Source of the DNA: an uncultured Lachnospiraceae bacterium
GTDB lineage: Bacteria > Bacillota > Clostridia > Lachnospirales > Lachnospiraceae
Assembly (NCBI GenBank): GCA_947630805.1
Contig: CANRIV010000003.1
Coordinates: 1-64,000 of the forward strand
Direction of reading: 5' to 3'
DNA: 64,000 bases
How positions within the stretch are numbered: the first letter of the stretch is position 1; each line of letters opens with the position of its first letter. Position numbers and translations under genes: made by a program. Shown piece after piece: positions 1 to 64,000 of the stretch. Below the pieces are notes generated by a model, which searched no databases, was not told the origin of the DNA, and worked only from the letters and a program-made list of their open reading frames with translations.

Positions 1-83
1 TACTAAGCCTATTGAATAAAGATTTATTAAGTTATCAAGGTACATTTACTGTATCTAAAAGATATTATACGAGGAGGTAAATT

Positions 84-1805
84 ATGAAAACATTTGAAAT
101 GAATTTTAGGAATATGTCATTCAAGGGAAAACTATCTGTGAAAAAACTGATAATTTCTCTGTTGATTACAGCAGTGTTAGAATTTGCGGCCTTTTACTTT
201 TATCTTCCGGCTTTCAATGTCCAATCCATGGAATTTTGGACTTTTCAGGGATTTTTTGTGCTGGTATTTTTGATTGTCAGTCTTGTGGTGCCGAATAAAA
301 GAAAATTTGAAGTCAAATATAATATTGCGTCAATCATTGCTGTTATTCTGTTAATCGCAGGTGTTATTGTAGTGCTCGTAGGAAATATTATTTCTGCAGA
401 ATTTTTCAACGCCCACAGATATGCTTCTCTGCTTGATATTAAAAATACGGAATTTGAAAATGCAATCGAACAGTCCGAAACAATTAATAATATTGCATTG
501 ATGGATACGGAAAGTGCTAAAGTCGTAGGGCAGAGAGCCATAGGAGCTTTGTCTGATGTCGTAAGTCAGTATGGGATAAGCAATGAGTATAGCCAGATTG
601 CTTACAATGGAGCCCCTATGAAAGCAGCTTCTTTGGAGTATGCAGGATTTTTCAAGTGGCTGAATAATAGAAAAAATGGAATACCCGGATATGTTTTGGT
701 CGATGCAGTAAAATTTGAGGCGAATTATGTAAAATTAAAGAAGCCAATAAAATATACGCCATCCGGATGGTTTCATGATAATCTCGAAAGACATCTCAGA
801 TTTCAGTATCCTACAGCTATTTTTGAAGGGTATTATTTTGAGTTAGATGAGGAAGGCAATCCGTATTATATCTGTCCGATTATGAAAGCAAGAGTCGGGC
901 TGTTTGGAGGATATGATGTAAAAGGAATTGTTATCTGTGATCCTTGCACAGGAAAATCAGAGTACTATGATACAGATGAGACGCCAAGATGGGTAGACCG
1001 GGTGTATGATGGAGATTTAATTGAAAGAAAGTATAACTGGCATGGAATGTTGGCAGATGGATTCTGGAACAGTATTATTGGCCAGAAGGATTGTAAAAAA
1101 ACGACGGATGACTATGGATATAAAGTCATTGACAATGATGTGTGGATTTATACCGGAGTGACATCTGTAATTGATGATTCTTCCAATATCGGATTTATTC
1201 TTGTAAATTCCAGAACAGGAAAAGCAAGTTATTTCAAAGTGGCTGGAGCGGAAGAGTTTTCAGCGATGGAAGCAGCTGAAGGCCAGGTACAAAATCTTGG
1301 ATATAAGGCAGCGTTTCCATCTCTGATTAATATTGACGGAAGACCTACGTACTGTATGGTGTTAAAAGATAAGGGAAATCTTGTAAAACAATATGCGTTG
1401 GTAGACGTGAAAAAATACAGTATTGTCTCAACCGGAACAACGCAGAAAGATACGCTAAACGCTTATCGGAAACTGATACAGGAAAATGGTATTCATACCG
1501 GAGGAGCAAAAAAAGATCTTTCGGAATTGTATGCGAAAGAGACAATTACCGTAAAGAATATAAGATATGTCAATATGTCAGAAGAGACATATGTTTATAT
1601 TACAGATCTTTCAGGAATCGTCTATAAACAAAAGTTTTCAGATGATGAGACCCTTGTATTTATACAGGAGAATGATACAATTACATTGTATTATGAAGAA
1701 AATCCGGATACGGGAATCCGGGAAATAGAAAAATGGGAAGCAGCAAAACCGGAGGAGAAGCAGACCGGACAGACTGCACAGAAGGAAAGTGTGAAAGAAC
1801 AGTAG
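84..1805 (+). CDS. conserved membrane protein of unknown function (N-terminal TM helices, large extracytoplasmic region)
   Basis: 573-aa ORF with good RBS (gaggaggt) and several N-terminal hydrophobic segments; no family recognised. Confidence 0.6.
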   Translation: MKTFEMNFRNMSFKGKLSVKKLIISLLITAVLEFAAFYFYLPAFNVQSMEFWTFQGFFVLVFLIVSLVVPNKRKFEVKYNIASIIAVILLIAGVIVVLVGNIISAEFFNAHRYASLLDIKNTEFENAIEQSETINNIALMDTESAKVVGQRAIGALSDVVSQYGISNEYSQIAYNGAPMKAASLEYAGFFKWLNNRKNGIPGYVLVDAVKFEANYVKLKKPIKYTPSGWFHDNLERHLRFQYPTAIFEGYYFELDEEGNPYYICPIMKARVGLFGGYDVKGIVICDPCTGKSEYYDTDETPRWVDRVYDGDLIERKYNWHGMLADGFWNSIIGQKDCKKTTDDYGYKVIDNDVWIYTGVTSVIDDSSNIGFILVNSRTGKASYFKVAGAEEFSAMEAAEGQVQNLGYKAAFPSLINIDGRPTYCMVLKDKGNLVKQYALVDVKKYSIVSTGTTQKDTLNAYRKLIQENGIHTGGAKKDLSELYAKETITVKNIRYVNMSEETYVYITDLSGIVYKQKFSDDETLVFIQENDTITLYYEENPDTGIREIEKWEAAKPEEKQTGQTAQKESVKEQ

Positions 1806-1836
1806 CGTTCTATCGAAAGACCGACAGGATAAATTT

Positions 1837-3639
1837 ATGAAAATAACAAAAGAAACATTCATGAAAAATTTTATAAAAATATTTAGCATTGCGTTGTTGA
1901 CAGTTACCTTTCTGACGGTTGATATTCATGTGACAAGAGGAGCAAACTATTATTTGTCACAGACGGCCCTCACGTTGAGCAAAGGGAGTACAAAAAAACT
2001 AAAATTAGTTCATGTGCCGAAAGCAAAAAAGAAAAAGATACAGTGGAGCAGTACAAATAAATTTGCGGCAAAGGTTACAAAAAAAGGGAAAGTCAAAGCA
2101 GTCAGTTATGGGACGGCAACCATTAAGGCAGTGTATAAAAAGAAAACGTACACGTGCGCAGTTGTGATTCCGGATACATCAAGAAGTGTTACATTGAACA
2201 CAGAATCCATTACGCTGCAGGAAAATACATCTTATCAACTGATAGCCAGTGCCACTTTACCGGTAAGCTATTTTTCTACCAATGAATCGATTCTGACGGT
2301 AAACGCTCAAGGAGTAATCCGGGCTGTCAATCCGGGAATTGCTTTTGTAGTCGCAAAGAGCAAAACAGGATATAAGAGGTGTACAGTGACAGTAACATCT
2401 GCTGATGTGCAGAGACCGTCAGCAGGATGGCAGTTAAACCGGCAGACGGTTGGCGTGAGAAGACTGACAAAAAAGGGGAATACTGTATATGACCATATTG
2501 TATGGGCAAAGGGAAAAACAATTTCTTTTGTGGTGTCCGGCCTGAATGTAAATAATATAAAGAAATGCACATGGAGCACATCTGACAAGACCATTCTGAC
2601 AGACCCAAAATCAAATGGAAATATTTTGCAGGCCACGGCGGAAACGAAAAAAGAAGGCACTGTGACAGTAACGGCAAAAGTGACGGATACAAGAGGCAAT
2701 GTCAGCACTTATACGAATGAGGTATATGTGTCAAATCCGTCAGTCAATACGAAAAATATTACTTTGCTGGGCCCCGGTGTGGGGAGCAATCGACAACAGT
2801 TTATTTCCCTGAGCGGTGTCAGCAGGTACAGCGATATAGAGTGGAGCAATTCTAATGAGGCGATTGCCACACTCAGCCCTTATAGAACAAAAGCGGCGCT
2901 GTGGGGAATACAGAATGGCAGCGGAACGATTACAGTAACAGTGGATGGAAAAACGATACAGGTCAACTATACAGTGGTGAATCTGTCTGTCAATGATACG
3001 GATAAGTTACTGGCACAGGGAAAGACAAGAAAACTGACAGTGTCAGAAAACGGCAGTGCTGTTCCGGTATATTCCAGCAGAGATACAGGAATTGCTACGG
3101 TGGCACAGGATGGCACTGTGCATGGAATAAAAGCCGGTGTGACTTATATTGATATTAAAATTGCAAATATGATGCTCTCTTACAGGATAGAAGTAGCTGC
3201 AAAAGGAATGAAGAAAATTATCAAAAGAGCACAATATATTGTAGATAACTGGACGTACAGTCAGGCCCGGAGGATGAAAAAGGGATATTATGACTGTTCC
3301 TCTTTAGTATGGAAAGGCTACAAAAAGTACAAAAATTATCATATCCGACTGGGAAGCAAGAGCAGAGCATATCCTGCAGGGGAATTATTTGATTACCTGA
3401 GAGGAAAAAAACAGATTGTATATTTTGGATATACGACAATCGAGGATTTAAAACCGGGAGATTTGATATTTTATGGAGATTATGGAAATGCCGTAAAATA
3501 TAGTACGCCGGGAAGGACATTAGATATTTACCACGTGTCCATGTATGCAGGCTCCGGAAAAGTGGTGGAGAAAGGTGGACAGTCCATCAATTATAACAAT
3601 ACAAATTATATTGTAGGAATAGGAAGGGTCATAGAGTGA
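1837..3639 (+). CDS. secreted Ig-like (BIG2-type) repeat protein with C-terminal NlpC/P60-like cysteine peptidase domain
   Basis: Signal peptide; repeated 'W/YSSTNxxxATVxxxGxVxAVxxGxAxIxA' motifs; C-terminal YDCSSLVWKGY ... LKPGDLIFY ... YHVSMYAG typical of NlpC/P60. Confidence 0.75.
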   Translation: MKITKETFMKNFIKIFSIALLTVTFLTVDIHVTRGANYYLSQTALTLSKGSTKKLKLVHVPKAKKKKIQWSSTNKFAAKVTKKGKVKAVSYGTATIKAVYKKKTYTCAVVIPDTSRSVTLNTESITLQENTSYQLIASATLPVSYFSTNESILTVNAQGVIRAVNPGIAFVVAKSKTGYKRCTVTVTSADVQRPSAGWQLNRQTVGVRRLTKKGNTVYDHIVWAKGKTISFVVSGLNVNNIKKCTWSTSDKTILTDPKSNGNILQATAETKKEGTVTVTAKVTDTRGNVSTYTNEVYVSNPSVNTKNITLLGPGVGSNRQQFISLSGVSRYSDIEWSNSNEAIATLSPYRTKAALWGIQNGSGTITVTVDGKTIQVNYTVVNLSVNDTDKLLAQGKTRKLTVSENGSAVPVYSSRDTGIATVAQDGTVHGIKAGVTYIDIKIANMMLSYRIEVAAKGMKKIIKRAQYIVDNWTYSQARRMKKGYYDCSSLVWKGYKKYKNYHIRLGSKSRAYPAGELFDYLRGKKQIVYFGYTTIEDLKPGDLIFYGDYGNAVKYSTPGRTLDIYHVSMYAGSGKVVEKGGQSINYNNTNYIVGIGRVIE

Positions 3640-3815
3640 CGCAATATCAGATTGGAAATATTGTAACTTTGAAAAAAGGACATCCGTGTGGGACCAATCA
3701 GTGGGAAGTTATCCGCACGGGAGCAGATTTTAAACTGAAATGTAAAGGCTGCGGAAGAATCGTTATGATTCCGCGAAAAGCTTTTGAAAAAAGTGTAAAA
3801 AAAATAATAGAATAA
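3636..3815 (+). CDS. DUF951 family small protein (59 aa, GTG start)
   Basis: GTG ACG CAA TAT... translates MTQYQIGNIVTLKKGHPCGTNQWEVIRTGADFKLKCKGCGRIVMIPRKAFEKSVKKIIE; overlaps the preceding stop; DUF951 signature (KKxHPCG..W.v.r.GaD.klkC..Cgr.vm..R). Absent from the ORF track because of its length. Confidence 0.85.
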   Translation: MTQYQIGNIVTLKKGHPCGTNQWEVIRTGADFKLKCKGCGRIVMIPRKAFEKSVKKIIE

Positions 3816-3824
3816 GTAAAAATA

Positions 3825-3878
3825 AAAATCCCGGGAGCTGGATGTCCGTTTGGGCACAACAGATGTTGCCGGGATTTT
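3825..3878 (+). terminator. putative hairpin terminator after DUF951
   Basis: AAAATCCCGG (3825-3834) / CCGGGATTTT (3869-3878) perfect 10-bp stem, long loop. Confidence 0.45.
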
Positions 3879-3922
3879 GTATATTTGTTTTTTGAGTTAA
3901 AAGGTTTTACATGAGAAAATAG

Positions 3923-3950
3923 TTGACAAAACAAAAATAAGATGTATTAT
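3923..3950 (+). promoter_or_regulatory. sigma-A-type promoter of the GntR/ABC operon
   Basis: TTGACA (3923-3928), 16-nt spacer, TATTAT (3945-3950). Confidence 0.65.
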
Positions 3951-3977
3951 TGTATTAAGTGATTAATACAATAATAC
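3944..3977. promoter_or_regulatory. probable operator for the GntR/YtrA-type regulator
   Basis: Perfect 15-bp inverted repeat GTATTATTGTATTAA-GTGA-TTAATACAATAATAC overlapping the -10 and start region. Confidence 0.7.
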
Positions 3978-3994
3978 AAAAAGGAGGATGGCTC

Positions 3995-4357
3995 ATGGCG
4001 TGGAAGCTGAAAAACGACAGACCGATTTATACACAGCTGTTGGAACAAATCGAACAGAAGATTATTTCCGGAGAATATATGCCGGGAAGTGAACTTCCAT
4101 CGGTAAGAGACCTGGCGGCAGATGCAGCAGTTAATCCCAATACGATGCAGCGTGCCATGGCAGAACTGGAAACCAGAGGTCTTGTGATTACCAATCGCAC
4201 ATCCGGTCGTGTTGTGACGCAGGATAAGGATTTATTATCCCGTATTAGAAGAGACAGGGCTGTGGAACTTACGAGAGATTACACTGCAAAGATGACCCTG
4301 CTGAAGTATAGCAGAGAAGATATATTAGAGTTTATCGGGAAAGGAGCAGATAAATGA
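3995..4357 (+). CDS. GntR family transcriptional regulator (YtrA-like, short)
   Basis: ATG after aaggagg; MAWKLKNDRPIYTQLLEQIEQKIISGEYMPGSELPSVRDLAADAAVNPNTMQRAMAELE, a typical GntR wHTH; ~120 aa without large effector domain. Confidence 0.9.
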   Translation: MAWKLKNDRPIYTQLLEQIEQKIISGEYMPGSELPSVRDLAADAAVNPNTMQRAMAELETRGLVITNRTSGRVVTQDKDLLSRIRRDRAVELTRDYTAKMTLLKYSREDILEFIGKGADK

Positions 4358-5052
4358 GCATTTTATTTGAGTGTAAAAATTTAAAGAAAAGGTATGGAAA
4401 AAAAGAAGCCCTGAGAGGAATTGATCTTCAAATTGAAAGTGGAAAGATTGTAGGACTTTTGGGACCAAACGGCAGTGGAAAGACGACATTGATTAAGCTG
4501 GCAAATGGCCTGCTCACACCAAGCGATGGAGAAATTTTAATTCGCGGAAATAAAATCGGAGTCGAGACAAAGAAAATTGTGTCTTACCTTCCGGAAAAAA
4601 CATATTTGAATAATTACATGAAAGTAAAAGATATTATAAAATATTTTTTGGATTTTTATTCTGATTTTGATGAAAAAAGAGCTTATGATATGCTGGCAAA
4701 GCTGAATATTGATGCAAATGATAAGTTAAAGACAATGTCTAAAGGAACAAAGGAAAAAGTACAGCTGATTCTCGTAATGAGCCGTAATGCAGATGTCTAT
4801 TTTCTGGATGAGCCAATCGGAGGGGTAGACCCTGCAGCCAGAGACTATATTTTAAATACGATAATTACAAATTATAATCCAAATTCCACAATTATTCTTT
4901 CAACCCATTTAATATCAGATATTGAGAAGATATTAGATGATGTGGTTATGATACGTAACGGAGAACTTGTGATGCACAAGACGGTAGATGATATTCGTGA
5001 GGAATATGGAAAATCAGTAGATGAAGTATTCAGGGAGGTATTCAGATGTTAG
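4354..5052 (+). CDS. ABC transporter ATP-binding protein
   Basis: Walker A GPNGSGKTT, Walker B VYFLDEPIGGVDP, signature-like SKGTKEK; 4-nt overlap with upstream regulator. Confidence 0.92.
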   Translation: MSILFECKNLKKRYGKKEALRGIDLQIESGKIVGLLGPNGSGKTTLIKLANGLLTPSDGEILIRGNKIGVETKKIVSYLPEKTYLNNYMKVKDIIKYFLDFYSDFDEKRAYDMLAKLNIDANDKLKTMSKGTKEKVQLILVMSRNADVYFLDEPIGGVDPAARDYILNTIITNYNPNSTIILSTHLISDIEKILDDVVMIRNGELVMHKTVDDIREEYGKSVDEVFREVFRC

Positions 5053-5849
5053 GAAAGTTAATCAAACACGAGTGGAAAGCTACAGCAAGAAATTTTTGCG
5101 CCATGTATCTTCTGGTATTTATTATTACAGTCGTATTGAAAGTAATGTTGGAAATTCAGAATCATTTTAAAGTAGATAATTATATTATTACGGCAATTAC
5201 AGTAATTACGGTGATAGCTTTTGTGCTTGGAATTATAGGGATTATGTTGGGGACATACATATTGATATTAAAAAGATTTTATGACAGTCTGCTGAAAAAA
5301 GAGGGATATCTGTCTTTTACGCTTCCAGTAACGACGGGACAGCATATTGCAGGAAAATCAATCGTCAGCTATCTGTGGGTAATGATTTCGGGAGCTTTTA
5401 TCCTGCTTATGATTTTTATCCTGCTATTAGGTTTTAATGGGATGATTGCGGAAATGAAAACAGGAATAGAACTTCTCATAAAGGTCATCGCAGAAAGACA
5501 TTTATGGAAATATGCTATTTTATTCCTTGTGGCTTGGGCTATCAGTATGTATGCCCAGATTGCCTGGGGTTATGCCAGCTTCAGCATCGGACAGACATTT
5601 GGCAAAAATAAGGTGCTGGGCGCTTTTGTAACTTATATTGCGATTTATTTTATTCTTCAGATTGTGTCTCTGATTGCGGAAGTATTTATTTTTGGAGTTT
5701 CTGCCAACGGACTGTCAGACAACTCTATGGCTGTAGGGGCGACAGGCAATGCGTTACTGATTTTTGTTCTTGTGCAGGCGATTGTAGAATCTGTTATATT
5801 TGTGGCAATTACGCATTATATGTTAAATAAAAAATTAAATTTGGAGTGA
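5046..5849 (+). CDS. ABC transporter permease
   Basis: Six or so TM helices; overlaps the ATPase gene. Confidence 0.8.
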   Translation: MLGKLIKHEWKATARNFCAMYLLVFIITVVLKVMLEIQNHFKVDNYIITAITVITVIAFVLGIIGIMLGTYILILKRFYDSLLKKEGYLSFTLPVTTGQHIAGKSIVSYLWVMISGAFILLMIFILLLGFNGMIAEMKTGIELLIKVIAERHLWKYAILFLVAWAISMYAQIAWGYASFSIGQTFGKNKVLGAFVTYIAIYFILQIVSLIAEVFIFGVSANGLSDNSMAVGATGNALLIFVLVQAIVESVIFVAITHYMLNKKLNLE

Positions 5850-5856
5850 TAATCAA

Positions 5857-5891
5857 CATAAAAAAGCCCTTGCATCAGGGGCTTTTTTATG
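5857..5891 (+). terminator. rho-independent terminator
   Basis: CATAAAAAAGCCC / GGGCTTTTTTATG perfect 13-bp stem. Confidence 0.85.
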
Positions 5892-5924
5892 TTAATATAA
5901 TCTCTCGTGATATATATTTATGGG

Positions 5925-5990
5925 TAAAGTGCGCCCCGCGTGCTGCCCGGATATAAGTTGATGCAAAAGCATAACATAAAATCCTTGCTT
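5925..5990 (+). promoter_or_regulatory. possible structured 5' leader of rpsF operon (S6:S18-type autoregulatory element candidate)
   Basis: GTGCGCCCCGCGTGCTGCCCGG followed by hairpin GGAT-ATAA-GTT(g)ATGC-AAAA-GCAT-AAC-ATAAA-ATCC (5949-5984) in the long rpsF leader; consensus not checked. Confidence 0.3.
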
Positions 5991-6032
5991 TTTCGTTGAG
6001 AAAAGGCCAGAGACCAAAAGGAGGTAGAAAGC

Positions 6033-6323
6033 ATGAACAAATATGAGATGACAGTTGTTGTTAGTGCAAAGCTTGAAGATGAAGAAAGAGCTGCTGGATT
6101 GGAGAAAGTAAAAGCATTGATTGAAAAATTCGGTGGAACAATTACAAACATTGACGATGCCGGAAAGAAAAAGTTAGCTTATGAAATTCAGAAAATGTCA
6201 GAGGGCTATTATTATTTCATCACTTTTGATACTGATAACACAAATGCTCCAAGTGAGATAGAAAACCAGCTTCGTATTATGGAAAATGTTATCAGATTTA
6301 TGTGCGTAACAGTAGAAGCATAG
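6033..6323 (+). CDS. rpsF: 30S ribosomal protein S6
   Basis: MNKYEMTVVVSAKLEDEERAAGLEKVKALIEKFGG...; followed by ssb and rpsR. Confidence 0.97.
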   Translation: MNKYEMTVVVSAKLEDEERAAGLEKVKALIEKFGGTITNIDDAGKKKLAYEIQKMSEGYYYFITFDTDNTNAPSEIENQLRIMENVIRFMCVTVEA

Positions 6324-6347
6324 TTTGAAACACGAAAGAGGTGTAGT

Positions 6348-6794
6348 ATGAACAAGGTTATTTTAATGGGCCGATTGACCCGTGATCCTGAGGTAAGATA
6401 TTCTACCACGGGAGATAATCAACTGGCCATTGCCAGATATACATTGGCAGTAGACAGAAGATTTAAAAGAGATGGGGAGCAGTCAGCTGACTTTATCCGA
6501 TGCGTGGCATTTGGAAGAAGCGGCGAATTTGCAGAAAAATATTTCCATCAGGGAACAAAGATTGTAGCAGAAGGTCGTATTCAGACAGGAAGCTATCAGG
6601 ATAAAGACGGTAAGACAGTCTATACTACAGAGGTAGTTGTAGAAAATCAGGAGTTTGCTGAGAGCAAAGCAGCATCTGATAATGCAGGATATCAGGCACC
6701 ACCTGTAGCGGCAGAGCCTACGGCGCCTGTCGGAGATGGATTTATGAATATTCCGGATAGTGTGGATGATTCCGGCTTACCATTTAATTTTTAA
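6348..6794 (+). CDS. ssb: single-stranded DNA-binding protein
   Basis: MNKVILMGRLTRDPEVRYS... OB fold; C-terminal DDSGLPFNF tip. Confidence 0.97.
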   Translation: MNKVILMGRLTRDPEVRYSTTGDNQLAIARYTLAVDRRFKRDGEQSADFIRCVAFGRSGEFAEKYFHQGTKIVAEGRIQTGSYQDKDGKTVYTTEVVVENQEFAESKAASDNAGYQAPPVAAEPTAPVGDGFMNIPDSVDDSGLPFNF

Positions 6795-6834
6795 GAGTTT
6801 GAATAGAAAACGGAGATAAAAACAGGAGGTCATT

Positions 6835-7098
6835 ATGCCATATAATAAAAGTGAAAGACCGGATTCTCCAATGAGAAGAAGAGGCGGTCGCAGAAGAAAA
6901 AAAGTTTGTGCATTTTGTGCAAATGAAAATAAGGTAATTGATTATAAGGATGTAGCAACATTAAAGAGATATGTGTCAGAGAGAGGAAAAATTCTTCCTA
7001 GAAGAATGACAGGAAACTGTGCAAGACACCAGAGAGCTCTTACCACAGCAATTAAGAGAGCGAGAAACATTGCTTTAATGCCATATACCGTTGAATAA
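6835..7098 (+). CDS. rpsR: 30S ribosomal protein S18
   Basis: [12 protein letters not shown]...[50 protein letters not shown]. Confidence 0.97.
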
Positions 7099-7142
7099 TC
7101 ATTTTGGCAAAAACAGAGAGCAGAAATGCGATTTGTTATAAT

Positions 7143-7191
7143 AAAAAAGAAACCGGATTTTGAAAGGAAAACAAAGTTCGGTTTCTTTTTT
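7143..7191 (+). terminator. terminator after rpsR
   Basis: AAAAAAGAAACCGGA ... TTCGGTTTCTTTTTT (14 of 15 paired). Confidence 0.8.
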
Positions 7192-7355
7192 ATATGGAAT
7201 AAGTTTAAGATGCAAAAATAGCATCAAATTGCGTCTGGTAATATATTAAATTTTTAATATTGCCAAAAATCAGGTAATTTTTATTCCACCGGATCCTTAT
7301 TTCCTGTATGGAATACCGATAACGCTTATAAAGTATTGATAGAAAATCTTATCAT

Positions 7356-7787
7356 TTACATATTGGATAAATCTTCCTGGTCAATAATTTTAACGCCATT
7401 TTTCTTTAACAATGTGGCAACCCGTTCATTGTCTTCTACGCGGAAAATCATTAACGCGTCATCTGTTCCTCTTGCCAGAAAGGCATAAACATATTCTACG
7501 CTGATGTTTTCTGCTGCCAGAATTGACAGAGCTTTGGCCATGGCCCCGGGAGTGTCAGGTATTTTCGCACCAATAACAGGGGTCAGTTTACAAATCCAAA
7601 GGTTATCCTTCAAAAGTGTTAAAGTATTATATGGATCGTCTACAATAATACGAATAATTCCATAATCGCTGGAGTCTGCTACTTCCAATGCGCGCATATC
7701 AATTTGGTGTTTGGCCAAAAAATTGGTCAGGTCAGCCAGATTACCCGGCTTGTTTTCTATAAAAACAGATATTTGTTGAATGTACAT
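7356..7787 (-). CDS. ACT domain-containing protein
   Basis: MYIQQISVFIENKPGNLADLTNFLAKHQIDMRALEVADSSDYGIIRIIVDDP; second ACT-like half. Confidence 0.88.
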   Translation of the reverse strand: MYIQQISVFIENKPGNLADLTNFLAKHQIDMRALEVADSSDYGIIRIIVDDPYNTLTLLKDNLWICKLTPVIGAKIPDTPGAMAKALSILAAENISVEYVYAFLARGTDDALMIFRVEDNERVATLLKKNGVKIIDQEDLSNM

Positions 7788-7805
7788 AATCTTACCTCCT
7801 TAAAT

Positions 7806-9104
7806 TCAGATTTTGCGATTGTCAATAACCCGGACGGCTTTTCCTTCGGAGCGGGCAATCGACTTAGGCTCTACCAGCTTTACTTTTGCATATATTCCCA
7901 GCATACTCTTCAACGCAGATACAATTTCTTTTTCCTTTTTCTCAATAACACTGACCGTGTCGGAGAACATTTCAGGGGTCATTTCTACACGTACTTCCAT
8001 GGTATCGCTGTTGTTTATCCGGTCAATGATAAGCTGATAGTTGGCGGGCATACCCTGATTAATCAGAACTTCCTCCACCTGGGAAGGAAATACATTGACA
8101 CCTTTAATGATTAGCATATCATCTGTTCTTCCCATCAGTCTGTGGATACGTGCATGTGTACGGCCACATTTACACTTTTCTCTGGTAATGTATGTAATGT
8201 CTTTTGTGCGGTAACGAATCAAAGGAAATGCTTCCTTGGAAATCGTGGTAAATACAAGCTCACCTTTTTCTCCATCCGGCAAAGGCTCTCCGGTTTCCGG
8301 ATTAATAATTTCTGGAATAAAGTAGTCCTCATTTACGTGCATACCCTCCTGGGCTTCACATTCAAAAGAAACACCCGGCCCGCAAATCTCGGTAAGACCA
8401 TAAATGTCATAGGCTTTGATTCCCAGCTTTTCTTCAATATCATGACGCATTTCTTCCGACCATGCTTCGGCGCCAAAAATACCTGCCTTTAACTGAATCT
8501 GGTCCTGAATTCCTTTTTCATGAATAGATTCTGCCAAATAAGCGGCATAAGATGGGGTACAGCAAAGAATTGTAGAGCCGAGATCGGTCATAAACTGAAG
8601 CTGTCGGTCCGTATTGCCGGAAGACATTGGAAGCGTGAGGCAGCCTACTTTATGAGAGCCTCCGTTGAGACCGGGACCTCCTGTAAAAAGACCATAGCCG
8701 TAGCAGACATGGCACACATCTTCATTGGTACCGCCGGCAGCGACAATCGCACGGGCGCAGGAATTTTCCCAAATATCAATATCATGATGCGTGTAAAAAG
8801 CAACAACTCTTTTTCCTGTAGTACCGGAGGTGGACTGGATGCGGACGCAATCGCTGAGAGGAAGCGCGAGTAAACCATAAGGATAAGCTTCTCTCAAGTC
8901 GTCTTTGGTAAGGAACGGCAGCTTATGCAAATCCGCTGTGCTCTGGATATCTTCTGGCTTTACCCCTTTTTTGTCCATCAGATTTTTGTAATAAGGTACA
9001 TTGTCATAAACATTTTTTACTGTTGCCACAAGACCTTTGTTCTGCCACTCCTGGATTTGTTCCCGAGAGGCAGTTTCGATTTCTTCTTGAAAATATCTTC
9101 CCAT
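7806..9104 (-). CDS. paaK: phenylacetate-CoA ligase (adenylate-forming enzyme)
   Basis: RIQSTSGTTGKRVVAFYT; YDIYGLTEICGPGVSFEC; YRTKDITYI; paired with ACT-domain gene. Confidence 0.88.
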   Translation of the reverse strand: MGRYFQEEIETASREQIQEWQNKGLVATVKNVYDNVPYYKNLMDKKGVKPEDIQSTADLHKLPFLTKDDLREAYPYGLLALPLSDCVRIQSTSGTTGKRVVAFYTHHDIDIWENSCARAIVAAGGTNEDVCHVCYGYGLFTGGPGLNGGSHKVGCLTLPMSSGNTDRQLQFMTDLGSTILCCTPSYAAYLAESIHEKGIQDQIQLKAGIFGAEAWSEEMRHDIEEKLGIKAYDIYGLTEICGPGVSFECEAQEGMHVNEDYFIPEIINPETGEPLPDGEKGELVFTTISKEAFPLIRYRTKDITYITREKCKCGRTHARIHRLMGRTDDMLIIKGVNVFPSQVEEVLINQGMPANYQLIIDRINNSDTMEVRVEMTPEMFSDTVSVIEKKEKEIVSALKSMLGIYAKVKLVEPKSIARSEGKAVRVIDNRKI

Positions 9105-9359
9105 TGTAATAATTCCTTTCTATCGTTCATTATTGATAATACAATTTTACAATATATGTTATTTGAAAGCAATAAAGCATTTTGCAAATATAAAAGTACG
9201 TCAATAAAAAAACAACTGATAAAAACATTTTTCTTTTTATAAAATATGGTATTTACAAAAATCATATGTTATAGTGTTTCTGTGTGCGTAAAAAACGGAT
9301 AAGTAAAAATATAAAGATTACATAAGTTAAAATAAATTTTATGCGGAGGCAATTATTAC

Positions 9360-12134
9360 ATGAATAACAGTTTAAAAGGAGTTCCAGTGGAGGGATTTGC
9401 AGAGAAAAGCCGAGAGGCGGCAGTGGAAGGAATTGTTCTGCTCAAGAACAAGGATGAGGTACTTCCCCTGACAGAGAGAGACAGCGTATCAGTGTTCGGA
9501 CGACCACAGTTAGAATATTATAGAAGTGGTACCGGCTCGGGAGGCGCCGTTAATGTGGAATATGCCACAAATATTTTAGATGGATTTCGTAATAGTAATC
9601 TGAAAATAAATGAAAATTTATTGAATGATTATAAGAAATGGCTGAAAGAAAATCCATTTGATAATGGCGGCGGCGGATGGGCCGCAGAGCCATGGTTTCA
9701 AAAAGATATGGATATTTCATTGGAATATGCAAAAAAGCAGGCAGCAGTTTCGAACAAGGCATTGTATATTATCGGGCGCACGGCCGGAGAGGATAAAGAT
9801 AATTTTAACTGGGCCGGAAGTTATCTGCTGACAGAAGAAGAAAAAGAAAATTTAAAAAATATTACAGCGGCATTTGAGAATGTTTGTGTTGTATTGAACG
9901 TTTCCAATATTATAGATATGAAGTGGATTAACGATCCCTGCTACCAGGGGCACATAAAAGCCGTGATAATTGTATGGCAGGGAGGAATGGAAGGTGGAAA
10001 TGCAGTTGTAGACGTTCTTTCCGGAAAAGAGAGTCCGAGCGGAAAACTTCCGGATACTGTGGCAGAGTCAATAGACGATTATCCTTCCACAATCAATTTT
10101 GGAAATCCGCTTACCAATCTCTATCAGGAAGATATTTATGTAGGGTACAGATATTTTGAGACTTTTGCACCTGATAAAGTATTGTATGAATTTGGATATG
10201 GTCTTTCTTACACGACCTTTGATATTAAGACTTGTTCGGCAACGGTACAGGACGATAAGATATCTCTTGCAGTTAAAGTTATAAATACGGGAGATACTTT
10301 TGCGGGCAAGGAAGTCGTTCAGGTTTACTATGAGGCGCCACAGGGAAAATTGGGTCAGCCGGCAAGACAGCTTGCAGCATATCGCAAGACAAGGAAACTT
10401 GCACCGGGCGAAAGTGAAATGATGGAACTTGAAATTTCTATGGATTGTCTGGCATCCTATGATGATTCCGGCGTTACAGGACATAAATCCTGTTATGTGC
10501 TGGAAGATGGGGATTACAATTTTTATGTGGGAAACAGTGTAAAGAAAAATCAACAGGTGCTTACTTATACCCGGGAAGATACGAAAGTTGTAGAACAGTT
10601 ATCTGAAATCTGCTGTCCGGATGACGATAATTTGACCATTATGAAGCCGGGAGCAAGAAAAGCAGATGGCACTTATGAAATTATTTATGTTCCGTCTCAG
10701 AAACCGACCGTAGACATAGCAGAAAGAATCGAACAGAATCTTCCGGAAACAATGGAGATTACCGGAGATGTAGGCATTACGCTTCAGGATGTCCGGGACA
10801 AAAAAAATAAAATAGAAGAATTTGTGGCACAGCTTTCTGTCTCGGAATTGGCGCAGCTTGTAAGAGGCGAAGGAATGAGTAATCCGCGGGTTACACAGGG
10901 AACGGCCTCTGCGTTTGGTGGTCTGAGTGATGCTCTGTTTCATTATGGTATTCCGGCTGCGTGCTGTGCAGACGGTCCGAGCGGACTACGTATGGAAGGA
11001 AAGGCAACACAGCTGCCAATTGGCACAGCGCTTGCCGCAACCTGGAATACCAGTTTGGTAAGAGAACTTTATACCATGGAAGGACAGGAACTATACAGAA
11101 ATCAGGTGGACACACTTTTGGGTCCGGGTGTCAATATTCACAGAAATCCGCTCAATGGGCGCAATTTTGAGTATTATTCTGAGGATCCATATCTGTCAGG
11201 CACAATGTCTGTAGCATCTACAGGCGGTATTAAAGATGGCGGCGCATGGGGTACCATTAAACATTTTGCTTTAAATGGTCAGGAATCCCACCGTTTTAAA
11301 ATAGATGCAGTCTGCAGCGAGAGAGCCATCAGGCAAATTTATCTTAAGTCCTTTGAGATGGCAGTAAAGGAAAATACGGTAATGGCGCTGATGACCTCTT
11401 ACAATCCGATTAATGGACACTGGGCAGCGTCAAATTATGACCTTTGTACCACGGTACTTCGTGGAGAGTGGGGTTACAAAGGATTTGTAATGACTGACTG
11501 GTGGGCGAAGATGAATGATGTTGTAGCGGGTGGCGAAGAGTCAAACCGGGACACAAGAGATATGATACGTTCCCAAAATGATGTGTACATGGTTGTCAAT
11601 AACAATGGCGCCGAGGTTAATTCAAATAATGACAACACAGAAGAATCTGTTTCCAATGGAACATTGACGATAGGAGAACTTCAGCGTGCAGCAATTAATA
11701 TCTGCAACTTTATTCTTGCAGCACCGGTTATCGAGCGAGAACTGGTCGATACGGATGTGGCAAAACATTACGAATCATTACCACAGGAACAGGCTGCCTA
11801 TGAAAAATTTTCTCTTGCCAATGATGATAAGGTAATGTTCAACTGTGGAAAAGAAGCTACCTTGGTCGTAGAAGAAGAAGGGGAATATACAATCATTGTA
11901 AATATAGCTTTTGACAAAACAAATCTTGCCCAGTCTACGGTTAATGTAAATGCTAATGGGACGACAATGGTTGTTATTCAGACGAATGGAACGGATGGAA
12001 ACTGGATTACACAGAAACTGTGTAAAGTGAAACTGGATAAAGGAATTTATAATATTCAGCTGGAAGATGTACTGGCAGGAATTAAAGTGAAATATATCCA
12101 GTTTAAAAAGATACCTAAAAAAATAAAGAAATAA
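9360..12134 (+). CDS. glycoside hydrolase family 3 (beta-glucosidase type) with inverted domain order
   Basis: N-terminus carries the GH3 C-domain (SREAAVEGIVLLKNKDEVLPL, WQGGMEGGNAVVDVLSGKESPSGKLP); FnIII-like segment; then the (beta/alpha)8 domain (LRMEG, GPGVNIHRNPLNGRNFEYYSEDPYLSG, KHFALNGQE, GFVMTDWW). Confidence 0.9.
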   Translation: MNNSLKGVPVEGFAEKSREAAVEGIVLLKNKDEVLPLTERDSVSVFGRPQLEYYRSGTGSGGAVNVEYATNILDGFRNSNLKINENLLNDYKKWLKENPFDNGGGGWAAEPWFQKDMDISLEYAKKQAAVSNKALYIIGRTAGEDKDNFNWAGSYLLTEEEKENLKNITAAFENVCVVLNVSNIIDMKWINDPCYQGHIKAVIIVWQGGMEGGNAVVDVLSGKESPSGKLPDTVAESIDDYPSTINFGNPLTNLYQEDIYVGYRYFETFAPDKVLYEFGYGLSYTTFDIKTCSATVQDDKISLAVKVINTGDTFAGKEVVQVYYEAPQGKLGQPARQLAAYRKTRKLAPGESEMMELEISMDCLASYDDSGVTGHKSCYVLEDGDYNFYVGNSVKKNQQVLTYTREDTKVVEQLSEICCPDDDNLTIMKPGARKADGTYEIIYVPSQKPTVDIAERIEQNLPETMEITGDVGITLQDVRDKKNKIEEFVAQLSVSELAQLVRGEGMSNPRVTQGTASAFGGLSDALFHYGIPAACCADGPSGLRMEGKATQLPIGTALAATWNTSLVRELYTMEGQELYRNQVDTLLGPGVNIHRNPLNGRNFEYYSEDPYLSGTMSVASTGGIKDGGAWGTIKHFALNGQESHRFKIDAVCSERAIRQIYLKSFEMAVKENTVMALMTSYNPINGHWAASNYDLCTTVLRGEWGYKGFVMTDWWAKMNDVVAGGEESNRDTRDMIRSQNDVYMVVNNNGAEVNSNNDNTEESVSNGTLTIGELQRAAINICNFILAAPVIERELVDTDVAKHYESLPQEQAAYEKFSLANDDKVMFNCGKEATLVVEEEGEYTIIVNIAFDKTNLAQSTVNVNANGTTMVVIQTNGTDGNWITQKLCKVKLDKGIYNIQLEDVLAGIKVKYIQFKKIPKKIKK

Positions 12135-12157
12135 TTCACTTTATAATGAAATGATAT

Positions 12158-12198
12158 GAAAAATGCAAGTCTGTAGTATATATGGACTTGCATTTTTC
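12158..12198 (+). terminator. terminator after GH3 gene
   Basis: GAAAAATGCAAGTC / GACTTGCATTTTTC perfect 14-bp stem. Confidence 0.8.
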
Positions 12199-12252
12199 GA
12201 CATTATTGTGGTAAACATAGAATATAAATCTTAACGGAGGCAGAACAGAAGA

Positions 12253-12972
12253 ATGCAGATAAACATAGCAGTGTGTGATGATGAACGAAATATTTGTGCA
12301 CAGGTGGAGTCCATGCTGACAGAGATTCTCTCAGAAATATCGACAGAATATAATATTGATGTGTTTGAAAGCGGAGAGAGTTTGTGTAATGAAATGAAAC
12401 GCACAGAATATGATTTGATTTTTCTGGATATTGAACTGCCAAACATGAACGGAGTGGATATCGGAAGATATATCAGAGAGGAACTGAAAAATGAGATTGT
12501 TCAGATTGCTTATATTTCAGCCAAAGAGGGATATGCAATGGAACTGTTCGAGTACAGACCAATTAATTTTCTGGTCAAACCGCTGGATAAAGAAAAACTG
12601 AAAAGAGTGATTCAAAAGTATCTGATAATTTCAGAACAGGATAATCATATGTTTTCTTATAAAAAGAGTCAGGAATTTTATAAAATACCGTTATCGGAGA
12701 TTTTATATTTTGAGGGTCGGGGCAGAAAAGTGTCTGTGACGGCAAATGGCATGGAAGATGAATTTTATGATTCTATTGAGAATGTTTATCAAAAGGTAAA
12801 ACAGCATAAATTTTTATTTATACATAAATCCACGATTGTAAATTATAAACATATAAAAAAGATGGGATACGAAGAGGTGACAATGATTGATAATAAAAAG
12901 TTTTCCATTAGTCAGTCGAGAAGAAAAGCAATTCGTGCTATGCTGCTTGAGATAAAGAAGGGAGAAAGGTAA
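12253..12972 (+). CDS. LytTR family response regulator (AgrA-like)
   Basis: Receiver: MQINIAVCDDERNIC..., DLIFLDIELPNMNG; C-terminal LytTR: FYKIPLSEILYFEGRGRKVSV...FLFIHKSTIVNYKHIKKM. Confidence 0.92.
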   Translation: MQINIAVCDDERNICAQVESMLTEILSEISTEYNIDVFESGESLCNEMKRTEYDLIFLDIELPNMNGVDIGRYIREELKNEIVQIAYISAKEGYAMELFEYRPINFLVKPLDKEKLKRVIQKYLIISEQDNHMFSYKKSQEFYKIPLSEILYFEGRGRKVSVTANGMEDEFYDSIENVYQKVKQHKFLFIHKSTIVNYKHIKKMGYEEVTMIDNKKFSISQSRRKAIRAMLLEIKKGER

Positions 12973-14249
12973 TGGACCAGGCAATACAATCTATAATCAT
13001 GCTGCTCACCAACGCATTTGAGCTCTATGTTATTTACCGCTTTATGGTCATATTTTTTGAAGGGCATATGATAAACCCTAAAATGACAATCATTGCTTAC
13101 ACAGTCAGGTATGTTCTGACTGCAGTTGTCATGCTCGCCTTTTCTTATCCGATAACAAATCTCATTGTGGGATTGGGAAGTGTGTTTTTGGTTACACTGT
13201 GCTATAAGTCCACAATATCAAAGAGAATTATTGTTACCATTATGATATACATGTGTATTTTTGTGTCAGAAGCGACTGTGGCAGCAATTATCGGGCTGAG
13301 TGGTTTTAGTGTATTTGAAAAGACGGAGTATGGAAACGCATTTATTTCTATTATTGTAGAAATTATGTTTTGGCTCAGCACGATTATTTTTGAAAAATTT
13401 CAAAATGTAAAAGTCAATATGCCAATTCCCAAATCTTTCATTATTGCAATTATCATCGTTCCGCTCACATCTATTTTTCTGGAAGCTTTAATTTTTCGTC
13501 AGGAAAATGTGAATAAAGGAGTGGCTGCCATTTCTCTGGTATTTTTATTGGCATCTAACGCGGTGATGATTTATGTCTATGATTCTTTATCAAAACTGTT
13601 TGAGGTGAGAACGCAGGCAGAAATTGTCCGGAGAGAAAAGACTTACTATCATAACCAATCCGAACTGCTTCAAAAGAATTATGAAGAGCTCAGACTGTTT
13701 CGGCATGATATAAAAAATAAAATTACTGTAATCCGTCAGATGCTGGAGCAAAATGAGACAGAAAGAATCTATGATTATATTTCCCAGATGACGGAAAGGC
13801 TGGATAACACGAGAGTATACAGCCAAAGTGGAAATATTGTGGTAGACAGCATTATTAATTATAAATTAGGAATCGCAGAGGAAAAGGATGTCGAGGTCTC
13901 TGCCAATATAGAAATTCCTTCCCAAATAAAAATGGATGACGATGACATTGTCATTATTCTCGGAAATCTGCTGGACAATGCGATAGAGGCGACAGAGCGC
14001 CTGAAAAGTCACAGATATATTAATGTACATATGGAATTTAATAAAAATTGTCTGTTTATTGTCGTTAAGAACAGTTATGATAATGTGATAAAAATAGTGA
14101 ATGGAGCGATTAAAACGAGAAAAGAAGACAGGGCATTACATGGAATTGGAATGAAAAGTATTGAGACGGCAGTGGAGAAATACAGCGGAGCAATAAGTTA
14201 TGAACATAATCAGACAGAATTTATAGCAAATGTGATGCTGTATGTGTAA
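12972..14249 (+). CDS. GHKL-type sensor histidine kinase (AgrC-like)
   Basis: N-terminal multi-TM; ELRLFRHDIKNKITVIRQML; N-box GNLLDNAIEATE; HGIGMKSIETAVEKYSG. Confidence 0.92.
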   Translation: MDQAIQSIIMLLTNAFELYVIYRFMVIFFEGHMINPKMTIIAYTVRYVLTAVVMLAFSYPITNLIVGLGSVFLVTLCYKSTISKRIIVTIMIYMCIFVSEATVAAIIGLSGFSVFEKTEYGNAFISIIVEIMFWLSTIIFEKFQNVKVNMPIPKSFIIAIIIVPLTSIFLEALIFRQENVNKGVAAISLVFLLASNAVMIYVYDSLSKLFEVRTQAEIVRREKTYYHNQSELLQKNYEELRLFRHDIKNKITVIRQMLEQNETERIYDYISQMTERLDNTRVYSQSGNIVVDSIINYKLGIAEEKDVEVSANIEIPSQIKMDDDDIVIILGNLLDNAIEATERLKSHRYINVHMEFNKNCLFIVVKNSYDNVIKIVNGAIKTRKEDRALHGIGMKSIETAVEKYSGAISYEHNQTEFIANVMLYV

Positions 14250-14265
14250 AGCATTGGAACATATT

Positions 14266-14296
14266 AAAAATCAGCACAACGTGTGCTGATTTTTTT
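14266..14296 (+). terminator. terminator separating agrC-like gene from agrD-agrB
   Basis: AAAAATCAGCACA-ACG-TGTGCTGATTTTTTT. Confidence 0.9.
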
Positions 14297-14383
14297 ATGT
14301 GAAAAAACATTCTGCGATTTTTATCACATAATACTTTGTAAAACCTGTGTCAATATGAAACAGAAAACATCAAAAGAACTGTA

Positions 14384-14418
14384 AATTATTACAAAATCAT
14401 ATATGAATTATTACAAAA
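14384..14418. promoter_or_regulatory. direct-repeat pair, candidate LytTR (AgrA) binding site upstream of agrD
   Basis: AATTATTACAAAA at 14384-14396 and 14406-14418, 22 bp start-to-start. Confidence 0.55.
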
Positions 14419-14487
14419 AACGGCAGAAAATGTCTTTTTATGATATTTTATCCATGCTGAAAGAAATAATTAGAGGAGGAATTAGCA

Positions 14488-14625
14488 ATGAAAAAAAATA
14501 GGGTAGAAAAAATCGTGGCTAATGTGGCGTATGAAACATCTAAGAAAATAGCAAATTCAAGTTGTGCATTTTTCTTTCATCAGCCAGAATTGCCAAAAGA
14601 AGTAAAGAAACTTAGGAAATTCTAA
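14488..14625 (+). CDS. agrD: AgrD-type cyclic lactone autoinducer prepeptide (45 aa)
   Basis: MKKNRVEKIVANVAYETSKKIANSSCAFFFHQPELPKEVKKLRKF; amphipathic N-terminal leader, single Cys in the core, HQPELPKEV tail typical of clostridial AgrD; stop overlaps agrB ATG (TAATG). Confidence 0.88.
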   Translation: MKKNRVEKIVANVAYETSKKIANSSCAFFFHQPELPKEVKKLRKF

Positions 14626-15194
14626 TGTTTGCATATGTTTCTGAAAAAATAACAAATCATCTGGCACAGACAAATGTAATTTCCCAGTGTGAGCAGGATA
14701 TATATTTGTTTGGAGTGGAACAGTTCCTAATAACGGTTTTGAACATAGTAACGACATTGGCAATGGGATTTCTGCTGGGGGAAGTATGGCAGAGTCTGCT
14801 GCTGGTTTTTACATTTATGATACTGAGATCTTATGCCGGCGGGTATCATGCGTCTACACCAGTTAAATGTTATTTGCTGACATCATCAATTATCGCAATC
14901 GCTCTTTCAGTAATAAAATACATATCAGTTAATATTTTTATTTGTTTGGGATTATTGATTATAGCTGGAGTTGTAATTTTATTGTTATCGCCGGTCGAGG
15001 CAAAAAATAAGCCCCTGGATAATATTGAATTTGTTATTTACAGAAAAAAAGCAATTTTAATTTGGGCCGTTGAGTTTATATGTGCAATAATATGTATGCT
15101 AATTGATTGGAAAGAGTTTTATATGTGTATTATGATAGCGCATGTAACATTAGCGGTTTCTCAAATAACCGTAAGGGGGAAAAGAAAAGTTTAA
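14625..15194 (+). CDS. agrB: accessory gene regulator B (AgrB peptidase)
   Basis: RSYAGGYHASTPVKCYLLTS (catalytic His and Cys), multi-TM. Confidence 0.93.
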   Translation: MFAYVSEKITNHLAQTNVISQCEQDIYLFGVEQFLITVLNIVTTLAMGFLLGEVWQSLLLVFTFMILRSYAGGYHASTPVKCYLLTSSIIAIALSVIKYISVNIFICLGLLIIAGVVILLLSPVEAKNKPLDNIEFVIYRKKAILIWAVEFICAIICMLIDWKEFYMCIMIAHVTLAVSQITVRGKRKV

Positions 15195-15221
15195 AACCGA
15201 TAGGGTATGTATGAGTGCGGA

Positions 15222-15262
15222 AAAGCGTAACCGGGTCAGTTGATCTGATTACGCTTTTTTTG
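15222..15262 (+). terminator. terminator after agrB
   Basis: AAAAGCGTAA ... TTACGCTTTTTTT with nested TCAG/CTGA stem. Confidence 0.8.
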
Positions 15263-15372
15263 TATTATGAAGGATACTGCTTTACTTGATTTGAACACTG
15301 AAAAATTGTATACTAATACTAATGGAATTCTACATATAAAAATTGAAACAATACATATTACAGGAGGCTGAA

Positions 15373-17661
15373 ATGATAACATTGAGCAAGGGCGGCGCCT
15401 ACTTGATTCACGGGATAGAAGTAATTGAGGAAGGCAACGCAGAACAGTTAAAGAAAACACTGAAAGATAAATATCTTACAAAAGAAGAAGCCGCAAAAAA
15501 TACCATGGCGTACAATATTTTAAAGGCGCATAATATATCCGGCAATATGGAAAAGCTTCAGATTAAGTTTGACAAACTTACATCTCATGATATCACGTTT
15601 GTAGGAATTATCCAAACGGCAAGAGCATCCGGTCTGGAAAAGTTTCCAATTCCTTATGTTCTTACAAACTGTCACAACAGTCTGTGTGCAGTTGGAGGAA
15701 CAATCAATGAAGACGATCATATGTTTGGTCTTACCTGTGCAAAAAAATATGGCGGTATTTATGTTCCACCACATCAGGCGGTAATACATCAGTTTGCCCG
15801 TGAGATGCTTGCAGGAGGCGGAAAAATGATACTGGGCTCGGATTCCCATACCCGCTATGGAGCATTGGGTACGATGGCGATGGGAGAAGGAGGACCGGAA
15901 CTTGTAAAGCAGCTGCTGTCCCAGACTTACGATATCAATATGCCGCAGGTTGTGGGCATTTATATGACGGGAGAGCCGGCAAAAGGCGTCGGACCGCAGG
16001 ACGTTGCACTGGCGATTATCGGAGAAGTTTTTGAAAAAGGCTATGTAAAAAATAAAGTTATGGAATTTGTAGGTCCGGGCATCTCCAACCTGAGCGCTGA
16101 TTTCAGAATTGGCATAGATGTCATGACCACCGAAACGACATGTCTTTCTTCTATCTGGAGAACAGATGAGAAGATTAAAGAATTTTATGATATTCATGGG
16201 CGCACAGAGGAATATTGTGAATTAAATCCAGGCGATGTGACATATTATGATGGGATGGTTTATGTTGATTTATCCAAAATCAAACCAATGATTGCCATGC
16301 CATTTCATCCAAGTAATACATACACCATTGATGAGGTAAACAGCAATCTGGAAGATATTCTTCATGACGTGGAAAAGAAAGCGCTCGTATCTTTGGATGG
16401 ACAGGTAGAGTATAAACTGACAGATAAGATTCGCAATGGAAAATTGTATGTTGAGCAGGGAATTATTGCAGGCTGTGCCGGTGGGGGATTTGAAAATATC
16501 TGTGCTGCAGCAGATATTTTAAATGGAAGAAGCATCGGCTCTGATGAGTTTACACTCAGTGTTTATCCGGCGTCTATGCCAGTATACATGGAACTGATTA
16601 AAAATGGTTGTGCAGCGCAGATTATGGAAGCGGGAGGCGTAATGAAAACAGCTTTCTGCGGCCCATGTTTTGGCGCGGGCGACACACCGTCTAATAACGC
16701 ATTTAGTATCAGACATTCTACAAGAAACTTCCCGAACAGAGAGGGAAGCAAACTGCAGAACGGACAGATTTCTTCTGTGGCACTGATGGATGCCCGCTCT
16801 ATTGCGGCGACAGCTGCCAACAAAGGATATCTGACGCCTGCGACAGATATGGATGTTGAATATAAAGGACGCAATTATCATTTTGATAAAACAATTTATG
16901 AAAACAGAGTGTTTGATTCCAAAGGAGTGGCAGATCCTGACACGGAAATCCAGTTTGGACCAAACATTAAGGATTGGCCGGAGATGGTGGCATTGACGGA
17001 GCATTTGTTATTAAAGGTTGTATCGGAAATTCACGATCCGGTTACTACGACAGATGAATTAATTCCGTCAGGAGAGACCTCTTCGTATCGTTCCAATCCT
17101 CTGGGACTGGCAGAGTTTGCGCTCTCCCGAAAAGATCCGGAGTATGTTGGAAAGGCAAAAGAAGTACAAGAGGCTGAAAAAGCGAGAGAAAAAGGACAGT
17201 GCCCGGGAGAGGTCCTTCCGGAAATTGCAGCGGCATGTGGAAAAATAAAAGAGAATCTTCCGCAGTATGATATCAGCAAGACAAATCTGGGAATCGGAAG
17301 TACAATTTACGCTGTAAAACCAGGTGACGGCTCAGCAAGAGAGCAGGCGGCTTCCTGTCAGAAAGTTTTGGGCGGATGGGCTAATATTGCACAGGAATAT
17401 GCAACAAAGAGATACCGTTCCAATCTGATTAACTGGGGAATGCTTCCATTTATTTATGAGCAAGAAGAACTGCCATTCAAAAAAGATGATTATCTGTTTA
17501 TTCCGGATATTGCGCAGGCAGTCAGAGATAAGGCATCTAAAGTACAGGCATATGTCATAAGAGATGAAGTAAAACCATTTACGTTACAACTTGGAGAAAT
17601 GACGGATGACGAGAGGGATATTATTCTCAAAGGTTGTCTTATCAATTATAATAGAATCTAA
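15373..17661 (+). CDS. hydratase, aconitase superfamily (YbhJ-like)
   Basis: [62 protein letters not shown] after aggaggctgaa preferred over the track start at 15343. Confidence 0.82.
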
Positions 17662-17732
17662 AACAGTAGCTGTCAGAGCAGAGAAACTCTGAAATAATAG
17701 AATACGCACGGAGTGAAGCGGGAGGAAACCAT

Positions 17733-19664
17733 ATGGGAAAGAAAAGTGTCATAACAAAAGATGACTGTTATTTGTTCGGAAAGGGGATTCATTATGAGAT
17801 ATATAATAAGTTAGGCGCGCATTTAACAGAGATTGATGGCGTAAAAGGGACTTATTTTGCTGTCTGGGCGCCTCATGCAGTCAATGTTGCCGTGATTGGT
17901 GATTTTAATGACTGGCTGGGGTATAACCACAATATGAAAATGGAGAATGATTCCGGCATTTGGGAACTTTTTATTCCTGAAGTGGAGGAAGGAGCATTAT
18001 ACCGATATGTAATTTCCACACAGAATGGAGATACATTATACAAGACAGATCCTTATGGCTATTGGTCAGAGTTGAGACCGGGAAATGCGTCCCGTGTGGC
18101 AGATATAGATACTTATAAGTGGGGAGATTCCAAGTGGATTCGGCAAAAGGCAGGAGAAAATCATTATGAACAGCCAATGTCCATTTTTGAAGTCCACCCC
18201 GGCTCCTGGAAGAAAGAGTTTAAAAATCCTGACGACGAGGATGGATTCTATGATTATAGAAGAATGGCGGATGAATTGGTCCAATATGTGAATGAAATGG
18301 GATATACACATGTAGAATTGATGGGAATTCTGGAACATCCGTTTGACGGCTCCTGGGGATATCAGGTAACGGGATATTATGCTCCAACTTCCCGATATGG
18401 AGCGCCGAAGGATTTCATGTATCTGGTGGATGCTTTTCACCAGGCAGGGATTGCTGTCATATTGGACTGGGTACCTGCACATTTTCCACGGGATGCCCAT
18501 GGTCTGGCAATGTTTGACGGAACACCGCTGTATGAATATGCGGATACAAGAATAGGAGAACACCCTGACTGGGGAACGAAGGTATTTGATTATTCCAAAA
18601 CAGAAGTAAGTAATTTTCTGATTGCAAATGCACTGTTCTGGGTAGAAAAGTATCATGTGGACGGACTTCGTGTAGATGCAGTGGCATCTATGCTTTACCG
18701 GGATTATGGAAGAAAAGATGGGGAGTGGCTTCCAAACAAATATGGCGGAAATGAAAATTTTGAAGCAATAGAATTTTTTAAACATTTGAATAGTATTATG
18801 CAATACCGCAATCCGAGAGCGTATGTAATTGCGGAAGAATCTACGGCATGGCCAAAAGTAACGGCAGCACCGGAAGATGGAGGATTAGGATTTTCCTACA
18901 AATGGAATATGGGGTGGATGCACGATTTTTTGGAATACACAAAGCTTGACCCATATTTTAAGAAAAATAATCATAATAAAATGACATTTGGAATGACATA
19001 TGCTTTCAGTGAGAACTTTATTCTTGTGTTATCCCATGACGAAGTAGTTCATTTGAAGTGCTCAATGTTGAATAAAATGCCGGGATATCCGTCGGATAAG
19101 TTTAAGAATTTAAAGACAGCATATACTTTTATGATAGGGCATCCGGGGCGGAAACTTCTGTTTATGGGACAGGAATTTGCGCAGTTGCAGGAATGGTCAG
19201 AAGCAAGAAGTCTGGATTGGTATCTTCTTGAAGAGCCGGAGCATAAGGATATGCAGAATTATGTGAGGGCATTGCTTCATCTGTATAAGGAACATCCGGC
19301 GCTATATACGGAAACAAAAGGTTATGGAGCTTTTGAATGGATTAATGCAGACGACTGCGATAGAAGTATTTTCAGTTTTATCAGAAAAACGACAGAGCCG
19401 GAATACAAAAATTCTCTGGGATTTGTGTGCAATTTTACACCGATGGAGAGAAGCGATTATGCAGTAGGCGTGCCAAAGCCGGGCACTTATCGCAGAATTC
19501 TTACAACGGAAACTGGAGAAACTCAGATTGTAAAATATAAGGCGGTACGAGAAGAATGTGATGGAAGACCATATCGGTTGAACATTCCGTTGAGACCGTT
19601 TGAGTCCGTTGTGTTTGAATTTCCAAGAGTACTGAAACGGAAAACAAAAACAAAGAAAAAATAG
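17733..19664 (+). CDS. glgB: 1,4-alpha-glucan branching enzyme
   Basis: GTYFAVWAPHAVNVAVIGDFNDW; HVELMGILEHPFDGSWGYQVTGYYAPTSRYG; DGLRVDAVASMLYRDYGR; LSHDEVVH. Confidence 0.95.
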   Translation: MGKKSVITKDDCYLFGKGIHYEIYNKLGAHLTEIDGVKGTYFAVWAPHAVNVAVIGDFNDWLGYNHNMKMENDSGIWELFIPEVEEGALYRYVISTQNGDTLYKTDPYGYWSELRPGNASRVADIDTYKWGDSKWIRQKAGENHYEQPMSIFEVHPGSWKKEFKNPDDEDGFYDYRRMADELVQYVNEMGYTHVELMGILEHPFDGSWGYQVTGYYAPTSRYGAPKDFMYLVDAFHQAGIAVILDWVPAHFPRDAHGLAMFDGTPLYEYADTRIGEHPDWGTKVFDYSKTEVSNFLIANALFWVEKYHVDGLRVDAVASMLYRDYGRKDGEWLPNKYGGNENFEAIEFFKHLNSIMQYRNPRAYVIAEESTAWPKVTAAPEDGGLGFSYKWNMGWMHDFLEYTKLDPYFKKNNHNKMTFGMTYAFSENFILVLSHDEVVHLKCSMLNKMPGYPSDKFKNLKTAYTFMIGHPGRKLLFMGQEFAQLQEWSEARSLDWYLLEEPEHKDMQNYVRALLHLYKEHPALYTETKGYGAFEWINADDCDRSIFSFIRKTTEPEYKNSLGFVCNFTPMERSDYAVGVPKPGTYRRILTTETGETQIVKYKAVREECDGRPYRLNIPLRPFESVVFEFPRVLKRKTKTKKK

Positions 19665-19670
19665 ATTAGA

Positions 19671-19695
19671 AAAGGGCAGTTTTCAGCTGCCCTTT
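19671..19695 (+). terminator. hairpin after glgB
   Basis: AAAGGGCAG-TTTTCAG-CTGCCCTTT; weak U tract. Confidence 0.5.
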
Positions 19696-19748
19696 AAAAA
19701 CATAAAATTTTATAAATTGAAGGAAAAGGCAGATAAAGAGAGTTTGGA

Positions 19749-21860
19749 ATGAAAAAGAAAGTAATTGTTGTAGTATCAATATTGGTTATTATCGGAGCGG
19801 CAGTAGCGGCAGGCTTGTGGTTTAACGAAAAACAAGATGAAAAAAGCACAGCAAAAAAAGAACAGGTTGTCACGGATGCCGTGCCGGATATGAAAGTATT
19901 TTATCATCAGGAAAATATAGGAAAAATAAAAGGCTATACAATGAAAATGCGCCATGAAGTGACGAGAGATGTGGTGATACCGGTTTCAACGCAGCGGCGC
20001 GTTCCAATACAAATTACTGCGAATGATAATAAAATAAAAAAAATATCTTATCAGGTAAATGAGCCAAAACAGGAAAAACTGATAGATAGTGGAGAGATAA
20101 CCGGCTGGAAACAGGAGAAAGGAAAGATTTCCCTGAATTATGAGGCGAGCGCGATTATGACGGTGGGAACAGAATATCTGTTTCAACTTACCCTGGAGAC
20201 GGATAAACATTCGGAAGTATATTATTATGCAAGAATCATGGCAGTGGGGGAGGACTTTATTACAAAGCAGATTGCGTTTGCAAAAGATTTCAGTGATAGA
20301 ACATTTGTAGAATCAAAGTCTCAGGATTTGGCAAACTATTTGGAGCCTGATTCCAGATATGCTAGTGACAATCTGGGGCAGACGACACTTCGGTCTACGT
20401 ATGGTATGTTAATTTGGAAAACATTTCATCCGGAAAAAACTGTCAAGACAGAAATATCGACAAAAGATTTTTGCATAAAAGACAGTGGTGAGGCGGGCAC
20501 CTATACTATGACATATCAGATTAAGGCGACCAATGCCCAGAAAGTAGAAGAATTGTATCATGTTTCCGAAACGATTACAGTGTGGACCTACTCAGGAAAA
20601 CAGTATGTACTTGCCTATGACAGAGAGGTCAATCAAATCTGGGAGGCAAATGAAAACAATGTGGGAAGCGCTTTTATTGATTTCGGAATTCAAAAGCAGA
20701 CGGATATTGCTCATGTAGAGAGCGGGAATCAGCAATATATAGCGTATGCCATAAATGGTGATGTATATGTTATGGATTTAACAGAAAAGAGGATAACACC
20801 GGCATATCAGAGTACGCAGATAGATTCTGAACAGTTGTACAGGACCCGGACAAAAGTAATTAAAGTAGACAACAAGGGAAATTTAGAATACATGATATAT
20901 GGGTATAGCCCATCCGAGGAACATGTAGGAAAAAGTGGAATTTCCATTATGGAATATAATTATGAGAAGAACAGCTCTACCGAGAGAGTATTTATTCCGA
21001 TGAATGTTCCGGCACAGGTACTTGAAAAACAGCTTTCCGAACTGTACTATGTGGGAGATGGGACAGTGTATATCATGATTGATAATACCATATATTATGT
21101 AAACTTAAAAACGATGGAGTGGGGAAATCTGGCAGGTCCTATGGAAGAGGGAACTTGTGCAGTCAATGCCTCTGCGACAAAGATTGCTTATAATACGGAA
21201 AGAAGCAAAAGAAACAGCAATAGTATAACGATTGTAGATTTGACCAACGGAACAAAAAAGTTAATAAAAGCGGAAAAAGGAATGAAAATTAGTGTGTGTG
21301 GATATACCGGAGAGAATCTGGCATATGCTCTGGCAGAGGAGACGCAGCTGAATCATTATTCTTTCTTTCCAATTTCCGAGCTCAAAATTGTAGACGCACA
21401 GGAAAAAGAAATTAAGACCTATGCGAAAAATCATATCGTATTGTCAGATGTAAAAATAACAGATACCGTTATAAGTTTTCGGAGATGGAAAAAAGGAAAA
21501 GAAATTTCCGGAGATCAGTTGCTGGATAATACAAAAAACAGGGAAGCCGTAGCGACGTCCAGTTATTATAAAGACGACATTAAAATGCAGGAGCTGGCAT
21601 TGTCTTTTACAAATAATCTGGATTCAAAACTTGAGTTATCTGTAAGACAAAAAGGGGAGGTCCGGTTTGATGCAAAACTGGAAGTGGAGACAAAAATGCC
21701 GGAAAACAGAAATCAGCAGTTTTTGGCTTACGGATATGGAAAACTGCAGGGAATATACGGAAATAAAGACGAAGCGATAAAACAGGCGAGAGAAAATTAT
21801 GGGTTGGTAACCGATGAAAAGGGAGCTAAAATCTGGGTGTTTGAGGAACATTATAAATAA
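19749..21860 (+). CDS. hypothetical protein with N-terminal membrane anchor and large extracytoplasmic region
   Basis: 703-aa ORF starting MKKKVIVVVSILVIIGAAVAAGLWF; no family recognised. Confidence 0.55.
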   Translation: MKKKVIVVVSILVIIGAAVAAGLWFNEKQDEKSTAKKEQVVTDAVPDMKVFYHQENIGKIKGYTMKMRHEVTRDVVIPVSTQRRVPIQITANDNKIKKISYQVNEPKQEKLIDSGEITGWKQEKGKISLNYEASAIMTVGTEYLFQLTLETDKHSEVYYYARIMAVGEDFITKQIAFAKDFSDRTFVESKSQDLANYLEPDSRYASDNLGQTTLRSTYGMLIWKTFHPEKTVKTEISTKDFCIKDSGEAGTYTMTYQIKATNAQKVEELYHVSETITVWTYSGKQYVLAYDREVNQIWEANENNVGSAFIDFGIQKQTDIAHVESGNQQYIAYAINGDVYVMDLTEKRITPAYQSTQIDSEQLYRTRTKVIKVDNKGNLEYMIYGYSPSEEHVGKSGISIMEYNYEKNSSTERVFIPMNVPAQVLEKQLSELYYVGDGTVYIMIDNTIYYVNLKTMEWGNLAGPMEEGTCAVNASATKIAYNTERSKRNSNSITIVDLTNGTKKLIKAEKGMKISVCGYTGENLAYALAEETQLNHYSFFPISELKIVDAQEKEIKTYAKNHIVLSDVKITDTVISFRRWKKGKEISGDQLLDNTKNREAVATSSYYKDDIKMQELALSFTNNLDSKLELSVRQKGEVRFDAKLEVETKMPENRNQQFLAYGYGKLQGIYGNKDEAIKQARENYGLVTDEKGAKIWVFEEHYK

Positions 21861-21874
21861 TTTTTTCTACAAAG

Positions 21875-21926
21875 AAAGAGGGTATCCTTAAAAGCCGTTA
21901 GACTTTTGGGACACCCTCTTATTTAT
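21875..21926 (+). terminator. terminator after the 703-aa ORF
   Basis: GAGGGTATCC..AAAAgccgttagacTTTTGGGACACCCTCTT, one internal mismatch. Confidence 0.65.
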
Positions 21927-22055
21927 TGTAGATGATGAGGCACATTAAGTGTTTCATAATCGTACTTGACCAGCCCGGAAGGGGCGTAATTTGCGAAGCA
22001 AATTTTTGAAATGGTACACTCTATACTGTTTCAAAAACAGTGGGTAATGATACTG

Positions 22056-23171
22056 TTATTTTAAATTTTCAGGATTGAGACATTCCAGAGAGGGGAGAAC
22101 AAATCTTCCGTCCTTGCGAATCAGGACGTCGTCAAAATAAATTTCTCCACCACCGTATTCCGGAGTCTGTATCCATACCAAATCCCAATGAATAGCGGAT
22201 TTGTTTCCGTTTGGCGCCTCATCATAGCAGTTACCTGGTGTAAAATGAATAGAGCCCTGAATTTTCTCATCAAATAAAATATCTTTCATTGGTTTTGTTA
22301 CATAAGGATTTACACCAATGGCAAACTCGCCGATATAGCGGGCGCCTTCATCGGTGTCAAAAATTTTATTAATGCGCTCTGTATCATTGGCAGTAGCATC
22401 GATAATCTTGCCGTTTTGAAATGTGAGCTGAATATTCTCAAAGGTAAATCCCTGTAGGACGCTTGGCGTATTGTAACGGATGGTGCCATTGACAGAATCC
22501 TTTACGGGAGCGGTGTATACTTCTCCGTCCGGAATGTTCATATTGCCTGCGCAGGGAATGGCAGGAATATTTTTAATAGAAAAAGAAATATCCGTACCGG
22601 GACCAATCATGCGTACTTTGTCTGTATGATTCATCAAATCTACAAGAGATTCCATTGCCTTTGCCATTTTGGAGTAATCCATTGTACATACATCAAAATA
22701 GAAATCTTCAAAAGCTTCAAGACTCATGTTGGAAAGCTGAGCCATGGAGTAATTTGGATAGCGCAATACGACCCATTTTGTTTTTGGGACACGGATATTA
22801 TGATGTACTGCAGTTTGGTAAATTGTTTCGTATAAGTGCATCTGTTCCTCGGGCACATCGGAAAGCTCTGCGATATTGTCTGTTCCTCTGACAGCGATAT
22901 AGCAGTCCATTCTGGACATTTCAGATGCGTCAATTTCTGACATCAATTCCATTTGTTTTTGGTTACATTGCAGCAGCATTTCCCGCTGTAATGTGGTATC
23001 TGTGTGATGAACAAAAGGGACTCCTCCGGCTGCGTAAGTCTCTTTAACCAGTGCCCGTGCCAGATTTTTTGTAGAGTCTCCAATATAATGAATGTATACA
23101 TTTTCACCCGGTTGTACCTTGACAGAATAATTGACAAGGTTGTATGCTAATTTTTTTATTCTCTCGTCCAT
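22056..23171 (-). CDS. aminopeptidase, M29 family (PepS/AmpS-like)
   Basis: MDERIKKLAYNLVNYSVKVQPGENVYIHYIGDSTKNLARALVKETYAAGGVPFVHHTD; PDGEVYTAPVKDSVNGTI; GNKSAIHWDLVWI. Confidence 0.88.
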   Translation of the reverse strand: MDERIKKLAYNLVNYSVKVQPGENVYIHYIGDSTKNLARALVKETYAAGGVPFVHHTDTTLQREMLLQCNQKQMELMSEIDASEMSRMDCYIAVRGTDNIAELSDVPEEQMHLYETIYQTAVHHNIRVPKTKWVVLRYPNYSMAQLSNMSLEAFEDFYFDVCTMDYSKMAKAMESLVDLMNHTDKVRMIGPGTDISFSIKNIPAIPCAGNMNIPDGEVYTAPVKDSVNGTIRYNTPSVLQGFTFENIQLTFQNGKIIDATANDTERINKIFDTDEGARYIGEFAIGVNPYVTKPMKDILFDEKIQGSIHFTPGNCYDEAPNGNKSAIHWDLVWIQTPEYGGGEIYFDDVLIRKDGRFVLPSLECLNPENLK

Positions 23172-23332
23172 GATTTGCCTCCTAATACTTCATTCTCTAT
23201 CAATCATTTTGTGCGGACCACAATCATTTTATTCCTAAATTTGGATTTTGTAAAGGCGAGGAGTTATTTGACCGTCAATTCCATTAATGATATACTATAA
23301 AAGGTATTTTAATACTGTTTAGGAGGCAAATT

Positions 23333-24397
23333 ATGCGTTTCATACATACAGGAGATATTCACCTGGGAGCCACACCGGAAAGTAAGAGAGCGTGGGCTCT
23401 AAACCGCGGAGATGAAATCTGGGGTACTTTTGAGAGACTGATTAAAAAAATAAAAATGGATCCCGTTGATATGTTGATTATAGCAGGAGATTTATTTCAC
23501 AGACAGCCACTTCTCAGAGAGATAAAAGAGGTGGATTATTTATTTTCCACAATTCCTGACACGAAAGTCATACTGTGTGCGGGAAATCATGATGCCATGA
23601 AAAAAGGCTCCTTTTACCGGGATTTCCATTGGAGTGAAAATGTTATTTTTCTGGGAGAACAAAAGATTCAGAGTGTAGAAATTCCAGAATTAAATGCCTG
23701 CGTGTATGGTATGAGTTACGACCGGACAGAAATAACAGATTCCGTCTATGACCATATTATTGTGGAACGGCCGGATTTGATTAACATTCTTGTCGCCCAC
23801 GGCGGTGATGAAAAACATATTCCAATTAACCGCAGAAAAGTAGCAATGTCAGGATTTGATTATGTAGCGCTGGGGCATATTCATAAGCCGGAAATAGATG
23901 AAAAATATAACATGGCATATTGTGGGTCGCTGGAGCCGATAGATGCAAATGATATCGGTGAGCGAGGATATATTTATGGAGAAGTAGACAAACAAGGTCT
24001 GGACTTGGAGTTTTTTCCATTTGCAAAAAGAATATATCAGGAAATTGATTTTACAGTAACCCCGACGGCGACTAATATGGAACTTAGACACAGATTGGGA
24101 GATATGCTGAAAGAACGCGGGGAAGATAATATGTATCGGGTTACTTTTAACGGATACAGAGATCCGGATTTTGATATCAAGGTAAGCGATATAGAGGAAG
24201 TCGGGAATATTGTAAGCGTGAAAGATGATACCGTTCCGGATTATGATTTTGAAGAATTATATGAGGACAACAGAGATAATATTCTGGGAATGTTTATCGG
24301 AGCGTACGTTCAAAATCCTAAGCTGACACAACAGCAGAGAAAAACTTTATATTATGGAACAAAAGCCCTGATGGATGCGATGGAGGACAGGATATGA
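23333..24397 (+). CDS. metallophosphoesterase, SbcD/Mre11-like DNA repair exonuclease
   Basis: MRFIHTGDIHLGA; IAGDLFHRQP; AGNHDAM; ALGHIHKPE. Confidence 0.9.
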   Translation: MRFIHTGDIHLGATPESKRAWALNRGDEIWGTFERLIKKIKMDPVDMLIIAGDLFHRQPLLREIKEVDYLFSTIPDTKVILCAGNHDAMKKGSFYRDFHWSENVIFLGEQKIQSVEIPELNACVYGMSYDRTEITDSVYDHIIVERPDLINILVAHGGDEKHIPINRRKVAMSGFDYVALGHIHKPEIDEKYNMAYCGSLEPIDANDIGERGYIYGEVDKQGLDLEFFPFAKRIYQEIDFTVTPTATNMELRHRLGDMLKERGEDNMYRVTFNGYRDPDFDIKVSDIEEVGNIVSVKDDTVPDYDFEELYEDNRDNILGMFIGAYVQNPKLTQQQRKTLYYGTKALMDAMEDRI

Positions 24398-26295
24398 TTA
24401 TTAAGGAGTTACACCTGACGAATTTTGGAAAATTTCATCATCAGACAGTTTCTTTGAAACCCGGGCTGAACATTATATATGGCGAAAACGAAGCAGGAAA
24501 GACAACCATTCATACGTTTATCCGGGGAATGTTGTTTGGAATTGAAAAGCAGCGTGGAAAGGCAAGCGGAAAAGATACCTATACAAAATATGAGCCTTGG
24601 GAGAATGCGGCACATTATCAGGGAATGATGCGCATAGAAAAGGAAGGAATCAATTATCGCATTGAGCGGAATTTTGCCAAAGAGCATAAGGTATTTCGGG
24701 TCATCAATGAAGATTCCGGTGTGGAACTGACGGAACAGCAGATAGAAGAATTACTTTCCGGATTGGACGAGGCATGCTACTACAATACTGTCAGCATTAG
24801 TCAGATGGGAAGTGTAACAGATAAGGAACTCGAAAATATTCTGCGGAATTATGCAGCGAATCTGGGAACGACCAAATCCATGGAAATAGATATTAAGAGA
24901 GCGTTTGCAGATTTGGACGAGCAGAAAAAGAAAATAATTTCAGAGAATAAAATCGGAGAAGAGGAACTGATTATCAAATCCATGGAAAAAGCCAGAGATC
25001 AGATGGAAATTCTGGAGGGAGAGCAACATACGATTATCTCTTCTATTGAACAGAAAAAAGAAATAGAACAGAGACTTCTGGACAGAAAGAAAGAGTTATC
25101 TGTGCTGGATGCGAAACGGTTAGAAGAACTGGCAAAATATAATGAGAGAAAAGATAATCTGTATCAGGAGATGCTTACGCTGACTTCAGATGTGGACAAA
25201 TATTCTGAATCACTCAAACAGACACAGGAGCATAAAGAAAGCCTGAAAGAACAACTTTCGCAAAAGGGAATATACGACAATGAGACGATGGGTCTTTTGA
25301 CAGAGAGAATAATAAACAGAAGTAATATGCCGGTAGTTTTTATTATTCTGATGATGGTCTGTCTGGGCACTTCCATCGGATTTGTAATAGGCGACTTACA
25401 AAATATCGCTCTCAGACAGTATTGGATAAAACCGGCGATTTTCCTGGCCGGGGCAGGAGTGTTTTTTATTCTTTCCATTGTAAAGTATATATATAACAGA
25501 AAGAGAAAAAGGAAAAAGCTGTCAGCCCTCAAAGAGTTAAAACTGTCCATGGACAAACTGGATGCAGCCAAACATGAGGAAATTTATATAAAACGGCAGT
25601 TGGACAGCAGACAGGAAGCGTTAAATCATGTCAAGGAAATGATAAAAGCAGAAGAGGAGAGGCAACTTAGCGAAGAAGATTACAGCGAGGAACTCAGAGC
25701 GTTGGATAGCGAGGAGCGGGCAAACAGAGAGGCAATTTCCAAAGCGCAATGGGTTATGGAACAAAAAAAAGAAAAAGAAATTGAGGCGGAAAAACAAATT
25801 GAGGAACTCAATGTCAGATTACATAAAATACAGTGTGCAAAAGAAGAGATAGCAGCGATAGAGGAAGCAAAATCCAAAATTGAGGAAATTGCAGCAGAGA
25901 TTAGAAACAGTTTTGGAAAAAAACTTAACAAAAGGGCTTCTTACTATATGGGACAGATTACAAACGGTAAGTATGACAGTGTGTCGATTGATGAAAATCT
26001 CAACATTGCGGTTAACAGTAAAAAAGCTCTGCTTACTTCTCATAAACTGAGCAAAGGAACGTTGGAACAGGTTTATATGTCTTTGCGACTGGCAGCTGCA
26101 GATATTATATTTGAAAAAGATAAGAAACCAATTTTGCTGGATGATGCTTTTGTCATGTATGACAATCAGAGAATGGGAAGCACAATGAAATTTATGGCGG
26201 AAAATATGAATCAGGTTTTGATTTTCTCCTGCCATACCAGAGAAAAAGTAATGGCAGATAAAATGCAGTTAAAATATCATTTTATAAGATTGTAA
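24394..26295 (+). CDS. AAA ATPase, SbcC/YhaN-like with central TM hairpin
   Basis: MIIKELHLTNFGKFHHQTVSLKPGLNIIYGENEAGKTTIHTFIRGMLFG; coiled coil; TM pair ~aa 310-370; LSKGTLEQVYMSLRLAAAD; ILLDDAF; overlaps the SbcD-like gene. Confidence 0.88.
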   Translation: MIIKELHLTNFGKFHHQTVSLKPGLNIIYGENEAGKTTIHTFIRGMLFGIEKQRGKASGKDTYTKYEPWENAAHYQGMMRIEKEGINYRIERNFAKEHKVFRVINEDSGVELTEQQIEELLSGLDEACYYNTVSISQMGSVTDKELENILRNYAANLGTTKSMEIDIKRAFADLDEQKKKIISENKIGEEELIIKSMEKARDQMEILEGEQHTIISSIEQKKEIEQRLLDRKKELSVLDAKRLEELAKYNERKDNLYQEMLTLTSDVDKYSESLKQTQEHKESLKEQLSQKGIYDNETMGLLTERIINRSNMPVVFIILMMVCLGTSIGFVIGDLQNIALRQYWIKPAIFLAGAGVFFILSIVKYIYNRKRKRKKLSALKELKLSMDKLDAAKHEEIYIKRQLDSRQEALNHVKEMIKAEEERQLSEEDYSEELRALDSEERANREAISKAQWVMEQKKEKEIEAEKQIEELNVRLHKIQCAKEEIAAIEEAKSKIEEIAAEIRNSFGKKLNKRASYYMGQITNGKYDSVSIDENLNIAVNSKKALLTSHKLSKGTLEQVYMSLRLAAADIIFEKDKKPILLDDAFVMYDNQRMGSTMKFMAENMNQVLIFSCHTREKVMADKMQLKYHFIRL

Positions 26296-26306
26296 GGATA
26301 GGAAAT

Positions 26307-26348
26307 AAAAAAATCGGGAATGTGTAAAAACAGTCTCCCGATTTTTTT
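26307..26348. terminator. bidirectional terminator between convergent genes
   Basis: AAAAAAATCGGGA ... TCCCGATTTTTTT perfect 13-bp stem. Confidence 0.88.
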
Positions 26349-26383
26349 ATATTTATGAGATAAGAATTTGTAAAGTAAAATTT

Positions 26384-27553
26384 TTATCTGTTTTTGTATG
26401 CTTCCACTTTTTTGTTGATTCTTTCTGCCGGGTCAAGCAAATCACTGATGGAGGTATCATGATTCAGGCGGTCAATAAATAATGCGGTGTATTTTGCCAC
26501 ATCGACATTGATATACCATTCTCGCTCTAATAGTTCCGGCGTCTGATAGATGCAGTTGGTTGTCATTACTCTGTAAATTAATCCTTCTTCAAACGCCTTG
26601 TCAAATTTTTCCAGACCGTTAGTAAAGAGGCCGAAAGTAGAAGAGACAAATACCCGGTTTGCCTTTCGTTTTTTGAGCTGTTTTGCCACATCCAGCATAC
26701 TGTCACCGGAAGAAATCATGTCATCAATAATCCATACATCTTTTCCTTCTACGGATTCCCCCAAATATTCGTGTGCCACGATAGGATTCCGCCCATTTAC
26801 AATCGTGGTGTAATCCCGGCGTTTATAAAACATTCCCATGTTAATTCCCAAAACATTGGCAAAATATACCACTCTGCCCATGGCGCCTTCATCGGGGCTG
26901 ATAACCATCAGATGGTCTGCATCAATCTGTAAATCATCTACGTTCCGCAAAAGATTTTTAATAAACTGATACGTAGGCATAATGGATTCAAAGCCATTGA
27001 TTGGAATCGCATTATTCACACGTGGGTCGTGAGCATCAAAGGTTAAAATATTATCTACTCCCATATTGACAAGTTCCTGGAGCATCACAGCACAATCCAT
27101 AGATTCTCTGGAAGTGCGTCTATGCTGTCGGCTCTCATAAAGAAATGGCATGATGACCGTAATTTTACGTGCTTTACCGCTGGCGGCAGCGATTACTCTC
27201 TTGATGTCCGCATAATGATCATCCGGAGACATGTGGTTTTTGTGTCCACAGACAGTGTATTCCACGCTGTAATTTGTGACATCGTCAATGATATACAAGT
27301 CGCATCCGCGTACGGTATCTTTTAATGTACACTTTGCTTCCCCTGTACCAAATCGTGGTGTGTGTACATCCAGAAGGTAGGAATCTTTGACATAACCTTT
27401 AAAGGTAATAGGGGATTCCTTTGCCTCAATTCTCTCACTTCGCCAGTCTGAGATATAAGCATCTACAGTATTTCCGAACGCTTTGCTCCCGGACAGAGCC
27501 ACAATGGCAAGCGGTCCAACGGGAATAGATTCAATAAATTTTTTGATAGACAT
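26384..27553 (-). CDS. prs: ribose-phosphate pyrophosphokinase (divergent, 389 aa)
   Basis: MPFLYESRQHRRTSRESMDCAVMLQEL; ILTFDAHDPRVNNAIP; VISPDEGAMGRVVYFA; VWIIDDMISSGDSMLD. Confidence 0.88.
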   Translation of the reverse strand: MSIKKFIESIPVGPLAIVALSGSKAFGNTVDAYISDWRSERIEAKESPITFKGYVKDSYLLDVHTPRFGTGEAKCTLKDTVRGCDLYIIDDVTNYSVEYTVCGHKNHMSPDDHYADIKRVIAAASGKARKITVIMPFLYESRQHRRTSRESMDCAVMLQELVNMGVDNILTFDAHDPRVNNAIPINGFESIMPTYQFIKNLLRNVDDLQIDADHLMVISPDEGAMGRVVYFANVLGINMGMFYKRRDYTTIVNGRNPIVAHEYLGESVEGKDVWIIDDMISSGDSMLDVAKQLKKRKANRVFVSSTFGLFTNGLEKFDKAFEEGLIYRVMTTNCIYQTPELLEREWYINVDVAKYTALFIDRLNHDTSISDLLDPAERINKKVEAYKNR

Positions 27554-27578
27554 TCGATTTTCCTCCGTGTGAAAAGTG

Positions 27579-28574
27579 TTAATTGTTAAATTTTTTCTTT
27601 ATCCTGATATCATCTCCAAAAATTTTGAAAGCTGTATATTCTCCGGCGGCTCTGGAAAAAACCCGCTCAGAATAACTGTTTTTCAATTCGTCAATCGACA
27701 GATTGGTGGAGATAATGGTGGATCTGTGGTGAATAAGCCGTTCATTCAAGCAGTCAAACAGTGCAGAATCCGTGAAAGAGTTGGACATTTCGCTGCCCAG
27801 ATCATCCACAATCAGCAGGTCGCAGGAAAGAAGTTCCTTCATGCTGATTTGTCTGTAAACAGAGCGGTTGCTGCTGCGACGGAACGAGTAATCAGCGAGC
27901 AGGTCAAAAAACTGTACAGCAGAAAGATAAATTACGGAATAGGATTTATCAATTAACTCTTTTGCAATACAGTTAATCAGAAAAGTTTTACCGGTGCCCG
28001 CTTTTCCGTAAAACAGAAGGTTGTCAGAAGTTTTATCAAAATTATTAATAAAATATCTGCAGTAGTCTACTATTGTTTCAATATTCTCCAGAGCAGATTT
28101 GCCCGAAGCTTCATCAATATCATTATCAGAATAATAATCAAAATTAAAAGTATCGAAATTTTCCCGGGACAAAACATCTGTCAGCTCTGAGCGGGAATAA
28201 ATTGTATTTGCAATTTGTTCGCGCAGACATTGACAGGGAGTTCCATGAATAAAACCGGTATCCCTGCACAAACGACAGGTATAAATATCATCCAGATAAT
28301 CGGAAGGATATCCGTGGGAGAGCAGAGCAGCTTTTTTCTTTTCTCCGACAATAGCGATGTCCTCCCGCAGGGTATCTTTTGCGGAGGAATCGCCGGAGAG
28401 CGCTTTTCTGGCTGCGTCAGCTGCCAGAGAGCTGATTTCTGCATCATATTCCCGGATTTTAGGAATGGCCTCATAAATTTCCTGAATCCGGTCATCTAAT
28501 TTCATTTTATTTTCTAATCTGCGGTTGTTATAGAAATTTTCTATAATATCCATCTGTTCTCTGGATAGTCCCAT
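27579..28574 (-). CDS. DnaC/DnaI-like helicase loader ATPase
   Basis: CRLCRDTGFIHGTPCQCLREQ; LLFYGKAGTGKTFLINCIAKELI; CDLLIVDDLGSE; RSTIISTNLSIDEL. Confidence 0.9.
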   Translation of the reverse strand: MGLSREQMDIIENFYNNRRLENKMKLDDRIQEIYEAIPKIREYDAEISSLAADAARKALSGDSSAKDTLREDIAIVGEKKKAALLSHGYPSDYLDDIYTCRLCRDTGFIHGTPCQCLREQIANTIYSRSELTDVLSRENFDTFNFDYYSDNDIDEASGKSALENIETIVDYCRYFINNFDKTSDNLLFYGKAGTGKTFLINCIAKELIDKSYSVIYLSAVQFFDLLADYSFRRSSNRSVYRQISMKELLSCDLLIVDDLGSEMSNSFTDSALFDCLNERLIHHRSTIISTNLSIDELKNSYSERVFSRAAGEYTAFKIFGDDIRIKKKFNN

Positions 28575-28577
28575 ATT

Positions 28578-29765
28578 TTATTTCCCCGTAAAATCTGTTG
28601 TTGAATTTTGTTCGGAAAGCAGTCTCTTAATTTTTTTGTCCTGGCTTTCCATAATTTGCTTTTCTAATTTGGAATAGTCATATACCCGTTCCTGAAAAGC
28701 TTTGGCGTTTTTGGGACGGGAAACTTTGTGGACAGCTGTTGTTTTGTATGTCTTATCCATTTCCTTAGAGTGGATGCTATCCAGCTTTTCGATATCTTGC
28801 AGTGAAGTTACATTTTGTCCTGACCAATTCAGAAGAATTTTATCTGCATATTGAAAACTGGCTGTATGTGTATGTTCCATCGTGCGATGGCACGCCTCTA
28901 AAATAATATCGTCTGTAAAGCCCAGTTCATCGGTCCATTTTTTAACGTAAGAAATTTCTTTTTTAACAGGAGCTTTGGAAGTGAGTCCGAAAATTTCATA
29001 TATCTTCTTAAAAACAGTGTTTCGCATTTTTTGATCTGCTTTTGCTTCCGCCTCTGAAGAAATATTTTTACGTGTATATTCCACGGCCTGTTTCTCTATG
29101 TAGGAGAGAGATTTATGACCGGAAGAGATACAGGTTTCCATAATGTATATAATAAAATCCACATCCAGGTTTAAACCGTCAAGCATATATAAAATACTGT
29201 TAATGTCTGAGGAGTTTAGTGTTTTTCCCAGATAAGTCTGCGCCAGAAATGTCAGCTGTTTCACTCTATCGTCATTATTGAAGGCAGAAATTTCTTTTGC
29301 AGTATATTTTTTTCTGGCAGGTATTACTGCACCGCAGTTTTCCGGAACAGGAGCAGGAGAAGTTTCTCCGGCGGCTGATGCCAGTGTTTCAATATTGGTA
29401 TGAATCTGTGGTCCTTTTTTTGCAGCTGAATTTTTTAATTTTCTTACAAAATAATGATTTCGGCTGAGGGATTCCAGACGGATACCGCTGATTGTACCTG
29501 CAGAGTCAAAAGACAGGGATACAAGATGCTGGTCTGACCAGTAATGCAGTGCTCTAATAACGTCTGTTTCCAACATATGGAACTTGTCCGCAATTTTGGA
29601 AATAGATAATTCTTCATTTTCATTGCCGGTATGGACAAGGCGCAGCAAATGAAGGTAAATTTTAATAAATTCACCATTCGCTTTTGGCATATATTCATCA
29701 ATAAATATATTGGAAACGGAGGTAAAATCCGCAAAATTACCTCTATCGAAAACTAACTTGCTCAT
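28578..29765 (-). CDS. DnaD-domain replication protein
   Basis: N-terminal wHTH-like region; C-terminal DnaD-like helices (DIILEACHRTMEHTHTASFQYADKILLNW); 3 bp from the dnaC-like gene. Confidence 0.85.
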   Translation of the reverse strand: MSKLVFDRGNFADFTSVSNIFIDEYMPKANGEFIKIYLHLLRLVHTGNENEELSISKIADKFHMLETDVIRALHYWSDQHLVSLSFDSAGTISGIRLESLSRNHYFVRKLKNSAAKKGPQIHTNIETLASAAGETSPAPVPENCGAVIPARKKYTAKEISAFNNDDRVKQLTFLAQTYLGKTLNSSDINSILYMLDGLNLDVDFIIYIMETCISSGHKSLSYIEKQAVEYTRKNISSEAEAKADQKMRNTVFKKIYEIFGLTSKAPVKKEISYVKKWTDELGFTDDIILEACHRTMEHTHTASFQYADKILLNWSGQNVTSLQDIEKLDSIHSKEMDKTYKTTAVHKVSRPKNAKAFQERVYDYSKLEKQIMESQDKKIKRLLSEQNSTTDFTGK

Positions 29766-29860
29766 ATTTTTCCCTATTCTTTTTCTAATTGGCTTATTTT
29801 AAGTTTCACAAAATCCGTCTTGAATATTTTCATAATTCTTTGTAAAGACCTGCATGGAAA

Positions 29861-29888
29861 AGTATAGCATAAATTATTGAAAATGCAA
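29861..29888 (-). promoter_or_regulatory. promoter of the dnaD-dnaC-prs transcription unit
   Basis: Minus strand TTGCAT (29888-29883), 16-nt spacer, TATACT (29866-29861). Confidence 0.55.
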
Positions 29889-29934
29889 CGTCACAAATTG
29901 GGTGAAATGCCTATTTTTAAAGGGGTTAAGAGGG

Positions 29935-29961
29935 ATGTTAATAATGTTGATAATGTTAATA
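29935..29961. repeat. three tandem 9-mers ATGTTAATA-ATGTTGATA-ATGTTAATA
   Basis: Direct reading; minus strand contains TTATCAACA-TTATTAACA, resembling DnaA boxes (TTATCCACA). Confidence 0.7.
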
Positions 29962-30054
29962 GGAAAGTGCTGTAATCTGTCGAAAAATGTCAGACTCCCT
30001 TTATTGACAAGGGGTTAAAAGATTTTGAAGAAGAGAAGTTATGTAAACAAAAAA

Positions 30055-30096
30055 TCCACAAAATTTTATTGAAAGTTATCAACAAAATTTTGTGGA
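30055..30096 (-). terminator. terminator of murC
   Basis: Minus strand TCCACAAAATTTTGTTGA-taactt-TCAATAAAATTTTGTGGA-TTTTTTGTTTA, 17 of 18 paired. Confidence 0.85.
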
Positions 30097-30107
30097 ATGT
30101 TAATAAG

Positions 30108-31490
30108 TTAATTTCCTAATAAATGCTCGCCTATTTTTACTACGTCTCCGGCTCCCATTGTTATTAACAAATCGCCGGGACAACAATTTTCCAGTAAAAA
30201 ATTTTCTATCTCACTAAAACTTGGAAAATAGTATGCCGTACCACCCAGTTTTTGAATTTCTTTTTGCAAATCTCGGGAACTGATACCAAATATATTTTTT
30301 TCCCGGGCTGCATAGATATCTGCCAGAACGACGGCATCTACATCAGACAAAACCTTTGCAAATTCCGAAAGCAGAGCTTTCGTTCGCGTGTAAGTGTGGG
30401 GTTGGAATACAATCCATAATTTTTTGTGAGGATAATGTATGGCGGTATTGATAGTAGCTCTGATTTCATCCGGGTGATGCGCATAGTCATCAATAATGCT
30501 AACTTCTCCAATCGTCCCTTTTAATTGAAACCGCCGGTCAGTGCCGCCGTATTGCAGCAGACCTTCGTGAATGGTTTTATCGTCAATTCCCATAAAGTGG
30601 GAGGCGGCAATGGCAGCGAGGGAATTGTATATATTATGAATACCTGAAACTTTTAAAATAATGTGAGAGACAAAACAGCCATCCACATACAAATCATATT
30701 CTCCTCTGGCCAAGGCGTCAAAAGTAATATTTTTGGCAATGTATCTGCTGTTTGAAGATTCTGATCCTACAGTAATGACGCTGCATTTCAGGCCGTCGGT
30801 GAAATCGTTTAAATTTTCAATATCACCGTTGATAATCAAAGCACCGGTTTCCGGAATTAATTCTGCATATTTCCGAAAACTATGGCGGATATCATCAAGG
30901 TCTTTAAAAAAGTCCAGATGGTCAGCAGCAACATTTAATATAATACCTATCGTCGGTGCAAATGAGAGAAAACTGTTGGTATACTCGCATGCTTCCGTAA
31001 TCATTTTATCGGAGTGTCCAATTCTGGTATTTCCCTGAATGGCAGGCATGATTCCTCCGACTAAAATAGTAGGATCCATATCGGCCGACAGCATAATCTG
31101 TGATAACATGGAAGTAGTAGTCGTTTTACCGTGGGTACCTGCCACGCCGATGGCTACATTATAATTTTTCATAATCTGTCCCAAAAATTCAGCCCGTGTC
31201 AAAAGTGGAATCCCCAATTCTCTTGCGCGTACTAATTCCGGATTATTATCTTTGACTGCTGCGGTGTAAATTAATAAATTTATATCGGAAGTAATATTTT
31301 CTGATTTTTGTCCATAATAAATAACGGCTCCCAAAGATTCTAAATGTTCGGTAATTTCGGATGCCTGGGAATCTGAGCCGGTTACCTGAAATCCCCGGGA
31401 GAGCATGATTTCCGCCAGTGCACTCATGCTGATACCACCGATTCCGGTAAAATGCAGCTTAGAGGGCACATCAAAATTTAATTGATACAT
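30108..31490 (-). CDS. murC: UDP-N-acetylmuramate--L-alanine ligase
   Basis: LHFTGIGGISMSALAEIMLSRGFQVTGSD; VAGTHGKTTTTSMLS; IDDYAHHPDEIRATI; FQPHTYTRTK. Confidence 0.96.
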   Translation of the reverse strand: MYQLNFDVPSKLHFTGIGGISMSALAEIMLSRGFQVTGSDSQASEITEHLESLGAVIYYGQKSENITSDINLLIYTAAVKDNNPELVRARELGIPLLTRAEFLGQIMKNYNVAIGVAGTHGKTTTTSMLSQIMLSADMDPTILVGGIMPAIQGNTRIGHSDKMITEACEYTNSFLSFAPTIGIILNVAADHLDFFKDLDDIRHSFRKYAELIPETGALIINGDIENLNDFTDGLKCSVITVGSESSNSRYIAKNITFDALARGEYDLYVDGCFVSHIILKVSGIHNIYNSLAAIAASHFMGIDDKTIHEGLLQYGGTDRRFQLKGTIGEVSIIDDYAHHPDEIRATINTAIHYPHKKLWIVFQPHTYTRTKALLSEFAKVLSDVDAVVLADIYAAREKNIFGISSRDLQKEIQKLGGTAYYFPSFSEIENFLLENCCPGDLLITMGAGDVVKIGEHLLGN

Positions 31491-31853
31491 ATTTGTATTT
31501 GCCTCCTAATGTTCAATCGGAAGAGCCTGTACTTTGATTTCGGTACAGACCAAAAATAAAAATGTAAAAATTTTCACATTTTTCTTCCATCTAAAAACTG
31601 TAATTATTATACACTTGTTGCGGTTATTTTTAAAGATTGAAAATAGGAAAAAATATTACACATTTTATGTTAAAAAAATCACAAAATCAAAATGTGCCAA
31701 AATATGACAAAATTCTTGTGCAATATGCACAAACTATTGCAAAAAATAATGATATTTAGGGAAAATTTACATAAAAAAATAAATAAAAATACTTTTATTA
31801 CCAGAAATTTAATGCTATAATTTTAATATTAAATAAGCAGCGAGGTGAGTGAC

Positions 31854-33125
31854 ATGGTTAAAAAAGAAATGATTGCAATGTTGCTGGCAGGCGGACAAGG
31901 CAGCAGACTTGGCGTGCTTACAGCAAAAGTTGCAAAGCCCGCGGTTGCTTTTGGGGGAAAATATAAAATTATTGATTTTCCATTAAGTAACTGTATTAAT
32001 TCAGGAGTGGATACCGTAGGCGTACTGACACAGTACCAGCCACTCAGATTAAATGCACATATCGGTATCGGTATTCCATGGGACCTGGATCGGAATATTG
32101 GAGGTGTAACAGTTCTCCCCCCATACGAAAAAAGTGAGAACACAGAGTGGTATACAGGTACGGCAAATGCTATATTCCAAAACTTAGATTATATGGAATC
32201 TTATAATCCTGATTATGTTCTGATATTGTCAGGAGATCATATTTATAAGATGGATTATGAAGTTATGCTGGATTACCACAAGGCAAATAATGCAGATGTG
32301 ACGATTGCAGCCATGCCGGTGCCATTGGAAGAGGCAGGACGGTTTGGTGTTGTTGTTGCAGATGACAATCACAAAATTACGGAATTTCAGGAGAAGCCGG
32401 AACATCCAAAGAGCAATCTGGCATCTATGGGTATTTATATTTTCAGTTGGCCGGTATTGCGGGATGCCTTGATAAAACTGAAAGACCAGCCTAATTGTGA
32501 TTTTGGTATGCACGTTATTCCATATATTCATGAAAACGGAAAGAGGATTTTTGCATATGAATATACAGGCTATTGGAAAGATGTAGGAACATTGCTCTCT
32601 TACTGGGAAGCAAATATGGAATTAATCGATCTTGTGCCTGAGTTCAACCTTTATGAAGAGTTCTGGAAAATTTATACAAAGAACGATGCGCTTCCTCCAC
32701 AGTATATGTCAGCGGATTCAAGAGTCGAACGGAGTATTATAGGTGAAGGCTGTGACATTTGTGGACAAGTATATAATTCCGTAATCAGTCCGAATGTAGA
32801 GATTGCATCAGATGCGGAAGTGCATGACTCTATCATTATGCAGGGAGCAAAAATTGGAAAGGGCGCTAAAATATATAAAGCGATTATTGCTGAGAACACA
32901 GTTGTGGGCGAAGGCTGTACCATTGGTGTAGGAGATTATGCTGACAGCCAGCTGAGCCAGAAAATTTATAATTGTGATTTGGCGGTTATTGGAGAAGGAT
33001 CGGTAATTCCGGACGGAGTAACGATAGGAAAGAATGTAGCGATTTCCGGAAAAACAGAGTATGAAGATTATTTGGACAATAACCTACCGTCAGGTGGCTA
33101 TATTATTAAGGCAGGTGAGATTTAA
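31854..33125 (+). CDS. glgC: glucose-1-phosphate adenylyltransferase
   Basis: [50 protein letters not shown] after gaggtgag preferred over GTG 31845. Confidence 0.95.
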
Positions 33126-34243
33126 TGCGGGCAGTTGGTATAATTTTAGCAGGTGGAAATAACAGTAAAATGAAAGACCTCTCGAAGAAGAGAGCAGTTG
33201 GAGCAATGCCTATGGCAGGAAGCTACAGAGCGATTGACTTTGCGCTGAGTAATATGACAAATTCTCATATTCAAAAGGTGGCTGTGCTGACGCAGTACAA
33301 TGCCTGGTCTTTAAATGAACATCTCAGTTCCTCAAAATGGTGGGACTTTGGAAGAAAGCAGGGCGGACTGTATGTATTTACCCCATCGATTACGTCGGAT
33401 AATGGATTCTGGTATCGGGGGACGGCAGATGCCATGTCTCAAAATATTGCTTTTTTGAAAAAAAGTCATGAGCCATATGTAGTGATTGCTTCTGCGGATG
33501 CCGTTTACAAAATGGATTACAATAAAGTTCTTGAAAAGCACGTAGAGACCGGAGCGGATATTACCATTGTATGTAAACAAATGGAAGAGGGGACAGATCT
33601 TTCTTCCTATGGCGTGGTCACAGAAGATTCCGGCGGAAGAGTTACAGAGTTTGAGGAGAAACCAATCGACAGCGCAAGTTCTCTGGTATCTACCGGTATC
33701 TATGTAATCAGAAGAAGGCTGCTGATACAGTTTTTGGAGCAGTGTATTGCAGAGGACAGATATGATTTTGTAAATGATGTAATTATAAGAAATAAGACGA
33801 CAAAGAAGATTTATGTTTATAAGATGGACACATACTGGAAAAACATTGCCAGTGTGAAGAATTACTTTGAAGCAAATATGGATTTCCTGAAACCGGAAGT
33901 AAGAGACTTCTTTTTCAAACAATATCCGGACGTGTATTCCAAGGTGGAGGATTTGCCGTCCGCGAAATATAATCCTGGCTCCAATGTAATTAACAGTCTG
34001 ATTTCCAGTGGATGTATCGTCAATGGAACAATAGAAAATTCTGTTGTATTTAAGCAGGCGTACATTGGAAATAATTGCATTATAAAAAATTCAGTGATTT
34101 TAAATGATGTATATGTGGGAGATAATGCGGTAATAGAAAATTGTATTGTCGAGAGCCATAGTACAATCAATCCGGGAGAGCATCTTGGCGGACCGGAAGA
34201 AATAAAAATAATTAATGAGAGAAATTTCAGATACAGTTTATAA
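33125..34243 (+). CDS. glgD: glucose-1-phosphate adenylyltransferase regulatory subunit
   Basis: [44 protein letters not shown]; overlaps glgC stop. Confidence 0.93.
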   Translation: MRAVGIILAGGNNSKMKDLSKKRAVGAMPMAGSYRAIDFALSNMTNSHIQKVAVLTQYNAWSLNEHLSSSKWWDFGRKQGGLYVFTPSITSDNGFWYRGTADAMSQNIAFLKKSHEPYVVIASADAVYKMDYNKVLEKHVETGADITIVCKQMEEGTDLSSYGVVTEDSGGRVTEFEEKPIDSASSLVSTGIYVIRRRLLIQFLEQCIAEDRYDFVNDVIIRNKTTKKIYVYKMDTYWKNIASVKNYFEANMDFLKPEVRDFFFKQYPDVYSKVEDLPSAKYNPGSNVINSLISSGCIVNGTIENSVVFKQAYIGNNCIIKNSVILNDVYVGDNAVIENCIVESHSTINPGEHLGGPEEIKIINERNFRYSL

Positions 34244-34261
34244 AAAGAAAAGGAGTTAGAT

Positions 34262-34570
34262 ATGAACATAACAGACGTAAGAGTAAGAAAGATGACAAAA
34301 GAAGGAAAAATGAAGGCAGTAGTTTCTATTACAATTGATGATGAGTTTGTAGTGCATGACATTAAGGTTGTAGAGGGAGACAAAGGATTGTTTATTGCAA
34401 TGCCTTCGAGAAAAGCAGCTGATGGAGAGTATAGAGATATTGCTCATCCAATCAACTCAGGTACCCGCAGTTCAATACAGAGCATTGTATTAGATGCTTA
34501 TGAAAAAGCAATCTTAGAGCCGGAAGAAGCTCCGGCAGCAGAGACAGCAGAAGCAACAGAAGCGGAGTAA
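34262..34570 (+). CDS. spoVG: septation/regulatory protein SpoVG
   Basis: [51 protein letters not shown]. Confidence 0.96.
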
Positions 34571-34603
34571 TTCATTTTCTTTTCGGAGAAATGAGAATAA
34601 GCG

Positions 34604-34667
34604 GATGTCCGGAGATGGCAGAGACAGACAAAGGGGTCTGTTATCTGTCATACCGGACATCTTTTTT
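34604..34667 (+). terminator. long-stem terminator after spoVG
   Basis: GATGTCCGG..ATGGCAGA.ACAGAC-aaaggg-GTCTGT..TCTGTCAT.CCGGACATC-TTTTTT. Confidence 0.92.
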
Positions 34668-34902
34668 ATTTGCTGTGCCAAAATCCGTAAAATGGTTTTT
34701 ATTTATATTTTGAAAAAAATGAAAATTATCAAAAATTTGGGACTGATTTTGCCTGAAATTCAAAAAAAATATTCAGAATGTCAAAAAAAAGAAGGGATTT
34801 TTATGTAATGTGCTTAAAAACATTTTTTAGATTGAAACAAACAAAAAAATAATGATAAAATAAAAATGTTTTAAAAGATCGGAGAAAAAACAGGAGGATA
34901 AT

Positions 34903-37900
34903 ATGAAGAAGTATTACCAAAAAATCTGGGCGATATTTTTGACCCTTGTAATGGTATGTTCTACTGTGACGGTAAGTTACAAAGTTGATGCGGCAGATAT
35001 CAATTCTGCACCGATGACGACGGAGAGTATTGATGATCCGGTGGAGCCTACAGAAAATGCAGAAGTATATTTTGTCAGTGCAGCGACAGGAAAACTGATT
35101 ACGCTGGATGGAATCCGTGATAATCCGATTGACTGTAAGCAGTTTTATGACAAGGACAGTGTACCGAAAAACGGTTTGTTTACCATATATTATGCAATCT
35201 GGAATGATAGAGAGGTTGTAAATTTTACGAATACTGCTACAGAGACCAGCTGGAAAGCAGATGGCAGCAAAGTATTTCAAATTGCAAAGAGGACCAATCC
35301 GAGTGGATGGGAATCGGTCCGCATGCAGGCGGTGGGCGAAGGAAATATAGCCTTTCAGACCAATGCCAATGAAAAATATTTTACGGTACAAGATGACAAG
35401 CTGGAGCTGGTAGAATTAAAAGAGAATGAGCAGCTCTCTTCCAACGAAAGATTTATCGCATATACGGATACAAAACCAAAAACGGCGAAAAAAGTGACGC
35501 TTTCAAATATTTCAGGGGATGATATTACGGTTTCCTGGGAGGGTGTGAACGAGTGCATATACTGTGGTTATGAGGTACTTTATTCCACGGAAGAAAATGG
35601 AACATATCAATCGGCCGGCAGGACAGAAAAAACATCTTTGCAGGTAAACGATTTGGACCTGAATACTACCTATTATTTTAAAGTCCGCACGCTGACCAAT
35701 TATCAGGGTGGGGTCTATGCAGACAGTAAGATTGCATATGCTACAACCTTAAAAGATCATAAGCCTTCCCGTGTTACCGGAATAGAAGCGAAAGAGACGG
35801 ATGGGAAAATCGTGCTGGATTGGAAAGAAGCAGCGAATGCAGGCCATTATAAAATCTATCGTGCGGTAAGCCGGTTTGCTGAATATCAGGAAATCGGAGA
35901 AACTGATTCCAATACTTTTACGGATCATGTGCCAAATTCATCGTCAAAGTATCAGAATTATCATAAAGTGCAGGCGGTAAACGACTCAAACGAGGGAGAA
36001 CTCTCTGCGCCTGCTTCCTTGGAAATAAGTATGTTTGGCAATAATATGTACATTTTCAATGAGACAGACAATCAGGACCAGATGGATGCCACGATTGAGA
36101 AAATTTTTGACGGGCAGCATTATAATCAGTTTGGAGAAGAACGGTATACATTGGCATATAAGCCGGGAGATTACACCGGTGCATCAGATGTCAATATGGG
36201 ATATTATACCCAGCTGCTAGGTTTGGGAAAAACACCTTATGACGTAAAAATACGTAATGTGCGCACGCCGGCAGCACTTTCGAAGAATAATGCCACATGT
36301 AATTTCTGGGTAGGAATCGAGAACGTTACCATAGCAGACTTGGACAATAATGATGATGTGTATTTTTCATTTCAGTGGGGCGTCTCACAGGCAGCGCCTG
36401 CGCGAAGACTCTATGTAGAGAGAAAAGCCTCTTTTGACTGGTATTCCGGCTGGGCCAGCGGAGGTTTTGTGGCAGACTGTTATTTTGAAAAGTCGGCAGG
36501 CTCTTATTCCCAGCAGCAGTATTATTATAGAAACTGTTATATTAACGGCGGGGTATATGGTGTGAACTGGAATCAGCTTATTCAGGGCTGCGAGGGAATC
36601 AATGGAAATAATTCAAAGGACAATACGGGAAAGCCTTTTTCTAATGCTGTAGCGCTGCTGCAGAACAACGGAGTTACGAACTGGGATCAGAGAGGCTGTA
36701 CTACGATGATTGACAATACGCCGGTCATTCGGGAAAAACCATTTCTGTATTTTGATGCGGCCGAAGACGAATACAAGGTGTTTGTTCCGGCAATGAGAAA
36801 AGATGCAAAAGGTGTGAGCTGGTCCCGTGAAAATATGGGAGAGGGCACATCCATCAGTGTAGATAAATATTTTTATGTGGCAAGACCTGACAGAGATACA
36901 GCGGCCACAATTAATAAACAGCTGAGACTTGGAAAAAATATTATTTTTTCACCGGGTGTTTACCATGCAGAGGAAGCAATACATGTTACAAAGGCGAACA
37001 CAGTCTTGTTGGGACTCGGACAGGCGACCATTATTCCGGATAATGAGGAGGCGGCGATTGTCACAGAGGATGTGGGCGGACTTGCTGTCTGCGGACTGAT
37101 TTTAGATGCCGGAAATCATTCCAAGACACTGCTGACGGTAGGAAAAGAAGGCTGTAACAGAGATCATTCTGATAATCCTACAGTATTGCAGGATGTAATT
37201 TATCGGGTAGGCGGTACAGGACATCTTGGAAGATGCGATAGCTGCCAGGTGATCAACAGCAATCATGTCATCATAGATCACACATGGATTTGGAGAGCAG
37301 ATCATGGAGATAATACGGGATGGTACAAAAACACATCGGATAACGGACTGATTGTAAACGGAGATGATGTCACATCTTATGGACTTTTTTGTGAGCATTT
37401 TCAAAAATACGATATTATATGGCGTGGCGAGAGGGGCAGTACTTATTTTCTTCAAAACGAAAAATGCTATGATCCCCAGAGTCAGGAGAGCTGGATGAGC
37501 CATGATGGCGAGAAAAAAGGATATGCGGCATATAAAGTAGCCAATAATGTCAAAGAGCATTACGCAGTAGCATTGGGCGTCTATGATGTATTTATCAATA
37601 CCAATGGGGCCAGTATATATCTGGACAATGCGATAGAAGTACCGGATTCAGAGAAGGTATTGATTGAAAATGCGTGTATTGTGGAAATTGCAAATGGCGC
37701 CGGACCAAAAGTGGGAATTAATCACATTGTGAATGGAACGACAGATGGAATCCGTACCGGTGAGGGAAATAACGGCGGATATGCGCTTCAAAGATTGCTG
37801 AATTATCGGAATAATCAATCAATTTCTCTTCCGGACTATTATGTCAATCAAGAAGATACCCATCCGCAGACGGAAGCAGGGATACCACCGACAAATGATG

Positions 37901-38574
37901 TGCAGGCAGAGAAGGATATTGTCAAAGAAGAAATGAAAAAAGAGGAGGAAATACCTCTCTGGGAGATGACGGAAGAAGATTATGATGAGAAGATAGCAGA
38001 GGGAGAAAGAGAAGAAGATAAAAATAATCCTCCGGCGCAGGAGGAACTGCCAACCAATCCCGGAAATGTGGAGAATCCGACAAACACAGAAAATCCGACA
38101 ACAGGAGAAAATGGAAATGCAGCAGACAGCACGGAGTTTCAAAAAAATCCGGAAAATAAAACCGATAGTAATGAGGCAGGAGACGGAGGAGATTTTTCGA
38201 AAACACCGCTGAAGGTGGGAACGAAATTTACAGCAGGAAAGTACTGCTATCGAATTTTAACTGTCAAAGGAAAGAAAGGTACAGTAGTCCTTATTTCCGT
38301 AAAGAACAGCAGTAAGAAGAAACTGAAAAAAGCTGTGATAGGGGCGACGGTAACGTACCAGGGGTACAGATTTAAAATAACAAAGATTGGAAAGTCGGCG
38401 TTTAAGAAGTGTAAAAAATTAAAAACACTGACTATCGGAAAAAATGTTATAGAAATAGAAAAGAAAGCATTTTATTACAACAGGGCGCTAAAGAAAATTA
38501 CGGTGAAAGGAAAGAAACTGCAGAAAATTGGAAAAAAAAGCGTTTTACAGAACAAAAAGGAAATTGCAAATTAA
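34903..38574 (+). CDS. large secreted surface protein: FN3-like domains, right-handed beta-helix (pectate-lyase/GH55-like) region, C-terminal BspA-type LRR; C-terminus probably frameshifted
   Basis: Signal peptide; FN3 motifs (KVTLSNISGDDITVSWEGVNECIYCGYEVLYSTEENGTYQ); beta-helix-like GKNIIFSPGVYHAEEAIHVTKANTVLLGLGQATIIPDN; LRR_5-like KITKIGKSAFKKCKKLKTLTIGKNVIEIEKKAFYYN. Confidence 0.78.
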   Translation: MKKYYQKIWAIFLTLVMVCSTVTVSYKVDAADINSAPMTTESIDDPVEPTENAEVYFVSAATGKLITLDGIRDNPIDCKQFYDKDSVPKNGLFTIYYAIWNDREVVNFTNTATETSWKADGSKVFQIAKRTNPSGWESVRMQAVGEGNIAFQTNANEKYFTVQDDKLELVELKENEQLSSNERFIAYTDTKPKTAKKVTLSNISGDDITVSWEGVNECIYCGYEVLYSTEENGTYQSAGRTEKTSLQVNDLDLNTTYYFKVRTLTNYQGGVYADSKIAYATTLKDHKPSRVTGIEAKETDGKIVLDWKEAANAGHYKIYRAVSRFAEYQEIGETDSNTFTDHVPNSSSKYQNYHKVQAVNDSNEGELSAPASLEISMFGNNMYIFNETDNQDQMDATIEKIFDGQHYNQFGEERYTLAYKPGDYTGASDVNMGYYTQLLGLGKTPYDVKIRNVRTPAALSKNNATCNFWVGIENVTIADLDNNDDVYFSFQWGVSQAAPARRLYVERKASFDWYSGWASGGFVADCYFEKSAGSYSQQQYYYRNCYINGGVYGVNWNQLIQGCEGINGNNSKDNTGKPFSNAVALLQNNGVTNWDQRGCTTMIDNTPVIREKPFLYFDAAEDEYKVFVPAMRKDAKGVSWSRENMGEGTSISVDKYFYVARPDRDTAATINKQLRLGKNIIFSPGVYHAEEAIHVTKANTVLLGLGQATIIPDNEEAAIVTEDVGGLAVCGLILDAGNHSKTLLTVGKEGCNRDHSDNPTVLQDVIYRVGGTGHLGRCDSCQVINSNHVIIDHTWIWRADHGDNTGWYKNTSDNGLIVNGDDVTSYGLFCEHFQKYDIIWRGERGSTYFLQNEKCYDPQSQESWMSHDGEKKGYAAYKVANNVKEHYAVALGVYDVFINTNGASIYLDNAIEVPDSEKVLIENACIVEIANGAGPKVGINHIVNGTTDGIRTGEGNNGGYALQRLLNYRNNQSISLPDYYVNQEDTHPQTEAGIPPTNDVQAEKDIVKEEMKKEEEIPLWEMTEEDYDEKIAEGEREEDKNNPPAQEELPTNPGNVENPTNTENPTTGENGNAADSTEFQKNPENKTDSNEAGDGGDFSKTPLKVGTKFTAGKYCYRILTVKGKKGTVVLISVKNSSKKKLKKAVIGATVTYQGYRFKITKIGKSAFKKCKKLKTLTIGKNVIEIEKKAFYYNRALKKITVKGKKLQKIGKKSVLQNKKEIAN

Positions 38575-38642
38575 GGGAAAGAAAAAAGCGAAAAAGGCAG
38601 TTTTAAAGGCGCTAAAATACAAATCATAAAAGAAATCTGAAC

Positions 38643-38687
38643 AAAAAACACCAAGATGATAAGGACCGTATCATTTTGGTGTTTTTT
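38643..38687 (+). terminator. terminator after the surface protein gene
   Basis: AAAAAACACCAAgATGATA-aggaccg-TATCATtTTGGTGTTTTTT. Confidence 0.88.
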
Positions 38688-38771
38688 AAAAATTCCTCCG
38701 CTTGTCCGGTTGAATAAAATGGGCAATAATAGTATGATAGAGATTAATATTGAAAAATATTGGGTGATAAT

Positions 38772-39326
38772 ATGTATGCAGTTATAGGACTGGGAAATCC
38801 TGACAAAAAATATAATAAAACAAGACATAATGTAGGTTTTGATGTGATAGACGAACTTGCAGAACAGATGGACGTGGAAGTTAAGACAAAACGGCACAGA
38901 GCGCTGTGTGGAATCGGTCATATCGGCGTAGAAAAAGTAGTGCTGGTAAAGCCACAGACCTATATGAATTTGAGCGGGGAGTCTGTGCGGGCTGTAACGG
39001 ATTTTTATAAATTGAATGTTGAAACAGACATTATCGTAATTGCTGATGATATTAGCCTGCCCACAGGAAAAATCAGAATTCGGGGAAAGGGAAGTGCCGG
39101 TGGACACAACGGCCTGAAAAGTATTATCGCCCATGTAGGGACGGACCGGTTTCAGAGAATCAAGGTGGGCGTGGGAGCAAATCAGGGAGATTTGGTAAAG
39201 CATGTCCTCGGAAAGTTTCCCAAGGAGGAAAGAGAAGTCGTGGATGAAGCCGTGCGCAACGCAGCATCGGCTGCAGAGGTTATCATACTTTGCGGCATTG
39301 ACGCCGCAATGAATAAATTTAATTAA
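38772..39326 (+). CDS. pth: peptidyl-tRNA hydrolase
   Basis: MYAVIGLGNPDKKYNKTRHNVGFDVIDELA; KPQTYMNLSGESV; GSAGGHNGLKSI. Confidence 0.96.
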   Translation: MYAVIGLGNPDKKYNKTRHNVGFDVIDELAEQMDVEVKTKRHRALCGIGHIGVEKVVLVKPQTYMNLSGESVRAVTDFYKLNVETDIIVIADDISLPTGKIRIRGKGSAGGHNGLKSIIAHVGTDRFQRIKVGVGANQGDLVKHVLGKFPKEEREVVDEAVRNAASAAEVIILCGIDAAMNKFN

Positions 39327-39400
39327 AGGATGATGAGCGGATATTGAGGAATATTTTATGATATTCGGTATCGACAAAGATAGATTATGTGGAGTGTGGA

Positions 39401-42400
39401 ATGAACAGTTTTGATTATCCACTGTTACAATTAAATGAATATGAGCAGGTAAAGGACTGCATTTTACACAATAAATCCTGTCAGGTAACAGGGTGTGCAG
39501 ATTCACAGCTTGCCCATTTTATGAATGGTTTGAGCAATGGCTGTCAGCAGAAAGTCATTGTTACTTTTAGTGCCATAAAAGCAAAAGAATTGTATGAAGA
39601 TTTAAGAGGATTTACAGAGGATGTCGTTATTTATCCGTCAAAGGATTTTATATTTTTCAGTGCAGATGTTCATGGCAATTATATTTTAAAGCAAAGACTG
39701 GAGTTTATACAGAAAGTGGTGGAAGACAAGCCGTTTACTGTAGTACTGACGGCAGATGCTTTTATGGACAAAATTATGCCCCTGGAGCAGATAAAGAATA
39801 ATTATATTGAGATTCGCGAGGGAAATATCATCGAAATTGATGCGCTGAAAAAGAAACTGTTGAACATGGGATACGAGGCAGTAGAGCAGATAGACAGTCC
39901 GGGTCAGTTTGCTGTGAGAGGAAGTATTGTAGATATTTACACGCTGACCGATGATGTTCCTTATCGGATTGATTTTTGGGATGATACCGTAGATTTGATA
40001 AAGAGCTTTGAAGTTGAAAGTCAGCGCTCTATCGAAAATTTAGAAAAAATCAAAATATATCCGGCCAGTGAGTATTTTTTTACAGAAGAACAGATTGCGG
40101 ATGGAATGGAAAAAATCCGCATGGAGGCAGAGGATACAGTAAAAAAACTTCGAGATGAATTTAAGACGGAGGAAGCGCACAGACTGGGGCTTGCCGTAAG
40201 AGAGTTTTTAGAACAGGCACAAATAAATCCTTACAGCATGTCAATGGATAGTTATGTAAACTATTTTTGCGAAAATACAGTAAGCCTGCTGGATTATTTT
40301 GATCATCCGTTATTTATGATTGATGAGCCAAACCGTGTAGAAGAGCAGCTGCATGCGGTAGACGCTGAATTCCGGGAAAGTATGTCAAATAGACTGGAAA
40401 AAGGATATGTGCTTCCTTCTCAGACCAATATTATGTGGGATAAAGAGAGTATTCTTGCCCGGATAAATGAAGGAAATAAGATATTATTTACTACGATTTC
40501 CCAGCGCGTCAAAGCTTTTAATACGGATGATTTTGTGGAGGTAAATACACGCAATACCAGTCCTTACAACAGCAAGTTTCAGATGCTGGTGGAGGATTTG
40601 AAAAAATATAAAAAGCAGAACTATGCTGTTCTTCTGGTGACCGGGTCGGGGACCAGAGGGCAGAGGCTGGCAGAAGATTTGCGCCAGTTCGAAATCAGTG
40701 CGTTTTTTGAAGAGGATACGACAAGAGAGGTAAAACCGGGCGAGGTCATGATTGTGAAGGGAAGACTTCGCAAGGGATTTATGTATCCGATGGTAAAATT
40801 TGTGGCCATTTCTGACACGGATATTTTTGGGGAGAGAAAAAAGAGAAAACGCAGGAAACATGGTTATAAAGGTACTAATATTTCCAGTTTTACAGATTTA
40901 AATATTGGAGATTATGTAGTGCATGAAAATCATGGTCTCGGAAAATATATGGGGATAGAAAAAGTAGAAGTGGACCATGTTGTAAAGGACTACATTAAAA
41001 TTGAGTATGCCGGGGGCAGCCATTTATATATTCTTGCCACACAGTTGGACATGATACAAAAATATGCGGACAGTGAAGCAAAGCCGCCAAAACTGAACAG
41101 ACTGGGCGGTCAGGAGTGGAATAAAACAAAAAAACGGGTCAAAAAGGCTGTGGCAGACATTGCAAGAGAATTGGTGGAATTATATGCCGTCAGACAAAAT
41201 GGAGAAGGATACCAATTTTCAGAAGATACGCAATGGCAGAAAGAATTTGAAGAACTGTTTCCTTTTGAGGAGACAGAGGATCAGAAGAATGCTATCAATG
41301 AAGTGAAAAAGGACATGGAGAGTCCGAAAATCATGGATCGGCTGATTTGCGGTGATGTCGGATTTGGAAAGACGGAAATCGCAATCCGGGCTGCGTTTAA
41401 GGCAGTTCAGGATAATAAACAAGTGGCTTATCTGGTGCCGACGACTGTTCTGGCACAGCAGCACTATAAAACATTTAAGCAGCGGTTTAAGGATTTTCCG
41501 GTCAGAGTGGAAATGCTTTCCAGATTCCGCACAAAAGCTAATATTGAACAGAATATCAAAGATTTAAAAAAGGGATATGTCGATATCGTTATTGGTACGC
41601 ATCGGCTTCTTTCCAAAGATGTAAAATATAAAGATTTGGGATTGTTGATTATTGATGAGGAACAGCGTTTTGGTGTAAAGCATAAGGAGAAAATCAAAGA
41701 GTTAAAAAATAATGTGGATGTCATTACATTGACTGCCACGCCAATTCCGCGGACGCTCCACATGAGTCTGATAGGAATCCGGGATATGTGTGTTATGGAG
41801 GAGCCGCCACAGGACCGGATGCCGATTCAGACATTTGTTATGGAGTACAATGAAGAAATTACAAGAGAAGCGATTCACCGGGAATTATCACGGGGAGGCC
41901 AGGTATACTATGTTTATAACAGAGTGGCGGACATTGGTGAAGTGGCGGCAAGAGTTCAGAAACTTGTACCGGATGCCAGTGTGGCATTTGCGCACGGACA
42001 GATGCGGGAGCGGGAATTGGAAGACATTATGTATGATTTCGTGAACGGGGACATTGATGTGCTTGTCAGCACTACCATTATTGAAACGGGTCTGGATATT
42101 CCCAATGCCAATACCATTATTATACACAATGCCGAGCGGATGGGATTATCCCAGCTGTATCAGCTGAGGGGACGTGTAGGACGAAGCAATCGGATGGCTT
42201 ACGCATTTTTAATGTATAGCAGAAATAAGATGCTCACAGAAGTTGCTGAAAAACGGTTAGGGGCGATTCGTGATTTTACGGAGTTGGGCTCCGGTGTAAA
42301 AATCGCCATGAGAGATTTGGAAATCAGAGGAACAGGAAATCTTCTTGGGGCAGCCCAGAGCGGTCACATGGAAGCCGTGGGGTATGATTTATATTGTAAA

Positions 42401-42898
42401 ATGTTGAATCAGGCAATCGAGGCGTTAAAAGGAAAATCAATTCATGAAGATTTTGAAACAAAAATTGATTTAACCTGTGATGCGTATGTACCGCCATCTT
42501 ACATTAGAGACGAAGCGTTGAAAATGGATATTTATAAGAGGATTGCAGGAATTGAGACAAAAGAGGAATATGAAGATATGCAGGACGAACTGCTGGACCG
42601 GTTTGGAGATATTCCGATGCAGGTGGAGAATTTATTGCAGGTAGCATTACTGAAAGCATCGGCACATTCTGTTTATGTCACGGAAGTTTCCGGAAACAAA
42701 GAAAAAATCAAACTGGTAATGTGGAACGAGGCAAAAATAGATGTAGAGCGTATTCCGATTCTGGTAAGAGAATACAAGGGGAGATTAAAATTTGTACCAG
42801 GAGATAATCCATATTTTCTTTATACGCCAAAGCCCGGAAATGATACTGTGATTGAAAGAGCAGGAAAGCTGATGGAATCCCTTTCTACATTAAAATAA
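39401..42898 (+). CDS. mfd: transcription-repair coupling factor
   Basis: UvrB-like N-terminus; DYVVHENHGLGKYMGIEKVEV; GDVGFGKTEIAIRAAFKAV; DEEQRFGVKHKE; TRCF C-terminal domain. Start uncertain (GTG 39389 or ATG 39401). Confidence 0.96.
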   Translation: MNSFDYPLLQLNEYEQVKDCILHNKSCQVTGCADSQLAHFMNGLSNGCQQKVIVTFSAIKAKELYEDLRGFTEDVVIYPSKDFIFFSADVHGNYILKQRLEFIQKVVEDKPFTVVLTADAFMDKIMPLEQIKNNYIEIREGNIIEIDALKKKLLNMGYEAVEQIDSPGQFAVRGSIVDIYTLTDDVPYRIDFWDDTVDLIKSFEVESQRSIENLEKIKIYPASEYFFTEEQIADGMEKIRMEAEDTVKKLRDEFKTEEAHRLGLAVREFLEQAQINPYSMSMDSYVNYFCENTVSLLDYFDHPLFMIDEPNRVEEQLHAVDAEFRESMSNRLEKGYVLPSQTNIMWDKESILARINEGNKILFTTISQRVKAFNTDDFVEVNTRNTSPYNSKFQMLVEDLKKYKKQNYAVLLVTGSGTRGQRLAEDLRQFEISAFFEEDTTREVKPGEVMIVKGRLRKGFMYPMVKFVAISDTDIFGERKKRKRRKHGYKGTNISSFTDLNIGDYVVHENHGLGKYMGIEKVEVDHVVKDYIKIEYAGGSHLYILATQLDMIQKYADSEAKPPKLNRLGGQEWNKTKKRVKKAVADIARELVELYAVRQNGEGYQFSEDTQWQKEFEELFPFEETEDQKNAINEVKKDMESPKIMDRLICGDVGFGKTEIAIRAAFKAVQDNKQVAYLVPTTVLAQQHYKTFKQRFKDFPVRVEMLSRFRTKANIEQNIKDLKKGYVDIVIGTHRLLSKDVKYKDLGLLIIDEEQRFGVKHKEKIKELKNNVDVITLTATPIPRTLHMSLIGIRDMCVMEEPPQDRMPIQTFVMEYNEEITREAIHRELSRGGQVYYVYNRVADIGEVAARVQKLVPDASVAFAHGQMRERELEDIMYDFVNGDIDVLVSTTIIETGLDIPNANTIIIHNAERMGLSQLYQLRGRVGRSNRMAYAFLMYSRNKMLTEVAEKRLGAIRDFTELGSGVKIAMRDLEIRGTGNLLGAAQSGHMEAVGYDLYCKMLNQAIEALKGKSIHEDFETKIDLTCDAYVPPSYIRDEALKMDIYKRIAGIETKEEYEDMQDELLDRFGDIPMQVENLLQVALLKASAHSVYVTEVSGNKEKIKLVMWNEAKIDVERIPILVREYKGRLKFVPGDNPYFLYTPKPGNDTVIERAGKLMESLSTLK

Positions 42899-42927
42899 AA
42901 TACGATAAAGGATTGTGAGGAAGTGCA

Positions 42928-43587
42928 GTGAACAGAAAAAAGATAGTTTGTCTGGTATGGGCAATCTGTATTATAAGTTTTGTCACAGGATGTCAGAAGA
43001 AAGAAGAAAAACCAAAGCAGACAGTTGCGCAACCGGCTTATGATACGGTGGCAATTCATGCGGGAAAGACAGATGTCTATTTGGATGAGGCAAGATATTA
43101 TGCGTATACGGCACAGGCAACATATGAGACATATTATTTGTCAGAGGGAAAAGAATTGGACTGGAACAGTCAGATGCTATCCGGGGTAACCATGCAAAAA
43201 GGAATAAAAAGTATGGTTTTGGATGATATTTGTTATCGGGAATGTATCTATGCTTTAGCAAAGGAATACAATGTAACGCTCTCAGACAGCGACAAAAGTG
43301 AAATTGAAAATTCCGTGGACACTTTTTTCTCCCAGACAAATCAGCGTCTTCTTAAAAAAATAAATATTACAAAAAAACGTCTGATATTTGTGTTTGAAAA
43401 AAAGAAAATTGCAGAACGGATAGAAGAGATTATGAAAGCTTCCAATAAAGTCTCTCCGGAGAGCGTGTATGAAAATTGGAAAAAAGGAAATACTGTTACA
43501 GCAGAAAAACAATGGAAAATGATAGATTTTAAGGAACCAATATTTACCCTGAAGGATGTTAAAGAGACATTAGGCTCCGATTCATAG
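42928..43587 (+). CDS. lipoprotein, SurA/PrsA N-domain-like without recognisable PPIase domain
   Basis: Lipobox FVTGC; helical region resembling the chaperone domain of parvulin-type foldases; position downstream of mfd. Confidence 0.6.
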   Translation: MNRKKIVCLVWAICIISFVTGCQKKEEKPKQTVAQPAYDTVAIHAGKTDVYLDEARYYAYTAQATYETYYLSEGKELDWNSQMLSGVTMQKGIKSMVLDDICYRECIYALAKEYNVTLSDSDKSEIENSVDTFFSQTNQRLLKKINITKKRLIFVFEKKKIAERIEEIMKASNKVSPESVYENWKKGNTVTAEKQWKMIDFKEPIFTLKDVKETLGSDS

Positions 43588-43606
43588 CAGGTCATTGGAG
43601 GAGAAA

Positions 43607-44656
43607 ATGAGAAGACATATCAGATGTGTAGTAAGTGCGGCAATTTCCGGACTTTTAATCATTTTGACCGCCAACTACACATTAAATATTGGAAAAGAAC
43701 AGAAAAGAGATTTTAATCCGGTACAGCAGGCGGTCCAGAGTGATGTGGTTGTCGAAGATTTTATTCATGATAATTATGTGATTCATGAAAAAAATCCCTG
43801 GACGGATTATGGTATGCACCCCGTCAACTATTCAGAATCAGAAAATGCAGCGTTTCATGGAAAAATCAGCGCAGGTGCGGCAATCTTGGTAAATCTGGAT
43901 AGCAAAACTGTTTTGTATGGAAAAAATGTTGACAAAAAAATGTATCCGGCAAGTACCACAAAGTTGATGACTGCTCTGACAGCGCTTCAGATTTTGGATG
44001 AAGAAGATGTGGTGACGGTAGGGGATGAAGTATCTATGATAGCATCGGATTCCAGCACGGCAGGATTTCGGAAAGGACAGGTAGTGACCGTGGAGGAACT
44101 GCTGAACGGACTGCTGATTTCTTCGGGAAATGATGCGGCTTATATTTTGGCAAAAGCCGCCGGATGGGAGATATTTCATAATAATATTGCCTATGAGGGA
44201 AGAAAATTCACACCAGAGCAGTGCATACAGAGATTTATACTGGAAATGAATAAAAATGTGAGGGATATGGAACTGGAAAATACCTGTTTTACCACCCCGG
44301 ATGGATATGATGATGAAAATCAGTATACGACAGCCAGAGATTTGTCCAAGATAGCGATAGAAGCGTATAATAATCGTACCATTCAGAGAATTTGTAAAAA
44401 ATCTTCTGCCAAATCCCAATCTTTAAATAAAACATGGAAATCTACCAATGAACTGATAAACAAAGACAGTTCCTATTATTATAAATATTGCCAGGGAATG
44501 AAAACCGGAAGTACGGGACTGGCAGGAAAATGTCTGGTGTCTGTTGGAAGTAAAGATAATGTAGAATGTATCAGTGTAGTGCTAAACGATAAGACAGATG
44601 AACAAAGATGGAACGATGCAAAAAAATTATTATCTTATGGACTGGAATTAAAATAA
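43607..44656 (+). CDS. D-alanyl-D-alanine carboxypeptidase (penicillin-binding protein 5/6 type)
   Basis: YPASTTKLMTALTAL (SxxK), SGNDAAY (SxN), KTGSTGLAGKCL (KTG). Confidence 0.92.
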   Translation: MRRHIRCVVSAAISGLLIILTANYTLNIGKEQKRDFNPVQQAVQSDVVVEDFIHDNYVIHEKNPWTDYGMHPVNYSESENAAFHGKISAGAAILVNLDSKTVLYGKNVDKKMYPASTTKLMTALTALQILDEEDVVTVGDEVSMIASDSSTAGFRKGQVVTVEELLNGLLISSGNDAAYILAKAAGWEIFHNNIAYEGRKFTPEQCIQRFILEMNKNVRDMELENTCFTTPDGYDDENQYTTARDLSKIAIEAYNNRTIQRICKKSSAKSQSLNKTWKSTNELINKDSSYYYKYCQGMKTGSTGLAGKCLVSVGSKDNVECISVVLNDKTDEQRWNDAKKLLSYGLELK

Positions 44657-44668
44657 AATGACAATAAA

Positions 44669-44712
44669 AAAGAGGATTTCAAAAAGTCGTCAGATTTTTT
44701 GAAATCCTCTTT
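44669..44712. terminator. bidirectional terminator between convergent genes
   Basis: AAAGAGGATTTCAAAAA ... TTTTTGAAATCCTCTTT perfect 17-bp stem. Confidence 0.92.
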
Positions 44713-44727
44713 CTTTACCCGGACAAA

Positions 44728-46680
44728 TCAATGGGAAACATTGAAAAAACTGTCCACAGTATTTTTGTCAATCATATGATTATAAACAATATTGTAATAC
44801 TCTTTAATTTCTTTCAGTTGAAGTGTCTGTTCCCTGGAGTAATAAGTACCGTTTTTATCAATGGCGCCGTTAGAATTAATCACCGGATACTTTTCATAGA
44901 GGTCTAACAGGTAATTGTGATAAGGAGTCAACTTTGTTCCGGCAATCTGATTTAAATAAGCGGAAAGATAATTCAGACTTATCTTATCAACTGTTTTTTC
45001 TTCAATATCAAAGTTTGCCCAGATAAGAAATGGTGTAATATATTTTCTCTGTGTTTCTTCCAGATTCAGTTCGTTTAAATTTTTATTATATAACTGAGAG
45101 GTCAATTCATCTTCCAGTTTTGGCTGATGGTCCCCAAAAAAAAGTAAAATAACTTTTTCTTTATGTTTTTTAAGAGATTCAATCAAGTTTTTTAAAGCCG
45201 AATCACTTTTGTTGAGCAGTGTCAGGTATTGTTCTGCTAAAGGATATTTTCCTTTGGAATCCGTCAGATAAACGTTTGTATCGAAATCATCGCCGGAATA
45301 ATCGTAGCCGCCGTGGTTTTGCATAGTGATATTGAAAATAAATTTCCGATTGCCAGTCATATTTTGATAGGAATCCAAAAGAAGTTTGTTGTCATATAAG
45401 TCGGAAGGATACCCACGCATATAGTCGATTTTCTTTTTATCCAAATCCTCAATAAAGGTAAAGTCATTAAATCCCAGATAAGTATATACCGGAATTCGAT
45501 TCCATCCTGACTTCTGCCATGGATGAATTGCCAGAGAGGAATAATTCTGGTCGCTCAGATTTGAGACAATGCTGGCAGTAGGTTTTTTAATGTAGGAAGA
45601 ATATACAACCTGTCCCTGCGGATAAAATAACATGGAATCCCCAGTCAGAAATTCGTACTCAGAATTGGCGGTATTTCCTCCATACACGGAAACATAGCAG
45701 TTGCCTTTGATGCAGTTCTCTTTCAGAGAATCAAAATATGGTGTAACTTCAATATTTGTATTCAGCTTGCCGAGGACGGATAAATCAGAAAAAGATTCGT
45801 TCATCATCACAATGATATTGACATCTTCCTGCGTGTCAGTGCTGTTCTTGGAACGATACTGAGAAGAAAGTTTTTCAATTTCAGCAACAGAATAATCCTC
45901 AGACGGCTGAAGATGCGACTCATACAGTGATAATGCAAGGCTGACAATGTATCCGTTTCCGGCAGTTTTGTAATGAATTGGCTCAAATCGAAATACTTTC
46001 AGGACTGCCGCATTGAGCATAAAGCATATGAGTAACAGGCAGATAATTGATTTGACAAAATGGAATTTTATTTTTTCTCTGTGTGCCTGCTCTAAAGAAA
46101 ATAAAATACATATTAACGCAAAAAGTAACAGCAGGAACAGAATATTCCATGCAACCATCAGGTTGTAATGTGAACTGATGCCAAGCGCTGTTCTTATAGA
46201 AGAAAAATCAGCAAAAGTTACGGGAGAGCCTCTGTGTCCTAATACAATGCTGTTGATGCAGCAGATAATAAATATAAGCCCCCCGGTAAGATATATGCTG
46301 AGTCTGTACCGCTGCGTCAGATAATAGACAAAAAGATAAAATAAAAACAAAATAAGTATATTATAAGGTGTAACTTTTGGATTGGCAGACAAAATATAGG
46401 ATGTGGTAATCTCAATGACGCACCATGAAAAATAGGCACATAAGAAAAGACCGAAATACTCTTTGTATTTTCTCCTTGGCAACAAGGAGAAAAACAGAAG
46501 GCCGAGCGTACTTGAGACAATATATAACGGATATCCTAATCCTCCTATTTCGGCGACTTGTCTGGCAAGAATCCAGAAAATAATATTTGGCAGCAACAAT
46601 ACGAAAAATTTTATCAGAATATTTTTGTAATTTGTTACCAGATAGTTTTTGTAATTGTAGATTTTATCCTTTGATATCAT
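44728..46680 (-). CDS. LTA synthase-like membrane sulfatase (phosphoglycerol transferase family)
   Basis: N-terminal TM helices; IIVMMNESFSDLSVLG; YGGNTANSEYEFLTGDSM; FGDHQPKLEDEL. Confidence 0.88.
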   Translation of the reverse strand: MISKDKIYNYKNYLVTNYKNILIKFFVLLLPNIIFWILARQVAEIGGLGYPLYIVSSTLGLLFFSLLPRRKYKEYFGLFLCAYFSWCVIEITTSYILSANPKVTPYNILILFLFYLFVYYLTQRYRLSIYLTGGLIFIICCINSIVLGHRGSPVTFADFSSIRTALGISSHYNLMVAWNILFLLLLFALICILFSLEQAHREKIKFHFVKSIICLLLICFMLNAAVLKVFRFEPIHYKTAGNGYIVSLALSLYESHLQPSEDYSVAEIEKLSSQYRSKNSTDTQEDVNIIVMMNESFSDLSVLGKLNTNIEVTPYFDSLKENCIKGNCYVSVYGGNTANSEYEFLTGDSMLFYPQGQVVYSSYIKKPTASIVSNLSDQNYSSLAIHPWQKSGWNRIPVYTYLGFNDFTFIEDLDKKKIDYMRGYPSDLYDNKLLLDSYQNMTGNRKFIFNITMQNHGGYDYSGDDFDTNVYLTDSKGKYPLAEQYLTLLNKSDSALKNLIESLKKHKEKVILLFFGDHQPKLEDELTSQLYNKNLNELNLEETQRKYITPFLIWANFDIEEKTVDKISLNYLSAYLNQIAGTKLTPYHNYLLDLYEKYPVINSNGAIDKNGTYYSREQTLQLKEIKEYYNIVYNHMIDKNTVDSFFNVSH

Positions 46681-46706
46681 TTTTTCCCTCTCCTAAAAAA
46701 ATATAT

Positions 46707-47348
46707 TTAACATGGACAACATAAATTAATCAGACATAACGTCGTACATGGGTCGCCGCAGCAGAACATGCCGCTCTGGTCGCCGCCATAAGAATACTGT
46801 CTGTCGGTGTACCATTGGCTTCCGCTTTGTAAGACCTGTACGAGCTGTTGGTATTGCAGATTATCGGGCTCCATATTCAATGCCGTCTGGGCATGATCCA
46901 TGGCAATCATATTATTTCCGGCGCCATTGTTTGCCAGTGCGCTTAGAAAATACCATTGGGCAGTACGATTCTGTATATTACCCAGTACATTCAGAGCCTC
47001 CTGAAAGTGACGGCTGTTGATATAGTTGGCAGCTGCAGTATAGTAAGTATCTTCTTCGCCGTAGGAGGAATGGGTGCCTGCACCGCCAAATCCCCCAAAA
47101 GGTCCATATCCGCCCTGACCGAAAGGTCCATATCCTTCAAAAGTTCCCTGTCCGCCATTTTTTCTCTCATTCATAATCTGATCATATGCCTGTTGGACCA
47201 GTTTGAACATTTCTTCCGCTTTTTCCCTGTTAGGATTATTGACATTAGCGTCAGGGTGATATTTTCGGCTTAATTCCCGATATGCTTTTTTGATTTCGTC
47301 TTCTGAGGCATCTCGTGATACCCCCAGCACGCTATATGGATTGCTCAT
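46707..47348 (-). CDS. J-domain protein with TPR-like middle and Cys-rich C-terminal tail
   Basis: [60 protein letters not shown]-rich; ends [21 protein letters not shown]. Confidence 0.9.
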
Positions 47349-47371
47349 AATTGTTTGTTTCTTTCTATAGA

Positions 47372-48199
47372 TTATAACTCATTTTTAGAAATCTCTTCTC
47401 TATGTTTCCGAATCCGGTAGTAAGAGCAAAAAACTCCGGCATAAAGAATATTTCTCAAAATATCTGCATGGCGCAAAATAGGAAGCATTTCAAATTCGCT
47501 ACAACATTCCGCCATCATCATAGTAAGCCCGGAATGTATTTTATCATCAAATCCGGGGTTTGTGCAAACAGATTTTAAAGGATTGTAGAGGTTTTGCCTG
47601 ATATCTTTTTCCAAATCGTCATATGCGTCAAGAATATAAATGAATTTTCCTAAAAAAAATCCCATTTTTTGTAGAGATTCTTTCCACATATCATTTTGGG
47701 GAGAAAAAACGGTGCGGGTTATGTTTCCAAAGATACCGGCCATAATATCAATATTTGTTTCTCCCTGTTTTTCCAATGTGGTAATCTGTTTTAGAAGAGC
47801 ACGAATCGAATCGGATTTGTCCTTGTATTCAGGCTTTGATTTCAATAATTTAGAAAAAGCCAGGGAAAGAATTTTTCGCTCGTCCTGCCAGTCATCCAAA
47901 GCTTTCCATTTTGCCAGAATAATATTCATATCCGCCACATAATCGGTATATTTTGTCTGTATGATGTTACGTTTTTCGAGAGGATGCAGCATACAACGGT
48001 GCTGCGTTTCCTCCATGTCAGCCTCATAAAGAGATGAGAGAAGCAGTGCCAGAAAAGTCATATCATAAGTCAGAGTCAGCTGCCCTTTCAGCCCGTAATT
48101 TTCCCGGAGAGAATGACAGAGTCCGCAGTAATATCCCCGATATATTTCAAAATCTTTTATTTTCAACTCCGGTTTGTTTATCGTTACATAACCAAACAT
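47372..48199 (-). CDS. DUF5685-like conserved protein
   Basis: [59 protein letters not shown]; adjacent to J-domain gene. Confidence 0.75.
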
Positions 48200-48207
48200 A
48201 ATATCTT

Positions 48208-48618
48208 TTAACTCTTTCGTATAAATTTTTCATTACACTTAGGGCAGCGGATTTGAATTTTTCCGTGTCCTTTTGGCACGCGAATTCTTTGACCGCAGTT
48301 TGGACAGCGGAAAAATCTGTAATATTTTTTTTGCCCGGCAATCGTTTTTTCTGTCTGAAATTTTCTGCGAATACCTCCGGTTAATTTTAAATATTTTTCG
48401 TTTTCCGCTGCTCTCTTATAAATATTTCTGGAAAACATTCTAAAGTATACAACAATCAAAAGAAAGAGAATAAGTGTGCTGATGACAGAATCGGCAATAT
48501 TTCTTGTAAATAAGGAAATAAAACATAAAACAAAAATGCAGATAAACAAAAATCTGGATAATTGGTCCATTCCATATCTTCCATACATAAATTGTGCAAA
48601 TTTATCTCTCCAGCGCAT
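48208..48618 (-). CDS. small membrane protein with C-terminal zinc ribbon
   Basis: Two TM helices; FRCPNCGQRIRVPKGHGKIQIRCPKCNEKF. Confidence 0.75.
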   Translation of the reverse strand: MRWRDKFAQFMYGRYGMDQLSRFLFICIFVLCFISLFTRNIADSVISTLILFLLIVVYFRMFSRNIYKRAAENEKYLKLTGGIRRKFQTEKTIAGQKKYYRFFRCPNCGQRIRVPKGHGKIQIRCPKCNEKFIRKS

Positions 48619-48854
48619 AGAAACTCCTTTCTATAAAAAACCGTTATTGTTTTAGATTATCCCAGGGAATCAATAAAATCAATGTTAAAATTTATATTTT
48701 ACATTTTTGACATAAAAGTTTACAAAAAAGACAAAAAAAGTATATCAGTCTTTTTCCAGAAGATTCCGAGCATAAAACTGTAAGATATTTATTGAAAAAT
48801 ATGAAATAATAATATAGAATGGGATAAGATGATAAGAGCATGATAAAAAATTGA

Positions 48855-48863
48855 GGGGGGGGG
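48855..48863. repeat. homopolymer G9 tract in 5' leader of the polysaccharide locus
   Basis: ttgaGGGGGGGGGtagatag in an AT-rich intergenic region. Confidence 0.95.
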
Positions 48864-48956
48864 TAGATAGAAAAACAGCAATATTTTATTATAAAATAAA
48901 ATAGAATAAAAGAAAATAATATGTAGTTGTGTTACCAACGATAGAAGAGGTGGATT

Positions 48957-50408
48957 ATGCACATTAAAAAAAGCAGTTGGCTAAAACATATCGACTTTGT
49001 GTTTACGGATTTGATTTGCATTAATATATCTTTTGTAATCGCATATGTCTTGAGATTTATACATTCCGGATTGATAAATCCTTATGCTTCTAACGGATAC
49101 CGGATGATTATCAGCGTCATGATGATAGCACATTTTGTAATTATCTTTTTTTCGGAACATTATTCGGGAATATTGAGACGCGGTTATTTTAAAGAATTTG
49201 TAAAAGTGATAATACATAACATGGTGCTTGTTGGTGGAATTTTTACCTATATGTTTATATTACAATTAGGAGAATCATATTCCAGAACAGTTCTTGTGGG
49301 ATTTTTCTTTATCAATACCATTGTTATGTATCTGGCACATATCATTATGAAAAAAATATATATGCTGCGGGGTGTCAATGAGGCAAACAAACAGAAAATT
49401 TTGATTTTGTCGACGCAGGAGTGTATTGAAGATACATTGGATAAGTTTATGACCGGTGTGGATAAGACCTTTCATCTGGTAGGGATTGCATTGATGACAG
49501 AAGACCGTGCGATAGAAAGGATAAGAGATATACCGGTTGTAGCATACGGTCGGGAGTTATACGACTATGCCTGCCGCAATGTGGTAGATAGCGTGTTGAT
49601 TAGTGTGCCGCTTAAAGATATGGAAAATATTAACGCAGTTGCCAACAAACTTTTAGAGATGGGGATTACTGCCCATATCCGTCTGAATCTTTCTATTTCC
49701 GGTAAGGTAGATACAGTATTGGGTCGGATTAATTCTCTGAACGTTGTCACTTCCAGTGCGAAGACAATATCCTCTGGTGAGGCATTCTGCAAGAGAACAC
49801 TGGATATTGTAGCCGGACTGGTAGGATGTCTGATTACTGCAGTGTTGTTTATTTTTGTAGCGCCTGCGATTAAAATTGCGGACCCTGATGGACCGATTTT
49901 CTTTGGACAGGAAAGAGCCGGAAGAAATGGAAGAAAATTTAAAATATATAAGTTCCGCTCCATGTATGTAGATGCTGAAGAGAGAAAAAAGGAACTGATG
50001 GAAAAAAATAAAATGAACGGCCTGATGTTTAAAATTGACGCCGACCCAAGAATTATCGGTAGTGGTCCGGACGGCACAAAAAAAGGACTGGGGAATTTTT
50101 TGCGCGCCACATCGATTGATGAATTTCCAAATTTCTGGAGTATATTAAAGGGCGATATGAGTCTGGTAGGTACCAGACCGCCTACAATTGACGAATATGA
50201 AAAATACGAACTGCATCACAAAAGCCGCCTGGCTGCCAAACCGGGACTGACAGGATTGTGGCAAGTCAGCGGAAGAAGTGAAATGACAGATTTTGAAGAG
50301 ATTGTCAAACTGGACAATGAATATATAAAAAACTGGAGTATCGGACTGGATATAAAAATATTACTCAAGACAGTTGTAGTTGTATTGACCCGAAAAGGCT
50401 CCGTGTAG
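48957..50408 (+). CDS. exopolysaccharide biosynthesis polyprenyl glycosylphosphotransferase
   Basis: N-terminal TM bundle, CoA-binding-like region; C-terminal sugar transferase KRTLDIVAG...YKFRSMYVDAE...RATSIDEFPNFWSILKGDMSLVGTRPP. Confidence 0.94.
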   Translation: MHIKKSSWLKHIDFVFTDLICINISFVIAYVLRFIHSGLINPYASNGYRMIISVMMIAHFVIIFFSEHYSGILRRGYFKEFVKVIIHNMVLVGGIFTYMFILQLGESYSRTVLVGFFFINTIVMYLAHIIMKKIYMLRGVNEANKQKILILSTQECIEDTLDKFMTGVDKTFHLVGIALMTEDRAIERIRDIPVVAYGRELYDYACRNVVDSVLISVPLKDMENINAVANKLLEMGITAHIRLNLSISGKVDTVLGRINSLNVVTSSAKTISSGEAFCKRTLDIVAGLVGCLITAVLFIFVAPAIKIADPDGPIFFGQERAGRNGRKFKIYKFRSMYVDAEERKKELMEKNKMNGLMFKIDADPRIIGSGPDGTKKGLGNFLRATSIDEFPNFWSILKGDMSLVGTRPPTIDEYEKYELHHKSRLAAKPGLTGLWQVSGRSEMTDFEEIVKLDNEYIKNWSIGLDIKILLKTVVVVLTRKGSV

Positions 50409-50465
50409 TAAAGACAGCACCGGAATAAATGGAGATGTGCAAAAAAAGTAAAGGCAGAACAGACA

Positions 50466-51689
50466 ATGAATCCGAATTTTACAGATATATCAAAAAAACA
50501 TATATTTATTGTAGGATGCAAGGGTATTCCTGCATGCTATGGGGGGTTTGAGACATTTGTTGATAAACTGACGGAATATCGAAAATCAGATGAAATACAG
50601 TATCATGTGGCCAGACTCTTGGACAAGAACGCGTACAATGCAGATAACAGTGAGTACGAATATAACGGTGCGCATTGTTTTGACATTTGCCAGAGAGTGT
50701 CCGGGGCGGCAAGAGCAATTTTTTATGATATTGACGCCATCAATTATAGTTTAGATTATATAAAAAAATATGGAATTAAGGACCCGATTATTTATGTTTT
50801 GGCCTGCAGAATCGGACCATTTATTGGTCATTTAAAAAAGAAAATTCACAAAGCAGGCGGAAAACTTTATGTGAATCCGGATGGACATGAATGGAAGAGA
50901 GCTAAGTGGAGTCGTTCAGTAAGAAAGTATTGGAAGACTTCAGAGGGTCTGATGGTAAAAAATGCGGATCTTCTTGTATGTGACAGCAGAGGAATAGAGA
51001 GTTATATCAGGGAAGAGTATGCGCAGTACGCTCCCCAGACTACTTTTATTGCATATGGGGCAGAGACAAGCAGTTCTACGCTTACTGATACAGATGAAAA
51101 AGTGGTAGAATGGTATAACAAATTTCAGATTAAACCAAAACAGTATTATCTGATTGTCGGGCGTTTTGTTCCGGAAAATAATTTTGAGAGAATGATTCGG
51201 GAATTTATAAAGTCCCGGACCAAGAAGGATTTGGTCATTATTACGGATTATATGAACAACGCTTTATATGACAAAATTCTGGAAAAGACACATTTTGATC
51301 GGGATCCCCGGATTAAATTTGTCGGAACGGTTTATGACCAGCCGCTACTGAAAAAAATCCGGGAAGATGCCTATGGATACCTGCACGGACATTCCGTGGG
51401 AGGGACAAATCCCAGTCTGCTGGAGGCTCTGAGCAGAACAAATTTAAATCTGCTTTTTGACGTACCTTTTAACAGAGAGGTAGGGGGACGGGGCGCAAGA
51501 TATTGGACTCATGAATATGGCGGTCTGGCCCATGTCATAGAACAGGTAGATGCTATGAGCGAGCAGGAAATAAAGGAAATGGGGGATCAGGCAAAAGAGA
51601 GAGTGAATAAATATTACAGTTGGGAATATATCAGAGACAGATATGAGGAACTGTTTGCGCAAAGTTTCTTATCGTTGGAAGAGGAGTAA
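50466..51689 (+). CDS. glycosyltransferase with DUF1972 domain
   Basis: KHIFIVGCKGIPACYGGFETFVDKLTEY; GGTNPSLLEALSRTNLNLLFDVPFNREV. Confidence 0.9.
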   Translation: MNPNFTDISKKHIFIVGCKGIPACYGGFETFVDKLTEYRKSDEIQYHVARLLDKNAYNADNSEYEYNGAHCFDICQRVSGAARAIFYDIDAINYSLDYIKKYGIKDPIIYVLACRIGPFIGHLKKKIHKAGGKLYVNPDGHEWKRAKWSRSVRKYWKTSEGLMVKNADLLVCDSRGIESYIREEYAQYAPQTTFIAYGAETSSSTLTDTDEKVVEWYNKFQIKPKQYYLIVGRFVPENNFERMIREFIKSRTKKDLVIITDYMNNALYDKILEKTHFDRDPRIKFVGTVYDQPLLKKIREDAYGYLHGHSVGGTNPSLLEALSRTNLNLLFDVPFNREVGGRGARYWTHEYGGLAHVIEQVDAMSEQEIKEMGDQAKERVNKYYSWEYIRDRYEELFAQSFLSLEEE

Positions 51690-51690
51690 A

Positions 51691-53049
51691 ATGAAAGTTT
51701 TACACTACGCGTTAGGATTTCCTCCATACAGAAGCGGTGGTCTGACCAAATTCTGTATGGATTTAATTCTTGCACAAAAAAGTAGAGGATTTGAAATAGC
51801 AATGATGTGGCCAGGAAAGTTTAGCCTTACCGGTCATTTTGTGCGTTTAAAGGAAAGTATAGTGACAGTGAAAAACGGGGAGGAAACCATTCCCGTAACA
51901 AGTTTTGAGGTGATAAATCCTCTGCCTGTTTCACTGGATGAAGGAATAAAAGAAACCGGAAAATTTATGGAAAAATGCCCCAACCCTCAGGTGTTTCGGG
52001 CTTTTTTAGAGACTTGGAAACCGGATGTTATTCATTTACATACACTGATGGGGCTGCACAGAGAATTTTTGCAGGAAGCGAAAGCGTGTGGCATTAAGAT
52101 TGTTTTTTCCAGTCATGATTATTTTGGAATATGCCCTAAGGTAACCATGTTCCGGAATGGACAGGTATGTAGTGGAAATTGCAGTCTATGTGAGCGTTGT
52201 AATGAGAGCGCGCTGTCAATCGGTAAGATTAAAATCCTCCAATCCGGTCTTTACAGAGCACTAAAAGATACAAAGCCCGTACAGGCACTCAGAAAGAAAA
52301 ACAGACAGAATTTTTTTGAAGAAGCAAGCCGGGAATCTCTATCTCACGAAAGCGGAGGAGCGCAGACAGAAACATACCGGGCGCTTCGGCAGTTTTATAT
52401 AGAAATGTTTCAGATGGTAGATATCATTCATTATAACAGCACAGTGACAGAATCTGTGTACCGGAAATGGCTTCCCGAAGATATCCGGGGAAAGGTTATC
52501 AGCATCTCTCACGGAAATATTAAAGACAACCGCAAAAGAAAGACTTTTACGGGAAAATTAAAAATGTCATTTTTAGCAGCGAATTCTGCGTCGAAAGGAT
52601 ATTTTATTTTAAAACAGGCGATGGATGAACTGTGGGATGAGGGAATCCGGGATTTTGAATTGAATCTGTTCTATCCGGTGGCAGATCCTGGCGAATACAT
52701 GAAACTGCATAAACGTTTTTCTTATGAGGCGTTAGAGAAAATATTTGATCAGACAGATTTATTGATGGCGCCGAGTGTGTGTTATGAGACGTTTGGATTT
52801 ACGGTGTTGGAAGCATTGAATTTTGGCGTGCCTGTTATGGTCAGCACGAATGTGGGAGCGAAAGACCTTCTGGAAAACGCAAAATACGGAATGGTGATAG
52901 AGCCGACAAAAGATGCAGTGAAACAGGCAGTAAAGTATGTTATAGAAAATAGAGAAATTCTGACAGAGTACAATCGAAGAATTGTGGAGGAGATGAATCT
53001 GGACAGAGTGATAAACTTTGTGGAACAGATAGATGCTTTATATGATTAG
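51691..53049 (+). CDS. GT4-family glycosyltransferase
   Basis: MKVLHYALGFPPYRSGGLTKFCMDL; SHDYFGICPKVTMFRNGQVCSG; APSVCYETFGFTVLEALNFGVPVMVS. Confidence 0.9.
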   Translation: MKVLHYALGFPPYRSGGLTKFCMDLILAQKSRGFEIAMMWPGKFSLTGHFVRLKESIVTVKNGEETIPVTSFEVINPLPVSLDEGIKETGKFMEKCPNPQVFRAFLETWKPDVIHLHTLMGLHREFLQEAKACGIKIVFSSHDYFGICPKVTMFRNGQVCSGNCSLCERCNESALSIGKIKILQSGLYRALKDTKPVQALRKKNRQNFFEEASRESLSHESGGAQTETYRALRQFYIEMFQMVDIIHYNSTVTESVYRKWLPEDIRGKVISISHGNIKDNRKRKTFTGKLKMSFLAANSASKGYFILKQAMDELWDEGIRDFELNLFYPVADPGEYMKLHKRFSYEALEKIFDQTDLLMAPSVCYETFGFTVLEALNFGVPVMVSTNVGAKDLLENAKYGMVIEPTKDAVKQAVKYVIENREILTEYNRRIVEEMNLDRVINFVEQIDALYD

Positions 53050-53094
53050 AAAGTAAGAAAAAGCAAATAAATTTACAAAGGGGAAGCGGTAATC

Positions 53095-53868
53095 ATGAAT
53101 ATTCCCAAAGTAATCCATTACTGTTGGTTTGGCGATAAAGAAATGCCGGAAAAAGAAAAAAGCTGCATTGAGACATGGAAAAAATTTTTCCCGGACCATG
53201 AATTGAAATTATGGAATGAGAAAAATTTTGATTACTCCCAATGCAGTTTTGCAAAACAGGCTTACGACATGAAAAAATATGCGTTTGTGAGCGATTATGC
53301 CAGAGTCAGACTGCTGTATGAATATGGCGGAATATACATGGATACAGATGTAAAAGTATTAAAGCCTTTTCCGGAAACAACTGCGAAAAAGGGATTTATG
53401 GGCTTTGAAAACCAAACGATGGTAGGAACGGCAGTTATGGCGTGCGAGCCGCACAATGAAATCATAAAAGAACTGCTTTCTTATTATGAAAACCATGATT
53501 TTATGGAAAAAAACGGCGATATCAGCAATATAGCAAATGTTATTATCCTGACAGATATCTTAAAAGAAAAAGGTCTGATACCGGATGGGCAAAGACAACA
53601 GGTGTCAGGATTTGATATTTTTAACAGAGAAGTGTTCTACCCTAAAAAATTAAGTGAAACGCAGTTCAGAGTCACGAAAGATACCTGTGCGATTCATTTA
53701 TTTTCCTGCAGCTGGCTGTCTGAAAGAGAAAAAAAACGGGGAAACAATAAAATTTGGATTGAAATAGCCCGCCCCGCCCTCAGAAAAATGCGAAAAGCAG
53801 GCAGGAGCGTTCTGGGAAAAGAGCGCGTCAGAAAATTAGAGATAAAAATCCGAAACAAACTGAAATAG
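53095..53868 (+). CDS. glycosyltransferase, GT32-like (DxD)
   Basis: MNIPKVIHYCWFGDKEMPEKEKSCIETWKKFFPDHELKLWNEKNFD; YEYGGIYMDTDVKVLKPF. Confidence 0.92.
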   Translation: MNIPKVIHYCWFGDKEMPEKEKSCIETWKKFFPDHELKLWNEKNFDYSQCSFAKQAYDMKKYAFVSDYARVRLLYEYGGIYMDTDVKVLKPFPETTAKKGFMGFENQTMVGTAVMACEPHNEIIKELLSYYENHDFMEKNGDISNIANVIILTDILKEKGLIPDGQRQQVSGFDIFNREVFYPKKLSETQFRVTKDTCAIHLFSCSWLSEREKKRGNNKIWIEIARPALRKMRKAGRSVLGKERVRKLEIKIRNKLK

Positions 53869-53945
53869 AAAGAAAATCTACAGTTTGAAACCGGTACTTT
53901 GCGTGAGTATGAGGAGATGTTCCTGTAAGCACAAGGAGGCAAACA

Positions 53946-55325
53946 ATGTGGAATGTCATATGTGGCAAAATATTTTCTGAGTGTGTGGAAAAATTCAGAG
54001 CAGAAAATATCAGATATTTTGTGCTTAGAAATTATGAATTGCTGCCACAGAGCAATGCGTCAAAGGATGTAGATATAGTAATTGAGCCCGGAAAAATAAA
54101 AAGAAGCATTGAAATTGTGCAAGAGGCTTATGCACATGGTAACATGACAAATTTTTATCATGTGGTATTTGAAAAACTCCACTGTCTGCACGGAATGGAT
54201 TCCGACCATCACAACAGGATTCATATTGATTTGATGGAAGGATATCGGGCGAAAGGATATGAAATATTTTCGTTTGACGAGATGTATGAACACACGACAT
54301 GGCAGAAAAACTTTTGTGTGATTGATAAATATTTTGAGGGAGTCATGCTTCTGATTTATAAACAGTTTGGATATAAAAGACCAAAACTGAAAGAGGCATA
54401 TCAGAAAAAAATAAAGGAAACTTATGATTTGTTTCCGGATAAATTGGAAGAACAGATAGCGCAGGTCACTTCTGTGAAACTGTCGAAAGAAATCATGGAA
54501 GCTGTCGAAAAAGAAGATTTTGTAACAGTCTTGGCAAAATCAGATGTCTTTACCAGGCAACTGCGGCGATATGTTTTGAAAAAACATCCCCTTGTCACAA
54601 TCGGAAGAATACTCCATTATTTCTGTCAGAAAATATGGAGAATTATTTTTACATACCGGGCGCACGCCCGCGTTTTTGCGGTAATAGCTCCTGATGGAGC
54701 GGGAAAAACGACATTTATAGAAATGCTGACAGAAAAACTGGATTTTTATTATGCCAATCTGCCGCAGGATGAGAGGATTCATTTATATCATTTCAGACCC
54801 GGCGTGTTTCCTAATCTGGGAGAATTGGGAGAAAAGGCAAAAGTTATGCAGCAGGATGACAACTGGACCAATCCACACAGAGGAAAACCGGCAAATTTTC
54901 TAAGTTCCATGATAAGAATTTCTTACTATACGATGGATTATATTATCGGATGGATGAAATGTGTGCGAAAAGATGTCCAATATGACAGGACCGTTGTGTT
55001 TGACCGGTATAGTTACGACCTTATTGTTGACCCGCTCAGAACAAAATTGAACCTGCCAAAGGGTTTCAGAAAATTCTTTGTTTCTCTCACACCACAGCCA
55101 AAAGTTGTTTTCGTGCTGGACACGACAGCCGATATAATTTATAAAAGAAAACAGGAGCTGGCGAAAGAAGAGATCAGCAGACAGTTGGAAGAGTATCGCA
55201 AACTGGCCTTAAGCCATAGAAGATTTCATATCATCAATGCCGGAAGGACGCCGGATGAGATGTCGGATGAGGCAGTTAAAATATTTTTGAATGAGTATAC
55301 TAGAAAGGTGGAAAAACATGAATAA
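53946..55325 (+). CDS. nucleotidyltransferase-like / thymidylate-kinase-like P-loop fusion protein
   Basis: N-term YFVLRNYELLPQSNASKDVDIVI (NTase-like); C-term FAVIAPDGAGKTTFIEML (Walker A), VVFDRYSYDLIVDPLR (DRxxxD-type). Confidence 0.72.
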   Translation: MWNVICGKIFSECVEKFRAENIRYFVLRNYELLPQSNASKDVDIVIEPGKIKRSIEIVQEAYAHGNMTNFYHVVFEKLHCLHGMDSDHHNRIHIDLMEGYRAKGYEIFSFDEMYEHTTWQKNFCVIDKYFEGVMLLIYKQFGYKRPKLKEAYQKKIKETYDLFPDKLEEQIAQVTSVKLSKEIMEAVEKEDFVTVLAKSDVFTRQLRRYVLKKHPLVTIGRILHYFCQKIWRIIFTYRAHARVFAVIAPDGAGKTTFIEMLTEKLDFYYANLPQDERIHLYHFRPGVFPNLGELGEKAKVMQQDDNWTNPHRGKPANFLSSMIRISYYTMDYIIGWMKCVRKDVQYDRTVVFDRYSYDLIVDPLRTKLNLPKGFRKFFVSLTPQPKVVFVLDTTADIIYKRKQELAKEEISRQLEEYRKLALSHRRFHIINAGRTPDEMSDEAVKIFLNEYTRKVEKHE

Positions 55326-56589
55326 AACTAAAATATTTGTATCTGCATTTGCCTGTGAGCCAAACAGAGGCTCGGAGCCGGGAGTGGGATGGCATTGGGT
55401 GTTGGAAATGTCAAGAAATTTTGAATTGTGGGTACTGACCAGAGAAGAAAATAAAAAAAGTATAGAACACTGGATGGAAGAACAGAATCATCCATACGAT
55501 ATCCATTTTGTTTATTATGATATGCCGAAGATGCTGCGTTTCTGGCAGAAAAAAGGACGGGGAATTCGGATTTATTATGTGTTGTGGCAGAAACTTTCCA
55601 ATAAAGTCGTCAGAAAGACAATGAAAACAAACGATATACCTATTTATCATTTACTGACTTATGGGAATTCTCTGTGGTGTGTCAGCAGATATGGAATGAA
55701 GCAATTCTTTATCTGGGGACCGACAGGCGGAGTGGATACGATACCGAAAGAGTTTTGCAAATATTATGATAAGCGGTCAAGGCTCATTGAGTTTGTGAGA
55801 AGGACAGTAGTAAAAACGCTGCCATTTAATTACGGTTTTCAAAAAAGATGTAAGAATGCGAATCTGATTTTTTGTAAATCTTATAATATGTACTATGCTG
55901 TTCCGGAAAAATATAGAGAGAAAGCAATGCTTTTTACGGATGTGGCAGTAGAGATGAAAGATTTCGGAGAACAGAAAAAGGAAAAGACGGATAAGATAAA
56001 ATATATTGCGGCCGGACGCCTGGATGCCTGGAGAGGTCTTGACCTTCTGATAGAAGCTTTTGATGCTGCCTATCAGAAAAATCAAAATATTACGTTAGAA
56101 ATTTTGGGCCGGGGAACAGATGAGGCCCGTCTGCATACCTTAATCCGAAGGAAGAAACTGGACCATTGTATCCATATGTGTGGAGAGGTGGCCATGGAAG
56201 AATATTTTAAAAAGATGAACGATGCGGATGTCATTGTCAATTCCAATCTGAAAGAAGGAGCGGTAACGGTATCTTTTGATTCTATGGCACTGTCTAAGCC
56301 GTTAATATGCGTGGATACGGGGGGATATACCCGGTACTTTCACAATGATTATGCCATAGTTTTGGAGAGACGGGACAGAGAGCAGCTGATAAAAGATTTG
56401 ACAGAGGCAATTCTGAAAATGACAGACAAAGAACTAGGACAGGAATTTGGCAGAAAAGCGCATGCGGCAGGAGAAAAATACACCTGGAAACACAAGGGAG
56501 ATGCGATATATACAGAGATAGAAAAAGCATATAAAGGAGATTGTGGACAGGCAGATGAAAAGAGTAGCAGCAATCGTATTGAATTATAA
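55318..56589 (+). CDS. GT4-family glycosyltransferase
   Basis: MNKTKIFVSAFACEPNRGSEPGVGWHWVLEMSRNFELWVLTREEN; AAGRLDAWRGLDLLIEAF; start moved to ATG 55318. Confidence 0.88.
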   Translation: MNKTKIFVSAFACEPNRGSEPGVGWHWVLEMSRNFELWVLTREENKKSIEHWMEEQNHPYDIHFVYYDMPKMLRFWQKKGRGIRIYYVLWQKLSNKVVRKTMKTNDIPIYHLLTYGNSLWCVSRYGMKQFFIWGPTGGVDTIPKEFCKYYDKRSRLIEFVRRTVVKTLPFNYGFQKRCKNANLIFCKSYNMYYAVPEKYREKAMLFTDVAVEMKDFGEQKKEKTDKIKYIAAGRLDAWRGLDLLIEAFDAAYQKNQNITLEILGRGTDEARLHTLIRRKKLDHCIHMCGEVAMEEYFKKMNDADVIVNSNLKEGAVTVSFDSMALSKPLICVDTGGYTRYFHNDYAIVLERRDREQLIKDLTEAILKMTDKELGQEFGRKAHAAGEKYTWKHKGDAIYTEIEKAYKGDCGQADEKSSSNRIEL

Positions 56590-57415
56590 TTCCTTTGAGG
56601 ATAGCGAAAAATGTGTTATGCTTTTAAAGAGACAAAAAGGGGTTGATTTAAAAGTTATAATTGTAGATAATTGTTCTACCGACCAGAGTGAACAGAAACT
56701 GACGGCTTTGGGAAAAACGCAAGATGTCACCGTGATAGCAAACAAAGAAAACAGAGGTTATTCGGCGGGAAACAATATTGGATTGAAGCTTGCAGCCGAA
56801 CAGGGATTTGACTACAGTCTGATTATTAATCCTGATGTAGAGTTGAGAGACGAGACATATGTGCAGCAGGCGCTGGAAAAACTGGAAGAAGATTCCCGGA
56901 TTGTGGTACTGGGTACTGATGTAAAAAATATGAAAGGACAATGCCAGAATCCTATGAGAGAAATGGGGTACTGGGAAGAAATTTTCTGGCCCCTGTCAAC
57001 AATCAAAGGAAAGCTGAGAGGTAAGCCATCTTATATCTGCGATAATGCGAAAGAAGGATATTGTGAGATGGTGTCCGGCTGTTGTTTTTTTGTCCGTATG
57101 GATTTTATACAAAAAACGGGTTATCTGGATGAAAAATCCTTTATGTATTTTGAGGAGTCCATTCTGGCAGCCAGAGTGGCAAAAGAGGGATATCGGGAAT
57201 ATTTTCTGCCGGAACTGACGGCATATCATATGCACAGAGAGTCTGAAAAAGGAAATCCCAAAAAGAAATGGGACAATTATTATAAAAGCAGAAAATATTT
57301 CTTTGAAAAATATAGCAGCCATGGAAAATTGAAACGCAGCATGATATGCGCTAGTATATGGCTTCAAAAAAAGGTAATGGCGGCAAGAGAAGTTAGAAAA
57401 TACAAGAGTATTTAA
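56555..57415 (+). CDS. GT2-family glycosyltransferase
   Basis: MKRVAAIVLNYNSFEDSEKCVMLLKRQKGVDLKVIIVDNCSTDQSE; NKENRGYSAGNNIGLKLA. Confidence 0.92.
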   Translation: MKRVAAIVLNYNSFEDSEKCVMLLKRQKGVDLKVIIVDNCSTDQSEQKLTALGKTQDVTVIANKENRGYSAGNNIGLKLAAEQGFDYSLIINPDVELRDETYVQQALEKLEEDSRIVVLGTDVKNMKGQCQNPMREMGYWEEIFWPLSTIKGKLRGKPSYICDNAKEGYCEMVSGCCFFVRMDFIQKTGYLDEKSFMYFEESILAARVAKEGYREYFLPELTAYHMHRESEKGNPKKKWDNYYKSRKYFFEKYSSHGKLKRSMICASIWLQKKVMAAREVRKYKSI

Positions 57416-57434
57416 AGAGTAAGGAAACAGAGAT

Positions 57435-58733
57435 ATGAGTGTACTGGAAGGTTTGACCCCCTCAATAAAATTTGAATTAAAACATGATATTTACTGGCCG
57501 ATTATTGTGATTACCGTGCTGAGGCTGGGAGGCTTTTCTGATAAAATAGTCTTTTTGGGGATTGTTTTCTGGCTGGTCTTAATGACCTGGCAGGCGCGTA
57601 AAATTATTGTTCCCCGTGTCAAAGGTTTGTGGCTGTACACAGGGTCGATTATTCTTTCTATTCTTTTGGGAATGTTATCCTACCAAATCAGAGATGTCGT
57701 AAGAGACGTGTATTATGTAGTACCTACAGTCATTGCCATAATTTTTGGATACTATTGTGGAATGATAAAAAGAAAAAATATCCGAAAGACAATATATCTG
57801 TCGGGATTTATTATATCTGCCTATGCCTTCTGGAGACTGATTACTGATTTGGGATTGTTAAGCGATTTTGGCGCCCTGAGAGGAGTCATGGGAACAAAAC
57901 TCTATGAAGTGTGCGCTATTTTTGGAGCGATGTTTATAGAATGTTTTGTTTACAAAAAAGTATTTTTTTCAAAGTGGGCAGACCGCATAATTTTAATGCT
58001 GATGATGCTGCAGATTTCACTGTCCCTGGGAAGAAGTGCGATTATTCAGGCGTTGGGAATTATACTGACAGGCATGCTTCTGGCAGGATATTACCGGCAG
58101 GATAAAATGAACAGTTTAAAAAAAATCATTCAGATTGTCAGTCTGATTATCGTTGTTTTTGCTGTAGCAAAATTTGTTCTTCCTCAGGAAGCAACAGAAA
58201 TGTTTGCCGAGAAGTGGGAGAACAACATAGAAGAAATGGACAGCTCCCAGGAATTTGACAGTACAGCTGATGCGATGCACAACTGGAGAGCTTATGAGAT
58301 ACAGTGCGCCAAGGAACAATGGAAAAAAAGCAATATTCTCGTACAGTTAATTGGAGAGGGCTTTGGCACAAGTATTCAATTAAAATATGTTCCTTATAAC
58401 TGGGAATTCATCAGCGGGGATACGATACCGCTTCTGCACAACGGATGCTATACCATGCTGCCTAAAGGCGGATTACTGGGCGTGGCGGCAATGTTGTGGA
58501 TTATGATATTTGGCGCGGCTTATATGCTGTTGAAATATGGAAAATCATACCGGGGAATACAAAACGAACTAATTGTGCTCGTAGCCATAGGATTTGGTAT
58601 GGCGTGTGAGACTTATGTTACGAATGGTATGGTGGCACAGTCCTATAATCTTGCATGGGGACTGCTCGTGGGTATTATAAATTATGATATTGTTCATTAT
58701 AAAAGCGTGAAATCAGGAGAGGAAAATAAGTGA
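57435..58733 (+). CDS. O-antigen ligase/polymerase-like membrane protein (putative Wzy)
   Basis: About 10 hydrophobic segments, large extracytoplasmic loop; located among glycosyltransferases. Confidence 0.7.
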   Translation: MSVLEGLTPSIKFELKHDIYWPIIVITVLRLGGFSDKIVFLGIVFWLVLMTWQARKIIVPRVKGLWLYTGSIILSILLGMLSYQIRDVVRDVYYVVPTVIAIIFGYYCGMIKRKNIRKTIYLSGFIISAYAFWRLITDLGLLSDFGALRGVMGTKLYEVCAIFGAMFIECFVYKKVFFSKWADRIILMLMMLQISLSLGRSAIIQALGIILTGMLLAGYYRQDKMNSLKKIIQIVSLIIVVFAVAKFVLPQEATEMFAEKWENNIEEMDSSQEFDSTADAMHNWRAYEIQCAKEQWKKSNILVQLIGEGFGTSIQLKYVPYNWEFISGDTIPLLHNGCYTMLPKGGLLGVAAMLWIMIFGAAYMLLKYGKSYRGIQNELIVLVAIGFGMACETYVTNGMVAQSYNLAWGLLVGIINYDIVHYKSVKSGEENK

Positions 58734-60493
58734 CAGATTACCAAAACTATTTAAAATCAAATCAATATGAATGGGTATTTTTTGATTTTTTTGATACGAT
58801 TGTTCATAGAAAAGAAAATAAAGATTCTCTGAAAATGATGTGGGCAAAAATACTTTTGGAAAAAGGTATTGCAAATGGAGATATTCGCAATGAAAACCTG
58901 AAAGCGTGCCACCTGTATGAAATTCGATGCAGAGCAGAAAAATTGGAATGGGAAAATCTTGAGGAGAAAAAAGAGCCGGAATATTCTGAAGTATGCGGCA
59001 AAATGTATAATTTTTTATCGAACAGTCTGACAATCACAGAAGAAGAATTTTGCAGGCTTAGTCTGGAATGTGATGTACAGGCAGAATTATGCGTACAATT
59101 TCCGGATGATGACACGATAGAAATGATGAAGGATGCAAAGGCAAACGGAAAAAAGATTGCCATCGTGTCCGATTTTTATCTGCCGAAAGAAGCATTTCAA
59201 ATCTTTTTGTCGCATCATGGTATTGTAGGACTGGTAGATGAAATTTACATATCCAGTGATTATGGCGTGCGTAAAAGTGATGGAAGTCTGTATGCTGCAG
59301 TAAAGAAAATCTTAGGTATTGATACTGCGCTAATGATAGGAGACAACCTTCAATCTGATAAAATAAATGCACAAAATAACGGACTGGAAGCGATTCAAAA
59401 AAAATATGAGGAAGTTGAAATTCCTGTAAGAGATGAAAAATATATCAGACAAGAATTGAAAAAGAAGATAAAACAGTGTGATGCGGCAGGCCCCTATGCG
59501 GGGTATATTTTAAATGTCTATCTGTTTATTGAAAAACTGTACCTGGAGTGTTTAAAAAACGGGTATAAAAAAGTATATTTTTTGTCCAGAGAGGGGCAGA
59601 GGCTCAAAGAACTGTTTGATTTGTATATAAGAGATAAAAGCCACATTCAAACAAATTATTTATGCCTGTCCCGCTATTCCCTGATTAAAGCATCGCAGGA
59701 AGAAGAACAGAAAAAAGAATTTCAAAAATATCTTAACGCCTGTGGTATCACTGAAACGGAAGATATTGTTGTCGTAGATATCGGCTGGAAAGGAACAGTG
59801 CAGAAATATCTCAGTGAAATCATAGAAAATAAAATTCACGGGTATTATCTGGGAATTCGGGAAGAATCAGAATGTTCCTTTCAAAGCAAAAAAACGGGAC
59901 TGTTGTATGATGCTTTTCCGCAGAAAAGCCTGACGTATCATTTGTATTGGTTTGGAAGTATCTTTCAGGAACAGCTGCTGGTAGCAGATCATGGAACGGT
60001 ACTCCGTTATGAAAACGCTACTCCGGTAATTGATGATGATCCGGAAAATGATGTCATTTATCAGCATCTGCTGCCCAAACGACAGAAAGAGAATGTTATT
60101 TTTGAAGAGACGATAAAGCTGTTTCAAAATACCTGCTATTATTTAAGTGATTTTGAAATGATGATGGCAAAAAATTATTTAAGAATGACGTTAAATACAT
60201 CCCGGGCATACCGCTCGGAAAGAAATATTCTAAACGGCATGAATACAACCTTTGACAATGAAGCATTAAGACTTTCGGGAGTCAAAGAAGAGCATTATTC
60301 TATGAAGCAGAAAATCAAAAGAATGTTGCGCAGGTACAGAGATGTCTATCGGGAAAATAAAGAGCCGATAGAATATCTGAGAATATTTGCCCTTTATTCC
60401 AAACAGTTAAAACTGAATTGGCTGTATCCGGTATTGGCAAAGATTGTATATCGGGCCGAATTAAGATTTCTGAGGAAAAGGAATGGACGTTAA
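58730..60493 (+). CDS. HAD-superfamily protein of polysaccharide loci (COG5610-like)
   Basis: EWVFFDFFDTIVHRKENK; KKIAIVSDFYLPKEAFQIFL; MIGDNLQSDKINAQNNGLEAI; long C-terminal extension; GTG start. Confidence 0.75.
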   Translation: MTDYQNYLKSNQYEWVFFDFFDTIVHRKENKDSLKMMWAKILLEKGIANGDIRNENLKACHLYEIRCRAEKLEWENLEEKKEPEYSEVCGKMYNFLSNSLTITEEEFCRLSLECDVQAELCVQFPDDDTIEMMKDAKANGKKIAIVSDFYLPKEAFQIFLSHHGIVGLVDEIYISSDYGVRKSDGSLYAAVKKILGIDTALMIGDNLQSDKINAQNNGLEAIQKKYEEVEIPVRDEKYIRQELKKKIKQCDAAGPYAGYILNVYLFIEKLYLECLKNGYKKVYFLSREGQRLKELFDLYIRDKSHIQTNYLCLSRYSLIKASQEEEQKKEFQKYLNACGITETEDIVVVDIGWKGTVQKYLSEIIENKIHGYYLGIREESECSFQSKKTGLLYDAFPQKSLTYHLYWFGSIFQEQLLVADHGTVLRYENATPVIDDDPENDVIYQHLLPKRQKENVIFEETIKLFQNTCYYLSDFEMMMAKNYLRMTLNTSRAYRSERNILNGMNTTFDNEALRLSGVKEEHYSMKQKIKRMLRRYRDVYRENKEPIEYLRIFALYSKQLKLNWLYPVLAKIVYRAELRFLRKRNGR

Positions 60494-61505
60494 TGTATCA
60501 GTAATCTGCCCGGTCTATAATGTGGAAAAGTATCTGGAAAAAGCAGTACAGTCCATACAGGGGCAGAAATATCAATCTTATGAAATCATTCTGGTAGATG
60601 ATGGCTCGACGGACAAATCCGGTCATATGTGTGATGAATATGCGCGTGCATATCATAATATCCGCGTTGTGCACCAGAAAAACCAGGGCCCCGGAACTGC
60701 CAGAAATAATGGATTGAAAGAGGCAAAAGGAAAATATATATATTTTATGGATCCGGATGATTATATCGATTCAGCGCTGCTTGCAGAAAACATAAAACTG
60801 TTGGAGGAAAACAGCGCTGATTTTGTCATGTTCAATTATATCCGGGAAGTTTACGATGCAGAAGAAAAAATTGTACATACCGAAGAAGGGGTGGTTTCTC
60901 TTCAGGGAGTTTGGACAAATGCGCAGATGAAAGAACATTTTCTGAAATATTTTACGGAGAATGTTCCGTCTGCTTATTTTGTATGGAACAAAATATACCG
61001 CAAGACATTTCTGACAAAAAACCATATTCTTTTTTCTGAAATTCCTATGGGAGAAGATACCAATTTTAATCTTGATATATATTCTAAAAACTATCAGTCG
61101 GTTTATAATCCTAAAATTTATTATCATTATTGCTCCAGAAGTTCTTCCGCTGTCAACCGCTATCATCCGGACAGATTTGAGTATGAACTCCTTCTGGCTG
61201 ACAGAATCCGGGAATTAATCGGAAAACTGGGAAAGAGCAGCGATAAAAACTATATAGACCTGATGTATTTTTATTATTTCCGGGCACTGGATTTTGAGAC
61301 GCATAATATTTTAAGAAAGGAATGTATGTTAAATTTCCGACAGAAAAAAGACAGATTAAAGAAAATTCTTGAAAACCAAAGAATCCGGGACAGCCTTTGG
61401 AATCTGTCCGTGATAAGGGGTCAGACAAAACCGGGGCGGTTAAAAATTTATCTGCTGCGTAGGCGTATGACAGGAATATGTGTGCTGTTGATGAGCGTAC
61501 TGTAA
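60483..61505 (+). CDS. GT2-family glycosyltransferase
   Basis: VSVICPVYNVEKYLEKAVQSIQGQKYQSYEIILVDDGSTDKSGHMCDEYA; YFMDPDDYID. Confidence 0.94.
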   Translation: MDVNVSVICPVYNVEKYLEKAVQSIQGQKYQSYEIILVDDGSTDKSGHMCDEYARAYHNIRVVHQKNQGPGTARNNGLKEAKGKYIYFMDPDDYIDSALLAENIKLLEENSADFVMFNYIREVYDAEEKIVHTEEGVVSLQGVWTNAQMKEHFLKYFTENVPSAYFVWNKIYRKTFLTKNHILFSEIPMGEDTNFNLDIYSKNYQSVYNPKIYYHYCSRSSSAVNRYHPDRFEYELLLADRIRELIGKLGKSSDKNYIDLMYFYYFRALDFETHNILRKECMLNFRQKKDRLKKILENQRIRDSLWNLSVIRGQTKPGRLKIYLLRRRMTGICVLLMSVL

Positions 61506-61512
61506 GAAAAAG

Positions 61513-62652
61513 ATGGAGAAGAGTGTGATGAAAGAAAAAAAACTAATTGATGAAATTTTTTATCCTTCAGATACAGGGAAAAAACATATTCTATTCCGCC
61601 ATGCAGACAAAATTTGGATTATGCCTGTAAAAGGAAAAAAGCAGGCTCTGGAAATGTACCAGCCCTCTACAAAGAAGGGAAAGATGTTGAAGAAAGCTGT
61701 TTTGTGGTGCGCAGGTATTCCGGTAATTTCTTCGGTATTAGGCATATCTGTGCAGCGGATGGAATTCCACCCTGAAATACATAAATATCTGCAGAAACTG
61801 TTGGAGAAAGAGGAGTTTTATATTGCCGCATACCGGGGAGATACCAGCTCAAAACAGAACGATAAGATCACACTGCAGTTGTATCAGACGGACAAAATTA
61901 TTGCCTATGCAAAACTGGCGAAAGATGCAGATGTGATAAAAACATTTGAACATGAAATTAAAGCATTGGATTTTCTTGCGCAAAAAGAGATACAGGATAT
62001 TCCAAAAATAATTGGAGAAACCACAGTTGGCAGGATTCGGGTTTTTGTGCAGACGACAAAGAAGAAACTATATCAGAAGTTTCCGTTAAAATTTGAAAGC
62101 CGGCATATTGACTGCATTGATCATATTGTAAAAAAGACCAGACAGAAACTGCATTACGAGGATACAGATTTTTATGTTTATATGCAGTACCTGAAGTCGG
62201 AAATCGAAACTTTTGATGTGCAGGATGGGAAGGTGCTCAAAGAGGCGATTACCATGATAGAAAAGCGCTTAAACAGCCATTCCTGTGAGTATGCCTTTGC
62301 CCATGGAGATTATACGGCAAGTAATATGTATGAACAGAAGGGAAAAATCCAACTGTTTGATTTTGAATACTGTCGCAATTCTATGCCCTGTTATATTGAT
62401 GTATTTCATTATATGACGCAAATCCTGTTGTCAGGATACAGAAACAGTTTTCATAAAGTTATAAAACTGTATGAGAGCAGAAGAACAATGCTGGAGCAAT
62501 ATATGAACGATACAGATTTTATTTATCTGTGTTATCTGGTTTATATTGTGAGCTTTTACGCGAAAAGGACAGAGACGGATGTCTTGATTATGCAGGAAAG
62601 ATACCGCCGCCGGATACAACTGATAAAATATTTGATACAGAAACAAAAATAG
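61513..62652 (+). CDS. APH/choline-kinase-like phosphotransferase
   Basis: FAHGDYTASNMYEQKGKIQLFDFEYC (HxDxxxxN and DFE-type motifs). Confidence 0.75.
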   Translation: MEKSVMKEKKLIDEIFYPSDTGKKHILFRHADKIWIMPVKGKKQALEMYQPSTKKGKMLKKAVLWCAGIPVISSVLGISVQRMEFHPEIHKYLQKLLEKEEFYIAAYRGDTSSKQNDKITLQLYQTDKIIAYAKLAKDADVIKTFEHEIKALDFLAQKEIQDIPKIIGETTVGRIRVFVQTTKKKLYQKFPLKFESRHIDCIDHIVKKTRQKLHYEDTDFYVYMQYLKSEIETFDVQDGKVLKEAITMIEKRLNSHSCEYAFAHGDYTASNMYEQKGKIQLFDFEYCRNSMPCYIDVFHYMTQILLSGYRNSFHKVIKLYESRRTMLEQYMNDTDFIYLCYLVYIVSFYAKRTETDVLIMQERYRRRIQLIKYLIQKQK

Positions 62653-62653
62653 T

Positions 62654-63226
62654 ATGGGGAAAGGCGAAGAGAGGATGCAGAAGGCAGATTTTTACAGGCT
62701 CCTTTTGGAACGGCTGATAGAAAATGTTCAGACAATGTTTGAATTATTGTTGTTTGCGCTCCCCTTGGGAATAATTGTCGGTGCGATAACTTTTTTGCTG
62801 ATGCGCCGGAAGGAAAAAAAAGCAGGAAAGCAGTATTGCCGGGGAGAAAAAACGGTTACAGTTCTTTTTGTAACGTATATATTTATACTTGCTCAACTCA
62901 CAATATTTTTCCGTCCTTTTGGTAAGATTGCGGAAATTGAAATAATTCCGTTCCGAAGACTGGGAGGACTTCGATATATTGTTTTATATAGCCTCAGCAA
63001 TATAATAGCGTTTGTACCGATGGGAATTTTTCTTCCCCAGATAGGCTGGAAGAAGAAAACGCTGTTAGATGTTCTTGTGATGGGATTTTTCTGTAGTGTT
63101 CTGATTGAGGCATTTCAACTGATTTTGCAGTGCGGCGTATGTCAGACGGAAGATTTGATTATGAATACGCTAGGTGCAGGAATTGGATATTGGATATATA
63201 AAAAAAGAAAAGGAAAGGATAACTGA
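62654..63226 (+). CDS. VanZ-like family membrane protein
   Basis: IIPFRRLGG...YIVLYSLSNIIAFVPMGIFLPQIGWK...LIEAFQLILQCGVCQTEDLIMNTLGAGIGYWIY. Confidence 0.88.
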   Translation: MGKGEERMQKADFYRLLLERLIENVQTMFELLLFALPLGIIVGAITFLLMRRKEKKAGKQYCRGEKTVTVLFVTYIFILAQLTIFFRPFGKIAEIEIIPFRRLGGLRYIVLYSLSNIIAFVPMGIFLPQIGWKKKTLLDVLVMGFFCSVLIEAFQLILQCGVCQTEDLIMNTLGAGIGYWIYKKRKGKDN

Positions 63227-64000
63227 TGAATGACAGCACAAAAATTAAGGGGGGGGGCAGACGCCTTGAAATAGATGTTGCCCGTGGACTTGGTATTATC
63301 CTTGTAGTGCTGGGGCATGCTTTTCCGGACGCCTCGGCAGCCGGAGGACAGGAGGCCATGGGAAATATCAGCAGGGTAATATTTAATACGATTTATAGTT
63401 TTCATATGCCATTATTTTTCTTTCTGGCGGGATTTGTGGCAGTGAAAATTTTGGATATGAATGACGGACATGAAAAGGGGAAATATATTGCAGGACGTGC
63501 TCGCCGTCTGCTTGTGCCATATTTGATGGCAGCATTATTGTATCTGCCGTTAAAGATTATTCTGGCGAGATATGCAAACAACCCCTACGATATAAGAGAA
63601 TTGTGGAGACTTATCATCGGATGGAATCCAAATTATGCGATGTGGACTTTGTGGACTCTTTTTGCTGCTGCTGTAATAGGGGTTATCGTTGCAACCAAAA
63701 AAAATATTGGGATTCTGTCCGTGGCGGGAATATTATGCGGCATAATTTTATATGATATTCCGCTGGGAGAGTCAGGAATTCCTATGCTTTTACAAAACTT
63801 CGGATATTATTTTGTGGGATTGTGGGCCTGCATGAATTATGAAACAATGAAAAAGAAACTGTTCCGAAAGAGCGTTGTGGCCGGAGCGGCAGTAGTATTT
63901 ATTTTGTGCAATATGATATCACAGTATCTGAAGTATTATAACTATAGGGGAGAAACCGTGTTTCTCAGGGGAACAGCGCTCAGTGGAATTTTGCTTGTGC
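63226..64000 (+). CDS. acyltransferase family 3 (membrane acyltransferase), truncated by window edge
   Basis: Open frame to edge: MNDSTKIKGGGRRLEIDVARGLGIILVVLGHAFPDASAAGGQEAMGNISRVIFNTIYSFHMPLFFFLAGFV...; start overlaps vanZ-like stop (TGATG). Confidence 0.88.
   Translation, partial: MNDSTKIKGGGRRLEIDVARGLGIILVVLGHAFPDASAAGGQEAMGNISRVIFNTIYSFHMPLFFFLAGFVAVKILDMNDGHEKGKYIAGRARRLLVPYLMAALLYLPLKIILARYANNPYDIRELWRLIIGWNPNYAMWTLWTLFAAAVIGVIVATKKNIGILSVAGILCGIILYDIPLGESGIPMLLQNFGYYFVGLWACMNYETMKKKLFRKSVVAGAAVVFILCNMISQYLKYYNYRGETVFLRGTALSGILLV
63249..63257. repeat. homopolymer G9 tract within codons 8-11 of the acyltransferase gene
   Basis: aaaattaaGGGGGGGGGcagacgc; in frame as IKGGGRR. Confidence 0.97.

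Follow-up and report, generated by a model that had tools for sequence, protein, structure and literature searches.

The window analysed here is a 64,000-nucleotide stretch (positions 1 to 64,000 of contig C3) from an uncultured Lachnospiraceae genome (G000), and it ends in a co-directional cluster of polysaccharide genes (Table 1). The cluster opens with a polyprenyl glycosylphosphotransferase, by its model assignment the initiating enzyme, and reaches the window end with a VanZ-like membrane protein gene followed by an acyltransferase gene. The acyltransferase ORF is intact as assembled and continues past the window end. The window part of its product matched Acyl_transf_3 (PF01757) with an E value of 2.3e-28 and 99.6 bits against a curated cut-off of 31, whereas the nearest NCBIfam model, the fucose acetyltransferase NolL, scored far under its own cut-off; on the Pfam match the product is a membrane acyltransferase of the Acyl_transf_3 family. 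Because the stop codon of the VanZ-like gene overlaps the first start codon of the acyltransferase gene (ATG1), translation of the two may be coupled.

Table 1. Features of the acyltransferase locus and its cluster, and genes broken at poly-G runs elsewhere in the genome (window coordinates unless a contig is given).
Feature	Position	Strand	Remarks
Promoter-like TTGAAA-N17-TAGAAT	48792..48820	+	Upstream of leader run; 10/12 consensus matches, by itself no evidence of function
Second window G9 run (C3:48855)	48855..48863	+	Leader, about 93 nt before first gene of same cluster
Polyprenyl glycosylphosphotransferase	48957..50408	+	TIGR03025, 357 bits vs cut-off 296
Cps2T-type beta 1-4 rhamnosyltransferase	50466..51689	+	NF046071, 613 bits vs cut-off 500
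Remaining co-directional glycosyltransferase/polysaccharide genes up to acyltransferase	51643..62652	+	
VanZ-like membrane protein gene	62654..63226	+	TGA 63224-63226 overlaps ATG1 of acyltransferase
Putative Shine-Dalgarno-like AGGAAAGGA	63211..63219	+	6 nt before ATG1, 10 nt before ATG2
Acyl_transf_3 gene, 348 aa	63226..64000, on to contig position 64272	+	ON at G9 from ATG1 (63226-63228)
ATG2, overlapping second start	63230..63232	+	Frame ON at G10 (and G7); candidate start
G9 run, proposed slippage site	63249..63257	+	Exact in sequence; outcome of each length computed
OFF genes at runs	C3:76759, C3:93620, C3:100323, C4:104488, C7:106960, C18:6506, C18:5445		Frame broken exactly at run

A G9 run behind two start codons

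A first-pass annotation had placed a run of nine G at codons 8-11 of the acyltransferase ORF and considered it conspicuous. The run is indeed exact; it begins with the last base of codon 8 (AAG), ends with the middle base of codon 11 (GGC) and reads MNDSTKIKGGGRRLEIDVARG. Only two G runs in the window are longer than 6, this one and the leader run at 48855, both of nine, and Markov models of order 1-5 predict 0.01-0.5 runs of at least nine G in the window. From its position ahead of the cluster, the leader run might tune the whole cluster. The run at 63249 is followed directly by CA; a TA directly 3' of the run was found at 9 of the 22 long runs of this genome described below and at 20 of 32 runs from 30 loci sampled from the family (L089-L118), in all reading frames, against 6-10% for shorter G runs.

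Start codons lie upstream of the run in two frames, and the computed outcome of each run length depends on which one is used (ON and OFF calls are based on reading frames throughout). ATG1 opens the 348-residue protein at G9, while ATG2 opens one of 347 residues at G10 and of 346 at G7. At G8 and G11 the gene is OFF with either start, leaving peptides of 12-16 residues that stop short of the first membrane helix. The annotation had anticipated a strict toggle, in which any gain or loss of one G would throw the ORF out of frame. This is correct for ATG1, from which G8 and G10 give 15 and 14 residues; it does not hold for the gene as a whole, as G10 is readable from ATG2. Since ATG2 is in frame at G10, the acyltransferase gene may stay ON by way of this second start after a gain of one G.

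In Haemophilus licA the start codons are in different frames, and protein can therefore be made at more than one length of the repeat. With ATG1 ON at G9, ATG2 at G10, and G8 and G11 OFF, the acyltransferase gene is closer to this multi-start arrangement than to a strict toggle: as at licA, multiple starts immediately precede the repeat (PMC2992063), but licA has a CAAT tetranucleotide and three starts, and the gene described here has a mononucleotide run and two starts, the use of ATG2 being putative.

Long G runs are in excess and cluster on surface-glycan genes

We counted G runs on either strand of the whole genome (1,837,899 bases, 26 contigs). Twenty-two runs of at least eight G were found (10 G8 and 12 G9, none longer), where continuing the fall-off in G4-G5 and C4-C5 counts on contig C1 leads to an expectation of about 1.0 (Poisson P ~7e-22). 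Half of them (11/22) lie within 64 kb, between C3:48855 and C3:112886, among co-directional surface-polysaccharide genes, a clustering with P ~5e-11 under uniform placement. On C3 the counts from G5 to G9 were 33, 3, 4, 6 and 6, a rebound at lengths 7-9; the corresponding counts on C1 (200 kb) were 31, 0, 0, 0 and 0. Every C3 run has G on the coding strand. By hand scoring, 19 of the 22 runs are intragenic, almost all of them in genes for surface-glycan enzymes, and three lie outside genes (C3:48855, C10:36171 and C13:996). The run-bearing genes include members of the Acyl_transf_3, GT2, GT4, LicD, PMT_2 and sulfatase/LTA synthase-like families. The non-coding G9 at C10:36171 is flanked by inverted arms, GCAAAAGAGGT and ACCTCTTTGC.

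Such runs could in principle arise by chance or codon choice, as glycine-rich linkers that happen to use GGG and do not switch. The window gene is ON as assembled, as this would have it, and some GT2 and GT4 runs coincide with sites at which Gly-Gly is frequent (GGVSAARN at C3:104872). Against it stand the excess of 22 runs over about one, the seven genes broken at their runs (see below) and codon usage, GGG being the least used glycine codon (9.8%). Homologous proteins speak against it as well. The LicD homologues of this genome and of two relatives in the genus (G020 and G021) carry the run 72-75 residues from the start, and run-less LicD homologues have no Gly-Gly at that site; the same is true of run-less acyltransferase homologues. 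With the glycines missing where the run is missing, the runs are not explained by a constraint on the peptide, and we consider an origin by chance or codon choice very unlikely. The first-pass annotation had named a conserved GGG peptide, written with non-G codons in orthologues, as evidence that would count against a switch; the closest relative found, a degenerate gene in G003, starts MQKTHYKEIDIAKG and has no GGG. A contig search with the window acyltransferase sequence matched no relative, and a search of IMG/VR with the flanks matched no copy of the locus from another strain.

Loss of mismatch repair was ruled out as the cause of the runs, since MutS and MutL are both intact in the genome.

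Seven genes are broken exactly at their runs

By hand-scored frames, 12 of the run-bearing genes are ON, among them the window acyltransferase gene and the gene at C3:90686, which is read from an ATG 43 nt before its run. The other seven are OFF, with the frame broken exactly at the run (Table 1), so that the known OFF alleles are at other genes of the set than the acyltransferase. Three are G8 and need +1, four are G9 and need -1; each is thus a single G from ON, and all seven would toggle between 8 and 9. In three of these genes the two halves match successive parts of a single Pfam model: aldo/keto reductase (model positions 35-126 and 131-290), GT2 (1-45 and 54-131) and Acyl_transf_3 (2-94 and 126-324). 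At C3:76759 the part before the run resembles a lipoteichoic acid synthase, and a sulfatase domain makes up the part after it. The Pfam comparison of the two C18 genes covered the downstream half, and at C7:106960 neither half had a Pfam match. Moreover, two GT2 paralogues that share the position of the run differ in state, one being G8 and OFF (C3:100323) and the other G9 and ON (C3:102552).

The evidence comes from one assembled genome per species, in which a single-G error is possible, and the OFF genes might accordingly be homopolymer sequencing or assembly errors at runs that are in fact stable. Illumina sequencing has difficulty with G runs (PMC9187656), and no run exceeds nine. However, A8 runs, equally long and far commoner, break a gene in 0 of 58 coding cases on C3 and C1, versus 7 of 19 for poly-G (Fisher P ~2e-5); the excess and clustering are independent of exact length; and the same pattern recurs in a sister species, which was assembled separately and has contigs named in the NODE style of SPAdes. 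Error as the source of the OFF genes thus appears even less likely than chance or codon choice. The long intact downstream halves that the OFF genes retain would also be compatible with programmed ribosomal frameshifting or RNA-polymerase slippage, which would make more than one product from DNA of constant length. If a dedicated signal were at work, one direction should predominate, but both are needed here (three +1, four -1), and paralogues whose runs coincide in position are unlike in the length of the DNA and in the state of the frame; we regard this as the least probable of the explanations considered.

Two dinucleotide repeats on C3 also break surface-gene ORFs at the repeat: an (AT)11 at C3:113276, in a tandem paralogue of a G8-bearing acyltransferase gene, and an (AT)8 at C3:75489, after 230 aa of a membrane-protein-like ORF. 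From these broken frames, (AT)n may be a second repeat class that switches genes. On the minus strand of C18 (L043:4292-6506), three G9 runs lie in adjoining genes; the acyltransferase frame there stays open into the beginning of the following gene, a GT4 broken (OFF) at a run of its own.

A probable slipped-strand switch of surface acylation

The switch that the first-pass annotation had read into the G9 run is supported by the genome-wide G8-9 set, the seven OFF genes, the GT2 paralogue pair and the LicD homologues. We put the probability that the run at 63249 is a contingency (phase-variation) locus at about 0.83. The run would gain or lose a G by slipped-strand mispairing during replication, and the change in length would shift the frame of a surface-polysaccharide membrane O-acyltransferase: ON at G9 through ATG1, OFF at G8 and G11, and readable at G10 through ATG2, probably at a different level. 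The run would be part of a set of at least 19 intragenic poly-G runs, together with the leader run and the two (AT)n repeats on surface-glycan genes. Because this set would act on surface-glycan genes, one clone could confront phages, antibodies and neighbours with many surfaces. Slipped-strand phase variation, as judged from frames and run lengths, is well supported for the set; for the window gene we infer it, and likewise the rate of slippage, population-level variation, translation from ATG2 and an acylation phenotype. The intact MutS and MutL count against a switch, as they should lower slippage at mononucleotide runs.

The mechanism, poly-G phase variation, is a known and classic one; cgtB of Campylobacter is an example (PMC6437147). 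In the Campylobacter phasome as analysed with PhasomeIt (runs of at least 7 G), lengths 9 and 10 are commonest (PMC6321876), and the run lengths found here match that range, which favours a switch. The likeness extends to the many runs of at least 7 G with 9 commonest, their mostly intragenic location in surface glycosyltransferases and related enzymes, and the mixture of ON and OFF genes within one genome; with seven other genes broken exactly at their runs, the set looks like a Campylobacter-style on/off bank. It differs in belonging to another phylum, in the presence of MutS and MutL, in lengths reaching only nine, in having G on the coding strand in all C3 runs, and in that variation is here deduced from sequence. 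Another parallel is Bifidobacterium breve, likewise a Gram-positive gut commensal, in which G runs of about 9-12 lie within a sortase-pilus gene and slippage, measured in mice, restores a single ORF (PMC9187656). There one or two pilus clusters are concerned; here there are about 20 loci, mainly glycan enzymes, known as sequence only.

Poly-G runs in related genomes

Among 23 genomes of the genus, one per species, G021 and G020 have run sets similar to that of the window genome, G019 has two runs, and most have none. Runs of nine in G002 (C17:26-88) lie at a contig end and were set aside as a probable artefact. In G021, an uncultured Lachnospiraceae metagenome bin (Lapin-030 bin97), the stretches read hold 20 runs (8-10 G each), which once more fall in genes for acyltransferases, glycosyltransferases and LicD, several of the genes being OFF. 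An acyltransferase pair shared by the window genome and G021 (52% identical) has its runs about 15 residues apart, which suggests that the runs come and go in the evolution of this pair. In G021, too, an N6_N4_Mtase DNA methyltransferase gene is split exactly at a G9 (L068:4985-5726), one half covering positions 1-105 of the model and the other 141-221, and is a candidate phasevarion.

At least one G9 was present in 193 of 299 genomes of a family sample. Thirty runs inspected in six rich family genomes are spread over surface genes, genes of other kinds and intergenic sites, so that a family-wide phasome is plausible, not established. At four loci (L094, L100 and L118 in G077, L101 in G206) a TTGAC(A/G) and a TAGAAT or TATCAT flank the poly-G at roughly promoter spacing, a layout that suggests promoter-spacer switching in other Lachnospiraceae.

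Lachnospiraceae are a major Gram-positive gut family, and phase variation in gut commensals is known mainly as DNA inversion. We consider it probable that some Lachnospiraceae have both mismatch repair and a large Campylobacter-style phasome of poly-G runs, which varies surface glycans at random; (AT)n repeats would add to it, as would, in relatives, runs in promoter spacers and a DNA methyltransferase that can be switched. The literature searched held no description of a poly-G phasome in this family, which is weak evidence, as most subscription journals lay outside the search; what it offered on slipped-strand mispairing mentioned Lachnospiraceae only as chicken microbiota, and on phasomes in Firmicutes it offered a Campylobacter review. 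If such phasomes exist, consensus metagenome annotation hides the switching and records switchable genes as split or broken.

One intergenic G9 has an identical context in two species, at L071:5454 in G021 and L079:4723 in G019, and is perhaps part of a shared mobile or conserved element.
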